A DNA stretch of 64,000 nt from Ereboglobus luteus (GTDB lineage Bacteria; Verrucomicrobiota; Verrucomicrobiia; Opitutales; Opitutaceae), in the NCBI RefSeq assembly GCF_003096195.1, contig NZ_CP023004.1, positions 4,072,501-4,136,500 on the forward strand, written 5' to 3'. Shown here in pieces: positions 1 through 64,000 of the stretch (positions are counted from its first letter, which is position 1; every line of letters starts with the position of its first letter). Under the pieces are notes generated by a model. It had not been told where the DNA came from and did not search any database. It saw only the letters and a list, made by a program, of their open reading frames with translations. The position numbers and the translations under genes were made by a program.

Positions 1-279
1 GCCGTGGTCATCGCGCCTGTCACCGAGGAGGCGATTTTTCGCGGGGGGCTTTTTGGCTACATCCGCACCCGCACCCAGCGCCTGATCGCGCTCATCATCC
101 CCTCGTTTGTTTTTTCGCTGGTGCATTTTAATCTGCGCGTGTTTCCGCTCCTCTTCATTTTCGGCGTCATCCTTTCGGTTTCCTACGAGCGCACCGGACG
201 CCTCACGGTCCCGATCATCGCGCACGCTCTGCTAAACCTCAGCACAATCCTCACCATTCTCCTCGGCCTTGCAAACTAA
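1..279 (+). CDS. CPBP family intramembrane protease, C-terminal part
   Basis: The reading frame is open from the window edge, so only the last 92 or so residues are seen. The family comprises membrane-embedded metalloproteases of the type II CAAX/bacteriocin-processing class. The sequence shows the first conserved motif, EEAIFRGG (Glu-Glu followed by Arg), and then the second motif FSLVHF with its His, both inside hydrophobic segments. A hydrophobic C-terminal helix with HALLN, another conserved motif, follows. The substrate cannot be predicted. Gene thiL starts 75 bases downstream on the same strand. Confidence 0.85.
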   Translation, partial: AVVIAPVTEEAIFRGGLFGYIRTRTQRLIALIIPSFVFSLVHFNLRVFPLLFIFGVILSVSYERTGRLTVPIIAHALLNLSTILTILLGLAN

Positions 280-354
280 CCCCAAATCCTCGCGCCCATC
301 GACGCCCGCGCGCATCCGGTAGCAGCCGAAAAACGCCCGCGCCAGTCAACACAC

Positions 355-1323
355 ATGCACCCGTTCAGCAGCAAACCCGGCGAAACTGTTTCCGCGCTCG
401 GCGAGGAAAAACTCATCACGCGCATCCGCCGCTGGCTCGGCCCCGTCTCGCCGCCCGCGCCGCTCGGCATCGGCGACGATTGCGCCGTTCTCGCGCCCTC
501 GAAACGCGCCCAAGCCGTCACCGTCGACCCCGTCATTTACGGGCGCCATTTCGACGACGCCGTGCCGCCGCGCGCGGTCGGGGCCAAGCTCCTAAAGCGC
601 AACCTCAGCGACCTCGCCGCAATGGGCGCCGCGCCAGTCGCCGCCGTGCTCGCAATCACGCTCGATCCGGGCGTGCGCATCGCATGGCTCGAGCAGTTTT
701 ACCGCGGACTCGCCTCCTGCGCGCGCGCATACCGGCTTCGCGTCATCGGCGGCGACATCGCGCAAAACACCGGCGCGCTTGCCGCCAGTCTCACGCTCAT
801 CGGGCGTGCCACGACGCCCCGCATGCTCCTGCGCACCGGGGCGCGCGCGGGCGATCACATCTACACCACCGGCACGCTTGGCGGAAGCCTTCTGGGAAAA
901 CACTATCGTTTCACGCCGCGTCTCGCCGAGGGCGCGTGGCTCGCCGCTCGCGCCGAAGTCCGCTCAATGATGGACATCAGCGACGGCATCGCAAAAGACC
1001 TTCACTCGCTCACGCCCGCCGGGGCGCGGGCGGAGATCGACGCCACGGCCATTCCGATCAGCGCCGCCGCGAAAAAAATGGCGCGCGGCGACAACCGCCC
1101 TCCCCTCGTCCACGCGCTTTGCGACGGAGAGGACTACGAGCTCCTCTTCACCGTCGCCGCAAAAACAAACCTCCCCGCCTTTGATAAAAAATGGCGCGCG
1201 CGTTTTCCGAAAACCCCGCTCGCTCGCATCGGCCGGTTTGTCCCGTTGCACGCGCCGCGCGCCCCCGGTGCCATCGACCTTGCAGCCCATCACGGCTATG
1301 AACACCTCGCAATCGCCCGCTGA
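355..1323 (+). CDS. thiL: Thiamine-monophosphate kinase
   Basis: ThiL phosphorylates thiamine monophosphate to the active cofactor thiamine diphosphate in the cytoplasm. The 322-residue protein has the usual family length. Visible motifs are GIGDDCAVL near residues 38-46 (metal and substrate Asp pair), the NLSDLAAMGA stretch, VIGGDI, MDISDGIAKDL and CDGEDYELLF. It starts with ATG, and the distal end abuts tsaE. In this window the thiamine diphosphate it makes would serve the E1 dehydrogenase at 23.4 kb. No TPP riboswitch is visible in the 75-base leader. Confidence 0.93.
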   Translation: MHPFSSKPGETVSALGEEKLITRIRRWLGPVSPPAPLGIGDDCAVLAPSKRAQAVTVDPVIYGRHFDDAVPPRAVGAKLLKRNLSDLAAMGAAPVAAVLAITLDPGVRIAWLEQFYRGLASCARAYRLRVIGGDIAQNTGALAASLTLIGRATTPRMLLRTGARAGDHIYTTGTLGGSLLGKHYRFTPRLAEGAWLAARAEVRSMMDISDGIAKDLHSLTPAGARAEIDATAIPISAAAKKMARGDNRPPLVHALCDGEDYELLFTVAAKTNLPAFDKKWRARFPKTPLARIGRFVPLHAPRAPGAIDLAAHHGYEHLAIAR

Positions 1324-1453
1324 TGTTTGTGAGGTTCACGATTTACAGTTCACCGTTTACAGTTATCCAAGCCATCAAAGTTCCAACTGGCGCGCCCGCG
1401 CCCAACTGAAAACCGCAAACCGTAATCCGCAAACTCCGCCTCCGGCTTCTCCC

Positions 1454-1903
1454 GTGCCCGATCTTCTCCAACAACTCCGCGCCGGCCTCACCACGCATTC
1501 CGCAGAGGAAACACGCTCGCTCGCCGAACGCCTCGCGCACGTGCTTCCGCGCAACGCCACGCTCGCGCTGCATGGCGATCTCGGCGCGGGCAAAACAACC
1601 TTCGTTCAGGGTCTTGCGCACGGTCTCGGCATCCAAAGCTCAATCACAAGCCCCACGTTCACCATCTTCACAATCCACCGCGGCCCGATTGCCAGCCTCG
1701 TTCACCTCGACGCCTACCGCCTCGAAAACGACCGCCAAATCGACTCGCTCATGCTGGAGGATTTTCTGATCACGCCCTACATCCTCGCCGTTGAGTGGCC
1801 TGAAAAAATCGCCTCATGGCTTCCCGAAACCGCCTGGCATTTCAGCCTCGGAATCACCTCCGAACAAAATCACTTCGTGCGTCTGGACAAATCTGCTGCG
1901 TAG
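1454..1903 (+). CDS. tsaE: tRNA threonylcarbamoyladenosine biosynthesis ATPase TsaE
   Basis: TsaE is the small P-loop ATPase of the TsaBDE complex that makes t6A37 in ANN-decoding tRNAs. Walker A is GDLGAGKTTF at residues 41-50, followed by SPTFTI, HLDAYRL and VEWPEK, all typical of the family. The GTG start chosen gives 149 residues, the usual size. The frame is open further upstream, but that part overlaps thiL and then runs through a low-complexity stretch with repeated 'ttacagtt', so it is unlikely to be translated. No clear Shine-Dalgarno sequence precedes the GTG, so the start is uncertain. Confidence 0.9.
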   Translation: MPDLLQQLRAGLTTHSAEETRSLAERLAHVLPRNATLALHGDLGAGKTTFVQGLAHGLGIQSSITSPTFTIFTIHRGPIASLVHLDAYRLENDRQIDSLMLEDFLITPYILAVEWPEKIASWLPETAWHFSLGITSEQNHFVRLDKSAA

Positions 1904-1983
1904 CCAACGGGCAAAAACGAAGAAGCCGTTTCGCTGACGGGCAAATGTCCGCCTCCACACTGCGCGCGGCCACATTTTCAAAC

Positions 1984-1997
1984 GATTGACCTCAATC
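1984..1997. promoter_or_regulatory. GATTGA-CC-TCAATC palindrome, possible operator
   Basis: A perfect 6-bp inverted repeat with a two-base centre lies 41 bases before the DeoR-type regulator. The right side runs into an AT-rich stretch (catattttaaaaac). Position and symmetry suit an autoregulatory operator, but this is inference from position only. Confidence 0.3.
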
Positions 1998-2037
1998 ATA
2001 TTTTAAAAACAATCGCGCCTCACAAATTTGAATCCTC

Positions 2038-2814
2038 ATGCGCGTCCCCCTGCATATTGTTGAAGCCCGTCGCGAGCGGCTTCGCACCCTTATCCGGCAC
2101 GACGGCTTTCTGCCCATCGCCGACATTTGCGCGCGGCTGAGCATTTCCGAAGCCACCGCGCGCCGCGATCTCGCCGCAATCGAGGCGGAGGGACACATCA
2201 CGCGCACTTACGGCGGCGCGCTGGCCGATTACAACATCTCCTTCGCGTCGATCGGCGAACGCGCCAAGCGCGCCCGTTCGGCCAAGGCGCTCATTGCGCG
2301 CGCCGCAATCAAACGCGCGCCACTCCACGGCACGATCTTCCTCGACGCGGGCACGACGGTGCTTGCGCTTGCGCGGCTGCTCGCGCGGCGTCCGGGGCAG
2401 CAGCTCACCGTCGTCACCAACAGCCTCGCCATCGCCTCGGTGATCGGCGGCGCGCCCGGCATCACGCTGCATTTGCTCGGAGGCGTTTTCCTGCACCGCC
2501 AGGCGTCGCTTTTCAACAAACACGCGCCGGACGCGCTGGCGGATTGGAAATTCGACGCCGCCTTTCTGGGCGGCGAGGCAATGAACCCGAAGGGGGTTTT
2601 TAATTCGCATCCCGAGCTCGTGCAGTTGCAACGCGCGGTGCTCGACCATGCGGCGAAAAATGTTTTTTGCATCGACGCCACCAAGCTCGCCCGCGACACG
2701 CCGCACCACGTCATCGCGTGGGACAAAGTCGGCTGCCTCGTCACGAACACAACGCCGGCGCAACTCGCCGAGGCCGGAATCGAGCTGGACAAAAGCCGGA
2801 TCGTTCCCGCGTAA
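2038..2814 (+). CDS. DeoR/GlpR family transcriptional regulator
   Basis: The 258-residue protein has the standard DeoR layout. An N-terminal winged helix-turn-helix (about residues 22-61, with ISEATARRDL as the recognition helix and TYGGA at the end of the wing) precedes a sugar-phosphate sensor domain with FLDAGTTVLAL, VVTNSLAIA and LLGGVF. Members usually repress sugar or sugar-alcohol genes and are released by a phosphorylated sugar. No sugar operon is adjacent: tsaE is upstream and murI is convergent downstream. The target is therefore unknown, and self-regulation through the palindrome 41 bases upstream is possible. Confidence 0.9.
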   Translation: MRVPLHIVEARRERLRTLIRHDGFLPIADICARLSISEATARRDLAAIEAEGHITRTYGGALADYNISFASIGERAKRARSAKALIARAAIKRAPLHGTIFLDAGTTVLALARLLARRPGQQLTVVTNSLAIASVIGGAPGITLHLLGGVFLHRQASLFNKHAPDALADWKFDAAFLGGEAMNPKGVFNSHPELVQLQRAVLDHAAKNVFCIDATKLARDTPHHVIAWDKVGCLVTNTTPAQLAEAGIELDKSRIVPA

Positions 2815-2863
2815 ACCGCGCGCGGTGATTTCGCAGCGACGGAGCCCTCCTGCCGTTTTTTAG

Positions 2864-3511
2864 TCAATCAAGCGCCAGCAACGTTTTTACGCGACGGCCA
2901 ATCGCCTCGGAAGGCTCGATCACACGCGCACGCCCGGCCGCAAGCTCGGTGATCAGTTCCTTGATCCAGTGATAATGCGTGCACCCAAGCACAATCACGT
3001 CGGCGCCCTGCTCGCACACACCCTCGATCGTTTTCTGAATGTGCGAGCGGTTCATCAGATTGTTTTCGATCAGGCTCGCCCACTCACCGCAATCCGGCTC
3101 GATGATGCGCAACCCGGCCCCGTAATCGCGCACGAGCCGTTTGTAACGCGCGCTGGCCAGCGTCGCCGACGTTGCGCAAACCGCGACGATTTTGCCGCGC
3201 GTCAACGTGGCCGCCGTTTTCACCATTGGTTCGATACCGATAAATTTTTGCGCGGGATATTTTTCGCGAAGCGCGTCGATTGCGAGCGCGGTGGCGGTGT
3301 TGCACGCAAGAATGATCACATCGCATTTGCTCGCGAGCAGCGACTGGATCGCCGCGTCCGTCAGGCATAGCACGGTTTCGGGTGATTTGCCGCCGTAGGG
3401 CACATTGGCGCGGTCGTTGACAACGAGAACCTCCGCCCCGGGAAAAGTTTTTCGCAATGCGTCGGCCACTGCTTCGCCGCCGATGCCGCTGTCAAATACG
3501 CCTAGTTTCAT
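2864..3511 (-). CDS. murI: Glutamate racemase
   Basis: MurI interconverts L- and D-glutamate for peptidoglycan. The N-terminus carries GVFDSGIGG (residues 4-12) with the substrate-binding Asp and Ser. The two catalytic cysteines lie in ILACNTATA (Cys70) and VLGCTHYHW (Cys177). At 215 residues it is shorter than the common 260-280 residues, and the NVPYGGKS loop replaces the usual YGTKS. The core with both cysteines is intact, so activity is expected. It converges on the DeoR gene with about 50 bases between the stop codons. Confidence 0.9.
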   Translation of the reverse strand: MKLGVFDSGIGGEAVADALRKTFPGAEVLVVNDRANVPYGGKSPETVLCLTDAAIQSLLASKCDVIILACNTATALAIDALREKYPAQKFIGIEPMVKTAATLTRGKIVAVCATSATLASARYKRLVRDYGAGLRIIEPDCGEWASLIENNLMNRSHIQKTIEGVCEQGADVIVLGCTHYHWIKELITELAAGRARVIEPSEAIGRRVKTLLALD

Positions 3512-3650
3512 GCTCGAAGACAGGATGGACAGGATCGGTAGGATTCAATCCGAAAAAACAGGCGCGCCCCTGCATGCGTCCCGAAAAAACGCGTTGGCAT
3601 TAACATTTGCTACGCACCACCGTTTATTCCATGAATTGTAACTACCCTCG

Positions 3651-4703
3651 ATGAGCACCTTCTGTTACCTGATGCTGACACTTGCGGTCACAATGATCGC
3701 CACGCCTTTTTTGCGCGCCTCCGCGACAAATCAAAACAAGGAAGAGTTTGCGAAGCGAATGAAGGAAAGCAGCGGTCCCCAAACCTTTGCCGAAATCGAG
3801 GAGCTTTTCGCCGAGCTTCCGCCGTTCTTCCACAATTACAGCGAAAAAACGAAAGAGCAGTCCGAGGTTTCATTCGATCCCAAAGGCTACTTGAAACTCG
3901 CCGTCGCACTGCAAAAACAAGGAGAGGACCATGCTGTGTCCGTTTTGCGCAAACTCGCCAAGCGGTCCGATGGCAGCAAAGTCGTCGCGCTCTGCCGCAT
4001 GCTTTTTGTCGCCCGCAAGGACGGCGCATTCCGCGCGCCCATGTGGGGCGCGCCCAACAGCCTGCCGCGCCCCGATGGCAAGAAATGGCCGCTCGAACCC
4101 ATCGCAATCATAAATGACATTCCGTTTCTTGTTACAATGGGTTACGACATTGCCGGAAACCCAGAATCGGTGAGCGACTATTTGGAATACTGCATCGCCG
4201 AATGCGAATGGAACAAACGGAATTATCTCGCGCTTCAAATTTATAAGATGAGGAGAAACGCCCCCACTGTTGACATGGAAATCAAGGCCGCATGCACCAA
4301 GCTCCTCATACTAAACGTCCCCCAGGAAAAATGGGGCGAAAAGGAATGGGCTCGACGTTGGGCGCCGTTCATGCGGGCCCAAACTAAAAACTGGAATCGT
4401 TCCCTCAAAATAAAACCAGCGGATTTCCGCGCGCGCAAAAACACACTCCGATACCTGCTGGATGACCGGTTCGATTTGTCATCCGTGCCGAAAGAACGCG
4501 AAGACGATTTTTACGAGATAATCGAAGCTTTCATTCAAGGCCGGCATCACCGGCGAGATGAGTTCATTTATAAAATTCAGTTTACTTCACCGGATGCAGC
4601 CGAACTTCAGTTTTCCGATAGTGGCATGCACGGCGGTGGCGTGGCCTCCACCAGAAAGGAAAACGGCAAATGGGTCATTGGGCTAACCCTTTATTTGCAA
4701 TAA
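3651..4703 (+). CDS. Exported protein of unknown function
   Basis: I do not recognise this 350-residue protein. It opens with a hydrophobic segment (residues 5-20) that looks like a signal peptide. The rest is charged and largely helical in appearance, with repeated Lys/Arg/Glu-rich stretches resembling degenerate TPR-like helices (for example EGHAV-type turns around residues 90-120). The C-terminal 50 residues become beta-like and end in a hydrophobic strand. Codon use is slightly AT-richer than the flanking genes. It stands alone and converges with the regulator downstream, nine bases apart. Confidence 0.6.
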   Translation: MSTFCYLMLTLAVTMIATPFLRASATNQNKEEFAKRMKESSGPQTFAEIEELFAELPPFFHNYSEKTKEQSEVSFDPKGYLKLAVALQKQGEDHAVSVLRKLAKRSDGSKVVALCRMLFVARKDGAFRAPMWGAPNSLPRPDGKKWPLEPIAIINDIPFLVTMGYDIAGNPESVSDYLEYCIAECEWNKRNYLALQIYKMRRNAPTVDMEIKAACTKLLILNVPQEKWGEKEWARRWAPFMRAQTKNWNRSLKIKPADFRARKNTLRYLLDDRFDLSSVPKEREDDFYEIIEAFIQGRHHRRDEFIYKIQFTSPDAAELQFSDSGMHGGGVASTRKENGKWVIGLTLYLQ

Positions 4704-4712
4704 AGCCATCCC

Positions 4713-5888
4713 TCACCCCTTCCCCTGCCGTCTGTAGTGCTCGCGGTATTCGCGCGGGGATTTGCCGGTGCGGGCGGCGAACATGCGCATGAATGACGAC
4801 AGCGACGAGTAACCGCTGCCTCGCGACACGGCTTCCAGCGGCATCTCCGTTTGCCGCAGCAACCGTCTCGCGTTTTGCAGGCGCAACTCGACAAAAAAAT
4901 CGTGCACGGTTTGCCCGAGGTCGGCGTTAAACGCGCGCTCGAGCGTGCGTCGCGACATGCCCACGGCTTCCGCAACCTCGTCGGTGCCGATCAATCTGTG
5001 GCTTTCCGCGCGGATGAAATCGACCGCCTTCAACACCGCGGGGCGCGCGGGAGGGAGGCGGTCCGTCGAGGCGCGGCTGACCACTTCCAGCGGCGCGACG
5101 CGCTGCCAGCGTTGCTCGGGAGATTCGCCGGATAGCAGGCGTTCGAGCGTTTCCGCCGCGGCGCGTCCGATTCGGCGCGTCGGCAGGGCCACGCTGGTGA
5201 GGCGAGGCAGGGTCAGTTCGCAAATCAATTCGTCGTCGCCGATTCCAATCACGCCGACTTCGTCCGGCACGCGGATTCCCGCCCAGCGGCACGCGGCGAG
5301 CACGCGCTCGCCCATCTTGTCGTCAAAGGCGAGCACGCCCACGGGTTTTGGCAGCGAGCGCAGCCAGCGCATCAGTTTTTCAATGTCCATCTGGCCGTCG
5401 CGCCGCTGGTCCTCAAATGTGTGCCCGGCCGGGCCCGAGAGTTCCATGAGGTGTTTCGCGCGCGCGGTCGACGGGCTGCTGCCCGCAAGTCCGCAGTATC
5501 CAAAAAATTCGAATCCCACCGCGCGGAGATGCTCGACCGCCACGCGCACGAGCGCCTCGTCGTCCACAAACACGGCCGCGTCGTCCAGCGGCAGGTGGCG
5601 CGCGCTTGTCTCCACGCAAACCACGTTCTTGTTTTTCACCGCCTCCTGCAACTCGCGCGAGCGGTCGTAAAAGATCGCGCCGTCCAGCGAAATGCCCGCG
5701 AGTTTCGCGATCTCGTCCGCGTTGTCCTGCCGGATCAGGTAGAGGCGCCAGTTTCGCTCGAGCGCGTATTGGTAGCAACCGAGCAGGCGTTCGCGCCCCG
5801 GGCCGTCGCGGGTGTCGATGCACACGGCGACATGCAGCGGATCGCCGGGCTTGCGGCGTGCGCAGGGCTTGTTGCGGTTGCGAGGCAT
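4713..5888 (-). CDS. XylR-type regulator: periplasmic-binding-protein-like sensor plus AraC HTH
   Basis: The protein has a LacI/PBP-like sugar sensor domain (about residues 15-270; LAFDDKMGERVL and GVIGIGDDELICE are typical) fused to an AraC-type double helix-turn-helix (last 110 residues, with GMSRRTLERAF and GYSSLSSFMRMF). This is the XylR architecture known from Enterobacteria and common in Verrucomicrobiota. The frame is open 39 codons further upstream, but that overlaps the start of the divergent glycosidase. I therefore chose the internal ATG followed by PRNRNKPC, giving 391 residues. It is divergent from the carbohydrate cluster, 108 bases away, and is its likely activator. Confidence 0.9.
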   Translation of the reverse strand: MPRNRNKPCARRKPGDPLHVAVCIDTRDGPGRERLLGCYQYALERNWRLYLIRQDNADEIAKLAGISLDGAIFYDRSRELQEAVKNKNVVCVETSARHLPLDDAAVFVDDEALVRVAVEHLRAVGFEFFGYCGLAGSSPSTARAKHLMELSGPAGHTFEDQRRDGQMDIEKLMRWLRSLPKPVGVLAFDDKMGERVLAACRWAGIRVPDEVGVIGIGDDELICELTLPRLTSVALPTRRIGRAAAETLERLLSGESPEQRWQRVAPLEVVSRASTDRLPPARPAVLKAVDFIRAESHRLIGTDEVAEAVGMSRRTLERAFNADLGQTVHDFFVELRLQNARRLLRQTEMPLEAVSRGSGYSSLSSFMRMFAARTGKSPREYREHYRRQGKG

Positions 5889-5996
5889 GCGTCGAGAAGA
5901 AGCGTTCCGCCAGTGCCGGTCAATGTCGCAAAATAGAAACGGGTTGCCGCAAATGGCTGTTTGCCGGCGGTGCGGGCGCCGGCAGTATTTCGCGGC

Positions 5997-8198
5997 ATGA
6001 TTCACGCCCGCTTTCTTGCAACCCGAATCGCCGCTCCCGGACTCGCGCTGTTGTTTTTAGCGCAGGGAATCTTTGCGCAATCCCCCGAGCACGCGCGCAC
6101 CGTGGCCGGCTGGGAACGCTGGCCCGCCGCCGGAGTGAAAACGCTTTCGTCCGAGGCCGCGCCCAACGAATCCGGCTGGCTCGAACTGACCGCCCCGCGC
6201 GACGCAAAACGCGCCGGCATTTCCGTGAGACCGGAGGCGGGCGCGGGCTCGTGGGACCTGGAGGCGTTTGCTGAAATCGCCGTGCCGTTCCGCAACCTCG
6301 GGACGGAGCCGGTTGATGTTGAACTCGCGGTGTTCGACGCCGCCTCGGCCACCGGGCCGGTCAAAATTCACCACAGGCACTATCGCGCCCCGGCGACGCT
6401 GCCCGTGGGCGGCCAGGTCGTGTGGGTAACGGTGCCGATCACCGGCAAAAACAAATCGCCGCTCGACGGCAAACTGATCTCGCTCGTTGGCAAGCCGCGG
6501 GAGTTCGCCCGCCACGGGGTCATGGACGGCGCAAGCATCGCGCGCATCGAAATCCATGCAAAAAACGCGCGCGCCGGGCAACGCTTCGCCATCGGCAAAG
6601 TTGTCGCGCGCGGCGTGCCCGAGCAGTGGCGCGACTGGCCGGAAAGCCGCGTGTTTCCGCTTGTGGATGAATTCGGGCAATACGCGCACCGCGCGTGGCC
6701 TGGCAAAATAAAATCGGAGCGCGATTTCGCCGCGCGCCTGAACGCCGAGGACGCCGACATCGCCGAGCATCCACGCCCCGCAAAATGGAACCGTTACGGC
6801 GGCTGGGCGGCAGGGCCGCAACAACGCGCGACCGGATTTTTCCGCGTCGAAAAAATCGACGGCCAGTGGTGGCTCGTCGATCCGGAGGGGCGGCTTTTCT
6901 GGTCGCACGGCGTGGTGCGCGTCGCCACGCTTCAGCGCGTCGGCGGCGTTTATCGCGGCACGCCGCTTCCCGACCGCGAGCATTTCTTCACGCTGCCGCC
7001 AAAAGATTCCGCGTCGCCGCTCGCGCGGTTTTACGGCGACGAGTCGCCCTCGACGCGCGGCTATTATTTGGGAAAAGGCAGGCACGCCGTTTATGATTTT
7101 CTTGAGGCCAATCTTTTCCGCAAACACGGCGCGGACTGGGAGGCGGCGCACAAGGCGCGCGCGCTGCGGCGCCTCGAAAGCTGGGGATTGAACACCATCG
7201 CCAACTCCTCCGATCCCGACATTTACCTGCGCCGCAAATTTCCCTACACGGCGATTCTCTACTCCGCGCCGATGGGCGCTTCGGAGTTTCGCATCGAGGC
7301 GTCCGGCGGAAGCTGGGGCAAGCTGCCCGATCCGTTCGACCCCGCGTGGGAGCGGCACATGGAGCGCACCATGCGCACCGAGTTGAGGGAGTCGCTCAAC
7401 GACCCGTGGTGCCTCGGTTTCTTCGTGGACAACGAGCTGCGCTGGGGCAACTCGTGGCATGCCGCCGAGGTCACGCTCGCCTCGCCGGCCTCGCAACCCG
7501 CCAAGCGCGCGCTCGTTTCCGTGCTGCGAAAAAAATACCGCGACATCGCCGCGCTGAACACCGCGTGGGCGACCGCGCACGAAAGCTGGGACGCGCTTCT
7601 CGCCGCAACCGCGCCGCCCGACAAAAAACACCCCGCCGCCAAGGCCGACCTCGAAATGCTGAGCGAGCACATCGTCGAAAAATATTTCGCCGGCTGCCGC
7701 GCGGCGGTCAAGGCCGCGTCGCCGAATCACCTGTATCTCGGTGCGCGCTTCGCGGGCAGCGGCAGCGCGTTTGTCACGCGCGTGGCCGCGCGCCACTGCG
7801 ACGTGATCAGCATCAACATCTACGCGTCGAGCCTCGCCACGCTTCCCGCCATCCTCGATACCGCGAAGGGCATGCCCGTGCTGATCGGCGAGTTTCACTT
7901 CGGCGCGCTTGATCGCGGGCCGTTTTGCGCCGCCCTCGTGCGCGTGGCCGACCAGGACGCCCGCGCGCTCGCCTACCGCGAATACGTGCGCAGCGGCCTG
8001 CGCAACCCGGCGATCATCGGCACGCATTGGTTTCAATATTACGACCAGCCGACGACCGGACGTTTCGACGGCGAGAATTACCAAACCGGCCTGCTCGACA
8101 TTTGCGACACGCCCTACGCCGAAACCATCGAGGCCGTGCGCGACGTCGCCGCCACGCTCTACGAAACGCGGTTTGGCGCAAAACCGACCAACCAATGA
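5997..8198 (+). CDS. Exported GH50-like (beta-agarase-like) clan GH-A glycoside hydrolase
   Basis: The 733-residue protein has a signal peptide (residues 1-27, ending near IFAQ) and a beta-sandwich-like N-terminal region. A TIM-barrel domain follows, introduced by WWLVDPEGRLFWSHG, a hallmark of agarase-like GH50 relatives. The likely acid/base is Glu480 in FFVDNELRWG, and the likely nucleophile is Glu632 in IGEFHFG. The C-terminal part (HWFQYYDQP, GLLDICDTPY) closes the barrel. I chose the ATG that directly precedes the signal peptide. The substrate need not be agar: in gut or soil Opitutaceae a plant or bacterial galactan is as likely. It is the first gene of the cluster controlled by the divergent XylR-like protein. 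Confidence 0.72.
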   Translation: MIHARFLATRIAAPGLALLFLAQGIFAQSPEHARTVAGWERWPAAGVKTLSSEAAPNESGWLELTAPRDAKRAGISVRPEAGAGSWDLEAFAEIAVPFRNLGTEPVDVELAVFDAASATGPVKIHHRHYRAPATLPVGGQVVWVTVPITGKNKSPLDGKLISLVGKPREFARHGVMDGASIARIEIHAKNARAGQRFAIGKVVARGVPEQWRDWPESRVFPLVDEFGQYAHRAWPGKIKSERDFAARLNAEDADIAEHPRPAKWNRYGGWAAGPQQRATGFFRVEKIDGQWWLVDPEGRLFWSHGVVRVATLQRVGGVYRGTPLPDREHFFTLPPKDSASPLARFYGDESPSTRGYYLGKGRHAVYDFLEANLFRKHGADWEAAHKARALRRLESWGLNTIANSSDPDIYLRRKFPYTAILYSAPMGASEFRIEASGGSWGKLPDPFDPAWERHMERTMRTELRESLNDPWCLGFFVDNELRWGNSWHAAEVTLASPASQPAKRALVSVLRKKYRDIAALNTAWATAHESWDALLAATAPPDKKHPAAKADLEMLSEHIVEKYFAGCRAAVKAASPNHLYLGARFAGSGSAFVTRVAARHCDVISINIYASSLATLPAILDTAKGMPVLIGEFHFGALDRGPFCAALVRVADQDARALAYREYVRSGLRNPAIIGTHWFQYYDQPTTGRFDGENYQTGLLDICDTPYAETIEAVRDVAATLYETRFGAKPTNQ

Positions 8199-8218
8199 TC
8201 TCCGAAAAACACAGCGAC

Positions 8219-8341
8219 GCATCTTTGGAGTGCGGTGGCATAGCGAAGCGGCGACACCGCTTTGAGCGATATTCGAATTTTCTTCGCATTCAAAAGCGTC
8301 GTCGTCGGGCTGCGCCCTTTGCCGCCGCACTCCAAAGATGC
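8219..8341. repeat. Palindromic intergenic element with 22-bp inverted ends
   Basis: The left end reads gcatctttggagtgcggtgg and continues with ca; the right end is its reverse complement with one mismatch (21 of 22). Between them lies a smaller hairpin (aagcgg-cgaca-ccgctt). The element fills most of the gap between the glycosidase and the dehydratase. It encodes nothing and looks like a REP/MITE-type element. It could act as an mRNA processing or attenuation site inside the operon. Confidence 0.75.
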
Positions 8342-8397
8342 GCAATCCCGCAGCGTTAAGCACAAGAACCGCTTTTTTATTCCATTTCTCCATCACC

Positions 8398-9588
8398 ATG
8401 AAAGTCACCGCAATCGAAACACACATCTGCCACGCGTGGCGCACGAACTGGGTTTTTGTGCGCGTGCTCACCGACGACGGCATCCACGGCGTCGGCGAGG
8501 CCACGCTCGAATACCGCGAGCAAACCGTCGCGCAAGCGTGCAAGGAGCTTGAGCGCTATCTCGTCGGGCGCGATCCGTTCGACATCGAGGCATTCTGGCA
8601 CGACACCTACCGCGACGTTTACTGGCGCGGCGGACCGGTGCTGATGAGCGCGCTCTCCGCCGTCGAAATGGCGCTCTGGGACATCAAGGGCAAAGCGCTC
8701 GACGTGCCCGTGTGGCAGTTGCTCGGCGGACGCGTGCGCGACCGCGTGCCGTGCTACGCGAACGGCTGGTTCGCGCCGGCGGTGCGCCCGGACGAGTTTG
8801 CGGAAAAAGCGCGCGTCGCCGTCGCGCAGGGTTTCCGCGGACTGAAATGGGACCCGTTCGGCTCGGCCTACATGAACATCGGCAAGCGCGAACTCAACGA
8901 CGCGATGGCGTGCGTGCAGGCCGTTGTCGAGGCGGTCGGCCCAGACGTGGATATTTTGATCGAGGGGCACGGACGTTTCAACGTGCCCACGGCGATCCGC
9001 ATCGCGCAACGGCTGGAGGAGTTTGACATCACCTGGTTCGAGGAGCCGGTGCCGCCGGACAACCTCGACGCGCTCGCCGAGGTGAAGCAGCGCGTGCGCG
9101 TGCCCATCGCCGCCGGCGAACGCCTTTACAGCCGCTGGGATTTTCGCGCGCTCCTGCAACGCGGCGCCGCCGACTACGTGCAGCCCGACGTGAGCCATGC
9201 GGGCGGAATCGGCGAGCTGCGCAAAATCGCCGCGATGGCCGAGACGTATAACATCGCGATCTGCCCGCACAACCCGTCCGGCCCGGTCGCCAACGCCGCC
9301 ACGCTGCAACTCGCCGCGTGCACGACCAACTTTTTCCTGCTCGAAACCATGTCGAACGACGTGCCGCACCGCCGCGAAATCAGCACCGAGCAGGCGCGTT
9401 TCGAGGCGGGCGCGCTGCTCATCCCCGACGGCCCCGGCCTCGGCATCGACCTGCGCATTGATGAAATCGCGAAGCATCCCTACGAGCCGCGCAACCTGCG
9501 GCACTATACCGGCGCGCTCACGCAAATCCGCCCGCCCGACGCCGTCTCCTACTTCAATCCCGAAACGTCAAACACTCCGAAAAAATAA
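8398..9588 (+). CDS. Mandelate racemase/muconate lactonizing family protein, likely sugar-acid dehydratase
   Basis: The 396-residue enolase-superfamily enzyme would remove a proton alpha to a carboxylate, usually dehydrating an aldonate to a 2-keto-3-deoxy acid. The barrel shows the KWDPFG strand, the first metal ligand in LIEGHGRFN, then TWFEEPVPP and AAGERLY, and the catalytic His region CPHNPSGP. The HGRF/KWDPFG combination is nearer galactonate or gluconate dehydratases than the KxK cycloisomerases of agar catabolism. ATG follows catcacc. It is three bases upstream of the SDR gene and probably co-transcribed. The exact substrate is unknown. Confidence 0.85.
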   Translation: MKVTAIETHICHAWRTNWVFVRVLTDDGIHGVGEATLEYREQTVAQACKELERYLVGRDPFDIEAFWHDTYRDVYWRGGPVLMSALSAVEMALWDIKGKALDVPVWQLLGGRVRDRVPCYANGWFAPAVRPDEFAEKARVAVAQGFRGLKWDPFGSAYMNIGKRELNDAMACVQAVVEAVGPDVDILIEGHGRFNVPTAIRIAQRLEEFDITWFEEPVPPDNLDALAEVKQRVRVPIAAGERLYSRWDFRALLQRGAADYVQPDVSHAGGIGELRKIAAMAETYNIAICPHNPSGPVANAATLQLAACTTNFFLLETMSNDVPHRREISTEQARFEAGALLIPDGPGLGIDLRIDEIAKHPYEPRNLRHYTGALTQIRPPDAVSYFNPETSNTPKK

Positions 9589-9590
9589 CA

Positions 9591-10364
9591 ATGAACTTCC
9601 AAGGAAAACACGTGCTCGTCACGGGCGCGGCCGCCAACTCCGGCTTCGCCATCGCGCGCCGCTTCGCCGCCGCGGGCGCGCAAGTCGCGATCAACGACAT
9701 CGACCCCGACGCCACCGTGCGCGCCGCCGCCGAAATCAGCGAAGCCACCGGAGCGGACGTGCTCGCGCTGCCCGCCGACCTCACTAAACGCGAGGGCATC
9801 GCGGGCATGTTCCAGCAAGTGCGCGACAAGTGGGGCCGCCTCGACATCCTCGTGAACAACGCCGTGCAGCACGCCATCGGCCACTCGTTCGCGGACATGC
9901 CGTTCGAGGTGATGGAAAACGTCGTCCGCGTGAACCTCATGGGCACGTTTTTGTGCGGCCAGGAAGCCGCGCGGCTCATGATCGCGCAAGGCGGCGGGGC
10001 GATTATAAACCTCGGCTCCAACACTGCGCAGCGCGCCATCCGCAACCGCAGCATTTATTGCGCGACAAAGGGCGCGATCGAGGCGCTCACCCGCGCGATG
10101 GCGCTCGAACTCGGCGGGCACAACATCCGCGTCAACACCGTCGTGCCCGGCTACATTCGCACCAACCGCTGGGACCACATCACGCCCGAAACCGCCGCGC
10201 AGCGACGCGCCATCGTGCCCATCGGCTGGGAATCGACGGGCGACGACATCGCCGACTCGGTGCTCTTTCTCGCCTCGGAACAGGCGCGCCGCATCACCGG
10301 CTCCCGGCTGGTTGTTGACGGCGGCTGCTCGGTCCAACTCGTCCCGCAAGCACTCGAAACATGA
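9591..10364 (+). CDS. SDR family NAD(P)-dependent oxidoreductase
   Basis: This classical short-chain dehydrogenase of 257 residues has a Rossmann motif near residues 11-20, NNAVQH, and the catalytic Ser-Tyr-Lys set (YCATK for Tyr and Lys). The C-terminus has the usual SRLVVDGG. The nucleotide loop is TGAAANSGFAIA, with Asn-Ser where many relatives have a Gly. It sits three bases after the dehydratase and its stop overlaps the transporter start. This suggests it oxidises the sugar or reduces the keto product in the same pathway. Confidence 0.92.
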   Translation: MNFQGKHVLVTGAAANSGFAIARRFAAAGAQVAINDIDPDATVRAAAEISEATGADVLALPADLTKREGIAGMFQQVRDKWGRLDILVNNAVQHAIGHSFADMPFEVMENVVRVNLMGTFLCGQEAARLMIAQGGGAIINLGSNTAQRAIRNRSIYCATKGAIEALTRAMALELGGHNIRVNTVVPGYIRTNRWDHITPETAAQRRAIVPIGWESTGDDIADSVLFLASEQARRITGSRLVVDGGCSVQLVPQALET

Positions 10365-11644
10365 AACCTCAAAAACCACTCCGTCCGGGCTACAAATGGG
10401 AGCTGCTCGCGCTGCTCTGCCTGGCGTTTTTCTTCCACCAGGGCGACCGCGCGATCTTCGGCGTGGTGTTGCCGCAAATCCGCGCCGAGCTGCTGCTCAC
10501 CGGTTCGCAGGAGGGCCTGGTCGGCTCGGTGCTCTTCTTCACGCTCGCCATCCTGATGCCCTTCGCGGGTTTTGTCGGCGACCGTTTTTCCAAGACGCGC
10601 GTCATCACCGGCTGCTTGATATTCTGGAGCACCGCCACGCTCTTCACCGGCTTCGCCGGCGGCGTGGTCGCGCTCGTGGCGTTGCGCAGCGTGGCGACCG
10701 CGGGCGGCGAGGCCTTTTACGCGCCCTCGGCGTATTCTCTGCTCGCCAAGTTTCACCGCTCGACGCGCAGCATCGCCATGTCCGTCCACCAAACCGCGCT
10801 CTACATCGGCGTGATGACCAGCGGCTTCCTCGGAGGCTGGATTGCAGACTGCTGGGGCTGGCGCTCCGCGTTCTACGTGTTCGGCGGCTGCGGCATTTTG
10901 CTCGGCTTTGTGTTCATCTTCCGCCTGCGCGACACAAATGACGAGAAGTCGCTCGAGCCCCCGCCCGCGGACGCGCCGCCCGCCCCCGCCCCCGCAGCGG
11001 AGCCGACGCTATTCCAGTCGTTCGCCATGATCTTTCGCACGCCGACGGCGCTGCTGCTCACGGTCGCGTTCACCGCCATCGTTTGCGTGAACAACGCCTA
11101 CGTCGTCTGGGCCCCCTCGTTTCTCCAGGACAAGTTCAACCTCTCGCTCACGCTGGCGGGCGGCTACGCGATGTTCTTCCACCACTTCGGCGCCATGGCC
11201 GGCGTGCTCGCCGGCGGCGCGTTTTCGGACTACCGCGCGCGCACCCGCCCGACCGCGCGCCTGGAGTTGCAAACCGTCGCGATGGCGCTCGGCGCGCCGG
11301 CGATTTTCTGGATGGCCATGGCGCCGGGCCTCGTCTCCGTGTGTGTTGCCATGACCGCCTTCGGCCTCTTCCGCGGCCTCTACGAATGCAACACCCACGC
11401 CTCGCTCTTCGACGTGATTCCGCCGCGCTTCCGCGCCACCGCCGTGTCGATGATGACCATGATGGCGTTTCTCGTCGGCTCGCTCTCGCCGCTGCTGCTC
11501 GGACGCATGAAGGACATTTACACCGACGGCTCCGGGCTCACGCGCGGGTTCGCCGTGCTCGCCTCGCTTTACCTCGTCGGCGCCATCGCCGTGGGTTTCG
11601 CCCGCGCGCGCACATTCCGCCGCGACCGCGTCGGTCTGGTTTGA
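10361..11644 (+). CDS. MFS transporter, probably for a hexuronate or sugar acid
   Basis: The 427-residue membrane protein has two bundles of about six hydrophobic segments separated by a long Pro/Ala-rich loop (residues 195-215). The segment GDRAIFGVVLPQI and the GDRFSKTRVI loop between helices 2 and 3 match the anion:cation symporter branch that carries hexuronates and galactonate. Its ATG overlaps the SDR stop in ATGA, so translation is coupled. It most likely imports the acid sugar handled by the two enzymes upstream, an inference from context. Confidence 0.87.
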   Translation: MKPQKPLRPGYKWELLALLCLAFFFHQGDRAIFGVVLPQIRAELLLTGSQEGLVGSVLFFTLAILMPFAGFVGDRFSKTRVITGCLIFWSTATLFTGFAGGVVALVALRSVATAGGEAFYAPSAYSLLAKFHRSTRSIAMSVHQTALYIGVMTSGFLGGWIADCWGWRSAFYVFGGCGILLGFVFIFRLRDTNDEKSLEPPPADAPPAPAPAAEPTLFQSFAMIFRTPTALLLTVAFTAIVCVNNAYVVWAPSFLQDKFNLSLTLAGGYAMFFHHFGAMAGVLAGGAFSDYRARTRPTARLELQTVAMALGAPAIFWMAMAPGLVSVCVAMTAFGLFRGLYECNTHASLFDVIPPRFRATAVSMMTMMAFLVGSLSPLLLGRMKDIYTDGSGLTRGFAVLASLYLVGAIAVGFARARTFRRDRVGLV

Positions 11645-11675
11645 TTTTTCCCAAAACCGGACAACAATTCCGCTC

Positions 11676-12965
11676 ATGAAATTCCCCCGCGCCGCCGCAC
11701 GCCTCCTTGTTATTCCGGCCCTGCTCTGCGTCCTCGCGACGTCCGCGTTTTCCGCGCTGCCGAAAACCGGGCGGGCCGGACCCGTCACGTGGAGCAATCC
11801 GCTTCTCGAAAAGACGTTCCCGCTGCTCGCCGTCCTCGAAAGCGATCCCGCCGTCGGCGCCGCGCTCGCCGCGCATCCCGAACTCGCCGCGCTTGCGCAA
11901 GCCAAGTTCCGCGCGATCCCGGCCTCCGCCGCGGCGAGCAAGGACACGACAACCCTCGACGCCCTCACCGCGCAAATCGACCCGCTCCTCTGGTCCGACG
12001 CCGAGATTCAGCAAGTCGCCGGAATCCTCCGCGGCCTCCTCGACGACAGTCCCGCGCTCCGCGCCGCCGTCCGCGACAACCTTCGCCCGAGCGGTCTTTT
12101 TGCGCTCCACGAAAAACTCCCCGACGCCGATTTCCTCGCGCGCGCCTGGGGTGACGCCGCCGGCATGGTCAACCTCGTCATCAAAACCTACGCGCTCGGC
12201 GTTCCGCCCCGCTACGCAAAAATCGATGCGCTCGCCTACGATCCCGCCTCCGCCTACCACGTCAAAACGACCCGCGAACTACTCGTGCTCGTGCGCGACG
12301 ACCCCGAGGCCGCGCGGCTCTTCATCCAACCCTCGCTCCGTTTCGCGGTCATGCTCCTGCAAGCGCACCAGCGCGATTATGCCGGACGTTTCGAGCCGTT
12401 GCACGCGGGTGAAAACCAGGCCGCATTTGCCCGCGCCGCGAAGATTGACTGGACGCATTACAAGCACACCGCCCTGCTCGTGCTCGGCCACGGCGCGCAC
12501 ATCTCCGGCGTGCCCCTCAGCCCGACGGGTCGCGCCTCGCTCGACGCCGCCATCCGCCGCTTCCGCGAAGGCGACTCCGCGTTTCTGGTGCTGACCGGCG
12601 GCTACGTCTGGCCCTCCGGCACCAATTATTGCGAGGCGGTTGAAATGAAGCGCGTCGTTGTCCGCGACTTCGGCGTGCCGGAAGAGTGCGTCATCATCGA
12701 CCCGCACGCCCGCCACACCACCACCAATTACCGCAACACCGCGCGCCTGTTCATCCGCCTCGGCGCGCCCCTGGACAAAACCATCCGCGTGCTCACCACC
12801 GACACGCACGTGAACTACATCGTCAGCCCGCGCTTCCAAAGAAACGCCAAAAAGGAGCTCGGCTATTCGCCGTTCACGCTCGTCTCCCAAGCCGGCCCGC
12901 TCGAACTCATAGGCAAGCTCTCCCCGCTCTCCACCCAAGTCGGCACCGACCCGCTCGACCCGTAG
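11676..12965 (+). CDS. Exported YdcF-like (DUF218) protein
   Basis: The 429-residue protein has a signal peptide (residues 1-27) and an N-terminal helical region of unknown fold. The DUF218/YdcF domain lies in the last 180 residues: HTALLVLGHG, FLVLTGGYVWPSG, then VIIDPHARHTTTNYRNT and RVLTTDTHV. The family is linked to envelope metabolism (ElyC, SanA), but the function of this long form is not known. It lies 31 bases after the transporter. Its TAG stop codon is part of the 101-bp palindromic repeat that follows. Confidence 0.8.
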   Translation: MKFPRAAARLLVIPALLCVLATSAFSALPKTGRAGPVTWSNPLLEKTFPLLAVLESDPAVGAALAAHPELAALAQAKFRAIPASAAASKDTTTLDALTAQIDPLLWSDAEIQQVAGILRGLLDDSPALRAAVRDNLRPSGLFALHEKLPDADFLARAWGDAAGMVNLVIKTYALGVPPRYAKIDALAYDPASAYHVKTTRELLVLVRDDPEAARLFIQPSLRFAVMLLQAHQRDYAGRFEPLHAGENQAAFARAAKIDWTHYKHTALLVLGHGAHISGVPLSPTGRASLDAAIRRFREGDSAFLVLTGGYVWPSGTNYCEAVEMKRVVVRDFGVPEECVIIDPHARHTTTNYRNTARLFIRLGAPLDKTIRVLTTDTHVNYIVSPRFQRNAKKELGYSPFTLVSQAGPLELIGKLSPLSTQVGTDPLDP

Positions 12966-13062
12966 GCGCGCGCCTTGCGAGCGCCCTCGTGTTCGCCCGC
13001 TTTGTGATTTCTCGCGCAATCGGTCTTTCGCATGCCAGGGCGCACGCCAGGTGCGCCCCTAC
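12962..13062 (+). repeat. 101-bp palindromic repeat, copy 1
   Basis: The element starts gtaggcgcgcgccttgcg and ends ggtgcgcccctac, so its ends are inverted repeats of each other. A second copy of exactly the same length lies at 55041-55141 in the opposite orientation. By eye the two agree at roughly four of five positions, including an asymmetric centre (tctttcgcat, ccctcgtgt, cgcgcaa). The first bases supply the TAG stop codon of the preceding gene. Confidence 0.85.
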
Positions 13063-13094
13063 GATTTTCCCGTAGATTTTTTAAACCCAATAAC

Positions 13095-14642
13095 ATGAAA
13101 CCAAAATCCCTCACCTCACTCCTCCGCATTGTCGCACCCGCCCTCCTCGCCACGGCCCTGTGCCTCCCCGCGACGGCACAAACCGTCCATCCGAAGGCGG
13201 CGCCCGTGCAGCTCAAACGGATCGGCAAAGTCACCCCGCGCGCATCGGTCGAAGGCGTCAGCCCGCGCATCGGCATTGGCTTCGAAAAACTCGACCGCAA
13301 TGTTTTCGATCCGGAAAAAGCCTACGACAAAGTCGGCGCGCTCGGCGTCAAGTGGGTGCGCATCCAGTCCGGCTGGCAGCGCACCGAAAAAGTTCGCGGC
13401 CAGTATGATTTCGCGTGGCTCGACAGCGTGGTGGACAACCTCATCAAGCGCGGCATGACGCCATGGATCAACCTCTGCTACGGCAACGAACTCTACACGC
13501 CCGAGGCGAAAAAATACTACGGCGCCGTCGGCGTGCCGCCCGTGAAAACCGAGGAGGAAAGACGCGCGTGGGCCGCTTACGTCACGGCCGTCGTCAAGCA
13601 TTTCAAGGGACGCGTCCAACTCTACGAAATCTGGAACGAACCCAACGCGCTCAACTGTTGGAAAACCGGCGTGAACCCGGCTGAATACGGCGAGTTTGTG
13701 ATCGCCACATCGAAGGCGATCCGCGCCGTCGATCCCTCCGCGCAAATCGCTGGCGGCGTCACCTCCGGCTCGCTCAAGCACCTCGGCTACATGGCCGCCG
13801 CGCTCGAAACCGGCATGGCCGCGCACCTCGATATTTTCTCGTATCACTATTACGCGATCACGGAGCTCGGATACAAAAACCGATACGACGCCATGCGCAC
13901 GCTCGTGCGCGCCCACAACCCCAACATCAAAATGGTGCAAGGCGAGTCCGGCACGCAATCGCGCCCCGACGGACGCGGCGCGTTGCGCTACCGCGCGTGG
14001 ACCCCGCAAAACCAGGCCAAGCTGCTGCTGCGGCACCTCGTCACCGACATTTCATTCGATGTCGATTTCACCTCGTATTTCACGACCGTCGACATGATCG
14101 AGGCGCTCGACGGCAAAGTCGGCGAAAAAGCCTCGTATCTTGACTACGGCTATTTCGGCGTGCTCGGCGCGGACTTCGACGAGGACGGCCGCTCCACCGG
14201 CGAATACACGCCCAAACCCTCCTACTACGCGCTGCAAAACCTCTGCTCCGTTTTCACCGACGACGTCACCACGGGAAACATTGCGCTGCAAATCGTCCCC
14301 GGCGAAGGCGCATACGGAAAAGAAGTCGGCTTCGACGATCATCCCCTGCAATATCTCGCATTGGAAAAGTCCAACGGCGCTCGCGGCTTCCTCTACTGGA
14401 ACGCGACCGACCTACTCACGACGAGCTTCGAAAGCGCGACCACGATGATCTTCACCGGTCTTCCGAAACCCGTGCGCCTGGTGGACCTGATCACCGGCGA
14501 CGTCTATGAAGTGCCCGACGAAATGCTCGTGCGCTCGCGCTACAAGGGCAATTCCTGGACCCTGAAAAACATCCGCATAACCGACTACCCGCTCCTGCTG
14601 ACCTTCGGTGATTTTGTGAAATTCGAGCCGACCAAAAAATAA
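13095..14642 (+). CDS. Exported GH39-like clan GH-A glycoside hydrolase
   Basis: The 515-residue protein has a clear signal peptide (residues 1-29, ending ALCLPATAQ). The TIM barrel contains YEIWNEPNA with the acid/base Glu182 and MVQGESGTQS with the likely nucleophile Glu284. FSYHYYAI between them is typical of GH39 and related xylosidase/iduronidase-like families. A small beta domain ends the protein. ATG was chosen because the signal peptide starts there. It follows the carbohydrate cluster after a palindromic repeat, so it may have its own promoter. The family assignment within clan GH-A is uncertain. Confidence 0.75.
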   Translation: MKPKSLTSLLRIVAPALLATALCLPATAQTVHPKAAPVQLKRIGKVTPRASVEGVSPRIGIGFEKLDRNVFDPEKAYDKVGALGVKWVRIQSGWQRTEKVRGQYDFAWLDSVVDNLIKRGMTPWINLCYGNELYTPEAKKYYGAVGVPPVKTEEERRAWAAYVTAVVKHFKGRVQLYEIWNEPNALNCWKTGVNPAEYGEFVIATSKAIRAVDPSAQIAGGVTSGSLKHLGYMAAALETGMAAHLDIFSYHYYAITELGYKNRYDAMRTLVRAHNPNIKMVQGESGTQSRPDGRGALRYRAWTPQNQAKLLLRHLVTDISFDVDFTSYFTTVDMIEALDGKVGEKASYLDYGYFGVLGADFDEDGRSTGEYTPKPSYYALQNLCSVFTDDVTTGNIALQIVPGEGAYGKEVGFDDHPLQYLALEKSNGARGFLYWNATDLLTTSFESATTMIFTGLPKPVRLVDLITGDVYEVPDEMLVRSRYKGNSWTLKNIRITDYPLLLTFGDFVKFEPTKK

Positions 14643-14684
14643 CCAATTGGAGCTTTTCTGGTTTATCCTGTCACATTTTGAGGC

Positions 14685-14744
14685 AGGGCGAACCGTCTCG
14701 GTGAGCCGAGAATACTACGGCTCAGCCGGAGGCTTCGCCCTACC
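14685..14744. repeat. REP-like imperfect palindrome with GGCTTCGCCCTACC core
   Basis: Imperfect arms agggcgaaccgtctcggtga and its partner ending ggcttcgccct face each other around aatactacgg. The core ggcttcgccctacc recurs in the helicase gene (45997-46010, one base changed) and inverted in menC (41342-41355). A further sequence, ggggcgtcgcttgcgccgcc, about 45 bases later, resembles the ends of the 101-bp repeat. The gap otherwise holds nothing recognisable. Confidence 0.65.
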
Positions 14745-14823
14745 AAAAGGCGTTCTCTCGCGGCAAGTTAAACCAAAACATATCTAAGGGGCGTCGCTTG
14801 CGCCGCCTCTGCAAAAAACAACA

Positions 14824-16167
14824 TCAAAAACGCGGCATGCCGCCCTTGGCCTGCATGGCTTGCATCTGGCGCATCATTTTGCGGCCTCCGCCACCTTTCA
14901 GCATCTTCATCATTTTTTGCATTTGCTGAAATTGTTTCATGAGCTGGTTGACCTCTATGATTTTCACGCCCGCGCCGTTCGCGATGCGCAGGCGGCGGCT
15001 GCCGTTCAGGAGCTCGGGCTTGCGGCGCTCCTGCGGTGTCATCGAGAGAATGATCGCCTCGGTGCGCGCCATTTGTTTCTCGGCGTCGCCGTCTAGTTTG
15101 ACGCCGTTCATGCCCGGAAGCATGCCCATGATGCTTTCCATCGAGCCCATTTTTTTGATCTGGCGCATCTGCCCGAGAAAATCCTCCAGGTTGAAGTCGG
15201 CCTTGCGGAGTTTCTCCGCCATCTTTTCCGCCTCCTTCTGGTCGATATTTTCCTGCGCGCGCTCGACGAGCGAAACCACGTCGCCCATGCCGAGGATGCG
15301 CGAGGCAAGGCGGTCGGGATAAAATATCTCAAAGTTTTCCGTCTTCTCACCGGTGCCGACAAACTTGATCGGCACGCCCGTGATCGACTTGATCGAGAGC
15401 GCCGCGCCGCCACGCGCGTCGCCGTCGAGTTTTGTGAGGATGAGGCCGGTGAGTTGCAACGCGTCGTTGAACGCCTTTGCCACGTTGACCGCCTCCTGGC
15501 CGAGCGCGCCGTCGGCGACGAGAAACACCTCGTCGGGTTGCACGCGGGCGCGAAGTTTTTTCACCTCGTCGATCAGCGTCTCGTCAATTTGCAGGCGTCC
15601 GGCGGTGTCGAAAATAATCGCGTCGCACGTCGCCTCGCGAGCCGCCTCAAGCGCGGCCGCGCCAATGGCGGGAACGTCCTTCGAGTTGCGATCCGCGTAA
15701 AACGCGACCTCCTCCGCCTTCGCCAGAATCTCCAGTTGGTCGATGGCCGCCGGGCGGTAAATATCGCACGCCACAACCATCGGACGATAGCCGCGTTTTT
15801 TAAGCAGCTTCGCAAGTTTCGCGCTAGATGTCGTTTTGCCCGAGCCGTGCAAACCGACCATGAGCACCCTCAGCGGACGCGCCGCGGAAAGCTCGGTCGC
15901 GCCCTCTCCGAGCAAGCGCACCAATTCGTCGTTGATAATCTTGACGATTTGCTGGCCTGGCGAGACGCCCTTGAGCACTTCCCGCCCGACGCATTGCTGC
16001 TGCACGCGCTCCACGAATTCGCGCGCGACCTTGAAGTGCACGTCGGCGCCGAGCAGGGCCGCGCGCACTTCCTTGAGCGCCTCGGCCATGTTTTCCTCGG
16101 ATAGTTTGCCAACCCCGCGGAGATTGCGGAGCGCCTGCGAAAGTTTGTCTGTGAGCGATTCGAACAT
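14824..16167 (-). CDS. ffh: Signal recognition particle protein Ffh
   Basis: Ffh is the SRP54 GTPase that binds signal sequences and 4.5S RNA to deliver membrane proteins to the translocon. The N domain is followed by the G domain with [24 protein letters not shown] and [15 protein letters not shown] Met-rich M domain follows, ending in a run with [13 protein letters not shown]. The length of 447 residues is normal. I chose the second ATG (MFESLTDKL), which matches the family N-terminus, over one five codons upstream. It is divergent from the TonB-like gene. Confidence 0.96.
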
Positions 16168-16282
16168 GTGAAAAGCGCACAAATGAACTCACGTGCAAAC
16201 AAATGGCCAGATTTGTTTGAGGCAAATTGCGCGCGCGCAAATGGGTTGACCATCGCGTCCGATTCGCGGGAGGGTTTGTGAC

Positions 16283-17670
16283 ATGCGTTACCGACCCCTC
16301 GCCTGTGCGATTGCAATGATTTTGTTTTCAACGGCCGCCCGCGCGCAAACTCCGCCCCCCGCCGGCGCGCCGAGCGGGGATCCTCTTGTGAAAAGCTGGA
16401 CGCCGCCGGTGTATCCGCCGGAGTTGGAAAAACAGAATGTGGAGGGGCGCGTGGAATTGCGTTTTGTGGTGAGCGAGACGGGCGAGGTCGGCAAACTGCG
16501 CGTCGCCAAATCGTCGGACAAACGCTTCAACGAAGCCGCGCTCGAATCAGTCGGGAAATGGGTGTTTGCGCCGGGCCTCGACGAAGGGAAGCCGATTCCG
16601 ATGGGAATGGGCGTGCGTTTGTTTTTCAAACTGTCGGAAATAGGAACGGCAGGCCTGCTGCCCCCGAGCGAATCAACGCCCTACCCCTTGAAGAAGACAC
16701 CGCCAAAGATTGTTTCACAGCCGGTGGAAACGACCTTTCCGGCGTGGCTGGAATCGCGCATCACAAAAGGCACAGTCTTCGCCGACCTAATGATCGACGC
16801 CGGGGGAATGTATCAAGGGTGCGGGTGCTCGACTCGACGCATCCCGATTTTGTGCGGCGCTCGGAGGCGAAGTTCAAGGAGTGGAAGTTCGAGCCCGCGA
16901 AACAGGGCGACCTGGCGCTGCCGGGAAAGACGCGGGCGTCACTGGAATTCTCGGCGTGGGGCGAGCGGCAGAAAAATGAAACCGACACCGACGTTTTTAC
17001 CATGGCGCCGCCCGAAGGCGTTTCGATTGACAGCTATTGCGAAAAAGAACCGGAGCGGGTGATTATGGTGGACCCGGTTTTTCCATACGAGCTCGCAACA
17101 ACGGGGAAATCGGGCGAGGCCGTGGTGCGATTCACCGTCAGCGACACCAATAAAATCCGCGACATCGAGGTGCTTTCGGCAAGCGATCCGGAATGCGGAC
17201 GCTCGCTTGTGGCGGCGCTTGAGGGAAGTTATATCAAGGCGGGCACCAAAACGCTAAAACCCGCGTCGTTGCGAATGACGTGGAGGCACGTTTTCAAGCA
17301 GCCGCCCGCGGAGCCGGTCATAAACGCCAACGGCGAGATCGCGGAGTCGAGCGAGATGCGCATGATTCGCCACCTGGCAAACGGAAACGAAGTGCTGGGC
17401 GCGCGAGGGCTCGACGGAAGGCCGCGCCCTGTGTGGCGCGCCGCTCCCGTTCCCCCGCGGGCATTCGCCGGCAAAGAGGTAAAAGGCGAGACCACAATCG
17501 AGTTCATCATTGATCGCGAAGGGCGCGCATGCCTGCCGCGCATAGTGCAGGCGTCGCACCCCGAGTTTGGCTGGGCGGCGGTGACCGCACTCAACCAGTG
17601 GGTGTTTGACCCGCTGACTCGCGGCGGACAGCCAACCGAGGCGCGCGTGCGCGTGCCGTTCTCGTTTTAG
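16283..17670 (+). pseudogene. Exported protein with four TonB C-terminal-like modules, frameshifted
   Basis: A signal peptide (residues 1-22, ending ARAQ) is followed by modules resembling the TonB C-terminal domain: PPVYPPELEKQNVEGRVEL, then FPAWLESRITKGTVFADL, then DPVFPYELATTGKSGEAVV, then VPPRAFAGKEVKGETTIEF. Each ends in a W-x-F strand. The first frame runs through the start of module 2 and then becomes nonsense; the rest continues in the next frame. Adding one G to the five-G run at 16802-16806 restores IDAGGNVSRVRVLD. There is no membrane anchor or Pro-rich linker, so it is not a standard TonB. It may bind partners in the periplasm. The break may be a sequencing error. Confidence 0.8.
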
Positions 17671-17743
17671 GCATTCCTCCCTCAAGGAAACGACATCGCC
17701 GTTTTTCAAACACAACCGGTCGCTGTAATTGATTTTTGAATAC

Positions 17744-17778
17744 AAAAAACGACCGCGGTTGATTGCGGGCGTTTTTTT
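17744..17778. terminator. Bidirectional intrinsic terminator
   Basis: The hairpin aaaaaacgaccgc / gcgggcgtttttt has one mismatch and an eight-base loop. It is flanked by A and T runs on both sides. It lies between the converging TonB-like and cyclophilin genes and can serve both. Confidence 0.75.
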
Positions 17779-17838
17779 GGCTTGGTTTTTGGAGCAGCGT
17801 GGCCGCCGCAAACAGAAAACGAAATGCGAATGCGCCGA

Positions 17839-18357
17839 TCACGCGGCGGGCACGATTTCGACACTCGTGAGTCCGATGCGGTCGATGGGCGTGCTGCGCT
17901 CGCCGGTGGGCTGCGTCGGAACGGTGGCGATGCGCTCGAGCACATCGTCGCCGGCGATGAGTTCGCCAAAGGCGGTGTATTGCTTGTCGAGGAAACGCGC
18001 GTCACCGTGGCAGATGAAGAACTGGCTGCCTGCGGAGTCGGGATGCTGCGAGCGGGCCATCGAGATGACACCGCGCACGTGCGGCTTGGCGTTAAACTCG
18101 GCCTTGATCTGGTAGCCGGGGCCGCCCGTGCCGGGCAGTCCGCTTTCGCCGTCCTTGGTATTGGGGCAGCCGCCCTGGATCATAAAGCCCTTGATGATGC
18201 GGTGAAACGCGGTGCCGTTGTAAAAACCCTCGCGCGCGAGTTTCTTGAAATTCTCCACGGTCTTGGGCGCGACGTCGGGCCAAAACTTGATGGTCATGTC
18301 GCCGTAGGAGGTTTTCAGGATCGCGTGTTCTTCGGGTGCTGTGTTGGTGGTGCTCAT
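17839..18357 (-). CDS. Peptidyl-prolyl cis-trans isomerase, cyclophilin type
   Basis: The 172-residue single-domain cyclophilin catalyses proline isomerisation during protein folding. Motifs include FHRIIKGFMIQGG with the catalytic Arg, GVISMARS, and GSQFFICHGD. No signal peptide follows the chosen ATG (MSTTNTAPEEH), so it should be cytoplasmic. An upstream extension of the frame reads through a tandem-repeat leader and is not considered coding. That leader (18361-18401) is rich in degenerate CTTCAG units similar to those before thrS. Confidence 0.94.
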   Translation of the reverse strand: MSTTNTAPEEHAILKTSYGDMTIKFWPDVAPKTVENFKKLAREGFYNGTAFHRIIKGFMIQGGCPNTKDGESGLPGTGGPGYQIKAEFNAKPHVRGVISMARSQHPDSAGSQFFICHGDARFLDKQYTAFGELIAGDDVLERIATVPTQPTGERSTPIDRIGLTSVEIVPAA

Positions 18358-18360
18358 GTG

Positions 18361-18401
18361 TAAAAGGCCGAGAGACTGAAGGACAGAAGGGCTGAAAGGG
18401 A
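18361..18401. repeat. Degenerate CTTCAG-type tandem repeat in the cyclophilin leader
   Basis: On the minus strand the leader reads as successive ctttcagccc, ttctgtcc, ttcagtctc units directly before the start codon. The same motif appears before thrS (57062-57105) and as a perfect tandem array inside the E1 dehydrogenase gene (23507-23538). Its function is unknown. Confidence 0.55.
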
Positions 18402-18512
18402 AGCAGAAACGGACGGTCAAAATTGATGGAGGTTTGAAAATAAAAATGAACACCGGCTGGAGATTTTGTTGAATGCGGGGCGCGCAGGTTGTTTCCTAGG
18501 AGCCATCCCGAA

Positions 18513-19952
18513 ATGTATTTGTTTTTAACAGGCCTGCTCGTCGGTGCGTTCGCAGCATTTTTGTTTTATTGCCGCGCGCGCCGCGGCGCCGCGCCCGCCG
18601 AGGACGACCGGCAGGTGGTTTCGCAGGAAACGCAAATCGTGGTGGATTTCATGCACCACATGGCGGAGGCGATGGCGGACAATCCCCGCCGCGAGGCGCT
18701 CTATCAGCGCATCGTGCACGCGTCGATTTTGTGCACGGGCGCGCTCAGCGCGTGCATATTTGAAAAGACCGCGGGCAACATGATGCGCGGCGTGGCGGTG
18801 GAGGGGCTATTCCCGCCGCACAAGCCGCTGCCGGACTCGGGCCGGGCGGGAATCATTTCGCGGGCGAAGTTCATCGAGCAGGTTTTGAAGTCGGAAACAT
18901 TTCCCGTCGGCGATGGCGTGGTGGGAAACGTGGCGCAGACCGGCAAGGGGGAGTTGATTCCCGATGCGAAGGCCGACCCGCGCGTGGTCCGGCATTACGA
19001 CCCGGCGCTTGAGGTGCGCTCGATCATCGCCGTGCCGGTGACATTTGGAAAACGGTTTTTCGGCGTGCTCGCAGTGACCAACCCGGCGGGCAGCCATCCG
19101 TTCACGCAAACGGATTTTTCACTGGTGCAATCGCTCGCCGAGCAGGCGGCGATCGCGTTGCACACGGTCGATTTCATCAACTTCCAACTGGAGAAAAAGC
19201 AGCTCGACATGGATCTCTCGCTCGCGAGCAACATCCAGCAAATGCTGCTGCCGCACGGGGTGCCGCAGATCGATGGGTTCGACATCGACACGCGTTACTC
19301 GCCCGCGCAAAAAGTGGGCGGCGATTTTTACGACTTGTTTGTGCTGTCCGAAACGAAGCTCGGCGTGGCGGTGGGCGATGTTTCGGGCAAGGGCGTCGCG
19401 GCATCGCTGCTGATGGCGATTTGCCGCACCAACCTGCGCCAGATCGCGCCGCGGTTCGAGTCGCCCGCGCGCGTGCTCGTGGAGCTCAACCACGTGCTGT
19501 CCGAGGACATCCAGCAGGGGCTCTACATCACGATGGTGTTTGCGATCATCGACACGGAATACAACGAGGTTACGTTTGCGCGCGCGGGGCACGAGCTGCC
19601 GTTTTTCGCGCGCGAGGATCGCGCGGACAAACACTTCAAGGGCGAGTTTATCGGCTCCGAGGGAATGCCCATCGGCATGGTGGAGGAGATGATTTTCGCC
19701 GAGATCATAAAGGACCGGCACGAACCGCTGATGCGCGGCGAGTCGCTCGTGCTCTACACCGACGGGATCACGGAAATGCCAAACGAGGACGGGAAGGAAT
19801 TTTCCGGCGCGCGGCTCATGGATGCCGTCCGCGCATCGCGCAAGGGCAGCGCGAAGGAAATCAACGACCACGTGCTCGAAAGCGTGTCGCGCTTTGCCGG
19901 CCCGGAAAAACAGCGCGACGATTACACGCTAGTAACGATCAAGCGCGTTTGA
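18513..19952 (+). CDS. GAF domain-containing PP2C-type (SpoIIE/RsbU-like) serine phosphatase
   Basis: The 479-residue protein has one N-terminal transmembrane helix (residues 2-18), a GAF sensor domain (about 45-215) and a C-terminal SpoIIE-type phosphatase domain. The latter has LASNIQQMLLP, the metal Asp in KVGGDFYD, GDVSGKGVAASLLMA, and LYTDGITEMPN. Such enzymes usually dephosphorylate anti-sigma-factor antagonists in partner-switching stress control. A TAGGAG Shine-Dalgarno sequence ten bases ahead supports this ATG over an upstream TTG. No partner kinase or antagonist is nearby. Confidence 0.9.
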   Translation: MYLFLTGLLVGAFAAFLFYCRARRGAAPAEDDRQVVSQETQIVVDFMHHMAEAMADNPRREALYQRIVHASILCTGALSACIFEKTAGNMMRGVAVEGLFPPHKPLPDSGRAGIISRAKFIEQVLKSETFPVGDGVVGNVAQTGKGELIPDAKADPRVVRHYDPALEVRSIIAVPVTFGKRFFGVLAVTNPAGSHPFTQTDFSLVQSLAEQAAIALHTVDFINFQLEKKQLDMDLSLASNIQQMLLPHGVPQIDGFDIDTRYSPAQKVGGDFYDLFVLSETKLGVAVGDVSGKGVAASLLMAICRTNLRQIAPRFESPARVLVELNHVLSEDIQQGLYITMVFAIIDTEYNEVTFARAGHELPFFAREDRADKHFKGEFIGSEGMPIGMVEEMIFAEIIKDRHEPLMRGESLVLYTDGITEMPNEDGKEFSGARLMDAVRASRKGSAKEINDHVLESVSRFAGPEKQRDDYTLVTIKRV

Positions 19953-20003
19953 GCCGCGCACATGGCGTCCCGTGCCAGCAGCGAACCCGCGGCGCAAAAC
20001 AAA

Positions 20004-21197
20004 TCACGGCAACGCCGCGGCGCCCGGAAAGCAGATGCGCTCCACGGCCTCGTTGAAGTCGGCCGCGCCTTGAAGAATCTCGATCTCGAGCCGCAGGTAA
20101 TAGATCGGCACGGGGCACGGCATGCCGGGATCGATGCGCACGGCGTCCTTCTCGGTGGTCACGATAAACTCCACTTTTTTCTCGATCGCCTCTTTGAAGA
20201 TCGATTCGAAATCCGATTTCTTAAACCGGTAATGGTCGAGAAACCGGCGCGTAAAAACAATCGATCCGCCGAGATCGCGAACAAACTTCTCGAAACTCTC
20301 CGGCACCGCGATTCCCGAAAACGTGCCCACTCGCTTGCCTTTCAGAAAATCAAGCGGCTGCTTCTCATCGGCTCCGGCGCCGAAGCGTTGCAAATATTGC
20401 GGGCGGTGCGCGCACTCGATAATGTCGGCGTGCGGATTGTGTTTTTTGATAAGCTCCTCCAGCTCCAGGTCGCGCTGGCCGTTGGACTTCGTGAGGAAAA
20501 CGTAGCTCGCGCGCTTGATGTGCTTGATCGGCTCGCGCAGGATTCCGCGCGGCAGCAGGTTGCCATTGCCGAACGGGTTGGTCTTGTCAACGAGCAGCAG
20601 GTTGAGCCGCCCCTTGAGCGGCAGGTATTGGAAACCGTCGTCGAGCACGAGCGTGTCGCAGCCGAATTTCTTGATCGCATACATGCCGGCCTTCACGCGG
20701 TTTTTGTCCACAAGCACGAGCACGCCCGGCAGGTTTCGCGCGAGCATGTAAGGCTCGTCGCCCGCGTGCTCCGAGTCGAGCAGCACGGTCTTGCCGTCGC
20801 TCACGATGCGCGGCGGCGGCTCCGCGGCGTGCGTGATCCAGTTGATCCACTTGCGCCAGAACGGGGGCGACTTGCTCTTGTAGCCGCGGCTGAGGATGGC
20901 GACCTTGCGCCCGCGATCGCGAAGCGCCGCGGCGAATTTTTCCACCACCGGCGTCTTGCCCGTGCCGCCCACCGTGAGGTTTCCCACCACGACGACGAGG
21001 CACCCGAGCGGCTGATCATGAAAAATGCGCCTCCGGTAAAGCCAGTAGCGCGCCTGCACAATCCCGCTGAACATAAACGACAGCACCTGCAAAAATCCCG
21101 CGAACAATGTCGCCGCCGTCCCCTCCGCGCGCCCGAAGATCACATCGATGGCGAAAGCTTCGAAGCTGCGGATTTTTCTTTGAAACCAGGAGGACAT
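20004..21197 (-). CDS. lpxK: Tetraacyldisaccharide 4'-kinase
   Basis: LpxK phosphorylates the lipid A disaccharide precursor at the inner membrane. The 397-residue protein has an N-terminal hydrophobic helix (about residues 28-48), the P-loop [24 protein letters not shown], the DEP motif in [10 protein letters not shown], and [11 protein letters not shown]. It is longer than the E. coli protein (328), mainly through inserts around residues 110 and 200. It proves an LPS-bearing outer membrane together with kdsC in this window. It is divergent from panD. Confidence 0.94.
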
Positions 21198-21310
21198 TTG
21201 CGATGCGGGCTTTTACAAAAGGCGTGGATCGTTGCGGTTGGGATTGAGTATTGACGATGAGGGCGGTGTGGCGTTCGTTGACAGACTTCTATCACGAAGT
21301 TGATCCAACC

Positions 21311-21676
21311 ATGCAACTCAATCTCGTAAAATCCAAAATTCATCGTGCCGAAGTCACCGACATGAGCCTCAACTACGAGGGCAGCCTCGCCATCGACATC
21401 GAGCTCATGGAAATGGTGGGCCTGCGCCATTACGAAAAAATCCTCGTGAGCAACCTCGCCAACGGCGAACGCTTCGAAACCTACGCCATCGCCGCCCCCG
21501 CCGGCTCGCGCGTCTTCAGCCTCAACGGCGCGACCGCCCACCTCGGCAAGCGCGGCGACCTCATCACCATCATGAGCTTCGCCAACGTTGACGAAAAGGA
21601 GGCCGAGGGTTGGAAACCGCAAGTGCTCCTCCTCTCCGAGGCGAACAAGAAAATCGTGAAACTCTCTCACAAGTGA
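21311..21676 (+). CDS. panD: Aspartate 1-decarboxylase
   Basis: PanD decarboxylates aspartate to beta-alanine for pantothenate and coenzyme A. The zymogen cuts itself at Gly-Ser to form a pyruvoyl group, and the site is visible in [10 protein letters not shown] (Ser25-equivalent). The N-terminus [17 protein letters not shown] fits the family exactly, so this ATG was preferred over an upstream one in the same frame. The length of 121 residues is normal. The conserved Tyr/Thr set and [12 protein letters not shown] are present. It could be co-transcribed with the aminotransferase 95 bases downstream. Confidence 0.95.
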
Positions 21677-21771
21677 CGCGCGGCGGCCTGAAAAACGCCA
21701 AGATTCAACCTAACGCACACCCGTGCAAAAAAAGTCCAATCAATCGAAAATCGAAAATCGAAATTTTCCTC

Positions 21772-22860
21772 ATGAGCTACAAACTCTTCATTCCCGGCCC
21801 GATCGCCGTCTCTGAAAAAACGCTCCGCGCCATGGCCCAGCCCATGATCGGACACCGCAGCGCCGACTTCGTCGCGCTCTTCAACGCCGTCCAGCCCGAA
21901 CTCCAGACGCTGATGTATACGAAGGACCCCGTTTACATCAGCACCAGCAGCTCGTGGGGCTGCATGGAAGGCGCGATTCGCAATGTCGTCAAAAAGAAGG
22001 TGCTCAACTGCATGAACGGCGCCTTTTCCGACAAATGGTTCGACGTCTCGAAACGCTGCGGCAAGGACGCAGGCGCGCTCAAAGTCGAGTGGGGCCAGCC
22101 CATCGAACCCGACGCGCTCCGCGCGGAACTCGCCACCGGCCAATACGACGCCGTCACCCTCATCCACAACGAAACCTCCTGCGGCTGCATGAGCGACCTG
22201 CCCGCGCTCATGGCCGTGCTGCGCGACTTCCCCGACGTCATCTCGATCGTCGACACCGTCAGCTCCTGCAGCGTCGTTCCGATCAAAAAGGACGAACTCG
22301 GCATCGACGTGCTCATCACCGGCTCGCAAAAAGCGCTCGCGCTCCCTCCCGGCCTCTCGCTCATGTCGGTCTCCAAGCGCGCGCTCGAACGCGCCGCCAC
22401 CGTCGAAAGCCGCGGCTACTATTTCGACTTCCTTGAATTCCAAGCCAACTGGGAAAAAGGCATGACGCCCAGCACGCCCGTCATCCCTCTCATCTACGCG
22501 CTCAAGTCGAAACTCGACGACATCAAGGCCGAGGGACTCGACGCCCGCCACGCCCGCCACGCGCAGCTCAACAAAATGGTGCGCGACTGGGGCTTTGCGA
22601 AAGGCTTCAAACTCTTCCCGAAGGAAGGCTACGGCTCGCTCTCGCTGAACTGCTTTGCCAACACGCTCAACTACGACATCGCCGCCCTGAACAAAATCCT
22701 CAAGGCCGAGCACAACCTCGTGATCGACGGCGGCTATGGAAAGCTGAAAGGCAAAACCTTCCGCATCTCGAACATGGGTGACGAAACCGTGGAAACGATC
22801 ACCTCGCTCATCGCCTCCCTCGACGCCGCGCTTGCGAAAACGCCGAAGCTCGCGGCGTAA
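21772..22860 (+). CDS. Class V PLP-dependent aminotransferase (alanine/serine-glyoxylate type)
   Basis: The 362-residue enzyme begins LFIPGPIAVSEKTLRAM, as in alanine-glyoxylate and serine-pyruvate aminotransferases. The PLP-binding lysine is in ITGSQKALALPPG, and VDTVSSC precedes it. HNETSCGCMSDL corresponds to the usual HxETSTG cofactor segment. The C-terminus FRISNMGDETVETI binds substrate carboxylate. The acceptor cannot be fixed from sequence; phosphoserine or serine-glyoxylate transamination is plausible. The leader carries a short tandem repeat (tcgaaaatcgaaaatcgaaa). A strong terminator follows. Confidence 0.87.
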   Translation: MSYKLFIPGPIAVSEKTLRAMAQPMIGHRSADFVALFNAVQPELQTLMYTKDPVYISTSSSWGCMEGAIRNVVKKKVLNCMNGAFSDKWFDVSKRCGKDAGALKVEWGQPIEPDALRAELATGQYDAVTLIHNETSCGCMSDLPALMAVLRDFPDVISIVDTVSSCSVVPIKKDELGIDVLITGSQKALALPPGLSLMSVSKRALERAATVESRGYYFDFLEFQANWEKGMTPSTPVIPLIYALKSKLDDIKAEGLDARHARHAQLNKMVRDWGFAKGFKLFPKEGYGSLSLNCFANTLNYDIAALNKILKAEHNLVIDGGYGKLKGKTFRISNMGDETVETITSLIASLDAALAKTPKLAA

Positions 22861-22886
22861 GCGCCAGCTTTCGAACACTCACGTAG

Positions 22887-22912
22887 GGGCGTCGCTTGCG
22901 ACGCCCTTTTTT
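22887..22912 (+). terminator. Intrinsic terminator of the aminotransferase gene
   Basis: A perfect 9-bp stem, gggcgtcgc / gcgacgccc, has a two-base loop and is followed by six T residues. The sequence also resembles the ends of the 101-bp repeat (gtaggggcg...cttgcg), so the terminator may be a captured repeat arm. Confidence 0.85.
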
Positions 22913-22977
22913 ACTTTCCATACCTCCGCAATGCTTTACACCCCAAGCGCCGCACTCAACACCACGCCATAACCAAA

Positions 22978-23385
22978 ATGACACCCGATCAGAAACACTG
23001 TATTAAAGAGGCGCATTTAGCATTGCCAGAAGGGTTTGGAGCCAAACCCGCAAGTGAGAGCGCACTTTGCGCATTTGAGAAAAAATTCGGGCCGATACCC
23101 GCTGATTATCGTTGGTATCTCGCAGAGTGCGGCGGCGGTGTTGTTCGTTCCGAGACATTGGACGATATCAAAGAGCTGACGAAGAGCCACAGAAAGTTCG
23201 AACGAGAAGCCGCAATGGACGGAGGATGGAAGAAGCGAGATGGTTTTCTTATCGGCTGGGACGGCAGCGGAAATCCCATAAGCATGGATACTGCGACCGG
23301 ACAGATCATGGTTGAAGACCATGATTTTGGTGGTGTTCACGTTTTAGCCGCATCGTTCGCTGACTTTTGTTTGGGAACAAAGTGA
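22978..23385 (+). CDS. SMI1/KNR4 (SUKH) family protein
   Basis: This 135-residue acidic, compact protein has the SUKH fold pattern: FEKKFGPIPADYRWYLAECGGG, then FLIGWDGSGNPISMD, and a C-terminal FADFCLG helix. SUKH proteins are common immunity partners of contact-dependent toxins, but many are solitary. No toxin gene is adjacent here. Base composition is clearly AT-richer than the neighbours, suggesting recent transfer. It sits between a terminator and the E1 dehydrogenase gene. Confidence 0.8.
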   Translation: MTPDQKHCIKEAHLALPEGFGAKPASESALCAFEKKFGPIPADYRWYLAECGGGVVRSETLDDIKELTKSHRKFEREAAMDGGWKKRDGFLIGWDGSGNPISMDTATGQIMVEDHDFGGVHVLAASFADFCLGTK

Positions 23386-23417
23386 AAACATAATCCGCGT
23401 AACGCTCACATTTTTCC

Positions 23418-25520
23418 ATGGCATCCACGACCAACTTTCCCGCACCGCCCGCCATCCTCAATGAGCGCGATCTCCGCGCAGCCGATTTCAGCGCGCCCGG
23501 TGCCGCCCCTTCAGCCCTTCAGCCCTTCAGCCCTTCAGCCCTTTCCTCCCCCGCCCTTCTTCGCATTTACGCGTGGATGCAACTCGCGCGCCTCACGGAC
23601 AACCGCATCCTTGACCTCTTCCGCCAGGGTTTGATCAAGGGCACCGTCACCGGAGGACAGGGACACGAAGGGCTCGTCGTGCCCCTTGCGCTGCTCGCCG
23701 ACAAAACAACCGATGTCATTTCCTTCACGCATCGCGGACTCGGCGGACATCTCATTTGGAGCCAGCATCTCTGCACGCACCTCAACCAGTATTTTGCAAA
23801 CTCCGAAAGCCCCACGCAGGCCCGCGAGGGAAACGTCCATCGCGGCGACCCGGCGAATCGCTCGCTCCCGATGGTCAGCCATCTCGGCGCGATGGCGTCC
23901 AATGTCACCGGTTGCACCGACGCGCAACGCCGCGCGGGGAAAAATGCCGTTGGCATCGCCATTTTCGGCGAGGGCGCGTCATCCACCGGCGACATTCACG
24001 AGACGCTCAACCTCGCCTCGCTGCTCAACATCCCCGTTCTTTTTGTCATCGAAAACAACCGCTACGCCTACTCGACACCCTACGAGGAGGAATGCGCGCC
24101 CGGCGCGGCCCTCTGGCAGCGCGCCGCTGGCTATGGCATCGAGGGCTTCGCGCTCGACGGCACAAATCCCGAACTCGCCGCCGCCACGCTTGCCGCCGCG
24201 CTCGAAAAAGTCCGCGCCACTTCGCGCCCCATGCTCGTTGAAGCCAGTGTCGTCCGCCTCCGCGGGCACGCCGCTTACGACACTTGCGATTATTATCCGC
24301 CCGGCGAGTCCGAGCGCATCGCCGCCGCCGATCCACTCCCGAAATTCCGCGCCCGCCTTGCAGGCGCGGGCCACGCCGCGCAACTCGACGCAATCGACGC
24401 CGAGCTCTCCGCCTATCTCGAAACCTGTGTCAAAATTTCGCTCACCGTGCCGCGTCCCGCCTCCGATGCCGCACCGATGCAACGCGACATTTTTGCCCCC
24501 GCCGCCGAACCGATGCCGTGGAAACCCGCCATCGAGCTTGCCGACAACTCACCCTTGACGATGGCGCAGGCCATCAACGCCGCTCTTCGCAAAATCCTCA
24601 CCGAACGTCCCGAGTCGCTCATACTAGGCCAGGACATCGGAACCTACGGCGGCCCGTTCAAAGTCACCGAGCATCTGTTGCGCGATTTCGGACGCCCCCG
24701 CGTCATGAACGTCCCGCTCGCCGAGAGCGCCTGCACCGGTTTCACAATCGGCCTCGCGCTCGGCGGACGCCGTCCAATCGAGGAGTTCCAGTTCGCCGAT
24801 TTTTCCACGGAGGCAGTCACCCAAATCACACAAAACGCCGCCACCTACCGCTTCCGCTCCGGCGCGCAAGTGCCGCTCGTTTTGCGATTCCCCTGCGGCG
24901 GCGGAATCACCCTGGGCTCCTTTCATTCGCAGGAACTCGAATCGCTGTTCACCGCATTCCCCGGCCTCAAGGCGCTCTACCCGAGCAATCCGCAGGATGC
25001 GTTCAACGCCATCCTCGCCGCCTACGAGGACAACAACCCCGTTCTCGTTTTCGAGCACAAGGGCCTCTACCGACGCGGCAAGTCGCCCATCACGTGGGAC
25101 TCGAATTACCGAGACATCTGGCAACCCGCGCATCTGCGCGCGGGCGACTTCGCCACTTTTGTTTCCTACGGCGAAATGACTCACATTGCAGCCGAGACCT
25201 GCGATTATTTCACCGCTGAATACGAGCGCAACCTCGACCTCTTCGACCTGCGCTGCCTCGCTCCGCTGAACCTCGATTCCATCCGAGAGTCACTCTCTCG
25301 CACGCACCGCCTGATCGTGTTGCACGAAGGCCGGCGCTCGCACGGTTTCGGCGCCGAGCTCGTGGCGCAGCTCACCGAGGAACTTTTCTTTTCGCTCGAA
25401 GCCCCGCCGCTGCGCATCGCATCGCTCGACATGCCGGTGCCCTTCGCCCCCGAACTCGAACACGTCTTCCGCCCCACAAAGGACAGCGTGATCGAAAAAA
25501 TCACCGCATGGATGGGTTGA
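23418..25520 (+). CDS. Thiamine-diphosphate dehydrogenase E1, alpha and beta subunits fused
   Basis: The 700-residue protein joins an alpha part (about residues 45-340) and a beta part (about 370-700) of a 2-oxo acid dehydrogenase E1. The TPP motif is FGEGASSTGD to ENNRYAYS. The beta part has LGQDIGTYGG, FQFADF, RFPCGGG and LRCLAPLN. Relatives act on branched-chain 2-oxo acids or acetoin and require E2 and E3, which are not in this window. The N-terminal 40 residues are low complexity and include a perfect (CCCTTCAG)4 array. The cofactor would come from ThiL. Confidence 0.9.
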   Translation: MASTTNFPAPPAILNERDLRAADFSAPGAAPSALQPFSPSALSSPALLRIYAWMQLARLTDNRILDLFRQGLIKGTVTGGQGHEGLVVPLALLADKTTDVISFTHRGLGGHLIWSQHLCTHLNQYFANSESPTQAREGNVHRGDPANRSLPMVSHLGAMASNVTGCTDAQRRAGKNAVGIAIFGEGASSTGDIHETLNLASLLNIPVLFVIENNRYAYSTPYEEECAPGAALWQRAAGYGIEGFALDGTNPELAAATLAAALEKVRATSRPMLVEASVVRLRGHAAYDTCDYYPPGESERIAAADPLPKFRARLAGAGHAAQLDAIDAELSAYLETCVKISLTVPRPASDAAPMQRDIFAPAAEPMPWKPAIELADNSPLTMAQAINAALRKILTERPESLILGQDIGTYGGPFKVTEHLLRDFGRPRVMNVPLAESACTGFTIGLALGGRRPIEEFQFADFSTEAVTQITQNAATYRFRSGAQVPLVLRFPCGGGITLGSFHSQELESLFTAFPGLKALYPSNPQDAFNAILAAYEDNNPVLVFEHKGLYRRGKSPITWDSNYRDIWQPAHLRAGDFATFVSYGEMTHIAAETCDYFTAEYERNLDLFDLRCLAPLNLDSIRESLSRTHRLIVLHEGRRSHGFGAELVAQLTEELFFSLEAPPLRIASLDMPVPFAPELEHVFRPTKDSVIEKITAWMG
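23507..23538 (+). repeat. Perfect (CCCTTCAG)4 tandem repeat within a coding region
   Basis: Four exact 8-bp units lie in the N-terminal codons of the E1 dehydrogenase gene, followed by a partial unit. Because eight is not a multiple of three, gain or loss of one unit would shift the frame and switch the protein off. Slippage is an inference; only one state is visible. Confidence 0.85.
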
Positions 25521-25663
25521 GTCGATTTTGGATTTTTGGATTTCGCAAATGCCGTGTTTTCCAAAAAACATACAACGCACATTCAGCACTCCCATCCGTC
25601 CCATCTGCCTCATAAAAAATCTCATCGAAAAATCGCCGCGCGCAAACAACATCCTCTTTTCCC

Positions 25664-26188
25664 ATGCCTACAAAAAAATCCAAAAAAACAAAATCCCAAA
25701 TCAGCGCCGCGCAGTGGCGTAAAATTCGGCTCTTCGCCATGGATGTCGACGGCATCCTCACCGATGGCTCGCTCATCGTCTCAAGCGACGGCACCGAGTC
25801 GAAAACCTTCAGCATCCTCGACGGTGCCGGCCTCATTTACCTCGGCTGGGCCGGCATCACCACCGCATGGCTCTCGGGCCGCAAATCCGGCGCGACAACC
25901 GTCCGAGCCAAGGACCTGAAAATCCCGTATGTCGTCCAGGGCCAGGACGACAAACTCGCCGAACTTAAAAAACTCGCCGCCAAGCTCAAGCTCACCGCCG
26001 ACCAGATTGTTTACATGGGCGATGACGCCATCGACGCGCCCGCGATAAAATGGGCCGGCATCGGCATCAGCGTCTCCAACGCCCAGCCCCCCGCGCTCGC
26101 CGCGGCGGACATCATCACCAAAAAAGCCGCGGGCGCGGGCGCCGTCCGGGAAATCTGCAACTGCATCCTCGCCGCCCACGGGAAATAG
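25664..26188 (+). CDS. kdsC: 3-deoxy-D-manno-octulosonate 8-phosphate phosphatase (HAD family)
   Basis: KdsC releases Kdo from Kdo-8-phosphate for the LPS core. The 174-residue protein is the small C0-type HAD phosphatase: FAMDVDGILTDGSL holds the nucleophile and acid/base Asp residues, AWLSGRKSGAT has the Ser/Arg signature, and VYMGDDAIDAPA binds magnesium. The C-terminus VREICNCILAAHGK is typical. Eighteen bases separate it from the LptA-like gene, and the pairing kdsC-lptC/lptA is a known order in other Gram-negatives, which supports an LPS role for both. Confidence 0.93.
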   Translation: MPTKKSKKTKSQISAAQWRKIRLFAMDVDGILTDGSLIVSSDGTESKTFSILDGAGLIYLGWAGITTAWLSGRKSGATTVRAKDLKIPYVVQGQDDKLAELKKLAAKLKLTADQIVYMGDDAIDAPAIKWAGIGISVSNAQPPALAAADIITKKAAGAGAVREICNCILAAHGK

Positions 26189-26206
26189 TTTTCCGAAACA
26201 ACGCGC

Positions 26207-28114
26207 GTGCGCGCCCTTCTCACAGCACTCCTGTTTTCCGCCCTCGCCGCCGGTGTTTTTGCCGGCGCCGGGGGCAGAAGCATTTTCGCAAACGTCCCGG
26301 TCAAGAATCCCCGGTATCCCGCGTTCAACGACGCCGGGCACCGCACATCGCTTATCTCCGGGGAACAGGCCACCATCATCAATACCCGCCAGATCGACAT
26401 CGGCCGGCTCGAATTCATCCAATACCCCGGGGACGGAAGCGCCCGTGTCGTGACCCGCATGACAGCGCCCGTGGCAAGTGTGTTCGAGTTCGACTCGCCG
26501 GCACCGAGAATCGAGGGAAAAGAAAATGTCCGCCTCGCACGCGAGGACGAACTCGACGTGACGGGCGAGGACTGGGCCTATGATCATGCGCGGCAAAAAC
26601 TCACGATAAACAAAAACGCCCGCATCCTCTACAAAGCCCCGCTCAAAAACATCCTCGGCCGTTCCGCCACCGATCAACCGGCTTCCCAAAATCCCCCATC
26701 CGCACTCGAGCCCGACGAGACGCTCGTCACCGCCGATTCGCTCGCGCTCACACAAAACGAAACGAACGGCACAACCCTGGCCGTCCTCAACGGCAACGTC
26801 GTCATCACCTCGGTCGACGGCCTGCGCCTTGCCTGTGATCACCTCGAAATCACCGCCGCGCGCCTCCGCGACAAAGACCCCGCGCTCACACCGCTCGACA
26901 AATTCCAGCTTCTCGTCGCCACCGGCAATGTCCGCCTCACCCAAGGCGCACGCACGGTCACTTGCGGACGCGCCGATGTTTTTCCGCGTGAGGACCGCAT
27001 CACGCTCACACAAAACGCCGTCGTCACCGACACTGAACTCAAGATCACCGCCGCCGGCGACCCGCTCGTCCTCCACCGCGCCGACCGCCGCATCGAAGGC
27101 AAAACCGGACGATTCATCCTCCCGCCCTGGCAGGCAACCGGCACGGAACCGCGCGTGGAAAATGCCAAATTGGAAAACACGGTCATCACCGCCGGCAACT
27201 TTGTCATGAGGGAGGCACCCGACGGTCTCACCCACGCCAATCTCGATGAAAACGTAACTGTCGCCGCCACGGACACCCGGCTCACCTGCGATCACCTCGT
27301 GCTTGCCGTCACACCGCAGAAACAACCCGCTCCCGACGCACCCGCGCCAAAAATCGCACCGCTGCAACATTTCCTCGCCATCGGCAACGTCCACCTCGCC
27401 CAAGCCAGCCGCGAAGCGACCGGCGGCCAGGCCGAAATCCTGCCGAATGAGGATAAAATCATACTCACCCAAAACCCCGTGCTCATCGATCACGAGGCAT
27501 CCGCAACCGCCTCGGCGGATATTTTCACGCTTCAACGGCTCGAACGCCGCCTGACCGCCGAAAACAATGTCCGCATCACCCTTCCCCCGATCAAGGACCT
27601 CAGCGCAAACACGCCCCAGGGCCCCGCAGCCTCGCCCGACATCGACACGGTTGTCACCAGCCGGACGCTCACCATGTGGACAACTCCCGACGAACTGTCG
27701 CACGCCGTTTTTGACGGGGACGTCCACCTCGAGGGAACGAATCTCGACCTCGCCTGCAACCACCTGACGGTTGACGCAGATCCACGCAAGACCGGGGCAC
27801 CGCCTCAACCGCCGAAACCGGATTCAACGCTCGACCCCAAACTGCAAACCATCGCCTCCAAGATTCTCCTGCTGGTTGCGACGGGGGATGTGCGATTCAA
27901 ACAGCTTTCACGCGAAGTCACAAGCGGTCGCGCCGAGATCATTCCCGCCGAGGATCGCATCACGCTCACGGAAAATCCAGTCATCATAGATCGCTCGAAT
28001 CCGGACGAAACAGTCACCTTCAGCAGCGAAAAACTCACGCTCATCCGCGGCGAGGAAAACATTGAGGGAGAAAAAATAAAAATCACCCGCACCACGACAA
28101 AACCGCAACCGTAG
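26207..28114 (+). CDS. LptA/OstA-like LPS transport protein with repeated modules
   Basis: The 635-residue exported protein starts at GTG with a signal peptide (residues 1-25). At least three OstA-like beta modules follow, recognised by the recurring pattern LTCDHLVL, FLAIGNVHLAQ, GGQAEILPNEDKIILT and its variants around residues 205-310, 355-460 and 515-620. LptA modules form the periplasmic bridge that carries LPS to the outer membrane. E. coli LptA is a single module of 185 residues, so this one could span more of the periplasm per chain. The first 100 residues may be LptC-like. It follows kdsC closely. Confidence 0.82.
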   Translation: MRALLTALLFSALAAGVFAGAGGRSIFANVPVKNPRYPAFNDAGHRTSLISGEQATIINTRQIDIGRLEFIQYPGDGSARVVTRMTAPVASVFEFDSPAPRIEGKENVRLAREDELDVTGEDWAYDHARQKLTINKNARILYKAPLKNILGRSATDQPASQNPPSALEPDETLVTADSLALTQNETNGTTLAVLNGNVVITSVDGLRLACDHLEITAARLRDKDPALTPLDKFQLLVATGNVRLTQGARTVTCGRADVFPREDRITLTQNAVVTDTELKITAAGDPLVLHRADRRIEGKTGRFILPPWQATGTEPRVENAKLENTVITAGNFVMREAPDGLTHANLDENVTVAATDTRLTCDHLVLAVTPQKQPAPDAPAPKIAPLQHFLAIGNVHLAQASREATGGQAEILPNEDKIILTQNPVLIDHEASATASADIFTLQRLERRLTAENNVRITLPPIKDLSANTPQGPAASPDIDTVVTSRTLTMWTTPDELSHAVFDGDVHLEGTNLDLACNHLTVDADPRKTGAPPQPPKPDSTLDPKLQTIASKILLLVATGDVRFKQLSREVTSGRAEIIPAEDRITLTENPVIIDRSNPDETVTFSSEKLTLIRGEENIEGEKIKITRTTTKPQP

Positions 28115-28400
28115 CGCCCAACCGTCAAATCCCCGTCAATCGGACGCGATACATTTTTTTGATTTTGCAATATCGCGGGGTGCGTCACGAAAAATGTTGT
28201 GACGAAAAATACTTGAAAAGTGGTTGCGATTAGTGGGATGTAGTTAAGCCATGAGTGGCTTTAGCAGCCTTTGACAACTTGGGCGGTCATTTATTTCTCT
28301 CTTTGCTCTAACCTAATTCATCCAATCCAACATAATTGTGCGAAAACTCCGGCTATAACGGCACCGGTGCCACCCACAAAATTTTGAACTCCTTTCCTAC
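28115..28400 (+). promoter_or_regulatory. Leader of the autotransporter gene with small palindrome and possible promoter
   Basis: This 286-base gap is AT-richer than its surroundings. It holds cgtcac-gaaaaatgtt-gtgacg (28183-28204), an inverted repeat overlapping the direct repeat cgaaaaat. A TTGACA hexamer lies at 28271-28276, followed 14-18 bases later by TTTATT/TATTTC as weak -10 candidates. No open frame or known RNA was seen. The assignment as promoter rests on position and the -35 match only. Confidence 0.4.
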
Positions 28401-31400
28401 ATGAAAACCTCATTGAACAATCCGCGGACCTTTTTCGCCGCGATATTCCTGACAGCATGCGCGCTTTCACCGTTGCGCGCGGATGAAGCCCAATGGCAGG
28501 GCACCGGCACGGGTGACTGGAGCCGGCCCGAAAACTGGACGCCCGCAGCGCCCAGCGCCACCGGCACGGCCTACATCGACAACAGCGGCACGGCCGTGGT
28601 CGCCAATTCCACGTTTGAGGTTGGCGGCATTGTTGTGGGAAGCAATGGCGCGGGCGGATTGATCCTTGGCACCGACGCGGTTGTCACGGCCACAGCCCCG
28701 GCGGCGGGAAATTTATACATCGGCGAAAATGCCGGCGGCAACGGCTCGCTGGTAATGTGGAGCAACGCCTCGCTTGAAACACTCCACGCCACGATTGGTT
28801 CCGACGGGACAGGCTCGGTGTCGCTGCACAACAACGCCTCGCTCAAAACCGACGGCGCCCACATCGGCTTGAACGCCGGCGCGGTCGGCACGGTGTCTGT
28901 TGACGGCAACGCGACATGGGACGCGGGCACTCTCCATATCGGCGGCTCCAGCAGCGCCGCGGGCAGCTGGGGAACGGGACAGTTGACCATTCAAGGCAGT
29001 GGTGCGGTAACGAGCTCCGACAATATAATCGGCGCGGGAGTTGACGGAAGCGGTGAAGTCAAGGTGTCGGGCAACGGCCAGTGGACCATCGGCACTGCAT
29101 TGACTGTCGGCGATTATGGCAGCGGTCTTTTGGAGATCAGGAACAATGGCAAGGTGGTCAGCGGGACGGAGTCCGCTCTCTCGAGCGCATATCTCATCGG
29201 TTTCGATGCAGCCGGGACAGTATCCATTTACGACAATGGCATTTGGGACATGACCGAAGCCGATGTCATAACACACGAGTTTGCAATCGGCGGTTCGTCG
29301 AATGGCACGCTGAACATCAACGACCAAGGCTCGGTCATTTTCCCCGGTGTGATCGCACTCGGAAATTACAGCACGGGCGTGGGCACGATCAACTTGAACG
29401 GCGGCGTGCTGGAAGTCGCCGGACTTGAAAAAAAGGCCGGCGCGGCTGTGGTCAGTTTCAACAGCGGCACGATTCGCGCGGCCGCGGATTCGGCAGATTT
29501 TATCTCGGGGATTTCGTATGTCAGCATCCTCAACGGGGGCGCGGGCGTTGATACCAACGGCCATAACGTTATCATCGGCACCAATTTCATCGGCAGCGGC
29601 GGACTGATAAAAACGGGCGCTGGTTCGCTCACCTTTTCCTCGGCGCAATCCTACTCGGGAACAACGACCATCAAGGCCGGCGTGATCACGGCGGGCGTCG
29701 CGAACATAATCATAAACAGCGCCGCGCTCGTGGTTGACGGCACATTCAACCTCAACGGCTACGACCAGCAAGTGGGCGACCTGTCCGGCGCGTCGTCAGG
29801 CGTGCTTTCGGGCATCGGCAAATTAACCGTGAACAACTCGGAGGACAGCACTTATTCCGGCGCCCTCAAAATCACGGGCACACTGGTCAAGGCGGGATCG
29901 GGCACGCTGACCATGGATGGAAACACCGCCGCCGCGGATTTCGGAGGTTTGGTGTCAGTAACCGCGGGCCAGCTAAATATCGCCTCAAACAACGCCCTCG
30001 GCGCCGGCACGATTGACAACGGCAGCGTCATTGAAATCGCCGACGGCGTGACCGTGTTCAGCAACACCATCACCGGCGCGGGCATCACCGAAGTGAGCTC
30101 CTCCGGCGTGAACCTAACCGGCACGCAAACAAATTACGCGGGCACTTGGAATATCACCGGAAGCGGCACAGTGGCCTCGCAAGAAAACCTCGGCGCGGAC
30201 GCCACCGTCGAAATCGAAACCGACGGAAGCCTGACGCTCAAGACAGCCACCGCGGGAAATTTCCAGTGGAGCAACACCCTGCGGGGCAGCGGCACATTGA
30301 CCGTGAATCTCACCGGCACGTCGGACGTTTTCAGCATGAACACCACGACGACCGGAGCCGGTTTCCAAGGCGCGGTGGAATTGAAAAACAGCGCCTATGT
30401 CATAGACGATTCGACGGAAGCTCTGCTCGCAAACGCGACCCTTTCACTGGGCACAGGCAACGCCACCCAAATCGCGGCAAGCTCCGGCACACGCCAGATC
30501 GGCGGCATCACACTTGACGGCGGCTTGCTGCAATTCGGCGAAGTCGAACCGATGGCGGGTCAGGTCGAAACCGTGTTGAAGACAGGCACCCTCACTGTCG
30601 GCTCCGGCAGCATCCAAGTGGGCTTCAAAGAGCCCGGATTGATCCCGAGCGGCACAGATCTCACGGCGCTGGAAGGCACGCCGTTGCTGAAGCAGGACGA
30701 CGGCGACGTGCTCATGAAATTGATCGAGGCCGACTGGGCCTCCGGCAACGCCGCCAATCTTGTCATCCACGACGGAAACGGCGCGGTGGTCAGCAATTCA
30801 CACAGCATCAACCTTTCGCACGACGGCGTGACGACAGACGCCGTCGCCACTTACGACTATGTGGCAAGCACCGGTGCCTCGAGCGACGGCCTCTATATTT
30901 CCTACGGGCTGAAACAACTTGATATCCTCGACGGACGCACGATGGTTCTCGATCACGACGACGGCACCGCCGCCGGTTCGACGCTGAACACAAAAATCAC
31001 AGGCGACGGCAGCCTCGACATAAAGGCCACCGATTGGATCATGCTCAGCAACGCGGAAAGCGATTACACCGGCACCACGAGCGTGAGCAGCGGCACGCTC
31101 CGGCTTGGTGCAAATGGAGCATTGGGGCAGACCTCCATGCTCGCGATTGAAGACGGCGCCGCGTTCGACGCCGGCAACTTCGCCCAGGAAATCGGTGCCC
31201 TCAACGCCAAGGAAAACTCGATCCTCGCGCTCAACAGCGGCACGCTGCAACTCAATGCCGACAGCGAAATCCGTGGCACCGTCACCGGCAGCACGAGCGC
31301 AAACCTCGTCGTCAACTCCTCCACGCTCGCCGTTTACGGCGCAAACGCCGATCTGCATTCCCAAATCACCATCAATGCGGATTCCGCCGCGCTTCTTGAC

Positions 31401-33218
31401 AATGCGGGCGGTCTCGGTGACGGCATCATCGAGTTTACCGACAGCACCGGAAGCCTGACCATTTCGAACACCGCAAGCGGCACGCTCGAGAACACACTCG
31501 TTGGCAGCGGACGCTTGATTAAGGAAGGCGCAAACACACTGACCATTGCGCAAGCCAACAGCGACTTTGAAGGCGCCGTGGACATCAACGAGGGCCGTTT
31601 GCTCGCCACGCACATCTCCGCCCTGAACATCGCAACCGTCAACGTGGGCACCGACGCCATCTACGAACTCTCGGGCGTGAACGGCACGCTCTCCAACACG
31701 GTCGCCGGCTCGGGCACGCTCGCACTCACAAACAATGCCGCCGTCACAATCACCCGTGCCAACACCATCGCCTCGACACTCGGTGTCGATATGAACAACG
31801 CCCGGCTCATCGCCGCCGCGACCGGCATGAGCCTTGGAAATGTTTACATGAACAGCAGCCGGCTAAGCTTCGCCGCGGGCACTCCAAAAACAATGACGAT
31901 AGCCCGGCTCGACGGCGTGGACTCGATTCTCTCCCTCAATGTCGATTTCGATGAGGTGAGGCGGCTTGCCACCGGAAAAACCTGGACCGTGATTGATGGC
32001 GGTCTAGCGGGCGATTACTTGCAAATCAGCGAAAACGCATCCGGCGTGTTCGGCGTCAACATCGTGTCCACAGGCCAAGCCCCCGCCGAGGGCTCCTATG
32101 TGGAACTGATCAACTTCACCGGCGCGGCGGGAGACGACACCGCGCAGTATCACCTCGTCGATATTTATGGAAACCAGATCGACGAACTCGATCTCGGTCT
32201 CAACAAATTCGTCTTGATAAAGGGCACTGAGAACACCGGGCTGCTCAACGACAACGCATGGTATTTGCAGGACACTGGACAATCGAGCGTTGTCGACGCC
32301 GCCATCGCCGCCGCGGCCATGCTCGGCAGGGATTGGAATTACGCAATGGACTCCATGCACCAGCGCATGGGCGAAATCCGCATGGAACGCGAAGCGCTTG
32401 CCCCCAACGCCGCCAACAAGGGCAACATCTGGCTGCGCGGACGAGGCTATCAACTGAATGCGGACGCGGACATGAGCGGACGCTCCTACACGCAATACGG
32501 CTACGGCGTCACCGCGGGCGGGGATCGCGCTTTCAACACCGAAAACGCAACATGGCTCCTCGGCGTGTTTGCCGACGTCGGCGCGGTTGATCTCGATCTT
32601 GACAACAGCGGCGAAAGCCAAAGTCGCACGGTGGCATTCGGCGTGTATGGCAGCTGGTTGCACAAAAGCGGCTGGTATGCCGACGCCATCATCAAGGGCG
32701 GGCACCAAGAGCAAACCATCGACGCCAAGAGCCCGAACGGCCATGTGACCAACGGCGAGGACAACACCAACATGGGCGGAATCTCTGTCGAAATTGGCCG
32801 CCGCTTCAACTGGAGCAACGGCTGGTGGCTTGAACCTTCCGTGCAGGCGTCGATGTCATGGTTTGGAAAAGCGGAATATGAAACCACGTCCACAGTGAGC
32901 GCGTTCGATATAAACATGGAGTCGTTGCGTTCGCAGCAATACCGCGTCGGCATCCGCACGGGCCGCCAATTCCGTGACACAAAGTGGCATCCCTACGGAA
33001 AACTGGCCGCCGCAAAAGTGAGCAGCAGCGGCGGGCTCGTGGAGATACTTGACCGGGAGTTCACGCCCGATTGCGAGGGCTGGCGTTTCGAGGTCGGTCT
33101 CGGCGCCATGTATCGCCTCACCGACATCAGCCAAGTGTATTTGGAATATGAATACGCGACCGCCGACAACTACGACCGTCCATGGGCGTTCAACCTCGGC
33201 TACCGCGTGCTCTGGTAA
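28401..33218 (+). CDS. Type V autotransporter with beta-helical passenger
   Basis: The 1605-residue secreted protein has a signal peptide (residues 1-27, ending LRADE). A long Gly/Ser/Thr/Asn-rich passenger shows repeated autotransporter-associated strands such as GGLIKTGAGSLTFSSAQSYS and GRLIKEGANTLTIAQANSD. The last 270 residues form an autotransporter beta-barrel (from about GNIWLRGRGYQLN), ending in the aromatic residue of FNLGYRVLW. The passenger begins with WQGTGTGDWSRPENW, a common opening of Verrucomicrobial members. The role is likely adhesion or surface coat; no protease or lipase motif was noticed. It converges on hipA with nine bases between them. Confidence 0.93.
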   Translation: MKTSLNNPRTFFAAIFLTACALSPLRADEAQWQGTGTGDWSRPENWTPAAPSATGTAYIDNSGTAVVANSTFEVGGIVVGSNGAGGLILGTDAVVTATAPAAGNLYIGENAGGNGSLVMWSNASLETLHATIGSDGTGSVSLHNNASLKTDGAHIGLNAGAVGTVSVDGNATWDAGTLHIGGSSSAAGSWGTGQLTIQGSGAVTSSDNIIGAGVDGSGEVKVSGNGQWTIGTALTVGDYGSGLLEIRNNGKVVSGTESALSSAYLIGFDAAGTVSIYDNGIWDMTEADVITHEFAIGGSSNGTLNINDQGSVIFPGVIALGNYSTGVGTINLNGGVLEVAGLEKKAGAAVVSFNSGTIRAAADSADFISGISYVSILNGGAGVDTNGHNVIIGTNFIGSGGLIKTGAGSLTFSSAQSYSGTTTIKAGVITAGVANIIINSAALVVDGTFNLNGYDQQVGDLSGASSGVLSGIGKLTVNNSEDSTYSGALKITGTLVKAGSGTLTMDGNTAAADFGGLVSVTAGQLNIASNNALGAGTIDNGSVIEIADGVTVFSNTITGAGITEVSSSGVNLTGTQTNYAGTWNITGSGTVASQENLGADATVEIETDGSLTLKTATAGNFQWSNTLRGSGTLTVNLTGTSDVFSMNTTTTGAGFQGAVELKNSAYVIDDSTEALLANATLSLGTGNATQIAASSGTRQIGGITLDGGLLQFGEVEPMAGQVETVLKTGTLTVGSGSIQVGFKEPGLIPSGTDLTALEGTPLLKQDDGDVLMKLIEADWASGNAANLVIHDGNGAVVSNSHSINLSHDGVTTDAVATYDYVASTGASSDGLYISYGLKQLDILDGRTMVLDHDDGTAAGSTLNTKITGDGSLDIKATDWIMLSNAESDYTGTTSVSSGTLRLGANGALGQTSMLAIEDGAAFDAGNFAQEIGALNAKENSILALNSGTLQLNADSEIRGTVTGSTSANLVVNSSTLAVYGANADLHSQITINADSAALLDNAGGLGDGIIEFTDSTGSLTISNTASGTLENTLVGSGRLIKEGANTLTIAQANSDFEGAVDINEGRLLATHISALNIATVNVGTDAIYELSGVNGTLSNTVAGSGTLALTNNAAVTITRANTIASTLGVDMNNARLIAAATGMSLGNVYMNSSRLSFAAGTPKTMTIARLDGVDSILSLNVDFDEVRRLATGKTWTVIDGGLAGDYLQISENASGVFGVNIVSTGQAPAEGSYVELINFTGAAGDDTAQYHLVDIYGNQIDELDLGLNKFVLIKGTENTGLLNDNAWYLQDTGQSSVVDAAIAAAAMLGRDWNYAMDSMHQRMGEIRMEREALAPNAANKGNIWLRGRGYQLNADADMSGRSYTQYGYGVTAGGDRAFNTENATWLLGVFADVGAVDLDLDNSGESQSRTVAFGVYGSWLHKSGWYADAIIKGGHQEQTIDAKSPNGHVTNGEDNTNMGGISVEIGRRFNWSNGWWLEPSVQASMSWFGKAEYETTSTVSAFDINMESLRSQQYRVGIRTGRQFRDTKWHPYGKLAAAKVSSSGGLVEILDREFTPDCEGWRFEVGLGAMYRLTDISQVYLEYEYATADNYDRPWAFNLGYRVLW

Positions 33219-33227
33219 TCCGCGACA

Positions 33228-34535
33228 CTACGCGAACTTTTTTATTCGCAAGTTTTGTTGAATGTGTTTCCGCCACACGGCGGAAACACCGGCTTGCTTC
33301 GCAAAATCAGGCCACTTGGAGACGGCAGCGCGCACTTCGTCGATAATCGTCTCGGCGCGCCCGCGTTTCATGATCGCGTTTCGCGCGCACGCCCTGAAAT
33401 CGGCCAAGGTGAAACCGTCGCGCTTGCCGTTCATTGTCATCTGATGCTGCGATGTCCAGTCGCCGTCTGGATTGTAACTAAACGTCAGGTCAAACGCCGG
33501 TGAAAGTGTCCAGCGCCCGGCTTTGTTCATGAGAAAGGCGATGTTTTTCACATGGTCGTCCTGATTGCGCGCGATGATGTTGAAAACCATGCGCCGGAAT
33601 TGCTCCTCGACCGAGTCTGTTTGCATACCGAGTATTCGTATCACTTGCAGCGCCTGTTCATACGAATAGGCTCCCGCGCTGTTAAAATCATAATGAGCCA
33701 TCGCGCAGAGCGACTGCATGTGAAGCTTTCCGCCGCCGGGCAGCCGGTCAAAACGGCGCGTCATGAAATGGCGGCGTCCATGCTCCTCCAGCAAACGGCA
33801 TTCGCTCATGGCTATGCCCGCCTCGCGAGCCATTAGTGAATACGCATACTCAATCGCGCCGTAACCTTTTGGGTCGGCGAGTTCCTTGTCGCGGTTGTTT
33901 GAGACACCATCGAATTTGAGCAACCAATATTCGAAACCGTCACCTGCGCCGACCTGGCCTGAACGCACTTCGTTGGTGAGGGGATTCCAAGCGATGACCG
34001 CCTTGGCGCGCGCGCCGCCCGCGGATGTTCCGACCCTCAAAATGTCCTTGAGCGACTGTGCGCGTTTTCCATCGGAGAATGTGCCCTTCAAATCATTGCG
34101 ATGCTGGAGCACTTCGGAGGCGAGTTTTACCAGCGCGTCGATTTCGATTTTTTTCGCCGCGCGCGTCACGGGGCCGACCACCGGCGCAAATTCAAGCGCC
34201 CCCATGCCGCGCCCCCCCGTGTAACAAAGGCGTTCAACGGCATTGAACGAGTCCGGCGTCCGACCCTGCGTGGCAAGCCATGCGTTGATGAGCGCGTTGC
34301 CAAATTTGTCCGGCAGCGAGTCTGCCAGCATTCCCGGCAATCCATGAAATGTCCGCCATGGCAAATTGGGAAAACTATAAATGCGATCACTCAATGGCAT
34401 CACAATGGGAGCAACTTGAATGCCGCTTTCAATGAATGTGCGCTCGTATTCAAAACCCGCCACCTCCGTCGGGCCATTTACTGAAACCGCGCCGATGGTG
34501 CGCCCCCATAGCTTCACTTCCGCGATCGTTGTCAT
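33228..34535 (-). CDS. hipA: HipA-type serine/threonine kinase toxin
   Basis: HipA kinases of type II toxin-antitoxin modules phosphorylate translation factors such as glutamyl-tRNA synthetase and induce dormancy. The 435-residue protein has the N-terminal HipA couple domain (GRTIGAVSVNG) and the glycine-rich loop region SAGGARAKAVIAW. Catalytic motifs are IIARNQDDHVKN (Asp in DDHxKN) and AFDLTFSYNP for metal. The start overlaps the antitoxin stop in ATGA, indicating translational coupling. Codon use is somewhat AT-richer than the neighbours. All key residues are present, so the toxin looks intact. Confidence 0.92.
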   Translation of the reverse strand: MTTIAEVKLWGRTIGAVSVNGPTEVAGFEYERTFIESGIQVAPIVMPLSDRIYSFPNLPWRTFHGLPGMLADSLPDKFGNALINAWLATQGRTPDSFNAVERLCYTGGRGMGALEFAPVVGPVTRAAKKIEIDALVKLASEVLQHRNDLKGTFSDGKRAQSLKDILRVGTSAGGARAKAVIAWNPLTNEVRSGQVGAGDGFEYWLLKFDGVSNNRDKELADPKGYGAIEYAYSLMAREAGIAMSECRLLEEHGRRHFMTRRFDRLPGGGKLHMQSLCAMAHYDFNSAGAYSYEQALQVIRILGMQTDSVEEQFRRMVFNIIARNQDDHVKNIAFLMNKAGRWTLSPAFDLTFSYNPDGDWTSQHQMTMNGKRDGFTLADFRACARNAIMKRGRAETIIDEVRAAVSKWPDFAKQAGVSAVWRKHIQQNLRIKKFA

Positions 34536-34930
34536 GTGTCGTCTCCCCATGTCCAGTTGCTGGGTTTTGGCTCTTCCAGCAGAAACTGCCCGGCGGTGCG
34601 ATTGGGCTCGGAATACCTTGCCGAATCGGGGCGCGGTCGTGCGCGCTTACGCTGACGGCCCCTCAATTTCAATTGCGCCATCGGGCTCGGCGGTAATTCA
34701 GGAATCAGATCGTTGAAACGCTCGATCAGTCCCAAGACACGGCAGACGCGAATGAGCGCTACTAGTTGTGACGAGCCTCCGTTTTCCATCCGTTCCAATG
34801 TGCGTTTGGACACGCCCGCAAACTTCGCAAGTTGTGCTTGTGTCATATTTTCAGAGAGGCGTGTTTGCGCCAGCCTGTGCCCAAGTGTTTTGAGAATTGG
34901 TTGATCGGACATGTTTTGTTCGATTTTCAT
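34532..34930 (-). CDS. hipB: HipB-type antitoxin, XRE family
   Basis: The protein is about 132 residues long. An XRE helix-turn-helix (about residues 15-70, with NMTQAQLAKFAGVSKRTLERMENG) is followed by a basic linker (RGRQRKRARPRP) and an acidic tail ending NWTWGDDT. HipB binds the toxin and represses the operon. Start choice is uncertain: an ATG six codons downstream (MSDQPILK) and a GTG three codons upstream are alternatives. The gene precedes hipA with a four-base overlap and is preceded by an AT-rich region with repeated half-sites. Confidence 0.88.
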   Translation of the reverse strand: MKIEQNMSDQPILKTLGHRLAQTRLSENMTQAQLAKFAGVSKRTLERMENGGSSQLVALIRVCRVLGLIERFNDLIPELPPSPMAQLKLRGRQRKRARPRPDSARYSEPNRTAGQFLLEEPKPSNWTWGDDT

Positions 34931-34939
34931 TCTTCGCAC

Positions 34940-35110
34940 AATTTGGCGAAAAATATCATTTATGTCAATATATTCGTCAAAAAGAGCGATTTATTATCAT
35001 TAACATAATTCGCTATAATTGTCGGCTTATATCGATTTATGGCATTTTTTCGCCATTTTTCGCGATTATCATAATATTGAATTAAATTTTTTCTTTTTCC
35101 AATTGGCGAT
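34940..35110. promoter_or_regulatory. AT-rich control region between hipB and purA with repeated GCGA half-sites
   Basis: This is one of the most AT-rich stretches of the window. It holds gcgatttat (34986-34994) facing ataattcgc (35005-35013), plus further GCGA-plus-AT-run copies at 34946 (gcgaaaaatatcat) and 35062 (gcgattatcat). Several TATAAT-like hexamers are present, for example ctataat near 35013. A HipB operator array is the natural reading, but the half-sites differ from the E. coli TATCC/GGATA operator. No open frame was found. Confidence 0.5.
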
Positions 35111-35236
35111 TACCGGGGCTTTTTCTTGGTCGAGGGTATCGAGTCTTTTATGGTTGCCGAAATGCGCGTCGTCTTCTTTCTGCTTCTCTGCAACAGGGGA
35201 ACGCTCATGTGACTCCGGTTGCGCGAAACATCAACC

Positions 35237-36796
35237 ATGTCACTTCTCCCATTCTCAAGCCAGCTCATCGCTGATGTCGGCATTTCCTTTGGCGACGAGG
35301 GCAAAGGCCGTCTCATTCCCGAACTCGCCAGTGAACTGCGTGGCACCCCCGCCGCGGTTTCCGTGGTGCTTAAGGTCAACGGCGGCGCAAACTCCGGGCA
35401 CACCGCCGCCGGCATCAAGCTCAATCTTCTGCCTGCCGGCGTCGTCGAGCGCGAAATCGCGCACTTGGCAATCGGCTGCGGGGTTGTCGCCGATCCGCGC
35501 AAGGTCTGGTGGGAGGCGCTCCCGCTTGAAAAAAAGGGCTACCCCACCCTTTCGCGCCTGCTCATCGACGAACGCGCGATGGTTTCCGACTTCACGCACC
35601 GCCTGCTTGATCTCGCGTGGGAGGATTACCGATCCAACGTTCTTCGCGAGGAGCCGCGCGGTTCCACCGGACGCGGCATCACGCCCGCATTCTGCGACGA
35701 AACCGGCCAGTGGCAGATCACCTTCGCCGACTTTCTGGCTTCGCCCAACGACTACCGTAAAAAACTCGCCCAGCGCGCAGATCGCGCCTGCCGCACCATC
35801 CAGCACGTCTGCCAAGTCAGCGCCGCCACATGGGATTCGTTTTTCGAAAAACTGACCGCTGCCGAACGCCGCGCCAACGCCGAGGCCATAGAACTCGGTG
35901 TTTTCTCTGCAGGCGAATTTGATTTCAATCGATTCAAAGGCTCCGCGCCCTTCACCCTCAATCTCGACGCGCTCGCCGACACCTATTGGCACGCCGGCTC
36001 CTCACTCGCAAAAAATATCGGCGAGGTTCGCGAGCTCATCCGCAGCGAGGTTCGCGCCGGACGCACCATCATTGGCGAATTCGGCCAGTCTTACTGGCTC
36101 GACAAACGCCACGGCTTCTCGCCCAACGTCACTGCGTCGCACACTTTCTCGCCGGAGTTTTTCGAGAGCGCCGGCATTCCACTCCAGCGCATCCATACCT
36201 TCGGCGTCGCCAAGGCCTACGACACCAAGGTCGGCACTCACACCTTCATAACGCAAATGGACGACGCGCACCCGCTCGCCGCCAAACTCAAGCAAATCGA
36301 ATTTGGCACCAGCACCGGACGCCAGCGCATGGTTGGTTGGTTTGACGCCGTTGAAAAAGGCGACGCGCTCCGCTACGGCGGCTATCAAGATCTCATGATC
36401 AACAAGGCCGACGCGCTCACCCATGACGGTGATTGGCTCGGTGATCTCCTTATTTGCACCGCCTACGAGGACGCGTCCGGCAAACGCTATCATCACGTCC
36501 CCCGCAACGAGGCCATCCGCCGCGCCCTTCGTCCCGTCTACACAAAACACGCGGGGTGGACCGAGGACATTTCGAAAATCCGAAGCTTCGCCGATCTTCC
36601 AGAAAACGCCCGTCACTACGTCGCAGCAATGTATCGAACCACGATCGAGGTCGCGTTCCACGGCGATTACGGCAACGACCTTTCGCGCATTCCCGCCTCC
36701 GCGCTGCCCAACTTCCGCTACCTCGGTGTCGGCCCGGAACCCTCGCAACTCATCAAGGATATCCCCACTGCGACGGAGCTGCTCAAACTTACCTGA
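35237..36796 (+). CDS. purA: Adenylosuccinate synthetase, long form
   Basis: PurA joins IMP and aspartate with GTP in AMP synthesis. Motifs are FGDEGKGR (usual GDEGKGK), [35 protein letters not shown] in place of the canonical EGAQG segment, and [14 protein letters not shown]. At 519 residues it is about 90 longer than E. coli PurA, mostly through inserts between residues 130 and 260. The ATG chosen is six codons inside an open frame with a TTG. The altered EGAQG segment (Glu then Phe) is unusual but keeps Gln and Asp. Confidence 0.88.
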
Positions 36797-36833
36797 GTTT
36801 ACTCACGCGCTTCCGCCCTCGCATGCCCGCACC

Positions 36834-38542
36834 GTGTTCGCCGCGCACAACAGCACAAAAGTAAAAAAGCGCAGAGACACTGTTTCGCGTTTTTTTCTTA
36901 TCGGCGGCAACACACACGGCGCGGGCATAGCCTTCCTTCTCACGCTATTTCTGCTTCTGGCCAGCGGTTGCTCGAGTGTTCGGAAAAATTACGCCAAGGT
37001 CGCCTCAGAGGCGCTGCCCCCGCCTCCGCACACGATCAACACAAGGCACATCGCCGAGCAACTCGCCATGCAGCCCGAGGGACATTCCGGCTTCCGGCTC
37101 CTCGCACTCGGCACCGAGGCGCTCACCGCCCGCATCGCACTCGCTGACCAGGCCGCCAGTTCGCTCGATGTCCAATATTACATGATTCACGACGACTCCA
37201 CCGGTCGCCTCGTCATCAAGCACATCCTGGCCGCCGCCGACCGTGGCGTGCGCGTGCGCGTGCTTATCGACGACATTCATGTGATCGGCAACGACCGCAA
37301 TATCCTTGCCATCGACACGCATCCCAATGTCGAGGTCCGCATCTTCAACCCCTTCAAAATTCGAAAAAGCCTCGCGCTCGGCCTTGCCACCCAGTTCCTC
37401 TTCGATGGGCGCCGTCTCAACCGGCGCATGCACAACAAATCCTTCATCGCCGACAACCAGGTCGCGATCATCGGAGGGCGCAACATCGGCGACGAATATT
37501 TCGACGCCCGGCAAGACATGAACTTCCGCGACCTCGATGTTCTCGCCGTCGGCCCCATCGTCGCCCAGATCAGCCAAAGTTTCGACGATTTCTGGAACAG
37601 CGACGCCGCCTACCCGCTCGTAGCATTTTACGATCAAGACAAAGCCTCCAAAAAACTAATCGCCCTTCGCGCCACCCTTGAAAAGAACGCGCGCGATTAC
37701 CCCTCGACTGAAAATATCCGCGTCCTATTCTCCCCGACCTTCGCCATTGACGACGACCCCGACGACCTCTTCGAAGACGATCTGACCGAATCCCATGCAG
37801 AAACACCCCACCCTCGGCGCTTCAACTGGTGCTGGGCGCCCGCGCAACTCATCGCCGACGATCCCGGCAAGGCAAACCCCTACGACGCCCCAAAAAAAGG
37901 CCCGCACATCGGCGAAAAACTCGCCGAAATCATCACCACCGCCAATGAGGAACTCCTTCTCATCTCCCCTACCTTGTCCCCCGTCCCCAAGGGGTGGAAA
38001 TGTTCGGCAATCTCGTCAAACGCGGCGTCGACGTAAAACTTCTCACCAACTCGCTCGCCTCCACCGATGTCGCCATCGTGCATGCCGGCTACGCCCGTTA
38101 CCGCGCCCCGCTCATTGATGCCGGCGTCCAGCTTTACGAGCTTCGGGTCATTCCGTCCTCAACTAAAAAACGATTCTTCCGGGGCAAACGCACCGGCATC
38201 AGCCTCCACGCAAAAGCCTTTGTCATCGACCGACGCATTACCTTCATCGGCTCCATGAACATCGACCCCCGCTCCGAACTCCTCAACACCGAGATGGGCG
38301 TGCTGGTCGAAAGCCCCGAACTCTCCCGCGAACTCGCCGCATTCTTCAACGAGGCCATTGAGCCCGATAGCAGCTACCAAGTCCGCATCACCAAGCCCGA
38401 CACCGAAGGCAACCGCAAACTCTACTGGACCGGCACCCCCGACGGCAAACCCGCCACCTACAACACCGACCCCAACGCCAGCGTCTGGCGCCGCGTGAAA
38501 ACCACGCTCCTCCGCATCTTTCCCATTGAGGGCCTCCTCTAA
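36834..38542 (+). pseudogene. Phospholipase D family lipoprotein (cardiolipin-synthase-like), frameshifted
   Basis: The gene encodes a lipoprotein signal with lipobox LLASGC and two phospholipase D domains. HKD motif one is HNKSFIAD in the first frame; motif two is HAKAFVID in a second frame that opens just after. The reading changes at the four-C run 37976-37979: one more C would give ISPYLVPRPQGVEMF and join the halves. Both motifs are needed for catalysis, so the gene as read is broken. The GTG start is the best in-frame choice upstream of the lipobox. Relatives transfer phosphatidyl groups in membrane lipid metabolism. Confidence 0.85.
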
Positions 38543-38573
38543 ATTTAGCACCTCGCCTGAATCCTTTTTCACC

Positions 38574-39413
38574 ATGCCTCGCATCCCGATCGAAGACAAT
38601 TACACCGACATCCTCGGCAAAGCCCAGCGCGGCCTCCGTATCACCGACGAGCAACTCGCCGCCCGCGCTGAAATCACGCCCGCCGAACTCGCTTCGCTCA
38701 AAGCCGGCCAATTCGACGAGGCCGCCGCCCGCCGTGTCGCGCGCCACCTCCGCCTCCACCCTGGCGCGTTCGCCAACCTCGCCTCAAAAAAATGGTATCC
38801 CACGCATCCCGTTTTCCGAAGCGGTTTCGCGGCCTTCAACGCCCCTTACGACGACATGGCCGTGAACAGCTACCTCGTATGGGATCACCGCTCGCGCCAG
38901 GCGGCCCTCTTTGATCCCGGCGCGTCCGGTGAAAAAGTCCTCGACTACCTCGACGCCGAAAAACTCTCGCTTCGCCAAATCTTTCTCACCCATGCGCACG
39001 AAGATCACATTGCCGATCTCGGCAAAATTCTCGCCGCCATAAAAACATCCACGCCTCCCGAGGTCTGGATTTCCGCGCGCGAAGCCTCCGACGTTCCCGA
39101 GGCAAAACCCTTTGCCGACAACACCATCTTCCACATCGGCGACCTCACTCTCCGCAGTTACCCGACCTCCGGACACTCCCCCGGCGGCACCACCTACTAC
39201 ACCACCGATCTCTCCTATCCCCTCGCCATTGTCGGCGATTCGATCTTCGCCGGCTCGATGGGCGGCAGCGCGGACGCTTACGACGACGCCATCAAAAACA
39301 ACTGGAAATACATCCTCTCGCTCCCACGCGACACCGTTCTCGCCTGCGGCCACGGCCCAATCACCACCCTGGCCCAGGAAAAGAAAAACAACCCCTTTTT
39401 CGCCCGCTGGTAA
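38574..39413 (+). CDS. MBL-fold hydrolase with N-terminal XRE-like helical domain
   Basis: The 279-residue protein has an N-terminal helical segment (residues 8-65: GLRITDEQLAARAEITPAEL) that resembles a Cro-type helix-turn-helix. A glyoxalase-II-like metallo-beta-lactamase domain follows: NSYLVWDH, the metal motif THAHEDHIADL, TSGHSPGGTTYY, VGDSIFAGS and ACGHGPITT. The Asp in the first metal motif is replaced by Glu (HAHEDH is kept). Substrate is unknown; glyoxalase-like thioesters are possible. It follows the phospholipase gene by about 30 bases. Confidence 0.85.
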   Translation: MPRIPIEDNYTDILGKAQRGLRITDEQLAARAEITPAELASLKAGQFDEAAARRVARHLRLHPGAFANLASKKWYPTHPVFRSGFAAFNAPYDDMAVNSYLVWDHRSRQAALFDPGASGEKVLDYLDAEKLSLRQIFLTHAHEDHIADLGKILAAIKTSTPPEVWISAREASDVPEAKPFADNTIFHIGDLTLRSYPTSGHSPGGTTYYTTDLSYPLAIVGDSIFAGSMGGSADAYDDAIKNNWKYILSLPRDTVLACGHGPITTLAQEKKNNPFFARW

Positions 39414-39472
39414 AAAACAAGAATCGACGACCTTCGGGTTCCCGAATGAGGCGCAACGCGGTTCGAGCAACG

Positions 39473-40671
39473 CTACTCACTACCCGCTACTTTTCCCAAC
39501 ACCGCCTCCACCAACGCAGCGCGATTCAATTTTCCCTGCGCATTGCGCGGCCAATCGGCAACCGGCACGTATGACTTCGGCCATTTATATTTCGCCAGCG
39601 AATGCAGAGCCGACTCAACCCGGCGCATATCGAGCTTGGCAATTGACCGCGCCGGATAACACGCCACCACACGCTGCCCCCATTTCGAATCGGGCACGCC
39701 AATCACCGCCACGTCGGTGAACACGCCGCTCGTGCGCAAGACCTCCATCACCTCGACCGGCATCACCTTTTTGCCGCCCGTGATTATGACCGCGTCACGC
39801 CTGCCAACAATATTCAAGCATCCGCGCGCATCCCAGTGCGCCAAATCCTCCGTTCGAAAAATCTTCCCCTCGCGCGCATCAGGAAAATATCCGCGAAACA
39901 AACTCTCCCCGCTTATCTGAACCAAACCCGTTTGACCGCGCGCCATTTCGCGCCCCGTCCCCGCGTCAACAATCTCCACGTTCACATGCGGCATCGCGCG
40001 CCCGCTGCTGCGGTCACTGGTTTCCAGAAAATCGCTCGCGCCCTGCGCCGTCACCATCGCGCCCGTCTCCGTCATTCCGTAACTAAGCACGACCGGCAGC
40101 TTCGCATGCGCAGCATCCTGCACGAGCTGCGGCCATACCGGTCCGCCCCCGACAAATATGCACCGAAACTGATGCAGCCAAAACAACGCCCGCTCGCCCG
40201 CCACCAGCAGCCGCTGCAACTGCGTGGGCACGAGCGAAACCACCCATCCGCCCGGCAGCTCCGCCTCGCGCGGATAACTCCCTTGGTCAATCTCCTTCCA
40301 TGCCCAAGGCAAATGCTCGCCGCCTGTCGCCGCGCAGCGCACGCGCGACATGAAGCTGCTCACATGATGCGCCGGCAAAACATCCACCGCATTCACCCGC
40401 GCCATTCCGAAATGTTTGCAAAAACCCGATACCGCCGCCGCCAGCGTCCGCTCATCGTGCCGCGCAAATTTCAGCTCACCACTCGTCCCGCCCGTCGGCA
40501 GGCACAACCAACCGTGTTCGGGAGGTTCCAGTTTTTCGGCGATCTTCCCGAACTGCTCAAACTGCGCCGCCTCGTGCGCGCCCCATTTCGGATCGCACAA
40601 AAAACAAACCCGCCGCGCCTCACGGCACAGCCCGTTGCCTCCGCCACTCGCATCAATTCAGCGCGTTCCAT
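39473..40671 (-). CDS. menE: 2-succinylbenzoate-CoA ligase, with an apparent N-terminal frameshift
   Basis: MenE activates o-succinylbenzoate with ATP and CoA in menaquinone synthesis. The adenylate-forming motif is CLPTGGTSGELKFA, followed by SYGMTETGAM, RTEDLAHWDARG and GRRDAVIITGGKKV; the C-terminal catalytic Lys is in NAQGKLNR. The main frame has only a TTG start, giving 375 residues. An ATG that overlaps the menC stop opens a different frame (MERAELMRVAEATG). Adding one A to the six-A run at 40599-40604 joins them into a single product of about 399 residues. The overlap order menC-menE supports that start. Confidence 0.85.
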
Positions 40672-41696
40672 AAAATCTCCGGTTTCAATCTTTCCAAATC
40701 CTTCGCCCGCACAAACGGTGCCGCCCGGGGTCCGTCGAATCGCGCGTCCTCAAACAACGGCCACACGCCGAACCCAAGCGCGCGCGGTTTTTCAGTGCCC
40801 GCAAAAAACTCGAACGCCATGTTCAGCGCCGACTTCGCGCCCACCCCCGTCTCAATCGCCGACGAAAATACCGTGCGCGACTTCGGCAGCCGCTTGAGGG
40901 CGTCATCCACATCACCCAGCAACGATGGTTTGATCACATAAATCCCCGGCCAGTCCAAATCCAGCCAGCCTCCGACATCTCCCGCGCCAACCACCGACTC
41001 ATCCAGCGCAATCGGCACCGGATAATCAGCCGCCAGCCCAAGCAGCAAATCCTCCGCTCCGGCGGCATCCGCCGCGACAGGTTGTTCGATAAATTCCACC
41101 GGATATCCGACACACCGCGACAGCCAGCGTTCCGCACCGCGTCGATCCCACGCGCCGTTCGCATCCAGCCGCAACCGCGCTCCCTGCGGAAGCGCCGCGC
41201 ACACATCATCAAGCAACGCCAGCTCGTCCGCCATGTCTCCCGCGCCCACCTTCCACTTGAATGCGCGAAAACCGTCATCCGCCAACGCTGAGATTTTTCC
41301 CACCGCAACACGCCCCGCCAGCACCAGTGCCGCAACCGGAAGGTAGGGCGAAGCCTCGGTCCGCGCCGCCCTGTCCTGCGAAGCATCTGCCGCCAGGCCG
41401 GCCGAAAACTTCGCCCTGCCCAGCGCAAACCGCAAACACGGATACCGCGCCGCGTCGATTTCGCCAATCTGCTCATCACTCACCCGCGCACCCAGCGTCG
41501 CGCACACATCGGTCGCCTCGGCAACCGTCTCCGTGCCAAACCAAGGGATCGGCGCGCACTCGCCAAAACCCACGCCCCCGTCCTCGCGCTCAAGCCGCGC
41601 AAGCAATCCCTCGCGTCGCGTCCACAAACCGTGCGCCGTGCGCAAAGGCGTGCGAAACGGAAGCGAATAACGACGGTATGCGAACGTGTAATTCAC
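40653..41696 (-). CDS. menC: o-Succinylbenzoate synthase
   Basis: MenC, an enolase-superfamily enzyme, dehydrates SHCHC to o-succinylbenzoate in menaquinone synthesis. Motifs are LPFRTPLRTAHG, FKWKVGAGD (catalytic Lys pair), RLDANGAWD, EFIEQPV, ALDESV and IKPSLLGD. I prefer the GTG start (VNYTFAYRRYS), which fits the family N-terminus. An ATG eleven codons upstream would overlap prmA by 23 bases. The stop overlaps the menE start. Residues about 93-118 come from a REP-like palindrome in frame, replacing a usually helical segment. Confidence 0.9.
   Translation of the reverse strand: MNYTFAYRRYSLPFRTPLRTAHGLWTRREGLLARLEREDGGVGFGECAPIPWFGTETVAEATDVCATLGARVSDEQIGEIDAARYPCLRFALGRAKFSAGLAADASQDRAARTEASPYLPVAALVLAGRVAVGKISALADDGFRAFKWKVGAGDMADELALLDDVCAALPQGARLRLDANGAWDRRGAERWLSRCVGYPVEFIEQPVAADAAGAEDLLLGLAADYPVPIALDESVVGAGDVGGWLDLDWPGIYVIKPSLLGDVDDALKRLPKSRTVFSSAIETGVGAKSALNMAFEFFAGTEKPRALGFGVWPLFEDARFDGPRAAPFVRAKDLERLKPEILWNALN
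41342..41420. repeat. REP-like palindrome inside menC
   Basis: ggtagggcgaag at the left faces cttcgccctgcc at the right (11 of 12 paired). The left arm is the reverse complement of the intergenic core GGCTTCGCCCTACC seen near 14.7 kb. The 79 bases keep the menC frame open and encode about 26 residues. Confidence 0.6.
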
Positions 41697-41706
41697 GGCG
41701 ATTTTA

Positions 41707-42570
41707 TCAAGGCGCCCGCAGCAACACATCCGACCACTCGCCCATGGTGCGGTGCTCGATCTTCCACTGCGGCACTATTTTCGCATACGCATCGCGCACC
41801 TGCTCGTTTTCACTGGCGAGAATCCCGCTCAAAATAAGCACGCCACCGGGAGCAACCGAATCAGTCAGCTCCTTTGCAAACTCAATCAGCACATTCGCCA
41901 AAATGTTCGCCATCACAATCTCGGCCTTGTGACCCGCGAGCCCCGTGACGAGGTCGCCGGTAAAAAAATCCACCCGCCCCGCCATGTCGTTGAGCTCCGC
42001 GTTCTCGATGCTCACTCGGACGGCATCGGGATCGTTGTCAAAGCCGCGCACATTTTCGTAGCCGAGCTTCGCCGCCGACAGCGCGAGAATCCCAGACCCG
42101 CACCCCGCGTCAATCACCCGCGCATCACGATTGAACGGCAACTCGACAAGCCGCTCCACGCACAACCGTGTAGTCTCGTGATTCCCCGTGCCAAACGCCA
42201 TTCCCGGATCGAGCCAGATAACCTCCTCGCCCCTGGGCAGCGTAAACTTGTCGCGTTCCCAAACCGGAACCCAGTGCAAGCGTCCGAATTTCCACGCCTT
42301 GAAGTGCGCCTTGTAGCTGTCGCGCCAGTCGCTGTTGCCCAGCGCGCGCAACCCGGCCTCGCCAATCGGCGCGCCGCCCAGTTGCGGCCTCAACGCGTCC
42401 CATTGCGCGCGCGCCTCGTCGCCACTCTGGAAAATGCCGACAACCCACGCGCGCTTTTCAATTACATCCTCAAGCAGGCTCCATCCCTCAATGCCCAGCT
42501 CGAGCAAAAGATTGTCCGTCTCATCAACGGACGCGGGCGTGATCTCGACCTTTATTTCAAATAAATCCAT
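41707..42570 (-). CDS. prmA: Ribosomal protein L11 methyltransferase
   Basis: PrmA trimethylates ribosomal protein L11 using S-adenosylmethionine. The 287-residue protein starts MDLFEIKVEITPAS, giving the small substrate-binding N-terminal domain. The methyltransferase domain follows: PGMAFGTGNHETTRLC, DAGCGSGILALSAAKLG and the motif NILANVLIE. The chosen ATG is twelve codons inside a longer frame, matching the family start. The stop lies just before menC, so prmA, menC and menE may form one minus-strand operon. Confidence 0.95.
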   Translation of the reverse strand: MDLFEIKVEITPASVDETDNLLLELGIEGWSLLEDVIEKRAWVVGIFQSGDEARAQWDALRPQLGGAPIGEAGLRALGNSDWRDSYKAHFKAWKFGRLHWVPVWERDKFTLPRGEEVIWLDPGMAFGTGNHETTRLCVERLVELPFNRDARVIDAGCGSGILALSAAKLGYENVRGFDNDPDAVRVSIENAELNDMAGRVDFFTGDLVTGLAGHKAEIVMANILANVLIEFAKELTDSVAPGGVLILSGILASENEQVRDAYAKIVPQWKIEHRTMGEWSDVLLRAP

Positions 42571-42767
42571 GCCGCACACGACACGCCGGAGCTGCATCTT
42601 CGGCAAATTGATTTTTCACGAAACACGTTTTTGGATGTGCTTAAAAACGCGCCTACTCCCAGAATGAATTGTTGAGATTTTTTTGGAATTTGGGATTTTT
42701 GAGCACCCATGCGGTGAACTTCCCCAATCCTCCTTGACTCAGCAATTACTCAAGAAAGCATCGACCC

Positions 42768-43424
42768 ATGAACCCTTCATTCCGTCGCCCCTCCCTTTTG
42801 CTCGCTTTTGCCATCGCATGTCTCCCGATGTCGTCACTCGTTTTTGCTCAACAAGAACAAACGGATAAAGCTACAAAAGCTACCGACGAGTTTGCCGCAC
42901 GCTTTTTCGACGAGGCAAACATCCGCGATTACATTGCCAAGGTTGACACGCTCATTGAGCAAGCCGAGTCAACCGTCTTTGCGTCCAGCGAGGAAATGAA
43001 GGACAAAATCCCAGGCATCACAACCGCAAACGGCATCAAGATTGCCTATTCGATACGCAGCAATCCGGACGTCGGCGAAGTGCATCACGTCTCGATTTCG
43101 CGCACGCCACAATACTTGGCAACAGCCTTCGGCACCAACCTCGTCGGGCTGTTTGCCGAACGCACCGGCTTCGTGTTCCCGCCCGCCGCGTATGAGGTCA
43201 GCCAAAACAATGTCTATCACGCCATCTGGCTTGTGCCTGTTGCGACACTGACTGAGGACAAAGCGGCCATTACCCAACGCCGTGAGAAAAACCGCAAACT
43301 TGAAGACCCAAAGAAAATTTTCATCAATGCCGTAAAAAATGGCGTGACACTGCAAAAACAGTCCAAAGGCGCCGCAAGCAAACCTGCAAATGCATCACCA
43401 ACCACGCGAAAAAAACAGGGGTGA
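42768..43424 (+). CDS. Exported protein of unknown function
   Basis: I do not recognise this 218-residue protein. It has a signal peptide (residues 1-27, ending SSLVFAQ) and then a charged helical region. A mixed segment (about residues 65-160) with TPQYLATAFGTNLVGLF and YHAIWLVPVA follows, possibly a small ligand-binding fold. The tail is Lys- and Ser-rich. Base composition is average for the window. No partner gene is obvious; it lies divergent from prmA and upstream of a GNAT gene. Confidence 0.6.
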   Translation: MNPSFRRPSLLLAFAIACLPMSSLVFAQQEQTDKATKATDEFAARFFDEANIRDYIAKVDTLIEQAESTVFASSEEMKDKIPGITTANGIKIAYSIRSNPDVGEVHHVSISRTPQYLATAFGTNLVGLFAERTGFVFPPAAYEVSQNNVYHAIWLVPVATLTEDKAAITQRREKNRKLEDPKKIFINAVKNGVTLQKQSKGAASKPANASPTTRKKQG

Positions 43425-43458
43425 GAAATGCCCCCTGACGAATCCGTGCTGCTTGTAG

Positions 43459-43529
43459 TGTAGCGTGCCAAGTCTGCCCAATCACGAAACGCATCCTAAC
43501 ACCCAGGCAGGCTGGCAGCCCGCGCTACA
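43459..43529. repeat. REP-like imperfect palindrome (TGTAGCG ends)
   Basis: tgtagcgtgccaagtctgcc faces ggcaggctggcagcccgcgc plus taca, pairing at the ends (tgtagcg / cgctaca) and at the ctgcc blocks. It fills the gap before the GNAT gene and stands apart from the other repeat families of the window. Confidence 0.5.
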
Positions 43530-43536
43530 AAATACC

Positions 43537-44085
43537 ATGCTTCCCACCCTTCATACCACGCGCCTCACACTCTCGCCATTCACGCCCGCCGACGCCCCTC
43601 TCGTGCAACGCTATGCGGGCGATGCGCGCGTGGCCTCGATGGCCGCGTTCATTCCGCATCCGTATCCCGACGGCCTTGCCGAGCAATGGATCGCCTCGCA
43701 CCTGCCCGATCACCTCGCGCGCACAAGCACCACGCTCGCCATCCGCGAGCGCGACACCGGCGAGCTGCGCGGAGCCATCGGCCTCATTCTCACACTCGAA
43801 AAACGCCTTGGCGAAGTGGGCTACTGGGTCGGCGCGCCCTTTTGGAATCAAGGCATTTGCACCGAGGCCGCCCGCCGCATCATTCAATATGGGTTCGACG
43901 ATCTCGCTCTCGAAACAATCCGCGCGCATCATTTCCCCCACAACCCCGCATCTGGACACGTCATGAAAAAAGCGGGCATGACACGCATCGGCGTCATTCC
44001 GCGCTGCACGCCCAAGGACGGCCAGCTCCTCGATGCCATTCAATGGCAAATCCTCAAAACTGATTTTGACACACAAGGAGAATAA
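43537..44085 (+). CDS. GNAT family N-acetyltransferase (RimJ/RimL-like)
   Basis: The 182-residue protein starts LPTLHTTRLTLSPFTPADA and continues with the acetyl-CoA-binding loop region VGAPFWNQGICTEAARRII, the layout of RimJ/RimL-type acetyltransferases that modify N-termini or small amines. The HNPASGHVMKKAGM stretch is the typical beta-6/alpha-4 signature. ATG follows a REP-like palindrome and a weak leader; frames upstream of it run through the repeat and were rejected. Substrate unknown. Confidence 0.9.
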   Translation: MLPTLHTTRLTLSPFTPADAPLVQRYAGDARVASMAAFIPHPYPDGLAEQWIASHLPDHLARTSTTLAIRERDTGELRGAIGLILTLEKRLGEVGYWVGAPFWNQGICTEAARRIIQYGFDDLALETIRAHHFPHNPASGHVMKKAGMTRIGVIPRCTPKDGQLLDAIQWQILKTDFDTQGE

Positions 44086-44167
44086 ACTGATCGACTTCAC
44101 ATAACGCACCATCAACTAGGACTCGGGGATTTTTACCCGGGGTTGCGCTTTGGTGGTCAGGTCGCGA

Positions 44168-46837
44168 TCACTCGTGCCCCAGCCAATTCTTCAGGTCCTC
44201 GTCATTCGCAATCCGCAGGGACGCGCGGTATTCGGGCGCGAGAAGATCATGAAAACTTTTGTCGGAAAAGCGGCGGCAATGGAGAAGAACCTTGGTGTGC
44301 TGTCCCGGGGCGCGAACGAGGCGGCCCAGGGCTTGATTCACTTTTTGAATACCGGGGATTTGATAAACACGGCGCGCGGCCTCGTCGCGTCCGAGATTTG
44401 CATAGGCCGCGAGACGCGCGCGCTGGATCGGGTTCACCTCGGGGAGCGCGGGGCCGACGACCATCGCGTGCGAGATGCGGCCGCCGAGCAGGTCGATGCC
44501 CTCGGCGAAGCTGCTGCCAAGAACAAGAAGCACCACGCCGGGCGCTGAAAGGGATTGCTCCAGCCATGCGTTTTGCGCGGCAAGATCAGGGAGCTTGGGT
44601 TGCATCGAAACGCGAATCGCGGGATGCATATCGGCAAGCTCGCGTTGGATGGTTTCGGCATAGGCGTAGCTGGGAAAAAACACGGCCACGTTGCCGCCCG
44701 ACGCCGAGGCGAGCGAGGCGATGGTGGACGCAGTGGTTTCGGAAAACTGCGCGCGTTGCTGGTAGGTGGTGTTGACACGGGTGTCGATGGCAACGTCGTA
44801 GGCGTCGTCGCGCCAGGGCGTGGCGGCGCGGACGTAATGCGGCGCGGCGGTTGCGCGGGCTTCGTCGAGCGCGAGCAGATCCGCGGCGGAGGTGAGCTTG
44901 GCGAATAGTTGTTTTGTGTCGCGCTTGGTCAGCGCGCCAAGCTTATCGAGCTTGGGAGAAGAGGATGCCGGGCCGGGTTCCGGTGTTTCCGGCGAATCCA
45001 GTCCGCATGCGGCGGTGAAGTTTTCGACAGGAGTGAGGGTTGCCGAGGCGAGGATGACTCCGCCAAATTCGGCGATGGCCGGACCGATAGCGTCTGCTGC
45101 GTCAAGGCAGGTGATTACGAGGAGCGCGTTTTGCGGACTCCACCAAAGACGGGGAAGGTCGAGCGACGCAAGATCGGCGGCAAGCTCGGGAATCGACCAG
45201 AGCGTCTCGCTGATCCCGGCGGGCATTTGCGCGTAATCGAGCGGCGTGGCGGTGATTTGACCGGCAAGAGTGTCGATGAGTTCGCGAGCGTCGTCCTCGG
45301 TCGCGAGCGTGTGCGCGCCGTTTGCCTTGAGCGTGGAGAGAAAGTGGACCCAATGACTCCACGCGTTGGAAAGCGCCGAGGGAACCCGGACCATGTTGAA
45401 CCAACTGCCAACCGCGCGCGCATCGTCCGCGTAAAATGCATGGCTGAAAACATCGGCAACGCGCGACGGGAGATTGTGAGCCTCGTCAACGACGAGCAGC
45501 GTGCGCTCCGGATCGTAGCCGGGCTGCCCGGTAAAAATGCCGCGATTGGCCGGCGAAAAAATGTAATTGTAATCACCGATCCACACGTCGTTGAACGGAA
45601 GCGCGGCGCGGGAAATTTCGTAGGGGCAAATGCGCGCGTCGGCACCCGCGGCGCGAAGCGTGGCGATGTCGCGCGGATGATCTTCGACAAGATAAAAGCG
45701 CGACAGCCCGCTCTTCGGCCATCGAGTTTCGAGATCGTTGAGATAGGCGCAGGTGTCGCGCGTGCAGTTGTAAGCGGTGTTGATGCAATGCTCGCGCTTG
45801 GGGCGCATGAGCCAGGCGGTGACGGGCGTGGCACGGGCCGCCAGCTCGTCAGGGCGGGGATCGTGCGGCACAGGCATCCCGTCCGTGGAATCGGCGGCAA
45901 TGGGGATTGCGCACGCGGGAGCCACTGAGGGTTGAGATTCGATTTGGTGAAACGAACCCTCCGGGTGAGTCGCGTCGATAAACAGCTCACCCGGAGGGTT
46001 CGCCCTACCCTGGTCTGCCATATCCGCGAGAGTGCGCGTAACCTGGAGTTGTCCGGTGGCTTTGCTCGTGAGGTAAATGAGACGGTCAAAACGGCCCTCG
46101 CGCATGTGTGAAAGCGCGAGTTCGAGGAGAATGCCGGTTTTGCCGAAGCCAGTGGGCGCCTCGAAGAGAACAACCGGGTGTTCGGCAAGCGCGTCGGCAA
46201 GATCTCGCCCGGTCGTTTCCTGTCCGGGCCGGAGCGTGGCGAACGGCGAACGATAACGAAGACTGCGAAGACGCTCGCGGGCGCGAAGGCGAAGGTTGAG
46301 AAACTCGGTGACTCGCTCGAGTTGCGCGCGAAAAAGCGCGTCGTCGATTGCGGTGAGCGTGATCGTCTGGGCGAGTCCGCTGGCAACTTCGACGAAATGG
46401 AGCTCGGCGCGGATGCGCGGAGATTGGTTGCCGGTGTCCGCGAGGCGACGCAGCTCCGCGTAGGTGGCGAGCTGGACAAAGTAAGCGGGATACTCGGCGC
46501 GCAGCTCGGATTCGTCAGCGGGAATGGGACGCGTGACAGTTTTGATCTCGCGAAGGATGAGCGGCGTATTTTCGGTCGCGGGAATGAGCTGGTCGATGCG
46601 ACCGGTGAGCGTGAGTATCCAGCCGCGATGAACAATTTTCCCGGTGATGGGGATTTCGAATTGCGCGGCGGAGTTCTCGGATGCGATTTGCGCGCGGAGC
46701 TGGTTATGCCAGTGGGTGCCGAGTTGCGCGCGCCAGAGTCCGCTTGGCGCGCCGGACGCATCGCGCGGCCCGAGGGTGAAATCTGAAAGTTCACCCACGC
46801 TCAAGCTGGCGGTGCGTTGTTCGAGATCGAAATCCAT
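44168..46837 (-). CDS. Cas4/RecB-like nuclease fused to XPD/DinG-type helicase
   Basis: The 889-residue protein first shows a PD-(D/E)XK nuclease domain (Asp near 82 in GRIDQL, EIK near 95, QLATY near 120). A superfamily 2 Fe-S helicase follows: Walker A APTGFGKT near 230, four cysteines near 349-403 (CINTAYNC, TRDTC, ICPYE) for a 4Fe-4S cluster, VVDEAHN near 449, and C-terminal motifs with ALGRLVRAPGQ. Such fusions would unwind and cut DNA during repair. The ATG chosen lacks the 15-codon extension. A REP-like palindrome encodes about residues 279-295. The gene is single. Confidence 0.85.
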   Translation of the reverse strand: MDFDLEQRTASLSVGELSDFTLGPRDASGAPSGLWRAQLGTHWHNQLRAQIASENSAAQFEIPITGKIVHRGWILTLTGRIDQLIPATENTPLILREIKTVTRPIPADESELRAEYPAYFVQLATYAELRRLADTGNQSPRIRAELHFVEVASGLAQTITLTAIDDALFRAQLERVTEFLNLRLRARERLRSLRYRSPFATLRPGQETTGRDLADALAEHPVVLFEAPTGFGKTGILLELALSHMREGRFDRLIYLTSKATGQLQVTRTLADMADQGRANPPGELFIDATHPEGSFHQIESQPSVAPACAIPIAADSTDGMPVPHDPRPDELAARATPVTAWLMRPKREHCINTAYNCTRDTCAYLNDLETRWPKSGLSRFYLVEDHPRDIATLRAAGADARICPYEISRAALPFNDVWIGDYNYIFSPANRGIFTGQPGYDPERTLLVVDEAHNLPSRVADVFSHAFYADDARAVGSWFNMVRVPSALSNAWSHWVHFLSTLKANGAHTLATEDDARELIDTLAGQITATPLDYAQMPAGISETLWSIPELAADLASLDLPRLWWSPQNALLVITCLDAADAIGPAIAEFGGVILASATLTPVENFTAACGLDSPETPEPGPASSSPKLDKLGALTKRDTKQLFAKLTSAADLLALDEARATAAPHYVRAATPWRDDAYDVAIDTRVNTTYQQRAQFSETTASTIASLASASGGNVAVFFPSYAYAETIQRELADMHPAIRVSMQPKLPDLAAQNAWLEQSLSAPGVVLLVLGSSFAEGIDLLGGRISHAMVVGPALPEVNPIQRARLAAYANLGRDEAARRVYQIPGIQKVNQALGRLVRAPGQHTKVLLHCRRFSDKSFHDLLAPEYRASLRIANDEDLKNWLGHE
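45953..46010. repeat. REP-like element with perfect 17-bp inverted repeat inside the helicase gene
   Basis: cgaaccctccgggtgag (45953-45969) and ctcacccggagggttcg (45986-46002) are exact reverse complements with a 16-base loop. The right arm runs into the core gggttcgccctacc shared with the intergenic repeat near 14.7 kb. It stays in frame and encodes a 17-20 residue segment between Walker A and the Fe-S cysteines. Confidence 0.85.
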
Positions 46838-46903
46838 CGGAAAATGCGGAGTCCAAAATGCCGAATGCGGAACGACCGTCACGCAAGCGTGTTTTCAAAA
46901 AAG

Positions 46904-46935
46904 AAAAAAAGCAGACCGTAATTCGGTCTGCTTTT
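46904..46935. terminator. Intrinsic terminator downstream of eda
   Basis: aaaagcagaccg and cggtctgctttt form a perfect 12-bp stem with a five-base loop, flanked by A and T runs. It terminates the minus-strand aldolase gene just ahead of the helicase start. Confidence 0.9.
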
Positions 46936-46999
46936 GGATGAGAAACTTGAGAGCGAATCGCGAATGTGTTTTCCCAATTCCACAATCCGCATTCCACAT

Positions 47000-47638
47000 T
47001 TATTTGATCGCGGCTACGGCGTCGGCGAACGCCTTGGCCTTGGCGGTGATTGTCGCCCAGTCTTTTTCCTTAAACGCCTTGGCCTGGACGAGCGAGCTGC
47101 CCGCGGCGGTGGCGGTGGCACCGGCCTTGATGAAGTCGGCCACGTTGTTCTCGTTGACGCCGCCAGTGGGCACGAAGTCGATTTGCGGGAAGGGCGCCTT
47201 GACCGACTTGATGTAGTTCGGGCCGAAGAATTCAGCGGGGAAGATTTTCACCGCGTCGGCGCCGGATTCCCATGCGCGGAGAATTTCGGTGGGCGTGAAC
47301 GCGCCGCTGAAAACCGGCACGCTGTAACGGCGGCAGAGTTCGTTGACCGCGGGAAGCGTGGCGGGCGTGACGATGAACTTCGCGCCGGCAAGGATGCCCG
47401 CGCGCGCGGTTTCGGTGTCAAGCACGGTGCCGAGGCCGAAGATAAAATCGGGCAGCTCGGCGGTCGCCTTTTCGAGCAGGCGGATCGCGCCGGGCGTGGT
47501 CATGGTGAGCTCGATGCTCGTGAGCCCGCCCGCGGCGAGCGCGCGCGCACAGTCGATGAGTCCGTCGGGACTGTCGGCGCGAATGAGGCCGATCACTTTG
47601 TCGGCTTTGATTTTTGAGAGGATGGCGTCTTTTTTCAT
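47000..47638 (-). CDS. eda: KDPG/KHG-type 2-keto-3-deoxy-phosphogluconate aldolase
   Basis: The enzyme cleaves 2-keto-3-deoxy-6-phosphogluconate (or the galactonate analogue) to pyruvate and glyceraldehyde 3-phosphate. The 212-residue class I aldolase has VIGLIRADSP, SIELTMTTPGA with the acid Glu, FGLGTVLD, and DAVKIFPAEF with the Schiff-base Lys; TGGVNENN ends the active site. The product of the dehydratase at 8.4 kb would, after phosphorylation, be a suitable substrate, but the genes are far apart and no KDG kinase was assigned. Strong terminator downstream. Confidence 0.93.
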   Translation of the reverse strand: MKKDAILSKIKADKVIGLIRADSPDGLIDCARALAAGGLTSIELTMTTPGAIRLLEKATAELPDFIFGLGTVLDTETARAGILAGAKFIVTPATLPAVNELCRRYSVPVFSGAFTPTEILRAWESGADAVKIFPAEFFGPNYIKSVKAPFPQIDFVPTGGVNENNVADFIKAGATATAAGSSLVQAKAFKEKDWATITAKAKAFADAVAAIK

Positions 47639-47697
47639 GGTTCGGATGATTGGTGGTGGATTACGAAAAGTGCGAAGGCCGCGAAATATTAAATCGC

Positions 47698-47813
47698 GGA
47701 GTGCGGATTACGTAATCAAGGGGAGCCCAAGCGCAAAACGAAAAAGCAGATGACAGTTTGATGGATTGTTATTCCGCATTCCGTTTACGAAGTAGCCTTA
47801 GAATCCGCACTCC
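47698..47813. repeat. 12-bp inverted repeat ggagtgcggatt / aatccgcactcc in an intergenic gap
   Basis: The two arms pair perfectly across about 90 bases between eda and the beta-CASP gene. Related strings (aatccgcattcc, atgccgaatgcgg) occur around 46.85-46.99 kb. Nothing else is recognisable in this 182-base gap. Confidence 0.5.
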
Positions 47814-47820
47814 CTATTCG

Positions 47821-49185
47821 TCAGATCTGATATTCCTGCAACGGCACGGGGTCGGTGATTTTGGCCTTGGGAAGCGCCTCCGTGAGTTGCTCCATGAACC
47901 AGGCGCGCGAAGCGGGTTCGCCGTGCGTGAGCACGATGGAGCGCGGGTTGCATTGCACGGCGTATTGCAGGAGTTCCTCGCGGTCGGCGTGGCCGCTGAG
48001 CTCGAACTTCTCGACGCGGGCCTTGATTTTCGCCTTCACGTTGGCCGCCTTGAAGAGGTAGGTATCGCCGCTACGCGAGGCGAGGATTTCGCCGCCGGGC
48101 GTGGAGGGATCGCAGTAGCCGACGAAGCAGATGGTATTGTTGGCGTTGCCGATGAGGCCCGAGGCGAGGACGTAGGAGGGCGTGCGCTCGACGAGCATGC
48201 CGGAGCTGATTATGTAGAGCGCGTTTTGCTTCGGGTCCTCGCCGGGGTTGAGTTTGCGGGGCGCGGGTTTGATTTTGAGCTCCTTGATGATGCCGCGGTT
48301 GAAATTGGCGTGTTTTGTTTTGCGCGAGATTTCGTCGAGGTAATCGGCAAGGTCCATGCCGAGGCCGGATGCGTAGATGGGGCAATCGACGAGGCGGCGG
48401 AATTTGCGCGCGTCGTGGATGATCGAGAGGACTTCCTGCTGGCGGCCAAGCGCAAACACCGGGATCAGGCAGGAGCCGCCGCGCTGGATGGTTTCGTTGA
48501 TCGTGTCGACGAGGCGCACGACTTCGTTGGCGCGGGATTTTTCGGGCGGGCGCTCGGTGTTGCCGCGCGTGGTTTCCATGATGAGCGTGTCGAAACGGTC
48601 CACGGGAAATTTCGCACCGTTGAGCGTGCGCTGATTGTCGAAAAGGACGTCGCCGGTGATGAAGATCTTGCGGCGCTTGTGCTGGATTTCGACGCCCGCG
48701 GCACCGGCGACGTGACCCGCGGGATGGAGGATGAAGGTAATCGCGTCCTTGTTGCCGCCGGATTGCACGCGCTTGGCCTGGCCGAAGGGAATGCCGGTGA
48801 AGCGTTTTTTGAGGCGGTCAATTTCCTCGTGGGTAAAGAGCGGATACTCGGGAATGTTGGCCTCCTCCTTCTGGCGGGTCATGACGTTGGCGGAGTTGTG
48901 CAGCATGCGCTCGATGAGCATGGCGCTGGAGGTGGTCATGACGACGGGGGCCTCGGGATGCTCGCGCATGAGCACGGGCAGGCTGCCGATGTGGTCGAGA
49001 TGGCAGTGTGTGATGATGATGAGGTCGAGATGAACGCCGCGGATTTTGCTGAAATCGGGCGTGGCTTCGCGCCCGGCTTTTTTCGGATGGAGGCCGGAGT
49101 CGATTATGACTTTGAGTTCGCCGATTTGCAGATACGTGCAGTTGGCGCCGATTGCGCCGTCGCGGTTAAGGTCGATTAGCTTCAT
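47821..49185 (-). CDS. Beta-CASP metallo-beta-lactamase, RNA-processing type
   Basis: The 454-residue protein is of the CPSF73/YsmA-like exonuclease-endonuclease group. MBL motifs are ITHCHLDHIGSLP, GHVAGAAG and ITGDV. The beta-CASP insert has LIPVFALGRQQEVL, ISSGM and FVGYCDPSTPG; the final motifs are SGHADREEL and LTHGEPAS. METTRGN is the motif 4 variant. It probably cleaves RNA, an inference from the family. There is no KH domain as in archaeal aCPSF1. Stop codons converge with no gene in the gap to eda. Confidence 0.9.
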   Translation of the reverse strand: MKLIDLNRDGAIGANCTYLQIGELKVIIDSGLHPKKAGREATPDFSKIRGVHLDLIIITHCHLDHIGSLPVLMREHPEAPVVMTTSSAMLIERMLHNSANVMTRQKEEANIPEYPLFTHEEIDRLKKRFTGIPFGQAKRVQSGGNKDAITFILHPAGHVAGAAGVEIQHKRRKIFITGDVLFDNQRTLNGAKFPVDRFDTLIMETTRGNTERPPEKSRANEVVRLVDTINETIQRGGSCLIPVFALGRQQEVLSIIHDARKFRRLVDCPIYASGLGMDLADYLDEISRKTKHANFNRGIIKELKIKPAPRKLNPGEDPKQNALYIISSGMLVERTPSYVLASGLIGNANNTICFVGYCDPSTPGGEILASRSGDTYLFKAANVKAKIKARVEKFELSGHADREELLQYAVQCNPRSIVLTHGEPASRAWFMEQLTEALPKAKITDPVPLQEYQI

Positions 49186-49292
49186 GTTGTGAGCACAAGA
49201 AAACGTGCGCGCGGGCGGCGGCGCAAGTGTGAATCCCGGGCCGGCGCAAACACTCTTGCGCTCGGGCGGCGGCGCAATAACGCTTTCGCCCC

Positions 49293-49850
49293 ATGAAAAC
49301 CGATGCCATCGAAGTCTCCGTCAAAGCCGTCATGCCGACCGCGAACGGCTGCGCCGTGTTCCTCGGCGCCGAGGGCAGGCACTTTGTGATCTACGTCGAT
49401 CATTTTGTCGGCAGCGTCATGCAGATGGCACTCGACGGCGCGAAAAAAGAGCGCCCGCTCACGCACGACTTGATCGGGCACATCCTGCTCGGCCTCGGCG
49501 CGGAACTGGAGCGCGTGCTCATCAACGATGCCAAGGAAGGCACGTTTTTCGCCCGCATTTTCCTGCGCATGGAAAACGAAATCGGGAAAAAATTGCTCGA
49601 AATCGACGCACGCCCGAGCGACTCCATCGTGCTCGCAATCCAGCATTCGCGCCCGATTTTTGTCGCGCGCAAAGTGTTCGACTCCGCCGAGGACATGACC
49701 GAATTGCTCGAACACCTCATGGCGCAGAAGGCAGTCGAAGAAGATGACGATGAAAGTGATGACGACGGCATCGACGACATCCTTTCCGAACTCGCGGAAG
49801 ACGACGAAACAGAGGACGAGGATTCCGACGACGAGGACGACGAAAAATAA
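49293..49850 (+). CDS. Bifunctional nuclease (BFN/DUF151) domain protein with acidic tail
   Basis: Residues 1-145 form the BFN domain: FVIYVDHFVGSVMQMAL, THDLIGHILLGLG, and EIDARPSDSIVLAIQHSRPI, the family signature. Plant and some bacterial members have RNase and DNase activity, while others are of unknown role. The last 40 residues are almost all Asp and Glu (EEDDDESDDDGIDDIL), an unusual disordered tail that may bind basic partners. ATG lies close to the divergent beta-CASP gene start, about 110 bases away. Confidence 0.88.
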   Translation: MKTDAIEVSVKAVMPTANGCAVFLGAEGRHFVIYVDHFVGSVMQMALDGAKKERPLTHDLIGHILLGLGAELERVLINDAKEGTFFARIFLRMENEIGKKLLEIDARPSDSIVLAIQHSRPIFVARKVFDSAEDMTELLEHLMAQKAVEEDDDESDDDGIDDILSELAEDDETEDEDSDDEDDEK

Positions 49851-49921
49851 GATTCCATCCCGATTCAATCCGTCGCGGCTGCGTCCCCAGAAATAGTTTT
49901 GCCTCAAAGCACACCCGCGCA

Positions 49922-51964
49922 ATGCCCCCCGCCGCAACCACACAAAATACCGCGAAGCCCGCTTCGGCATGGAACCGCGTGAAAGCGCGCCCTTGCGCGG
50001 CGCTCCGCCCCGCCGTTCTTTATTCGGCCGGGGAGTGGCTCGTCGCCATTCTGCTTTCGGTCAATCTTGCATGGACTTCGCTCTGCCTCGGCGGCGTGCG
50101 CGCAGAGACGATGGTTTGGTCAAGCGCGCTCACATTCGCCACCGCCGCAATCGCGATGATTCGCATGATTTGGAGCGGCTCAAAGTCCCATTGGACCGCG
50201 GCGTGGCTGGTTCCTTTTCTCCTCTACGCCGGCGCAAGCGTTTTATACATCACCCCCGTGCGCTGGCTCGGCGCGCGCGAACTGATGTTGTGGATTCAGG
50301 CATTCCTCGTCTTCGGCATTGCGCTCGAAAGCCTGCAAAACAAGGGGCCTCGCCGTCTCGTGCTCGGCACGGTCGCGCTGCTCGGCGCGGTTGCGCTGGT
50401 TCTTTCCGCCTACCAGCTCAACGGCCATGAAACATGGTTGATGCTTGGACGCGTGCAGGCCGGGCAATACGTCGGACGCGCAAGCGGATTTCTCGGCAAT
50501 CCCAATTCGCTCGCGGCATTCTACCTGCTATTGATTCCGCCCGTGCTCTCGCTCGCCTGGCGGCGCGGCGCAAACGGCGTGCAACGCATCGCCTGCGGAT
50601 ATGTCGCGCTCGCGCTCATGCTCGGCCTCGTGCTCACGCTCAGCCGCGGCGGCGTGCTCGCGTTCACCGTCGCGCTCGTTTGCTGGCCGTGGTTTGTCGG
50701 CGAGTGGCGTTTTTTTCGGCGCGCACTCGCTTGTGCCGCGGTTCTGGCCGTTGCCGCGCTTGCCGCGCTTGCGATCTGGACCACCCTGCCCTCCGCGCGC
50801 GAACGAGCGCAGAAACTCGTCCTCGATCACGGCGAAAAATCGCGCGTGATTCTCTGGCAGGCGTCGCTCGAAATAACTGCCGGCGCGCCCGTTCTCGGCA
50901 CCGGCGCGGGCAGCTTCAACACCGTTTTCGAAAAACACCGCCCCGAGGGTTTTCTCAACAACCCGCAGTGGACGCACAATGAATTCCTCAATCTGCTCAG
51001 CGACTACGGCATCGCCGGTTTCGTGCTTTTTTTCGGCGCGGTGTGCGTGATCGCGTGGAAAAGCCGCCGCAAGCGCCCGCGCATCACCAACACCCCGCGC
51101 ACGATTCCCGACGGCGTTTTGGCCGAAACCGCGTTCACCCGCGCGCTCGGCATCGGATTGCTCGGCTTTGCATTTGCGTGCATGGTGGATTTCCACATGC
51201 GCATCCCCGCGCTGGCGATGATAGTCGCGGTTTGCGCCGCCGAAATCGTAAAGCGCCGCGAAGCTAACACGCCGCCTTCGCAAATTGCACAGGGTAAAAA
51301 TACGCCGCGCGATATTCCGAAAAACACAGCCCAAATCGCCACAGTCCGTGTTTTCGGACGGCGTGTAATTGGCACCGCAATCACCCTCGCGGTGCTTGCG
51401 CTGGGTGGGATTGTCTTCGTGCAAACCTACCGGGCCGAGGCCGCGCGCGTTTCCGGACGCGAACAAATCGACGCGCTCGCGGGTCGCGATCTGAAAACCG
51501 CATCCGACCGCGCCGCACGCCTGCAAACATTGACCCGCTCCGCCGCGTTTTTCGACAAGGCGATCCGGCTCGATTCCGACAACGCGCAAGCTTGGTCCGA
51601 CCGCGCCTATGCGCTCGCCCTGCGCGCGCGCATTGAAAAACAAAATGCCGCGCAACTCGGCGGCGAAGCCGAAACCGCGGCCCGCGCCGCGCTTGATCGC
51701 GCTCCGGAAGTATCCGAGTTCTGGCTGCGTCTCGGAGTTGCGCTCGACCTGCAAGCGCGCACCACCGAGGCGGGCGATGCCTTTGCCCGCGCCCTGCAAC
51801 TCGCGCCCGCAAGCCCGCTCGCGTGGTATCACCAAGCCTACCACCTCAGTCTTTCGCCCGTGAAACGCAGCCTTGCGCTCGCCGCGGCCGACATGTGCTT
51901 GCGTCTTGACCCCGGCCACACAGACGCAGATAGTTTGCGAGTGAAATTGCAATCAAACCGCTGA
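49922..51964 (+). CDS. O-antigen ligase/Wzy-like membrane protein with TPR tail
   Basis: The 680-residue protein has about a dozen transmembrane helices (residues 30-490), with the Wzy_C signature RASGFLGNPNSLAAF and the loop GTGAGSFNTVFEKHRPEG followed by WTHNEFLNLLSDYGI. The C-terminal 150 residues are helical and TPR-like (LDSDNAQAWSDRAYAL, PASPLAWYHQAYHL). Members join or polymerise surface polysaccharides in the periplasm; the tail could hold partners. The FecR gene follows 37 bases later and may be co-transcribed. Confidence 0.87.
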   Translation: MPPAATTQNTAKPASAWNRVKARPCAALRPAVLYSAGEWLVAILLSVNLAWTSLCLGGVRAETMVWSSALTFATAAIAMIRMIWSGSKSHWTAAWLVPFLLYAGASVLYITPVRWLGARELMLWIQAFLVFGIALESLQNKGPRRLVLGTVALLGAVALVLSAYQLNGHETWLMLGRVQAGQYVGRASGFLGNPNSLAAFYLLLIPPVLSLAWRRGANGVQRIACGYVALALMLGLVLTLSRGGVLAFTVALVCWPWFVGEWRFFRRALACAAVLAVAALAALAIWTTLPSARERAQKLVLDHGEKSRVILWQASLEITAGAPVLGTGAGSFNTVFEKHRPEGFLNNPQWTHNEFLNLLSDYGIAGFVLFFGAVCVIAWKSRRKRPRITNTPRTIPDGVLAETAFTRALGIGLLGFAFACMVDFHMRIPALAMIVAVCAAEIVKRREANTPPSQIAQGKNTPRDIPKNTAQIATVRVFGRRVIGTAITLAVLALGGIVFVQTYRAEAARVSGREQIDALAGRDLKTASDRAARLQTLTRSAAFFDKAIRLDSDNAQAWSDRAYALALRARIEKQNAAQLGGEAETAARAALDRAPEVSEFWLRLGVALDLQARTTEAGDAFARALQLAPASPLAWYHQAYHLSLSPVKRSLALAAADMCLRLDPGHTDADSLRVKLQSNR

Positions 51965-52001
51965 TGGCAAACACCATTTCACCGCCAACAACCTTTCACG
52001 C

Positions 52002-53021
52002 ATGACGAGATTTCTTCCCAAATTTTTCCTATTTGCCACCTTGTGCGCCGCCCTCGTCAGCGCCATGCGCGCGCAGCAAGAACCGGCGAAGGAGCCGCAG
52101 GGCGAGCTGCCCAAAAATGTCGCCAATATCATCGTCGTGCAGGTGACGGGCGAGGTGTATGTTTTCACCTCGGGGGAAACCTATCGTTTCGCGTTGCGCG
52201 CCGGCTCCATGGTGACCGAAGGCCAGATGATCGCCACCGGCCCGAAGGCCAGCGTGATGCTCGCATTCTCCAACGGCGCCACCGTGACTATCGGCGAAAA
52301 CTCCCTCGTCGCGCTCGACGAGTTCACCCAAACCCCCTTCGGCGCGGTCTTCAAAATGTCAGAGGCGCTGAGCGAACCCAGTTCCTCGCAAACCAACCTC
52401 GACCTGGTGCGCGGCGAGTTGATCGCCAACGTGAAAAAACTCAACAAGGAGGAAGGCTCCAACTTCAAGGTCAACACGCCGCTCGGCGTGGCGGGCATTC
52501 GCGGCACGACCTTCCAGATTTCCTACATTCCCGACAGCCTGCAATCCAAGCCCAACGCACGGGCCGATTCGCTGACCGCCGACTTCGCCATCGTAATGCT
52601 CGAAGGTCTTGTCGAAATGAACGTCCCGAATCGCTCGCGCCCCATCCTGATTCCACAGGGCAAACAACTCGTCCTCGAAAATGTTGACATGGCCGACACC
52701 AGCGGCGCGGCGCTCGGCGACGACAGCGAGGCATCGGAACCATCAACCTCATCCGCCGCCGCGCAAGCCATGCTGATGCAGCGCGTGCAAACAATGCTCA
52801 ACGCAACCGCGGACATTTCGATTCCCGGAACACCCGGCGCAAAAATCTACACGCCAAACACTGCCGGCGCCGCCCGCGAAAACACCGATGATCAAGGCGG
52901 CCAGCAACAAAGCACGGACACTTCCGCTGAAACCGACTCATCCGGCGAAAATCTTTCTCCCTCGCCTCCCCCGCAACCCGACGCCCCCCGCCTTTCCCCG
53001 ACCGACGGCACCGGCGCGTGA
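52002..53021 (+). CDS. Exported FecR-domain protein
   Basis: The 339-residue protein has a signal peptide (residues 1-25, ending SAMRAQ) and a FecR domain (about 45-190) with RAGSMVTEGQMIATGP, FSNGATVTIGENSLVALDEF, and NVKKLNKEEGSNFKVNTPLGVAGIRGTTF (shown here in parts of the family pattern). The last 100 residues are low complexity (Ser, Asp, Pro). With a signal peptide and no anti-sigma helix it is a secreted structural type of FecR protein, not an anti-sigma factor. It follows the Wzy-like gene. Confidence 0.85.
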   Translation: MTRFLPKFFLFATLCAALVSAMRAQQEPAKEPQGELPKNVANIIVVQVTGEVYVFTSGETYRFALRAGSMVTEGQMIATGPKASVMLAFSNGATVTIGENSLVALDEFTQTPFGAVFKMSEALSEPSSSQTNLDLVRGELIANVKKLNKEEGSNFKVNTPLGVAGIRGTTFQISYIPDSLQSKPNARADSLTADFAIVMLEGLVEMNVPNRSRPILIPQGKQLVLENVDMADTSGAALGDDSEASEPSTSSAAAQAMLMQRVQTMLNATADISIPGTPGAKIYTPNTAGAARENTDDQGGQQQSTDTSAETDSSGENLSPSPPPQPDAPRLSPTDGTGA

Positions 53022-53124
53022 GTGTAGTTTTCGTGACAGGGCGGTTTCGCCGGCCCGAACGTCAGCGACATTCCGCCAACCGCCGCGTTTGACTCCCGTA
53101 ATTCTCGACGCGCCCTACCCCTGA

Positions 53125-53847
53125 TTATTTTTTATTCGCGGCTTTCTTTTTCGCTGAGGCCTTTTTCATTGGCAGCGTCTTGGGAGCCTTCTTTTTGAAG
53201 ACGCGCTTTAGAAGGGCGCTCCAAATTTCCTTTTCAATCGCAGCCGCGCTCTTGGTGCCGTTCACGACCACAAAACGCCCCGGCATTCCCTTCGCGAGCA
53301 CGAGATAACCCGCGCGCACTTTTTCATAAAAATCGATATTCTCGCGCTCGATGCGATCGGGTTTGGTGCCCTTGCGCTTGCTAATGCGCTCGATGCTCAC
53401 CTTCGTCGGCACGTCGATCACAACAGTGACGTCGGGCATGACCGTGCCGATGGCGAAGCGGTTGATTTCGTTGACGGGGTCGCTGCCAAGATTGCGCGCG
53501 ATGCCCTGATAGACGGTCGAGGAATCGAGATAACGGTCGCTCAGCACAACGGCTCCGCGAAGAAGCGCGGGCGCGATGACCTCGCGCACGATTTGCGCGC
53601 GCGCCGCGGCGAAAAGCAGGAGTTCGGTCTCGGCGAACATTTTGTCGCTGCTGTTTGTGGTGTGCAGGAGGATGTCGCGCACCTGCTCGCCGATCTTGGT
53701 GCCGCCGGGTTCGCGCGTGGTCACGATTTCGTGGCCGAGTTTTTCGAGGCGTTTGACGAGGCGCGCGATTTGCGTCGTCTTGCCGCTGCCCTCGGAGCCT
53801 TCGAAGGAAATGAGAATGCCGGTGCGTTGTGTGTTGGAAAGAGGCAT
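53125..53847 (-). CDS. tmk: Thymidylate kinase
   Basis: Tmk phosphorylates dTMP to dTDP. The P-loop is FEGSEGSGKTTQ, with TTREPGGTKIGEQVRDIL and LSDRYLDSSTVYQG following; the LID region with VPTKVSIERISKRKGTKPDR is of the common bacterial kind. At 240 residues it is longer than the 205-215 usual, because the last 25 residues are a Lys/Ala tail (KKAPKTLPMKKASAKKKAA). The tail is not a known part of the enzyme. It probably starts a small operon with the PfkB gene upstream on the minus strand. Confidence 0.94.
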   Translation of the reverse strand: MPLSNTQRTGILISFEGSEGSGKTTQIARLVKRLEKLGHEIVTTREPGGTKIGEQVRDILLHTTNSSDKMFAETELLLFAAARAQIVREVIAPALLRGAVVLSDRYLDSSTVYQGIARNLGSDPVNEINRFAIGTVMPDVTVVIDVPTKVSIERISKRKGTKPDRIERENIDFYEKVRAGYLVLAKGMPGRFVVVNGTKSAAAIEKEIWSALLKRVFKKKAPKTLPMKKASAKKKAANKK

Positions 53848-53882
53848 GGGTGGAATCGGTTTATGCGCTGACTATGGAGAAT

Positions 53883-55019
53883 TTATTTCCAACGTGCGAG
53901 GAATGTTTCGAGGTCCGCGAGCGACGGGCTGTGCGCGCTGCGCACGTAGTGGCCCGAGGTCGAGACGCCGAGCGCGAGGCACGCCTGCGGGCTGAGCCCG
54001 AGCAACTGCCCCGTTGTGAAACCGGCGTTGAAGTGATCGCCCGCCCCCGTGGTGATGAGCGGTTTTTCGCAATACGGCCCGGGCACCCACCAGTCGCCCT
54101 CGGGCGTAGCGCACGCGGCGGATTTGCGCGGATGCACGACCACGCACGCGATGGCGAGTTTCTTGCGAATGGCGCTCGCGGCGGCGCGCAGGTCGGCTTC
54201 CGCCTCGCCCTCCAAAAGGCCGAGGCCGAGCGCGGCGTGCACTTGCTGCGCCTCCTTGAGATTCAGGCCGAGCGTGACGCCGCCGTGGACTTCGTATTCC
54301 GCGATGACGTTGAGCGCGTCGACAAGGTCGTGCGCGGCGCGTTTTTCCGGATCGCAAAGGTCGAAGAAATAAATGCGGCGCGGCAGCGAGGCGGCGCGCG
54401 GCGGAAGCGCGGGAAGGACGTTTTTGAGCACGCCCTTGTAAACGTCCGTCATGTTCGGGATCATCGTCCAGTTGACGAGCGCGACAAGATCGGCGGCGGC
54501 GAATTGTTTTATGAGTCCGTCAACACTGAGCGTCTCGACGAGTTTTTCGTAAGTGATTTCGTCGAACGAGCGCATCTGGCCGAGCATGAGTTTGCCGTCC
54601 TCGAATTCGACCGCGGTAGTGCTGGCGGCCGCGCAAAGCGAAATCGCCTCCTTCGCTCGCGCTGCCATGTCGGCGAAGACAGGATGCGCACCGCCCTTGC
54701 CGATCGCGCCGACGTAGGTGAGCGTCGTGCCGGAGGCGAGGAGCGCGTTGCCCATGATCGGGCCGTTGCCGCCGAGTTTTTCCATGCGCGGGTAGAACTC
54801 GATGTTGGTCGATTTGCCGGCGGCGCCCAGGACGCGCTGGCCGAAATCGGTGATCGTGGCGATGGGAGTGAACGCGTCGCCCTGCGCGGTGCGAAGCGCG
54901 ACGGGCGTGACAATCGTGTCGACAAAACCGTCGAGCCCCACGAGGGCGTGCTTGGGCTGCTTTTCGTAAGCGGCGCGTTTCTGGGAAAGTTCGATGAGGG
55001 TGTTTTGCTGGAAGGACAT
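53883..55019 (-). CDS. PfkB family carbohydrate kinase
   Basis: The 378-residue ribokinase-fold enzyme has HALVGLDGFVDTIVTP at the N-terminus, KLGGNGPIMGNAL for substrate, and the signature ITTGAGDHFNAGF with the catalytic Asp. The position of conserved residues fits sugar kinases, but the sugar cannot be told. A longer frame upstream lies in the 101-bp repeat, so the internal ATG (MSFQQNTLIELS) was chosen. It is followed on the same strand by tmk, 35 bases on. Confidence 0.88.
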   Translation of the reverse strand: MSFQQNTLIELSQKRAAYEKQPKHALVGLDGFVDTIVTPVALRTAQGDAFTPIATITDFGQRVLGAAGKSTNIEFYPRMEKLGGNGPIMGNALLASGTTLTYVGAIGKGGAHPVFADMAARAKEAISLCAAASTTAVEFEDGKLMLGQMRSFDEITYEKLVETLSVDGLIKQFAAADLVALVNWTMIPNMTDVYKGVLKNVLPALPPRAASLPRRIYFFDLCDPEKRAAHDLVDALNVIAEYEVHGGVTLGLNLKEAQQVHAALGLGLLEGEAEADLRAAASAIRKKLAIACVVVHPRKSAACATPEGDWWVPGPYCEKPLITTGAGDHFNAGFTTGQLLGLSPQACLALGVSTSGHYVRSAHSPSLADLETFLARWK

Positions 55020-55040
55020 GGTGGATATTGCAGGGGCGTT

Positions 55041-55141
55041 GTAGGGGCGCGCCTTGCGCGCGCCCTGATATGCGAAAGACTGCTTGCGCGTGTATCCACA
55101 AGGTGGATTCACACGAGGGCGCACGCAAGGTGCGCCCCTAC
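55041..55141 (-). repeat. 101-bp palindromic repeat, copy 2 (inverted relative to copy 1)
   Basis: The element starts gtaggggcgcgccttgcgcg and ends caaggtgcgcccctac. Its reverse complement aligns with copy 1 at 12962-13062 over the whole 101 bases with about one-fifth mismatches, all the conserved blocks being shared. It lies between pfkB and thrS, two bases from the thrS stop codon. Confidence 0.85.
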
Positions 55142-55142
55142 A

Positions 55143-57053
55143 TTACGCTTTTTTCTTAGCCAGCGCGCGCGTGGCGACCTCGGTTTTTGCGCGTTCGAGA
55201 TATTGCGCGAAGGGTTGCACGCCTTCGTCGCCAGCGGCGCGGGTGCGCACGCTGACGGCCTTGGCCTCGGCTTCCTTTGCGCCGAGCACGAGCACGTGGG
55301 GGACTTTTTCGAGTTCGGCGCGGCGGATTTTTGCGCCGAGTTTGTCGCTGTGTTCGTCCATCGTCGCGCGGAGGCCGGCGGCGCGCAGTTGCGCGAGCAG
55401 GTCGCGTCCGTAGTCGAATACCTTGTCGCTGATCGGCACGAGGCGGATTTGCTCGGGCGCAAGCCAGAGCGGGAAGTCGCCCGCGAAGTGCTCAATGAGC
55501 ACGCCGCAGAAGCGTTCCATCGAGCCGAAGGGCGCGCGGTGAATCATTACGGGGCGGTGCGGCTGGTTGTCCGGGCCGATGTAGGAGAGGTCGAAACGAA
55601 TGGGCAGGTTGTAGTCCACTTGCACGGTGCCGAGCTGCCACTCGCGGCCGATCACGTCCTTGATGACGAAGTCGATTTTCGGCCCGTAGAACGCGGCCTC
55701 GCCGGGCTCCTCGGTGAAGGGCACGCCGAGCGTCTTGGCGGCGTTGCGGCAGGCGGCCTCGGCCTTGTCCCAGTTGGCGGCGTCGCCGGTGTATTTGTTT
55801 GAGTCGGGATCGCGGAGGCCGACGCGCACGCGGTAGTCGGACATGCCGAGCGTGGAGAGCACGATTTTCACGAGCGAGAGGCAGCCGAGCACTTCGTCGG
55901 CGACTTGCTCCTCGGTGCAGAAAAGGTGCGCGTCGTCCTGCGTGAATCCGCGCACGCGCGTCATGCCGTTGAGCTCGCCGGACTGCTCCCAGCGGTAAAC
56001 GGTGCCGAACTCGGCAAGGCGCACGGGAAGGTCGCGGTAGGAGTGCGGCTGCGAGGCGAAGATTTTTATGTGATGCGGGCAGTTCATCGGCTTGAGCATG
56101 AAGCCGTCGAGGAGCTTGTCGGCGTCCATGATGCGGTCGGGCGTGATCATGTTGGAGCCGGTGCGCTCGTTCATTTGCGCGGCGAATTGCGAGGTGACGG
56201 CTTCGAGGCGCGCGGTCATTTCGGCGCAGGAGCAGCCTTCGCCGGCGATGCGCGCGAGCTGGTCGGGCTCGGCAAACGCGGGGAACTGCGATTCCTTGTA
56301 GTAGGGGAAATGGCCGGAGGTTTTGTAGAGCGCGAGCTTGCCGATGTGCGGCGTGAAGACTTGGAAGTAGCCTTGTTTGCGAAGCTCCTCGCTGATGAAG
56401 GTCTGCAATTCCTGGCGGATGATCGAGCCGTGCGGAGTCCAGAGGATGAGGCCCTGGCCAACGTCCTCGTCGATGTGGAAGAGCTTGAGGTCGCGGCCGA
56501 GTTTGCGGTGATCGCGGAGCTTGGCCTGCTCAAGGCGCTCGAGGTATTGCGCGAGCTCGTCCTTTGTGGGGAACGCGGTGCCGTAGATGCGCTGGAGCTG
56601 CTTGTTCTTTTCATCGCCGCGGTGATACGCGCCGGCGATGGAGAGGAGCTTGAATGCCTTGACTTGTTTTGTGTAGCGCACGTGCGTGCCGGCGCACAGG
56701 TCGATGAACTCGCCGTTTTGGTAGAACGAGATTTTTTCGTCGTCGGGGATGTCGTCGAGGCGGCCGAGTTTGTAGCGTTCCTGGCCGATTTTCTTGATGA
56801 TCTCCCTGGCCTCGTCGCGCGAAACCTCCTTGCGGGTGAACGCTTGGTTTTCGTCGATGACCTTTTTCATTTCGGCCTCGATTTTGGCGAGGTCGTCCAT
56901 GGTGAATTTGTGGTCGAGGTCGAAGTCGTAGTAGAAGCCGGTGTCCGTCGGCGGCCCGATGTCGAGTTTGGCCTCGGGAAAAACGCGGAGGACCGCGGTC
57001 GCGAGGATGTGCGAGCAGGAGTGACGGATTTCTTCGAGCGGAGTCATGGACAT
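55143..57053 (-). CDS. thrS: Threonyl-tRNA synthetase without TGS domain
   Basis: The enzyme charges tRNA-Thr. The protein is 636 residues; it starts at the editing domain (EEIRHSCSHILATAVLRVFP) with no N-terminal TGS domain. The editing Cys/His motif is LCAGTHVRYT, and the catalytic part has LKPMNCPHH (zinc Cys), RVRGFTQDDAH and the class II motif 3 region GSMERFCGVLIEH. An insert of about 50 residues (around AEMTARLEAVTSQF) lies before the KPMNCP segment. The ATG chosen ends a repeat-rich leader; a start two codons later is also possible. Confidence 0.95.
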   Translation of the reverse strand: MSMTPLEEIRHSCSHILATAVLRVFPEAKLDIGPPTDTGFYYDFDLDHKFTMDDLAKIEAEMKKVIDENQAFTRKEVSRDEAREIIKKIGQERYKLGRLDDIPDDEKISFYQNGEFIDLCAGTHVRYTKQVKAFKLLSIAGAYHRGDEKNKQLQRIYGTAFPTKDELAQYLERLEQAKLRDHRKLGRDLKLFHIDEDVGQGLILWTPHGSIIRQELQTFISEELRKQGYFQVFTPHIGKLALYKTSGHFPYYKESQFPAFAEPDQLARIAGEGCSCAEMTARLEAVTSQFAAQMNERTGSNMITPDRIMDADKLLDGFMLKPMNCPHHIKIFASQPHSYRDLPVRLAEFGTVYRWEQSGELNGMTRVRGFTQDDAHLFCTEEQVADEVLGCLSLVKIVLSTLGMSDYRVRVGLRDPDSNKYTGDAANWDKAEAACRNAAKTLGVPFTEEPGEAAFYGPKIDFVIKDVIGREWQLGTVQVDYNLPIRFDLSYIGPDNQPHRPVMIHRAPFGSMERFCGVLIEHFAGDFPLWLAPEQIRLVPISDKVFDYGRDLLAQLRAAGLRATMDEHSDKLGAKIRRAELEKVPHVLVLGAKEAEAKAVSVRTRAAGDEGVQPFAQYLERAKTEVATRALAKKKA

Positions 57054-57061
57054 GGTGTTTG

Positions 57062-57105
57062 GAAAAAGATTGAAAGACTGAAGGACTGAAAGGCTGAAGG
57101 AAAGA
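57062..57105. repeat. Degenerate CTTCAG-type tandem repeat in the thrS leader
   Basis: On the minus strand the leader reads ctttccttcagcctttcag, tccttcag, tctttcaatc: five loose 8-10-base units just before the start. It is the same motif as in the cyclophilin leader and the E1 gene. No T-box or attenuator hairpin was seen, and the rest of the 220-base gap holds nothing recognisable. Confidence 0.55.
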
Positions 57106-57273
57106 AAGTTTGCGGGCCGTTGGCTATGAAAAATCCTCGATGGATGTATTACGGAACGCATCTCGAAATTTCATGAGACATAAGGATGCGCATACGAACG
57201 AAGCGGCGCATGCGCATTTCTGGCAAATTTTTGCGACACTCTCTGTGTTTCTGGCAACCACGCCCCACAGTCG

Positions 57274-58686
57274 TCACTGCGCCTGCTTCGCCGTCTTGAA
57301 CTTCGCCGGCTTTTCGCCGGGCGGGAGCGCGAGCAGGTCGTAGTCGTGGTAGCCGGTGATTTTTACCTCGGCGAATTCACCGACGGGCAGGGTCTTCGGC
57401 ACATACACGCGGCCGTCAATGTCGGGCGCGTCGGCTTCGCCGCGGGCGACGCCGGGCTCCTCGACCAGAACGCGCAGGGTTCGTCCGACAAACGAGCGGC
57501 TCACCTCCGACGCGATTTCCTTTTGCAGCGCCATCGTGCGATGCCAGCGGGACTCCTTTTGCTTCGCGGTGATTTGCCCCTTCATTTTTGCGGAGCGCGT
57601 GCCCTCCTCCTGCGAATAACGGAAAACGCCCAGCCGCTCGAATTTCGTTTCGCTGATAAACTCGCACAGTTCATCGACGTCGGCTGCTGTTTCGCCGGGG
57701 AAGCCCACGATGAACGCCGTGCGCAACGCGATGCCGGGCACGCCCGCGCGGATGCGTTGCACCAAATCGCGAATGTAGGCGGAGTTGGTCTCGCGCTGCA
57801 TCGCGCCGAGCATGTGGTCGCTGATGTGCTGCAGCGGCATGTCGATGTAACGCGCCACTTTTGTGCATTCGCCGATGGTGCGAATCAACTCGTCGCTCCA
57901 ATGCGCCGGATGCGTGTAGAGGAGGCGTATCCAGAAATCGCCGGGGATCGCCTGCAGCTCGCGGATGAGCGTGGTCAGCGCGGAGCCGCGCGCCGAATCG
58001 ACGGGCGTGCGCGGATTGGGGCGCTGCGCCCAGGTGTCCATGCCAAAAAACGTCGTGTCCTGCGAAATCAGGTTAATCTCGCGCACGCCCTCGGCGACGA
58101 GCCGGCGCGCCTCGGCGACCACGCTTTCGACGGTGCGCGAGCGGTGGCGTCCGCGAATCCGCGGGATGACGCAAAACGTGCACGGATGATTGCAGCCCTC
58201 GGCGATTTTCACGTAGGCGTAGTGGCGCGGCGTGAGCCGGAAGCGCGGCGTGTCGTAGTCGGGAATGTAACTCGAGCGCGGCGTAACGAAAGTTTCGGAG
58301 GCCGCGTTTTTCGCACGCTCCTTTTCATAAATCTCCTCGATGATCGACGCGACCTTGGTGATCTGGTCGAGGCCGAGGTAGGCGTCCACTTCGGGGAGCG
58401 CGTCGGGCAGCTCCTTCGCGTAGCGTTGCGCCATGCAACCGGCGACGATCAGCTTTTGCTCCTTGCGGCGCTTGCGCATGCCGCGGTTTTGATGCGCCTC
58501 AAGAATCGTATTGATCGACTCCTCCTTGGAGGACTGGAGAAACGAGCAGGTGTTGACGATGACAACATCGGCCTTCGCGGCCTCGGGGATCACGTTCATG
58601 CCGGCCTTGCGCAAATGCCCGACCATGATCTCGCTATCGACGAGATTCTTGGCGCAACCGAGGGAAATGAGACTGACGCTGATCAT
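57274..58686 (-). CDS. rimO: Ribosomal protein S12 methylthiotransferase
   Basis: RimO adds a methylthio group to an Asp of ribosomal protein S12, using a radical SAM cluster and an auxiliary Fe-S cluster. The UPF0004 domain has SLGCAKNLVDSE and NTCSFLQSSKEE; the radical SAM cysteines are in EGCNHPCTFCVIPRIRG. A TRAM domain closes the protein (GEFAEVKITGYHDYDL). Length 470 is normal. It is preceded by a gap of about 170 bases carrying the terminator of the small basic protein gene. Confidence 0.95.
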   Translation of the reverse strand: MISVSLISLGCAKNLVDSEIMVGHLRKAGMNVIPEAAKADVVIVNTCSFLQSSKEESINTILEAHQNRGMRKRRKEQKLIVAGCMAQRYAKELPDALPEVDAYLGLDQITKVASIIEEIYEKERAKNAASETFVTPRSSYIPDYDTPRFRLTPRHYAYVKIAEGCNHPCTFCVIPRIRGRHRSRTVESVVAEARRLVAEGVREINLISQDTTFFGMDTWAQRPNPRTPVDSARGSALTTLIRELQAIPGDFWIRLLYTHPAHWSDELIRTIGECTKVARYIDMPLQHISDHMLGAMQRETNSAYIRDLVQRIRAGVPGIALRTAFIVGFPGETAADVDELCEFISETKFERLGVFRYSQEEGTRSAKMKGQITAKQKESRWHRTMALQKEIASEVSRSFVGRTLRVLVEEPGVARGEADAPDIDGRVYVPKTLPVGEFAEVKITGYHDYDLLALPPGEKPAKFKTAKQAQ

Positions 58687-58785
58687 GAGAAGAAATCAGC
58701 ACGAAGGGCGCGGAGCCGGAAACCATTGATTTGTTTTTCTCCGGGCTCTCCGTGTTCTCCGTGGTTGGATAAAAATCATTCTACA

Positions 58786-58816
58786 AAACCAAAAACCGCA
58801 GCGCGGGGCTGCGGTT
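58786..58816 (-). terminator. Intrinsic terminator of the small basic protein gene
   Basis: On the minus strand aaccgcagc and gctgcggtt pair perfectly around five bases and are followed by tttttggtttt. It lies 40 bases after the stop codon of the 34-residue protein gene. Confidence 0.75.
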
Positions 58817-58855
58817 GAAATGCGTTCGGAAACGAAAACTTCCGTTGGCAAAACC

Positions 58856-58960
58856 TTATTTCTTCGCGGCCTTGGCGGGTTTTTTGGCAGCGGCTTTCTT
58901 GCGTTTAAGATAGGCGATGCGGCGCTTCTTCTTGATGGTTTTGTTGTATTGTTTGCCCAT
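58856..58960 (-). CDS. 34-residue Lys/Arg-rich small basic protein
   Basis: The frame reads MGKQYNKTIKKKRRIAYLKR and then an Ala/Lys tail (KKAAAKKPAKAAKK). It has an ATG, an isolated position with its own terminator, and a composition typical of ribosome-associated proteins (compare the small basic proteins annotated in Verrucomicrobiota, Chlamydiae and Planctomycetes). I cannot name its role: a small ribosomal subunit extension protein or an RNA-binding factor is likely. It lies between menA and rimO. Confidence 0.8.
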   Translation of the reverse strand: MGKQYNKTIKKKRRIAYLKRKKAAAKKPAKAAKK

Positions 58961-59019
58961 AAATGTTTGTGGTTTTGGTTGGTGAAAGGCGAGAGAGTGA
59001 CGAAACAGCCCGCCGCGAG

Positions 59020-59928
59020 TCAAGTCCGCGTTCCCAACAACAATCCCGCGCTAAAAAGCACCGCGTAAAGCGCGAGCAATTTGCCCGTGTCGCCCAAAAG
59101 CGCGATCTGTTCCGGCGGCGTTTTTCCGGTTCGCAGCCGGCGCGCGTGCATCCACGCCATCGGCGCGAGCGCGAGCGGCAGCAGCGTCCACAACGAGTAA
59201 CCGCGCGCGCACAACACAACCGGCGCCGCAAACGCGACCAGCAAACCGCACGCGAATTGCGCGCGCGAAAATCCGCGCCCGAAACGCACCACGAGCGTGC
59301 GCTTGCCCGCGCGCGCGTCGGTCTCGGCGTCGCGATAATTGTTCACCACGAGGATGTTCACCGCCAGCGCGCCCACGCCCGCGCCGACTACCCACGCTGC
59401 CGCCGTGACCGTGGCCGCCTGCACAAAATAAGTCGCGCCCACGGCGACAAAACCGAAGAACACAAAAACAAAAACATCGCCGAGCCCGTTGTAGCCGAGC
59501 GGATACGGGCCGCCCGTGTAGGCGATGCCGCAGATCACGCTCGCCACGCCGATTGCCAGCAACGGCCACCCGCCGAAGCGCAGCAGCGTCAGCCCGCACC
59601 CGAACGCCACGCCGAACACAATCCACATCGCCGCGCGCATCGTGCGCGGACTCACCCACCCCATCGCGACGGCGCGCCTCGGCCCCACGCGCTCGGCAGT
59701 GTCGGCGCCCTTCACGTAATCGTAATAGTCGTTCGCAAAGTTGGTGCCGATCTGGATGAACAAAGCGAACAGCAGGCACGCGAGCGCCGCGGGCCAGTGA
59801 AACACGCCGTCGTGCCATGCGAGCGCCGACGCGACCATCACCGGCGCAACCGCCGCCGGCAGCGTGCGCGGACGCGAGGCGAGTATCCAGATTTTCAATA
59901 CGGAGGGTTTGTCGGCGGCGTTGGACAT
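59020..59928 (-). CDS. menA: 1,4-dihydroxy-2-naphthoate polyprenyltransferase
   Basis: MenA attaches the prenyl chain to DHNA in the membrane, a late step of menaquinone synthesis. The 302-residue UbiA-fold protein has eight or nine hydrophobic helices, with the Asp motifs NFANDYYDYVKGADT (first metal site) and NNYRDAETDARAGKRT (second site). RPRTLPAAVAPV opens the family pattern. The ATG chosen (MSNAADK) removes a Phe-rich extension that is not conserved. With menC and menE in this window it shows that the organism makes menaquinone. Confidence 0.94.
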   Translation of the reverse strand: MSNAADKPSVLKIWILASRPRTLPAAVAPVMVASALAWHDGVFHWPAALACLLFALFIQIGTNFANDYYDYVKGADTAERVGPRRAVAMGWVSPRTMRAAMWIVFGVAFGCGLTLLRFGGWPLLAIGVASVICGIAYTGGPYPLGYNGLGDVFVFVFFGFVAVGATYFVQAATVTAAAWVVGAGVGALAVNILVVNNYRDAETDARAGKRTLVVRFGRGFSRAQFACGLLVAFAAPVVLCARGYSLWTLLPLALAPMAWMHARRLRTGKTPPEQIALLGDTGKLLALYAVLFSAGLLLGTRT

Positions 59929-60040
59929 TTTTGTTTTCGGCTCAATAGCCGCAAAAAGGCGCAAGAGGCGCAAAAAGAAAAACAAACCGGCGGGCTGTTT
60001 TATTGCGCTTTTTTTGTGCGTCTTTACGGTCGTCTATTTT

Positions 60041-62164
60041 CTACTTCAACGCATCCAGCACGATGCCGGGCGTGAGCAATTCCGGCAGCACAACAGGCTC
60101 CGGCTCGCCGGGTTTGTAGACCAGGTTGAAGGGCACGGCGGAGCGGCCGAACTTCGCGAGCTCGGCGGTGATTTGCGCGTCCTTGTTTGTCCAGTCGGCC
60201 TTGAGCGCGACGATGTTTTTGTCGCGAAACACGCGGTTCACCTCGTCCGAGCTGAACACGAGTTTTTTGTTCGCCTGGCAGGTCGCGCACCAGCGCGCGG
60301 TGAAATCGACATACACCGTTTTTCCCGACGCTTGCGCGGAGGCGACCGCCGACGGGCTCCATTTTTTCCAAACAATATCCGTCGGCGCCGCCGCGCGCGG
60401 CCAGCCAAGCAAGCCGCCGAGCAGCAGACAGACAAGCGCGCCCGCGATGCCGATGGTTTTGCGCCTGGACGAATTGCCCGGAGCCGCGTAGCGCCCGTAA
60501 AACCACACGCCCAGCGCAACCAAAACAAACGCGAAGAGCGCCATCAAAAGTCCGTTTTCGGAAAGCTGCCCCGCGAGCACCCAAACCAGATAGCCGACGG
60601 TCGCGTAGAGCGGAAACGCCATCGCCTGCTTGAAGGTTTCCATCCACGCGCCGGGACGCGGCAGCACTTTCACCGCACCGGGAAAAATCGAGAGCAGCAG
60701 ATACGGCGTTGAAAGTCCGAGCGCGATTGCCGTGAAAACGAAAAACGACTCGCCCGTTGACATGGCCAGCGCCGCGCCGAGCGCGGGCGCGAGAAACGGC
60801 GCGCTGCACGGCGTCGCCACGACAGTCGCCAGCACACCCGTGAAAAACGATCCGGCGTAGCCTCCCTTGGTTTGCAGGCCGCCGCCGACCGATGTCGCCG
60901 AAAGCCCGAACTCAAACACGCCGCTCATGCTCATCGCAAAAATCAGCAGCAGCGCCGCCAGCGCAAAAACGAAAACCGGCGATTGCAGTTGGAAGCCCCA
61001 GCCAAGTTGTTCGCCGCCCGCGCGCAGCACCGCCAGCAATCCCGCCAGCGCCCAAAACGAGACCAGCACGCCGACCGTAAACGCGATGCCGTGCAGCGTG
61101 ACCTTGCGGCGCGACGCCCCGGCCTGGTTTACGAAGCCGAGGATTTTTATGCCGAGCACCGGAAACACGCACGGCATGAGGTTGAGGATGAGCCCGCCGA
61201 CAAACGCGAGCAGAAGCGTGCCCGCAATTCCCCCGGTGCTTCCGGCGGACGCCCCCGCGGTTGTCGCGGACGATTTTCCCGCTCCCGCGCCAGCAGCGTC
61301 ATCCGAGTCGCCGATCACCACGTCGATATCATAACCGCGCCAAACGCCCTTCGCATCGGTGAACGCAAGCACGCCGGCGAGACGGCGGCCATCGCCATCG
61401 TAAGAGTCGGACATGGGCAGCGTCAGCGAAAGCGCGCCGTTTTCGATTTTGGCGGATTGCGCCTGATCGTATTGAATCAACGCGTCGAGGCCGAAAAAAT
61501 GCGGCGCGGCATCATTCGCCGAAACCGGCGACGGCGAAAAAACGAGTGTCACGCTTTTCGTCCCGGGCGCGCGCGAGGCCGTCACGCGGGCGTCGCCTGT
61601 TTTTTCCGGCATGGGCGGTGTTGCAAAAACCTTCGCGCGCAACGCGGACGGTTTGGGCGCCGCGGCGAGCACGGGCAGCGTGACGGAAACATCCGCGCCG
61701 CCGGGTTCGCACACATCGGCGCACATGAGCCAGTCGGCCCTGCCCTTCAGTGTGACTGTTGTTCCGATCGCCAGGTTTGCCGGGGCCGTGAGCGTGACGG
61801 GCTGATAAACGACATCGTTGTATCCGTTGCCGGTGATGTTGCCCTGACGATCCTTGATGGGCGACGGCACCGGCCACTGGATTTCACCCGCCCGCCAGCC
61901 CTCGGGAAGCTTCCACGCAATCGTGGTCGGCAAACCGGTGCCGGCGTTGATCCAGTAAGTGTGCCAGCCCGGCGCGTGCTCGAGCTTGAGCGCCACGGTC
62001 ACCGTCCCGCCCGGCTGGACGGACTCGTCGAGCGCGACCAGCGACGCCCGCACCTGTTGCGAACCGCCGAACGAAAACAAGGAGGCAAACGCGGGCGCGC
62101 TTGCAACCGGAAGAAATCCGGAAACGACGACCAGCGCGAAAACTAAACGAAAACGTGAAAACAT
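60041..62164 (-). CDS. dsbD: Thiol:disulfide interchange protein DsbD
   Basis: DsbD carries electrons from cytoplasmic thioredoxin to periplasmic reductants. The 707-residue protein has a signal peptide (residues 1-27), an N-terminal DsbD-alpha-like domain with CADVCEPGGADV, and about eight transmembrane helices with conserved Cys (LNLMPCVFPVLGIK, ATPCSAPFLAPAL). A C-terminal thioredoxin-like domain has the active site RWCATCQANKK. The order of domains equals that of E. coli DsbD. It is preceded by the tRNA gene on the other strand. Confidence 0.93.
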   Translation of the reverse strand: MFSRFRLVFALVVVSGFLPVASAPAFASLFSFGGSQQVRASLVALDESVQPGGTVTVALKLEHAPGWHTYWINAGTGLPTTIAWKLPEGWRAGEIQWPVPSPIKDRQGNITGNGYNDVVYQPVTLTAPANLAIGTTVTLKGRADWLMCADVCEPGGADVSVTLPVLAAAPKPSALRAKVFATPPMPEKTGDARVTASRAPGTKSVTLVFSPSPVSANDAAPHFFGLDALIQYDQAQSAKIENGALSLTLPMSDSYDGDGRRLAGVLAFTDAKGVWRGYDIDVVIGDSDDAAGAGAGKSSATTAGASAGSTGGIAGTLLLAFVGGLILNLMPCVFPVLGIKILGFVNQAGASRRKVTLHGIAFTVGVLVSFWALAGLLAVLRAGGEQLGWGFQLQSPVFVFALAALLLIFAMSMSGVFEFGLSATSVGGGLQTKGGYAGSFFTGVLATVVATPCSAPFLAPALGAALAMSTGESFFVFTAIALGLSTPYLLLSIFPGAVKVLPRPGAWMETFKQAMAFPLYATVGYLVWVLAGQLSENGLLMALFAFVLVALGVWFYGRYAAPGNSSRRKTIGIAGALVCLLLGGLLGWPRAAAPTDIVWKKWSPSAVASAQASGKTVYVDFTARWCATCQANKKLVFSSDEVNRVFRDKNIVALKADWTNKDAQITAELAKFGRSAVPFNLVYKPGEPEPVVLPELLTPGIVLDALK

Positions 62165-62306
62165 GACAAATTTGGCAAATAGCGGAACTATGCAGATTTT
62201 ACCCATTTTTGCCAGCCGCGCATGAAATCGGAAAGACTGTTTTGATTTTTACGTTCGTTTTTATTGCAGGAAACAGAAATATCCCTCTTTCTTTGCAAAC
62301 TTTCGG

Positions 62307-62382
<76 letters not shown>

Positions 62383-62463
62383 ATTTTTTGTCCGGTGTTG
62401 TTTCCCGCGCGTTCGGGATGCCGGGCGGGTGCAATGCGGCGAGAAAGTTTATGACGTTTGGGC

Positions 62464-63360
62464 TCAGGGGACAAACGCCGGAACCTTCCCGCCTTCCTCG
62501 GAAAGATACGCGGCCAGCGGATTATCATCCTTGAAACTGTTCAGGCCCGAGACAACGGCACGGGCGTTGAAAGCCGCGCCTTCTCGAGTGGTGTGCGTGC
62601 CTTTGTCGGCGAAAAACGGCTCGATGGCGACGCGCCCGAGTTTCTCGTAACCGCGCGCGATGATCTCGTTGAGGTCGACAAACAGCGCGCCGGACTGCTC
62701 CGCCGCCTGGCGCGCCCACAAGCCATAACTGCCCGAGGCGCGGTTTATTTTGGCGCTCGCGGATTCCGAGTCCCAGCTTTTGCGCGGCACCGGGGAGCAG
62801 ACCACGGGAATCGCGCCCTTGGACTTGGCGGTGGTCACGTAGTTGCGGATATACCAGCCGTAGCTGTGAACGGTTTCGGGCTTTCCCGTGATAATGTTTT
62901 TTTCAACAAAAACGGTTTCGTCGCCATTGCCGCGAATAGTGCCGCGCGCACGCGTCTTGGAGTCGCGCGGGGGCTTTTCGTTTATGGGGCCGGCATCGTT
63001 GTGCCCGAACTGCATGATGACAACATCACCGGGGCGCAGCTCTTTCAAAATGGCGTCCCAGCGTCCGTCGGTCAGAAATGTTCGCGAGCTGCGTCCGCCG
63101 ATGGCGCGGTTGACGATGTTGATTTTGGCCGTGTCGAAAAACGGCCCGAGTTCGTCGCCCCAGCCGCGCTGGCCATTGGTGCCGACGCGCACGGTGGAGT
63201 CGCCGATAACCCAGAGCGTCGGCAACTCGGCGCGCTCTTTTTTGACGAGACCCGCCTTGGCAGCGTCCTCAACCGGACGATCATCCGAGGCCGCGCCTGT
63301 CGCCGCCCTGGCAAGGCAAAGTGTGAGCAAACCGAGTGTGATAAGTGTGAGATGACGCAT
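62464..63360 (-). CDS. Exported SGNH-family esterase, rhamnogalacturonan acetylesterase-like (CE12)
   Basis: The 298-residue protein has a signal peptide (residues 1-22). The GDS-type catalytic motifs are VIGDSTVRVG (Ser), GGRSSRTFL, MQFGHNDAG (Asn) and ADKGTHTTREG (Asp and His), matching CE12 esterases that remove acetyl groups from rhamnogalacturonan or xylan. Neighbouring genes on the same strand are also likely polysaccharide degraders. The substrate is inferred by family only. Confidence 0.85.
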   Translation of the reverse strand: MRHLTLITLGLLTLCLARAATGAASDDRPVEDAAKAGLVKKERAELPTLWVIGDSTVRVGTNGQRGWGDELGPFFDTAKINIVNRAIGGRSSRTFLTDGRWDAILKELRPGDVVIMQFGHNDAGPINEKPPRDSKTRARGTIRGNGDETVFVEKNIITGKPETVHSYGWYIRNYVTTAKSKGAIPVVCSPVPRKSWDSESASAKINRASGSYGLWARQAAEQSGALFVDLNEIIARGYEKLGRVAIEPFFADKGTHTTREGAAFNARAVVSGLNSFKDDNPLAAYLSEEGGKVPAFVP

Positions 63361-63408
63361 GATGAAAATATATCAAATGCAGTGCCGGTTGTTCACCACC
63401 GCGCCCAC

Positions 63409-64000
63409 TTACGGAATGCTGTCGCCGACGAGGGCGAGGCATTGCATGGCGGCGAGGCCCCACTGGGAGGCGTCGTTGGTCGAGACCCAGGCGGCCTCGT
63501 CAACAGGATTCAGCACGGTCGGGCCTTCGATGCGTTTCGTTTCCAGCAAGTGGCGCGTGCCGGAGGAATCACCATGGTCGGCGGCGTCGTTGCGGAAGAA
63601 TTCGCTCCAGGCGCGGGCGGCGAGTTTTTTGTCGCCCGTCATCTTCGCGGCGTAGGCGGTGAGGCGCGAGTGGGCTTGCGCAAGACTGCCGCCGCGGACA
63701 TCGGCGCCGAGCGCGGCCTTTTTCTCGTCCTTCGGCGCATTGTAAAGCGTGCAGAAGTGCAGCCAGACTTTTTTGAAACCTTCGTATTCGGGCTGGCCCT
63801 CGGTGAGCTGGATGAGCTCGGCGAAGGTTTCGACGGCGCCGAAAACGGAATCGAGGTGCGAGACGCCGATGGTCGCCGTGCTGTTGCCGGGACGGCCGCG
63901 CACGGTGAGCGGCTCGAGGCTGCCGTCGGCGATTTTGTAGCCGTAGCGGTCGCTCGTGAAAAAGCCGAGCGGCATCTTGCCCCAGTCGCGCATGCCGCGA
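63409..64000 (-). CDS. C-terminal part of a protein of unknown function, cut by the window edge
   Basis: The frame stays open to the right edge, so only the last 196 or so residues are visible. They contain FFTSDRYGYKIADGSLEPL, a helical middle with GFKKVWLHFCTLYNAPKD, and TRHLLETKRIEGP, which I cannot place with certainty. The region looks like the end of a helical-barrel enzyme of the kind annotated as exo-rhamnogalacturonan lyase or Tat-signal domain protein in Verrucomicrobiota. Adjacency to the CE12-like esterase is consistent with pectin degradation, but the assignment is weak. Confidence 0.5.
   Translation of the reverse strand, partial: RGMRDWGKMPLGFFTSDRYGYKIADGSLEPLTVRGRPGNSTATIGVSHLDSVFGAVETFAELIQLTEGQPEYEGFKKVWLHFCTLYNAPKDEKKAALGADVRGGSLAQAHSRLTAYAAKMTGDKKLAARAWSEFFRNDAADHGDSSGTRHLLETKRIEGPTVLNPVDEAAWVSTNDASQWGLAAMQCLALVGDSIP

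Follow-up and report, generated by a model that had tools for sequence, protein, structure and literature searches.

We find that a helicase gene of Ereboglobus luteus, located in the 64-kb stretch of DNA analyzed here (the window), contains a palindrome that is, judging from its sequence, the core of a GTAG-tagged REP doublet with REPIN layout. The best explanation for this palindrome, and in our estimation a highly probable one, is a REPIN insertion that was filtered by reading frame and is tolerated by a flexible linker of the helicase. This reading draws on the membership of the element in a dispersed family, its absence from other homologs, the uniform frame of intragenic copies, relaxed constraint, predicted disorder and the recurrence of unrelated palindromes in the same loop. 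The features concerned, by window position, are as follows.

44168-46882, minus strand: XPD/DinG-like Fe-S superfamily 2 helicase gene, 904 codons (open reading frame with DEAD_2 and Helicase_C_2)
45833-46009, minus strand: linker of 59 residues, predicted disordered (277-335 of the 889-residue form; AlphaFold pLDDT <50 and alignment)
45947-46008, minus strand: REP doublet (REPIN, or head-to-head GTAG dimer), 62 bp, in-frame insert (from family membership and length classes)
45947-46009, minus strand: REP doublet plus conserved preceding G
45985-46008, minus strand: intact left REP unit GTAGGGCGAACCCTCCGGGTGAGC, encoding (G)RANPPGE (exact match)
45947-45970, plus strand: degenerate right REP unit GTGAAACGAACCCTCCGGGTGAGT, GTAG end decayed (compared with the unit consensus)
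45953-45969: left arm of the inverted repeat, perfect 17 bp
45986-46002: right arm of the inverted repeat, perfect 17 bp
14683-14743: intergenic REP pair of the same family as the helicase copy, between convergent genes

A REP doublet within a helicase gene

The inverted repeat (CGAACCCTCCGGGTGAG/CTCACCCGGAGGGTTCG) has 17-bp arms that are 100% complementary and lie 16 nt apart. The predicted DNA fold of 45940-46020 has an energy of -24.7 kcal/mol, compared with a shuffled mean of -11.5 (z = -5.5; equaled by 0 of 200 shuffles), a stability that base composition alone would not predict. Together with the intact open reading frame, these values confirm the original prediction of a REP-like hairpin with an exact 17-bp stem, in frame in the helicase coding sequence and between Walker A and the Fe-S cysteines (Lys codon near 46141, first Fe-S Cys codon near 45787). 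The extent given there, 45953-46010 and approximately 17-20 residues, was correct as to location; the true element is slightly larger, with 62 bp (45947-46008) and approximately 21 residues. It consists of two inverted units that are separated by a 14-nt spacer and form a single hairpin. In the left unit, GTAG lies outside the stem and is followed by GGCGAACCC, an exact match; in the right unit it has decayed to GTGA. The encoded peptide is GRANPPGELFIDATHPEGSF, in which the right unit is read on the minus strand as THPEGSFH.

The host protein shares its fold and motifs with XPD/DinG Fe-S helicases, its closest folds being Finegoldia magna DinG (9kqh) and an archaeal (Thermoplasma) XPD. Translation probably starts at the ATG at 46837 (889 aa) instead of the GTG, since homologs align only from residue 14-16 of the 904-aa open reading frame. 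The GTG start would add 15 residues (VTVVPHSAFWTPHFP; 46838-46882) that are unaligned in most homologs and that resemble a short repeat, IPHSAFR, of the upstream intergenic region. In an AlphaFold model (mean pLDDT 77) based on ten aligned proteins, the disordered linker follows the motif Ia helix and precedes the strand that leads to the Fe-S cysteines. It opens with the REP residues (277-298; 21-22 residues), whose block-mean pLDDT values are 23-30. The model therefore agrees with the flexible loop that had been suggested, with the REP peptide at the head of a low-confidence segment (59 residues, pLDDT <50). A search of the E. luteus genome for helicase copies returned a single match and no paralog without the repeat.

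The element belongs to a dispersed GTAG-type family

The unit GTAGGGCGAA(C/G)C(C/G)TCC(C/G)G(C/G)TGAGC occurs 112 times in the E. luteus genome, and its reversed-pattern control 0 times. This degenerate pattern, which spans three stem variants in all the counts given here, has 121 copies in Ereboglobus sp. PH5-10 (our genome G003) and 27 in a third Ereboglobus, G001 (controls 0), with few or none in five other genera tried. G003 and PH5-10 were equated through helicase loci that align identically, and G001 was likewise matched by its helicase locus to an Ereboglobus reactor metagenome-assembled genome (MAG). At <=3 mismatches, the 24-mer GTAGGGCGAACCCTCCGGGTGAGC is found 90 times in the 4.17-Mb E. 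luteus genome and 0 times when read backwards; 18 copies are exact, including that in the helicase gene. The same threshold yields two matches in the window and none in 100 shuffles. The second window match is the REP pair at 14683-14743, in line with the earlier proposal that the palindrome shares a core with an intergenic repeat. Most of the 109 REP units in the loci we fetched lie outside predicted genes, and the approximately 40 doublets are mostly 61-62 bp long with their units head to head. The helicase element thus has the features of the GTAG REP superfamily: GTAG outside the stem, high and dispersed copy number, and a location mostly between genes.

REPINs are dispersed elements that pair two oppositely oriented REP units across a short spacer and fold into one hairpin; as a rule they lie outside genes and are linked to a RAYT gene. 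The Ereboglobus doublet shares the doublet form of REPINs (for which see Bertels and Rainey 2011, PMC3116915), but differs in having intragenic copies and in that no adjacent RAYT was found. By sequence layout the helicase element is a REPIN, with no REP-flanked RAYT gene found to go with it: none of the six Y1_Tnp genes in the genome lies near a unit (3-5.5 kb searched around each), and the one REP-like site in these regions has seven mismatches, which is at chance level. Mobilization would be by a RAYT/TnpA-REP-type transposase acting in trans.

Intragenic copies occupy a single reading frame

From the REP loci fetched from three Ereboglobus genomes, with genes called by a home-made codon-usage score and identified by Pfam and homology, we recovered approximately 17 distinct intragenic insertions. 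Hosts in DNA or RNA processing are the XPD/DinG-like helicase, RecF, Mfd, a UvrD/AddA-type helicase, an SNF2 helicase, HrpA and HsdM. Further hosts are MetH, MnmG (two sites), RsmA, HemH, penicillin amidase, an ABC-F type ATPase, a P-type ATPase, an AMP-ligase (at residue 9, the weakest case) and a 920-aa protein without a Pfam match. REP-less orthologs are available for AddA, RsmA, RecF, HemH and ABC-F, and in all of these except RsmA we saw insert-free homologs align again on both sides of the insert. The two insertions in MnmG (L072:1747-3900) belong to different stem subfamilies, have the same frame and are common to G003.

In ~17/17 intragenic copies the left unit is in phase 1, encoding G(R/S)A(N/K)(P/R)(P/S/Q)(G/A)(E/K) or a near variant. 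The second frame contains a TAG stop; the third (VGRTLRVS) is open, and we encountered it only close to the ends of genes. Under equal odds for the two stop-free phases, a 17 of 17 outcome in one frame has a probability of 2^-17 = 8e-6 (1.5e-5 without the N-terminal AMP-ligase case). Moreover, when the left unit is in phase 1, a doublet length of 1 mod 3 has the right unit read as the basic RLTRRVRP; such lengths make up 0/10 doublets in genes versus 16/31 elsewhere (Fisher p = 0.003). The left-unit peptide has a mean hydropathy of -1.7 in the surviving frame versus +0.16 in the open alternative. This uniformity across the genus supports the earlier suggestion that the insertion was kept because it stayed in frame. 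We propose that the helicase insert persists because the loop accepts a change in length and because its frame is the only one that both bypasses the TAG of the element and yields a hydrophilic peptide rich in Gly and Pro (GRANPPGE...HPEGS). Copies that landed in other frames or elsewhere would have been purged.

The uniform frame might instead stem from the insertion mechanism, through preference for a target, for instance GG or GAA at a codon boundary, with no selection on the peptide. Such a preference would account for the G that precedes the unit at base -1 in 81/82 units, and for the GAA codon after which the AddA, RecF, HrpA, ABC-F and MetH inserts come. However, the upstream bases are otherwise varied, and phase 0 units exist near gene ends, so the mechanism is able to place units in that phase. 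The absence from genes of the doublet-length class that gives the basic RLTRRVRP peptide also argues against it. We therefore consider target preference unlikely as the source of the uniform frame, although the bias could partly reflect it in place of selection.

The helicase insert is restricted to two species

An alignment of 33 sequences places the REP peptide only in the helicases of E. luteus and PH5-10; it is missing from that of the third Ereboglobus (G001, 73% identical), whose 20-residue linker lacks it, and from approximately 30 other homologs. The check on related genomes that had been proposed thus found the segment solely in two Ereboglobus species. At the REP site the linker has 4-6 residues in distant XPD/DinG homologs, whereas in Opitutaceae helicases the linker that follows motif Ia is long and variable (6 to 63 residues). 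The helicase insert has the sequence traits of a protein-coding palindromic element: it is in frame, the gene is otherwise intact and conserved, and orthologs exist without it. Most likely, the REPIN would have entered the gene in the common ancestor of E. luteus and PH5-10, after this ancestor split from the third Ereboglobus. No clean target-site duplication is readable at the insert-free sites because their flanks are too diverged or carry other repeats.

Relaxed constraint and repeated use of the same loop

For seven inserts common to E. luteus and G003, a simple site count gave a pN/pS of 0.60 (14 synonymous, 24 non-synonymous), versus 0.13 (188 synonymous, 77 non-synonymous; Fisher p = 7e-5) for flanking sequence limited to 300 codons per gene. 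On these counts constraint is relaxed, and the inserts appear to be tolerated more than used. This applies to the set of inserts; the helicase copy has one difference, a synonymous one, which is insufficient for a judgment on that copy. That difference is a C to T change in one arm of the PH5-10 insert, which leaves a G-T pair. The insert would thus be a neutral 21-residue spacer, with no sign of gained function and with presumed neutrality for helicase activity.

Comparison of linker sequences indicates that in other Opitutaceae the same helicase loop has independently received unrelated palindrome families. A GTMACCYAATAGGTKAC palindrome lies in frame in the helicase linkers of G011 (two copies), G024 and G057, all of them genomes in which it is dispersed. 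In G004, the linker contains a palindromic segment of 80 bp, which has 55 matches in that genome, the majority of them partial. Since the palindromes are unrelated, the site is tolerant and is not a specific target of the Ereboglobus REP. In addition, in the HrpA, MetH, SNF2 and RsmA loops, one Ereboglobus has a REP where another has different insertions. The HrpA loop (L221, L222, L170) bears a different, unrelated insertion in each of three Ereboglobus genomes and comprises only a few residues in other genera. We rejected a GA-rich palindrome in the linker of G019 as a dispersed family, as it had only five, weak matches. The helicase linker of an ErkenSummer Verrucomicrobia MAG (L048:2483-4972) contains AGCCAAAGTGTCACC/GGTGACACTTTGGCT, a perfect palindrome that belongs to a different dispersed family.

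These data bear on whether the REP peptide, or an mRNA or DNA hairpin, has been recruited to regulate or modify the helicase, possibly within a wider influence of REPs on genes for DNA processing. Many intragenic copies do lie in DNA/RNA processing genes; a similar remark on other species appears in PMC3733652, and the perfect stem is kept in E. luteus. Yet the shared inserts are under relaxed constraint, the T in one arm of the PH5-10 copy leaves only a G-T pair, and other genera have unrelated inserts or none at the same site, and we regard recruitment as very unlikely. A chance palindrome, in which needed residues happen to be encoded by an inverted repeat, would fit the open frame and intact gene but is refuted as a practically negligible possibility by the 112 unit copies in the genome, the 0 shuffle matches and the homologs outside the two Ereboglobus species, all of which lack the residues and encode a shorter or unrelated linker in place of the same sequence that a coincidence of coding would call for.

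Relation to known palindromic elements

The tolerated REPIN insertion that we favor has precedent. Intragenic GTAG REPs, most of them in Opitutus terrae, are described by Di Nocera et al. 2013 (PMC3733652), who also propose tolerance in flexible loops. The O. terrae elements resemble the Ereboglobus ones in their GTAG end, palindromic unit, head-to-head dimers and location mainly between genes, and in in-frame intragenic copies of 20-30 residues, many in DNA repair genes; the two hosts belong to the same bacterial family. The phenomenon is thus already published for O. terrae, and Ereboglobus adds another instance. Relative to the passages of that paper considered here, what is added is a different genus, the one-frame rule, the relaxed substitution rates and the use of one loop by unrelated palindrome families, none of which is reported there. 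Rickettsia palindromic elements (RPE) likewise occur in frame in many coding genes and are tolerated by the proteins (as summarized in PMC3733652); they differ in being CGTC-type or longer, in sequence and in belonging to an alphaproteobacterium.

In the close relatives studied here, a 'repetitive extragenic' element can be seen becoming protein, in one frame and in tolerant loops, followed by drift. The intragenic copies and insert-free relatives allow tests of both the frame rule and the suggested bias toward genes for DNA processing. Palindrome insertions in a tolerant loop would explain the genus-to-genus differences in the length and sequence of the Opitutaceae helicase linker. We speculate, as a distinctly doubtful generalization, that several unrelated palindromic families are a recurrent source of in-frame linkers in Opitutaceae, with one frame per family left by selection and a preference for DNA/RNA-processing proteins. 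If true, preferential decoration of such proteins could link repeat load to repair capacity.

Single REP units also occur at gene ends, in the other open frame and as VGRSLRLSRKR-stop, in L084:2529-5099 (E. luteus) and in L139:5144-10543 and L157:1-2514 (G003). There they encode the last residues of surface-type proteins, directly behind a stretch rich in Gly and a segment that resembles a transmembrane helix, suggesting that the REP supplies the basic tail of an apparent C-terminal sorting signal.
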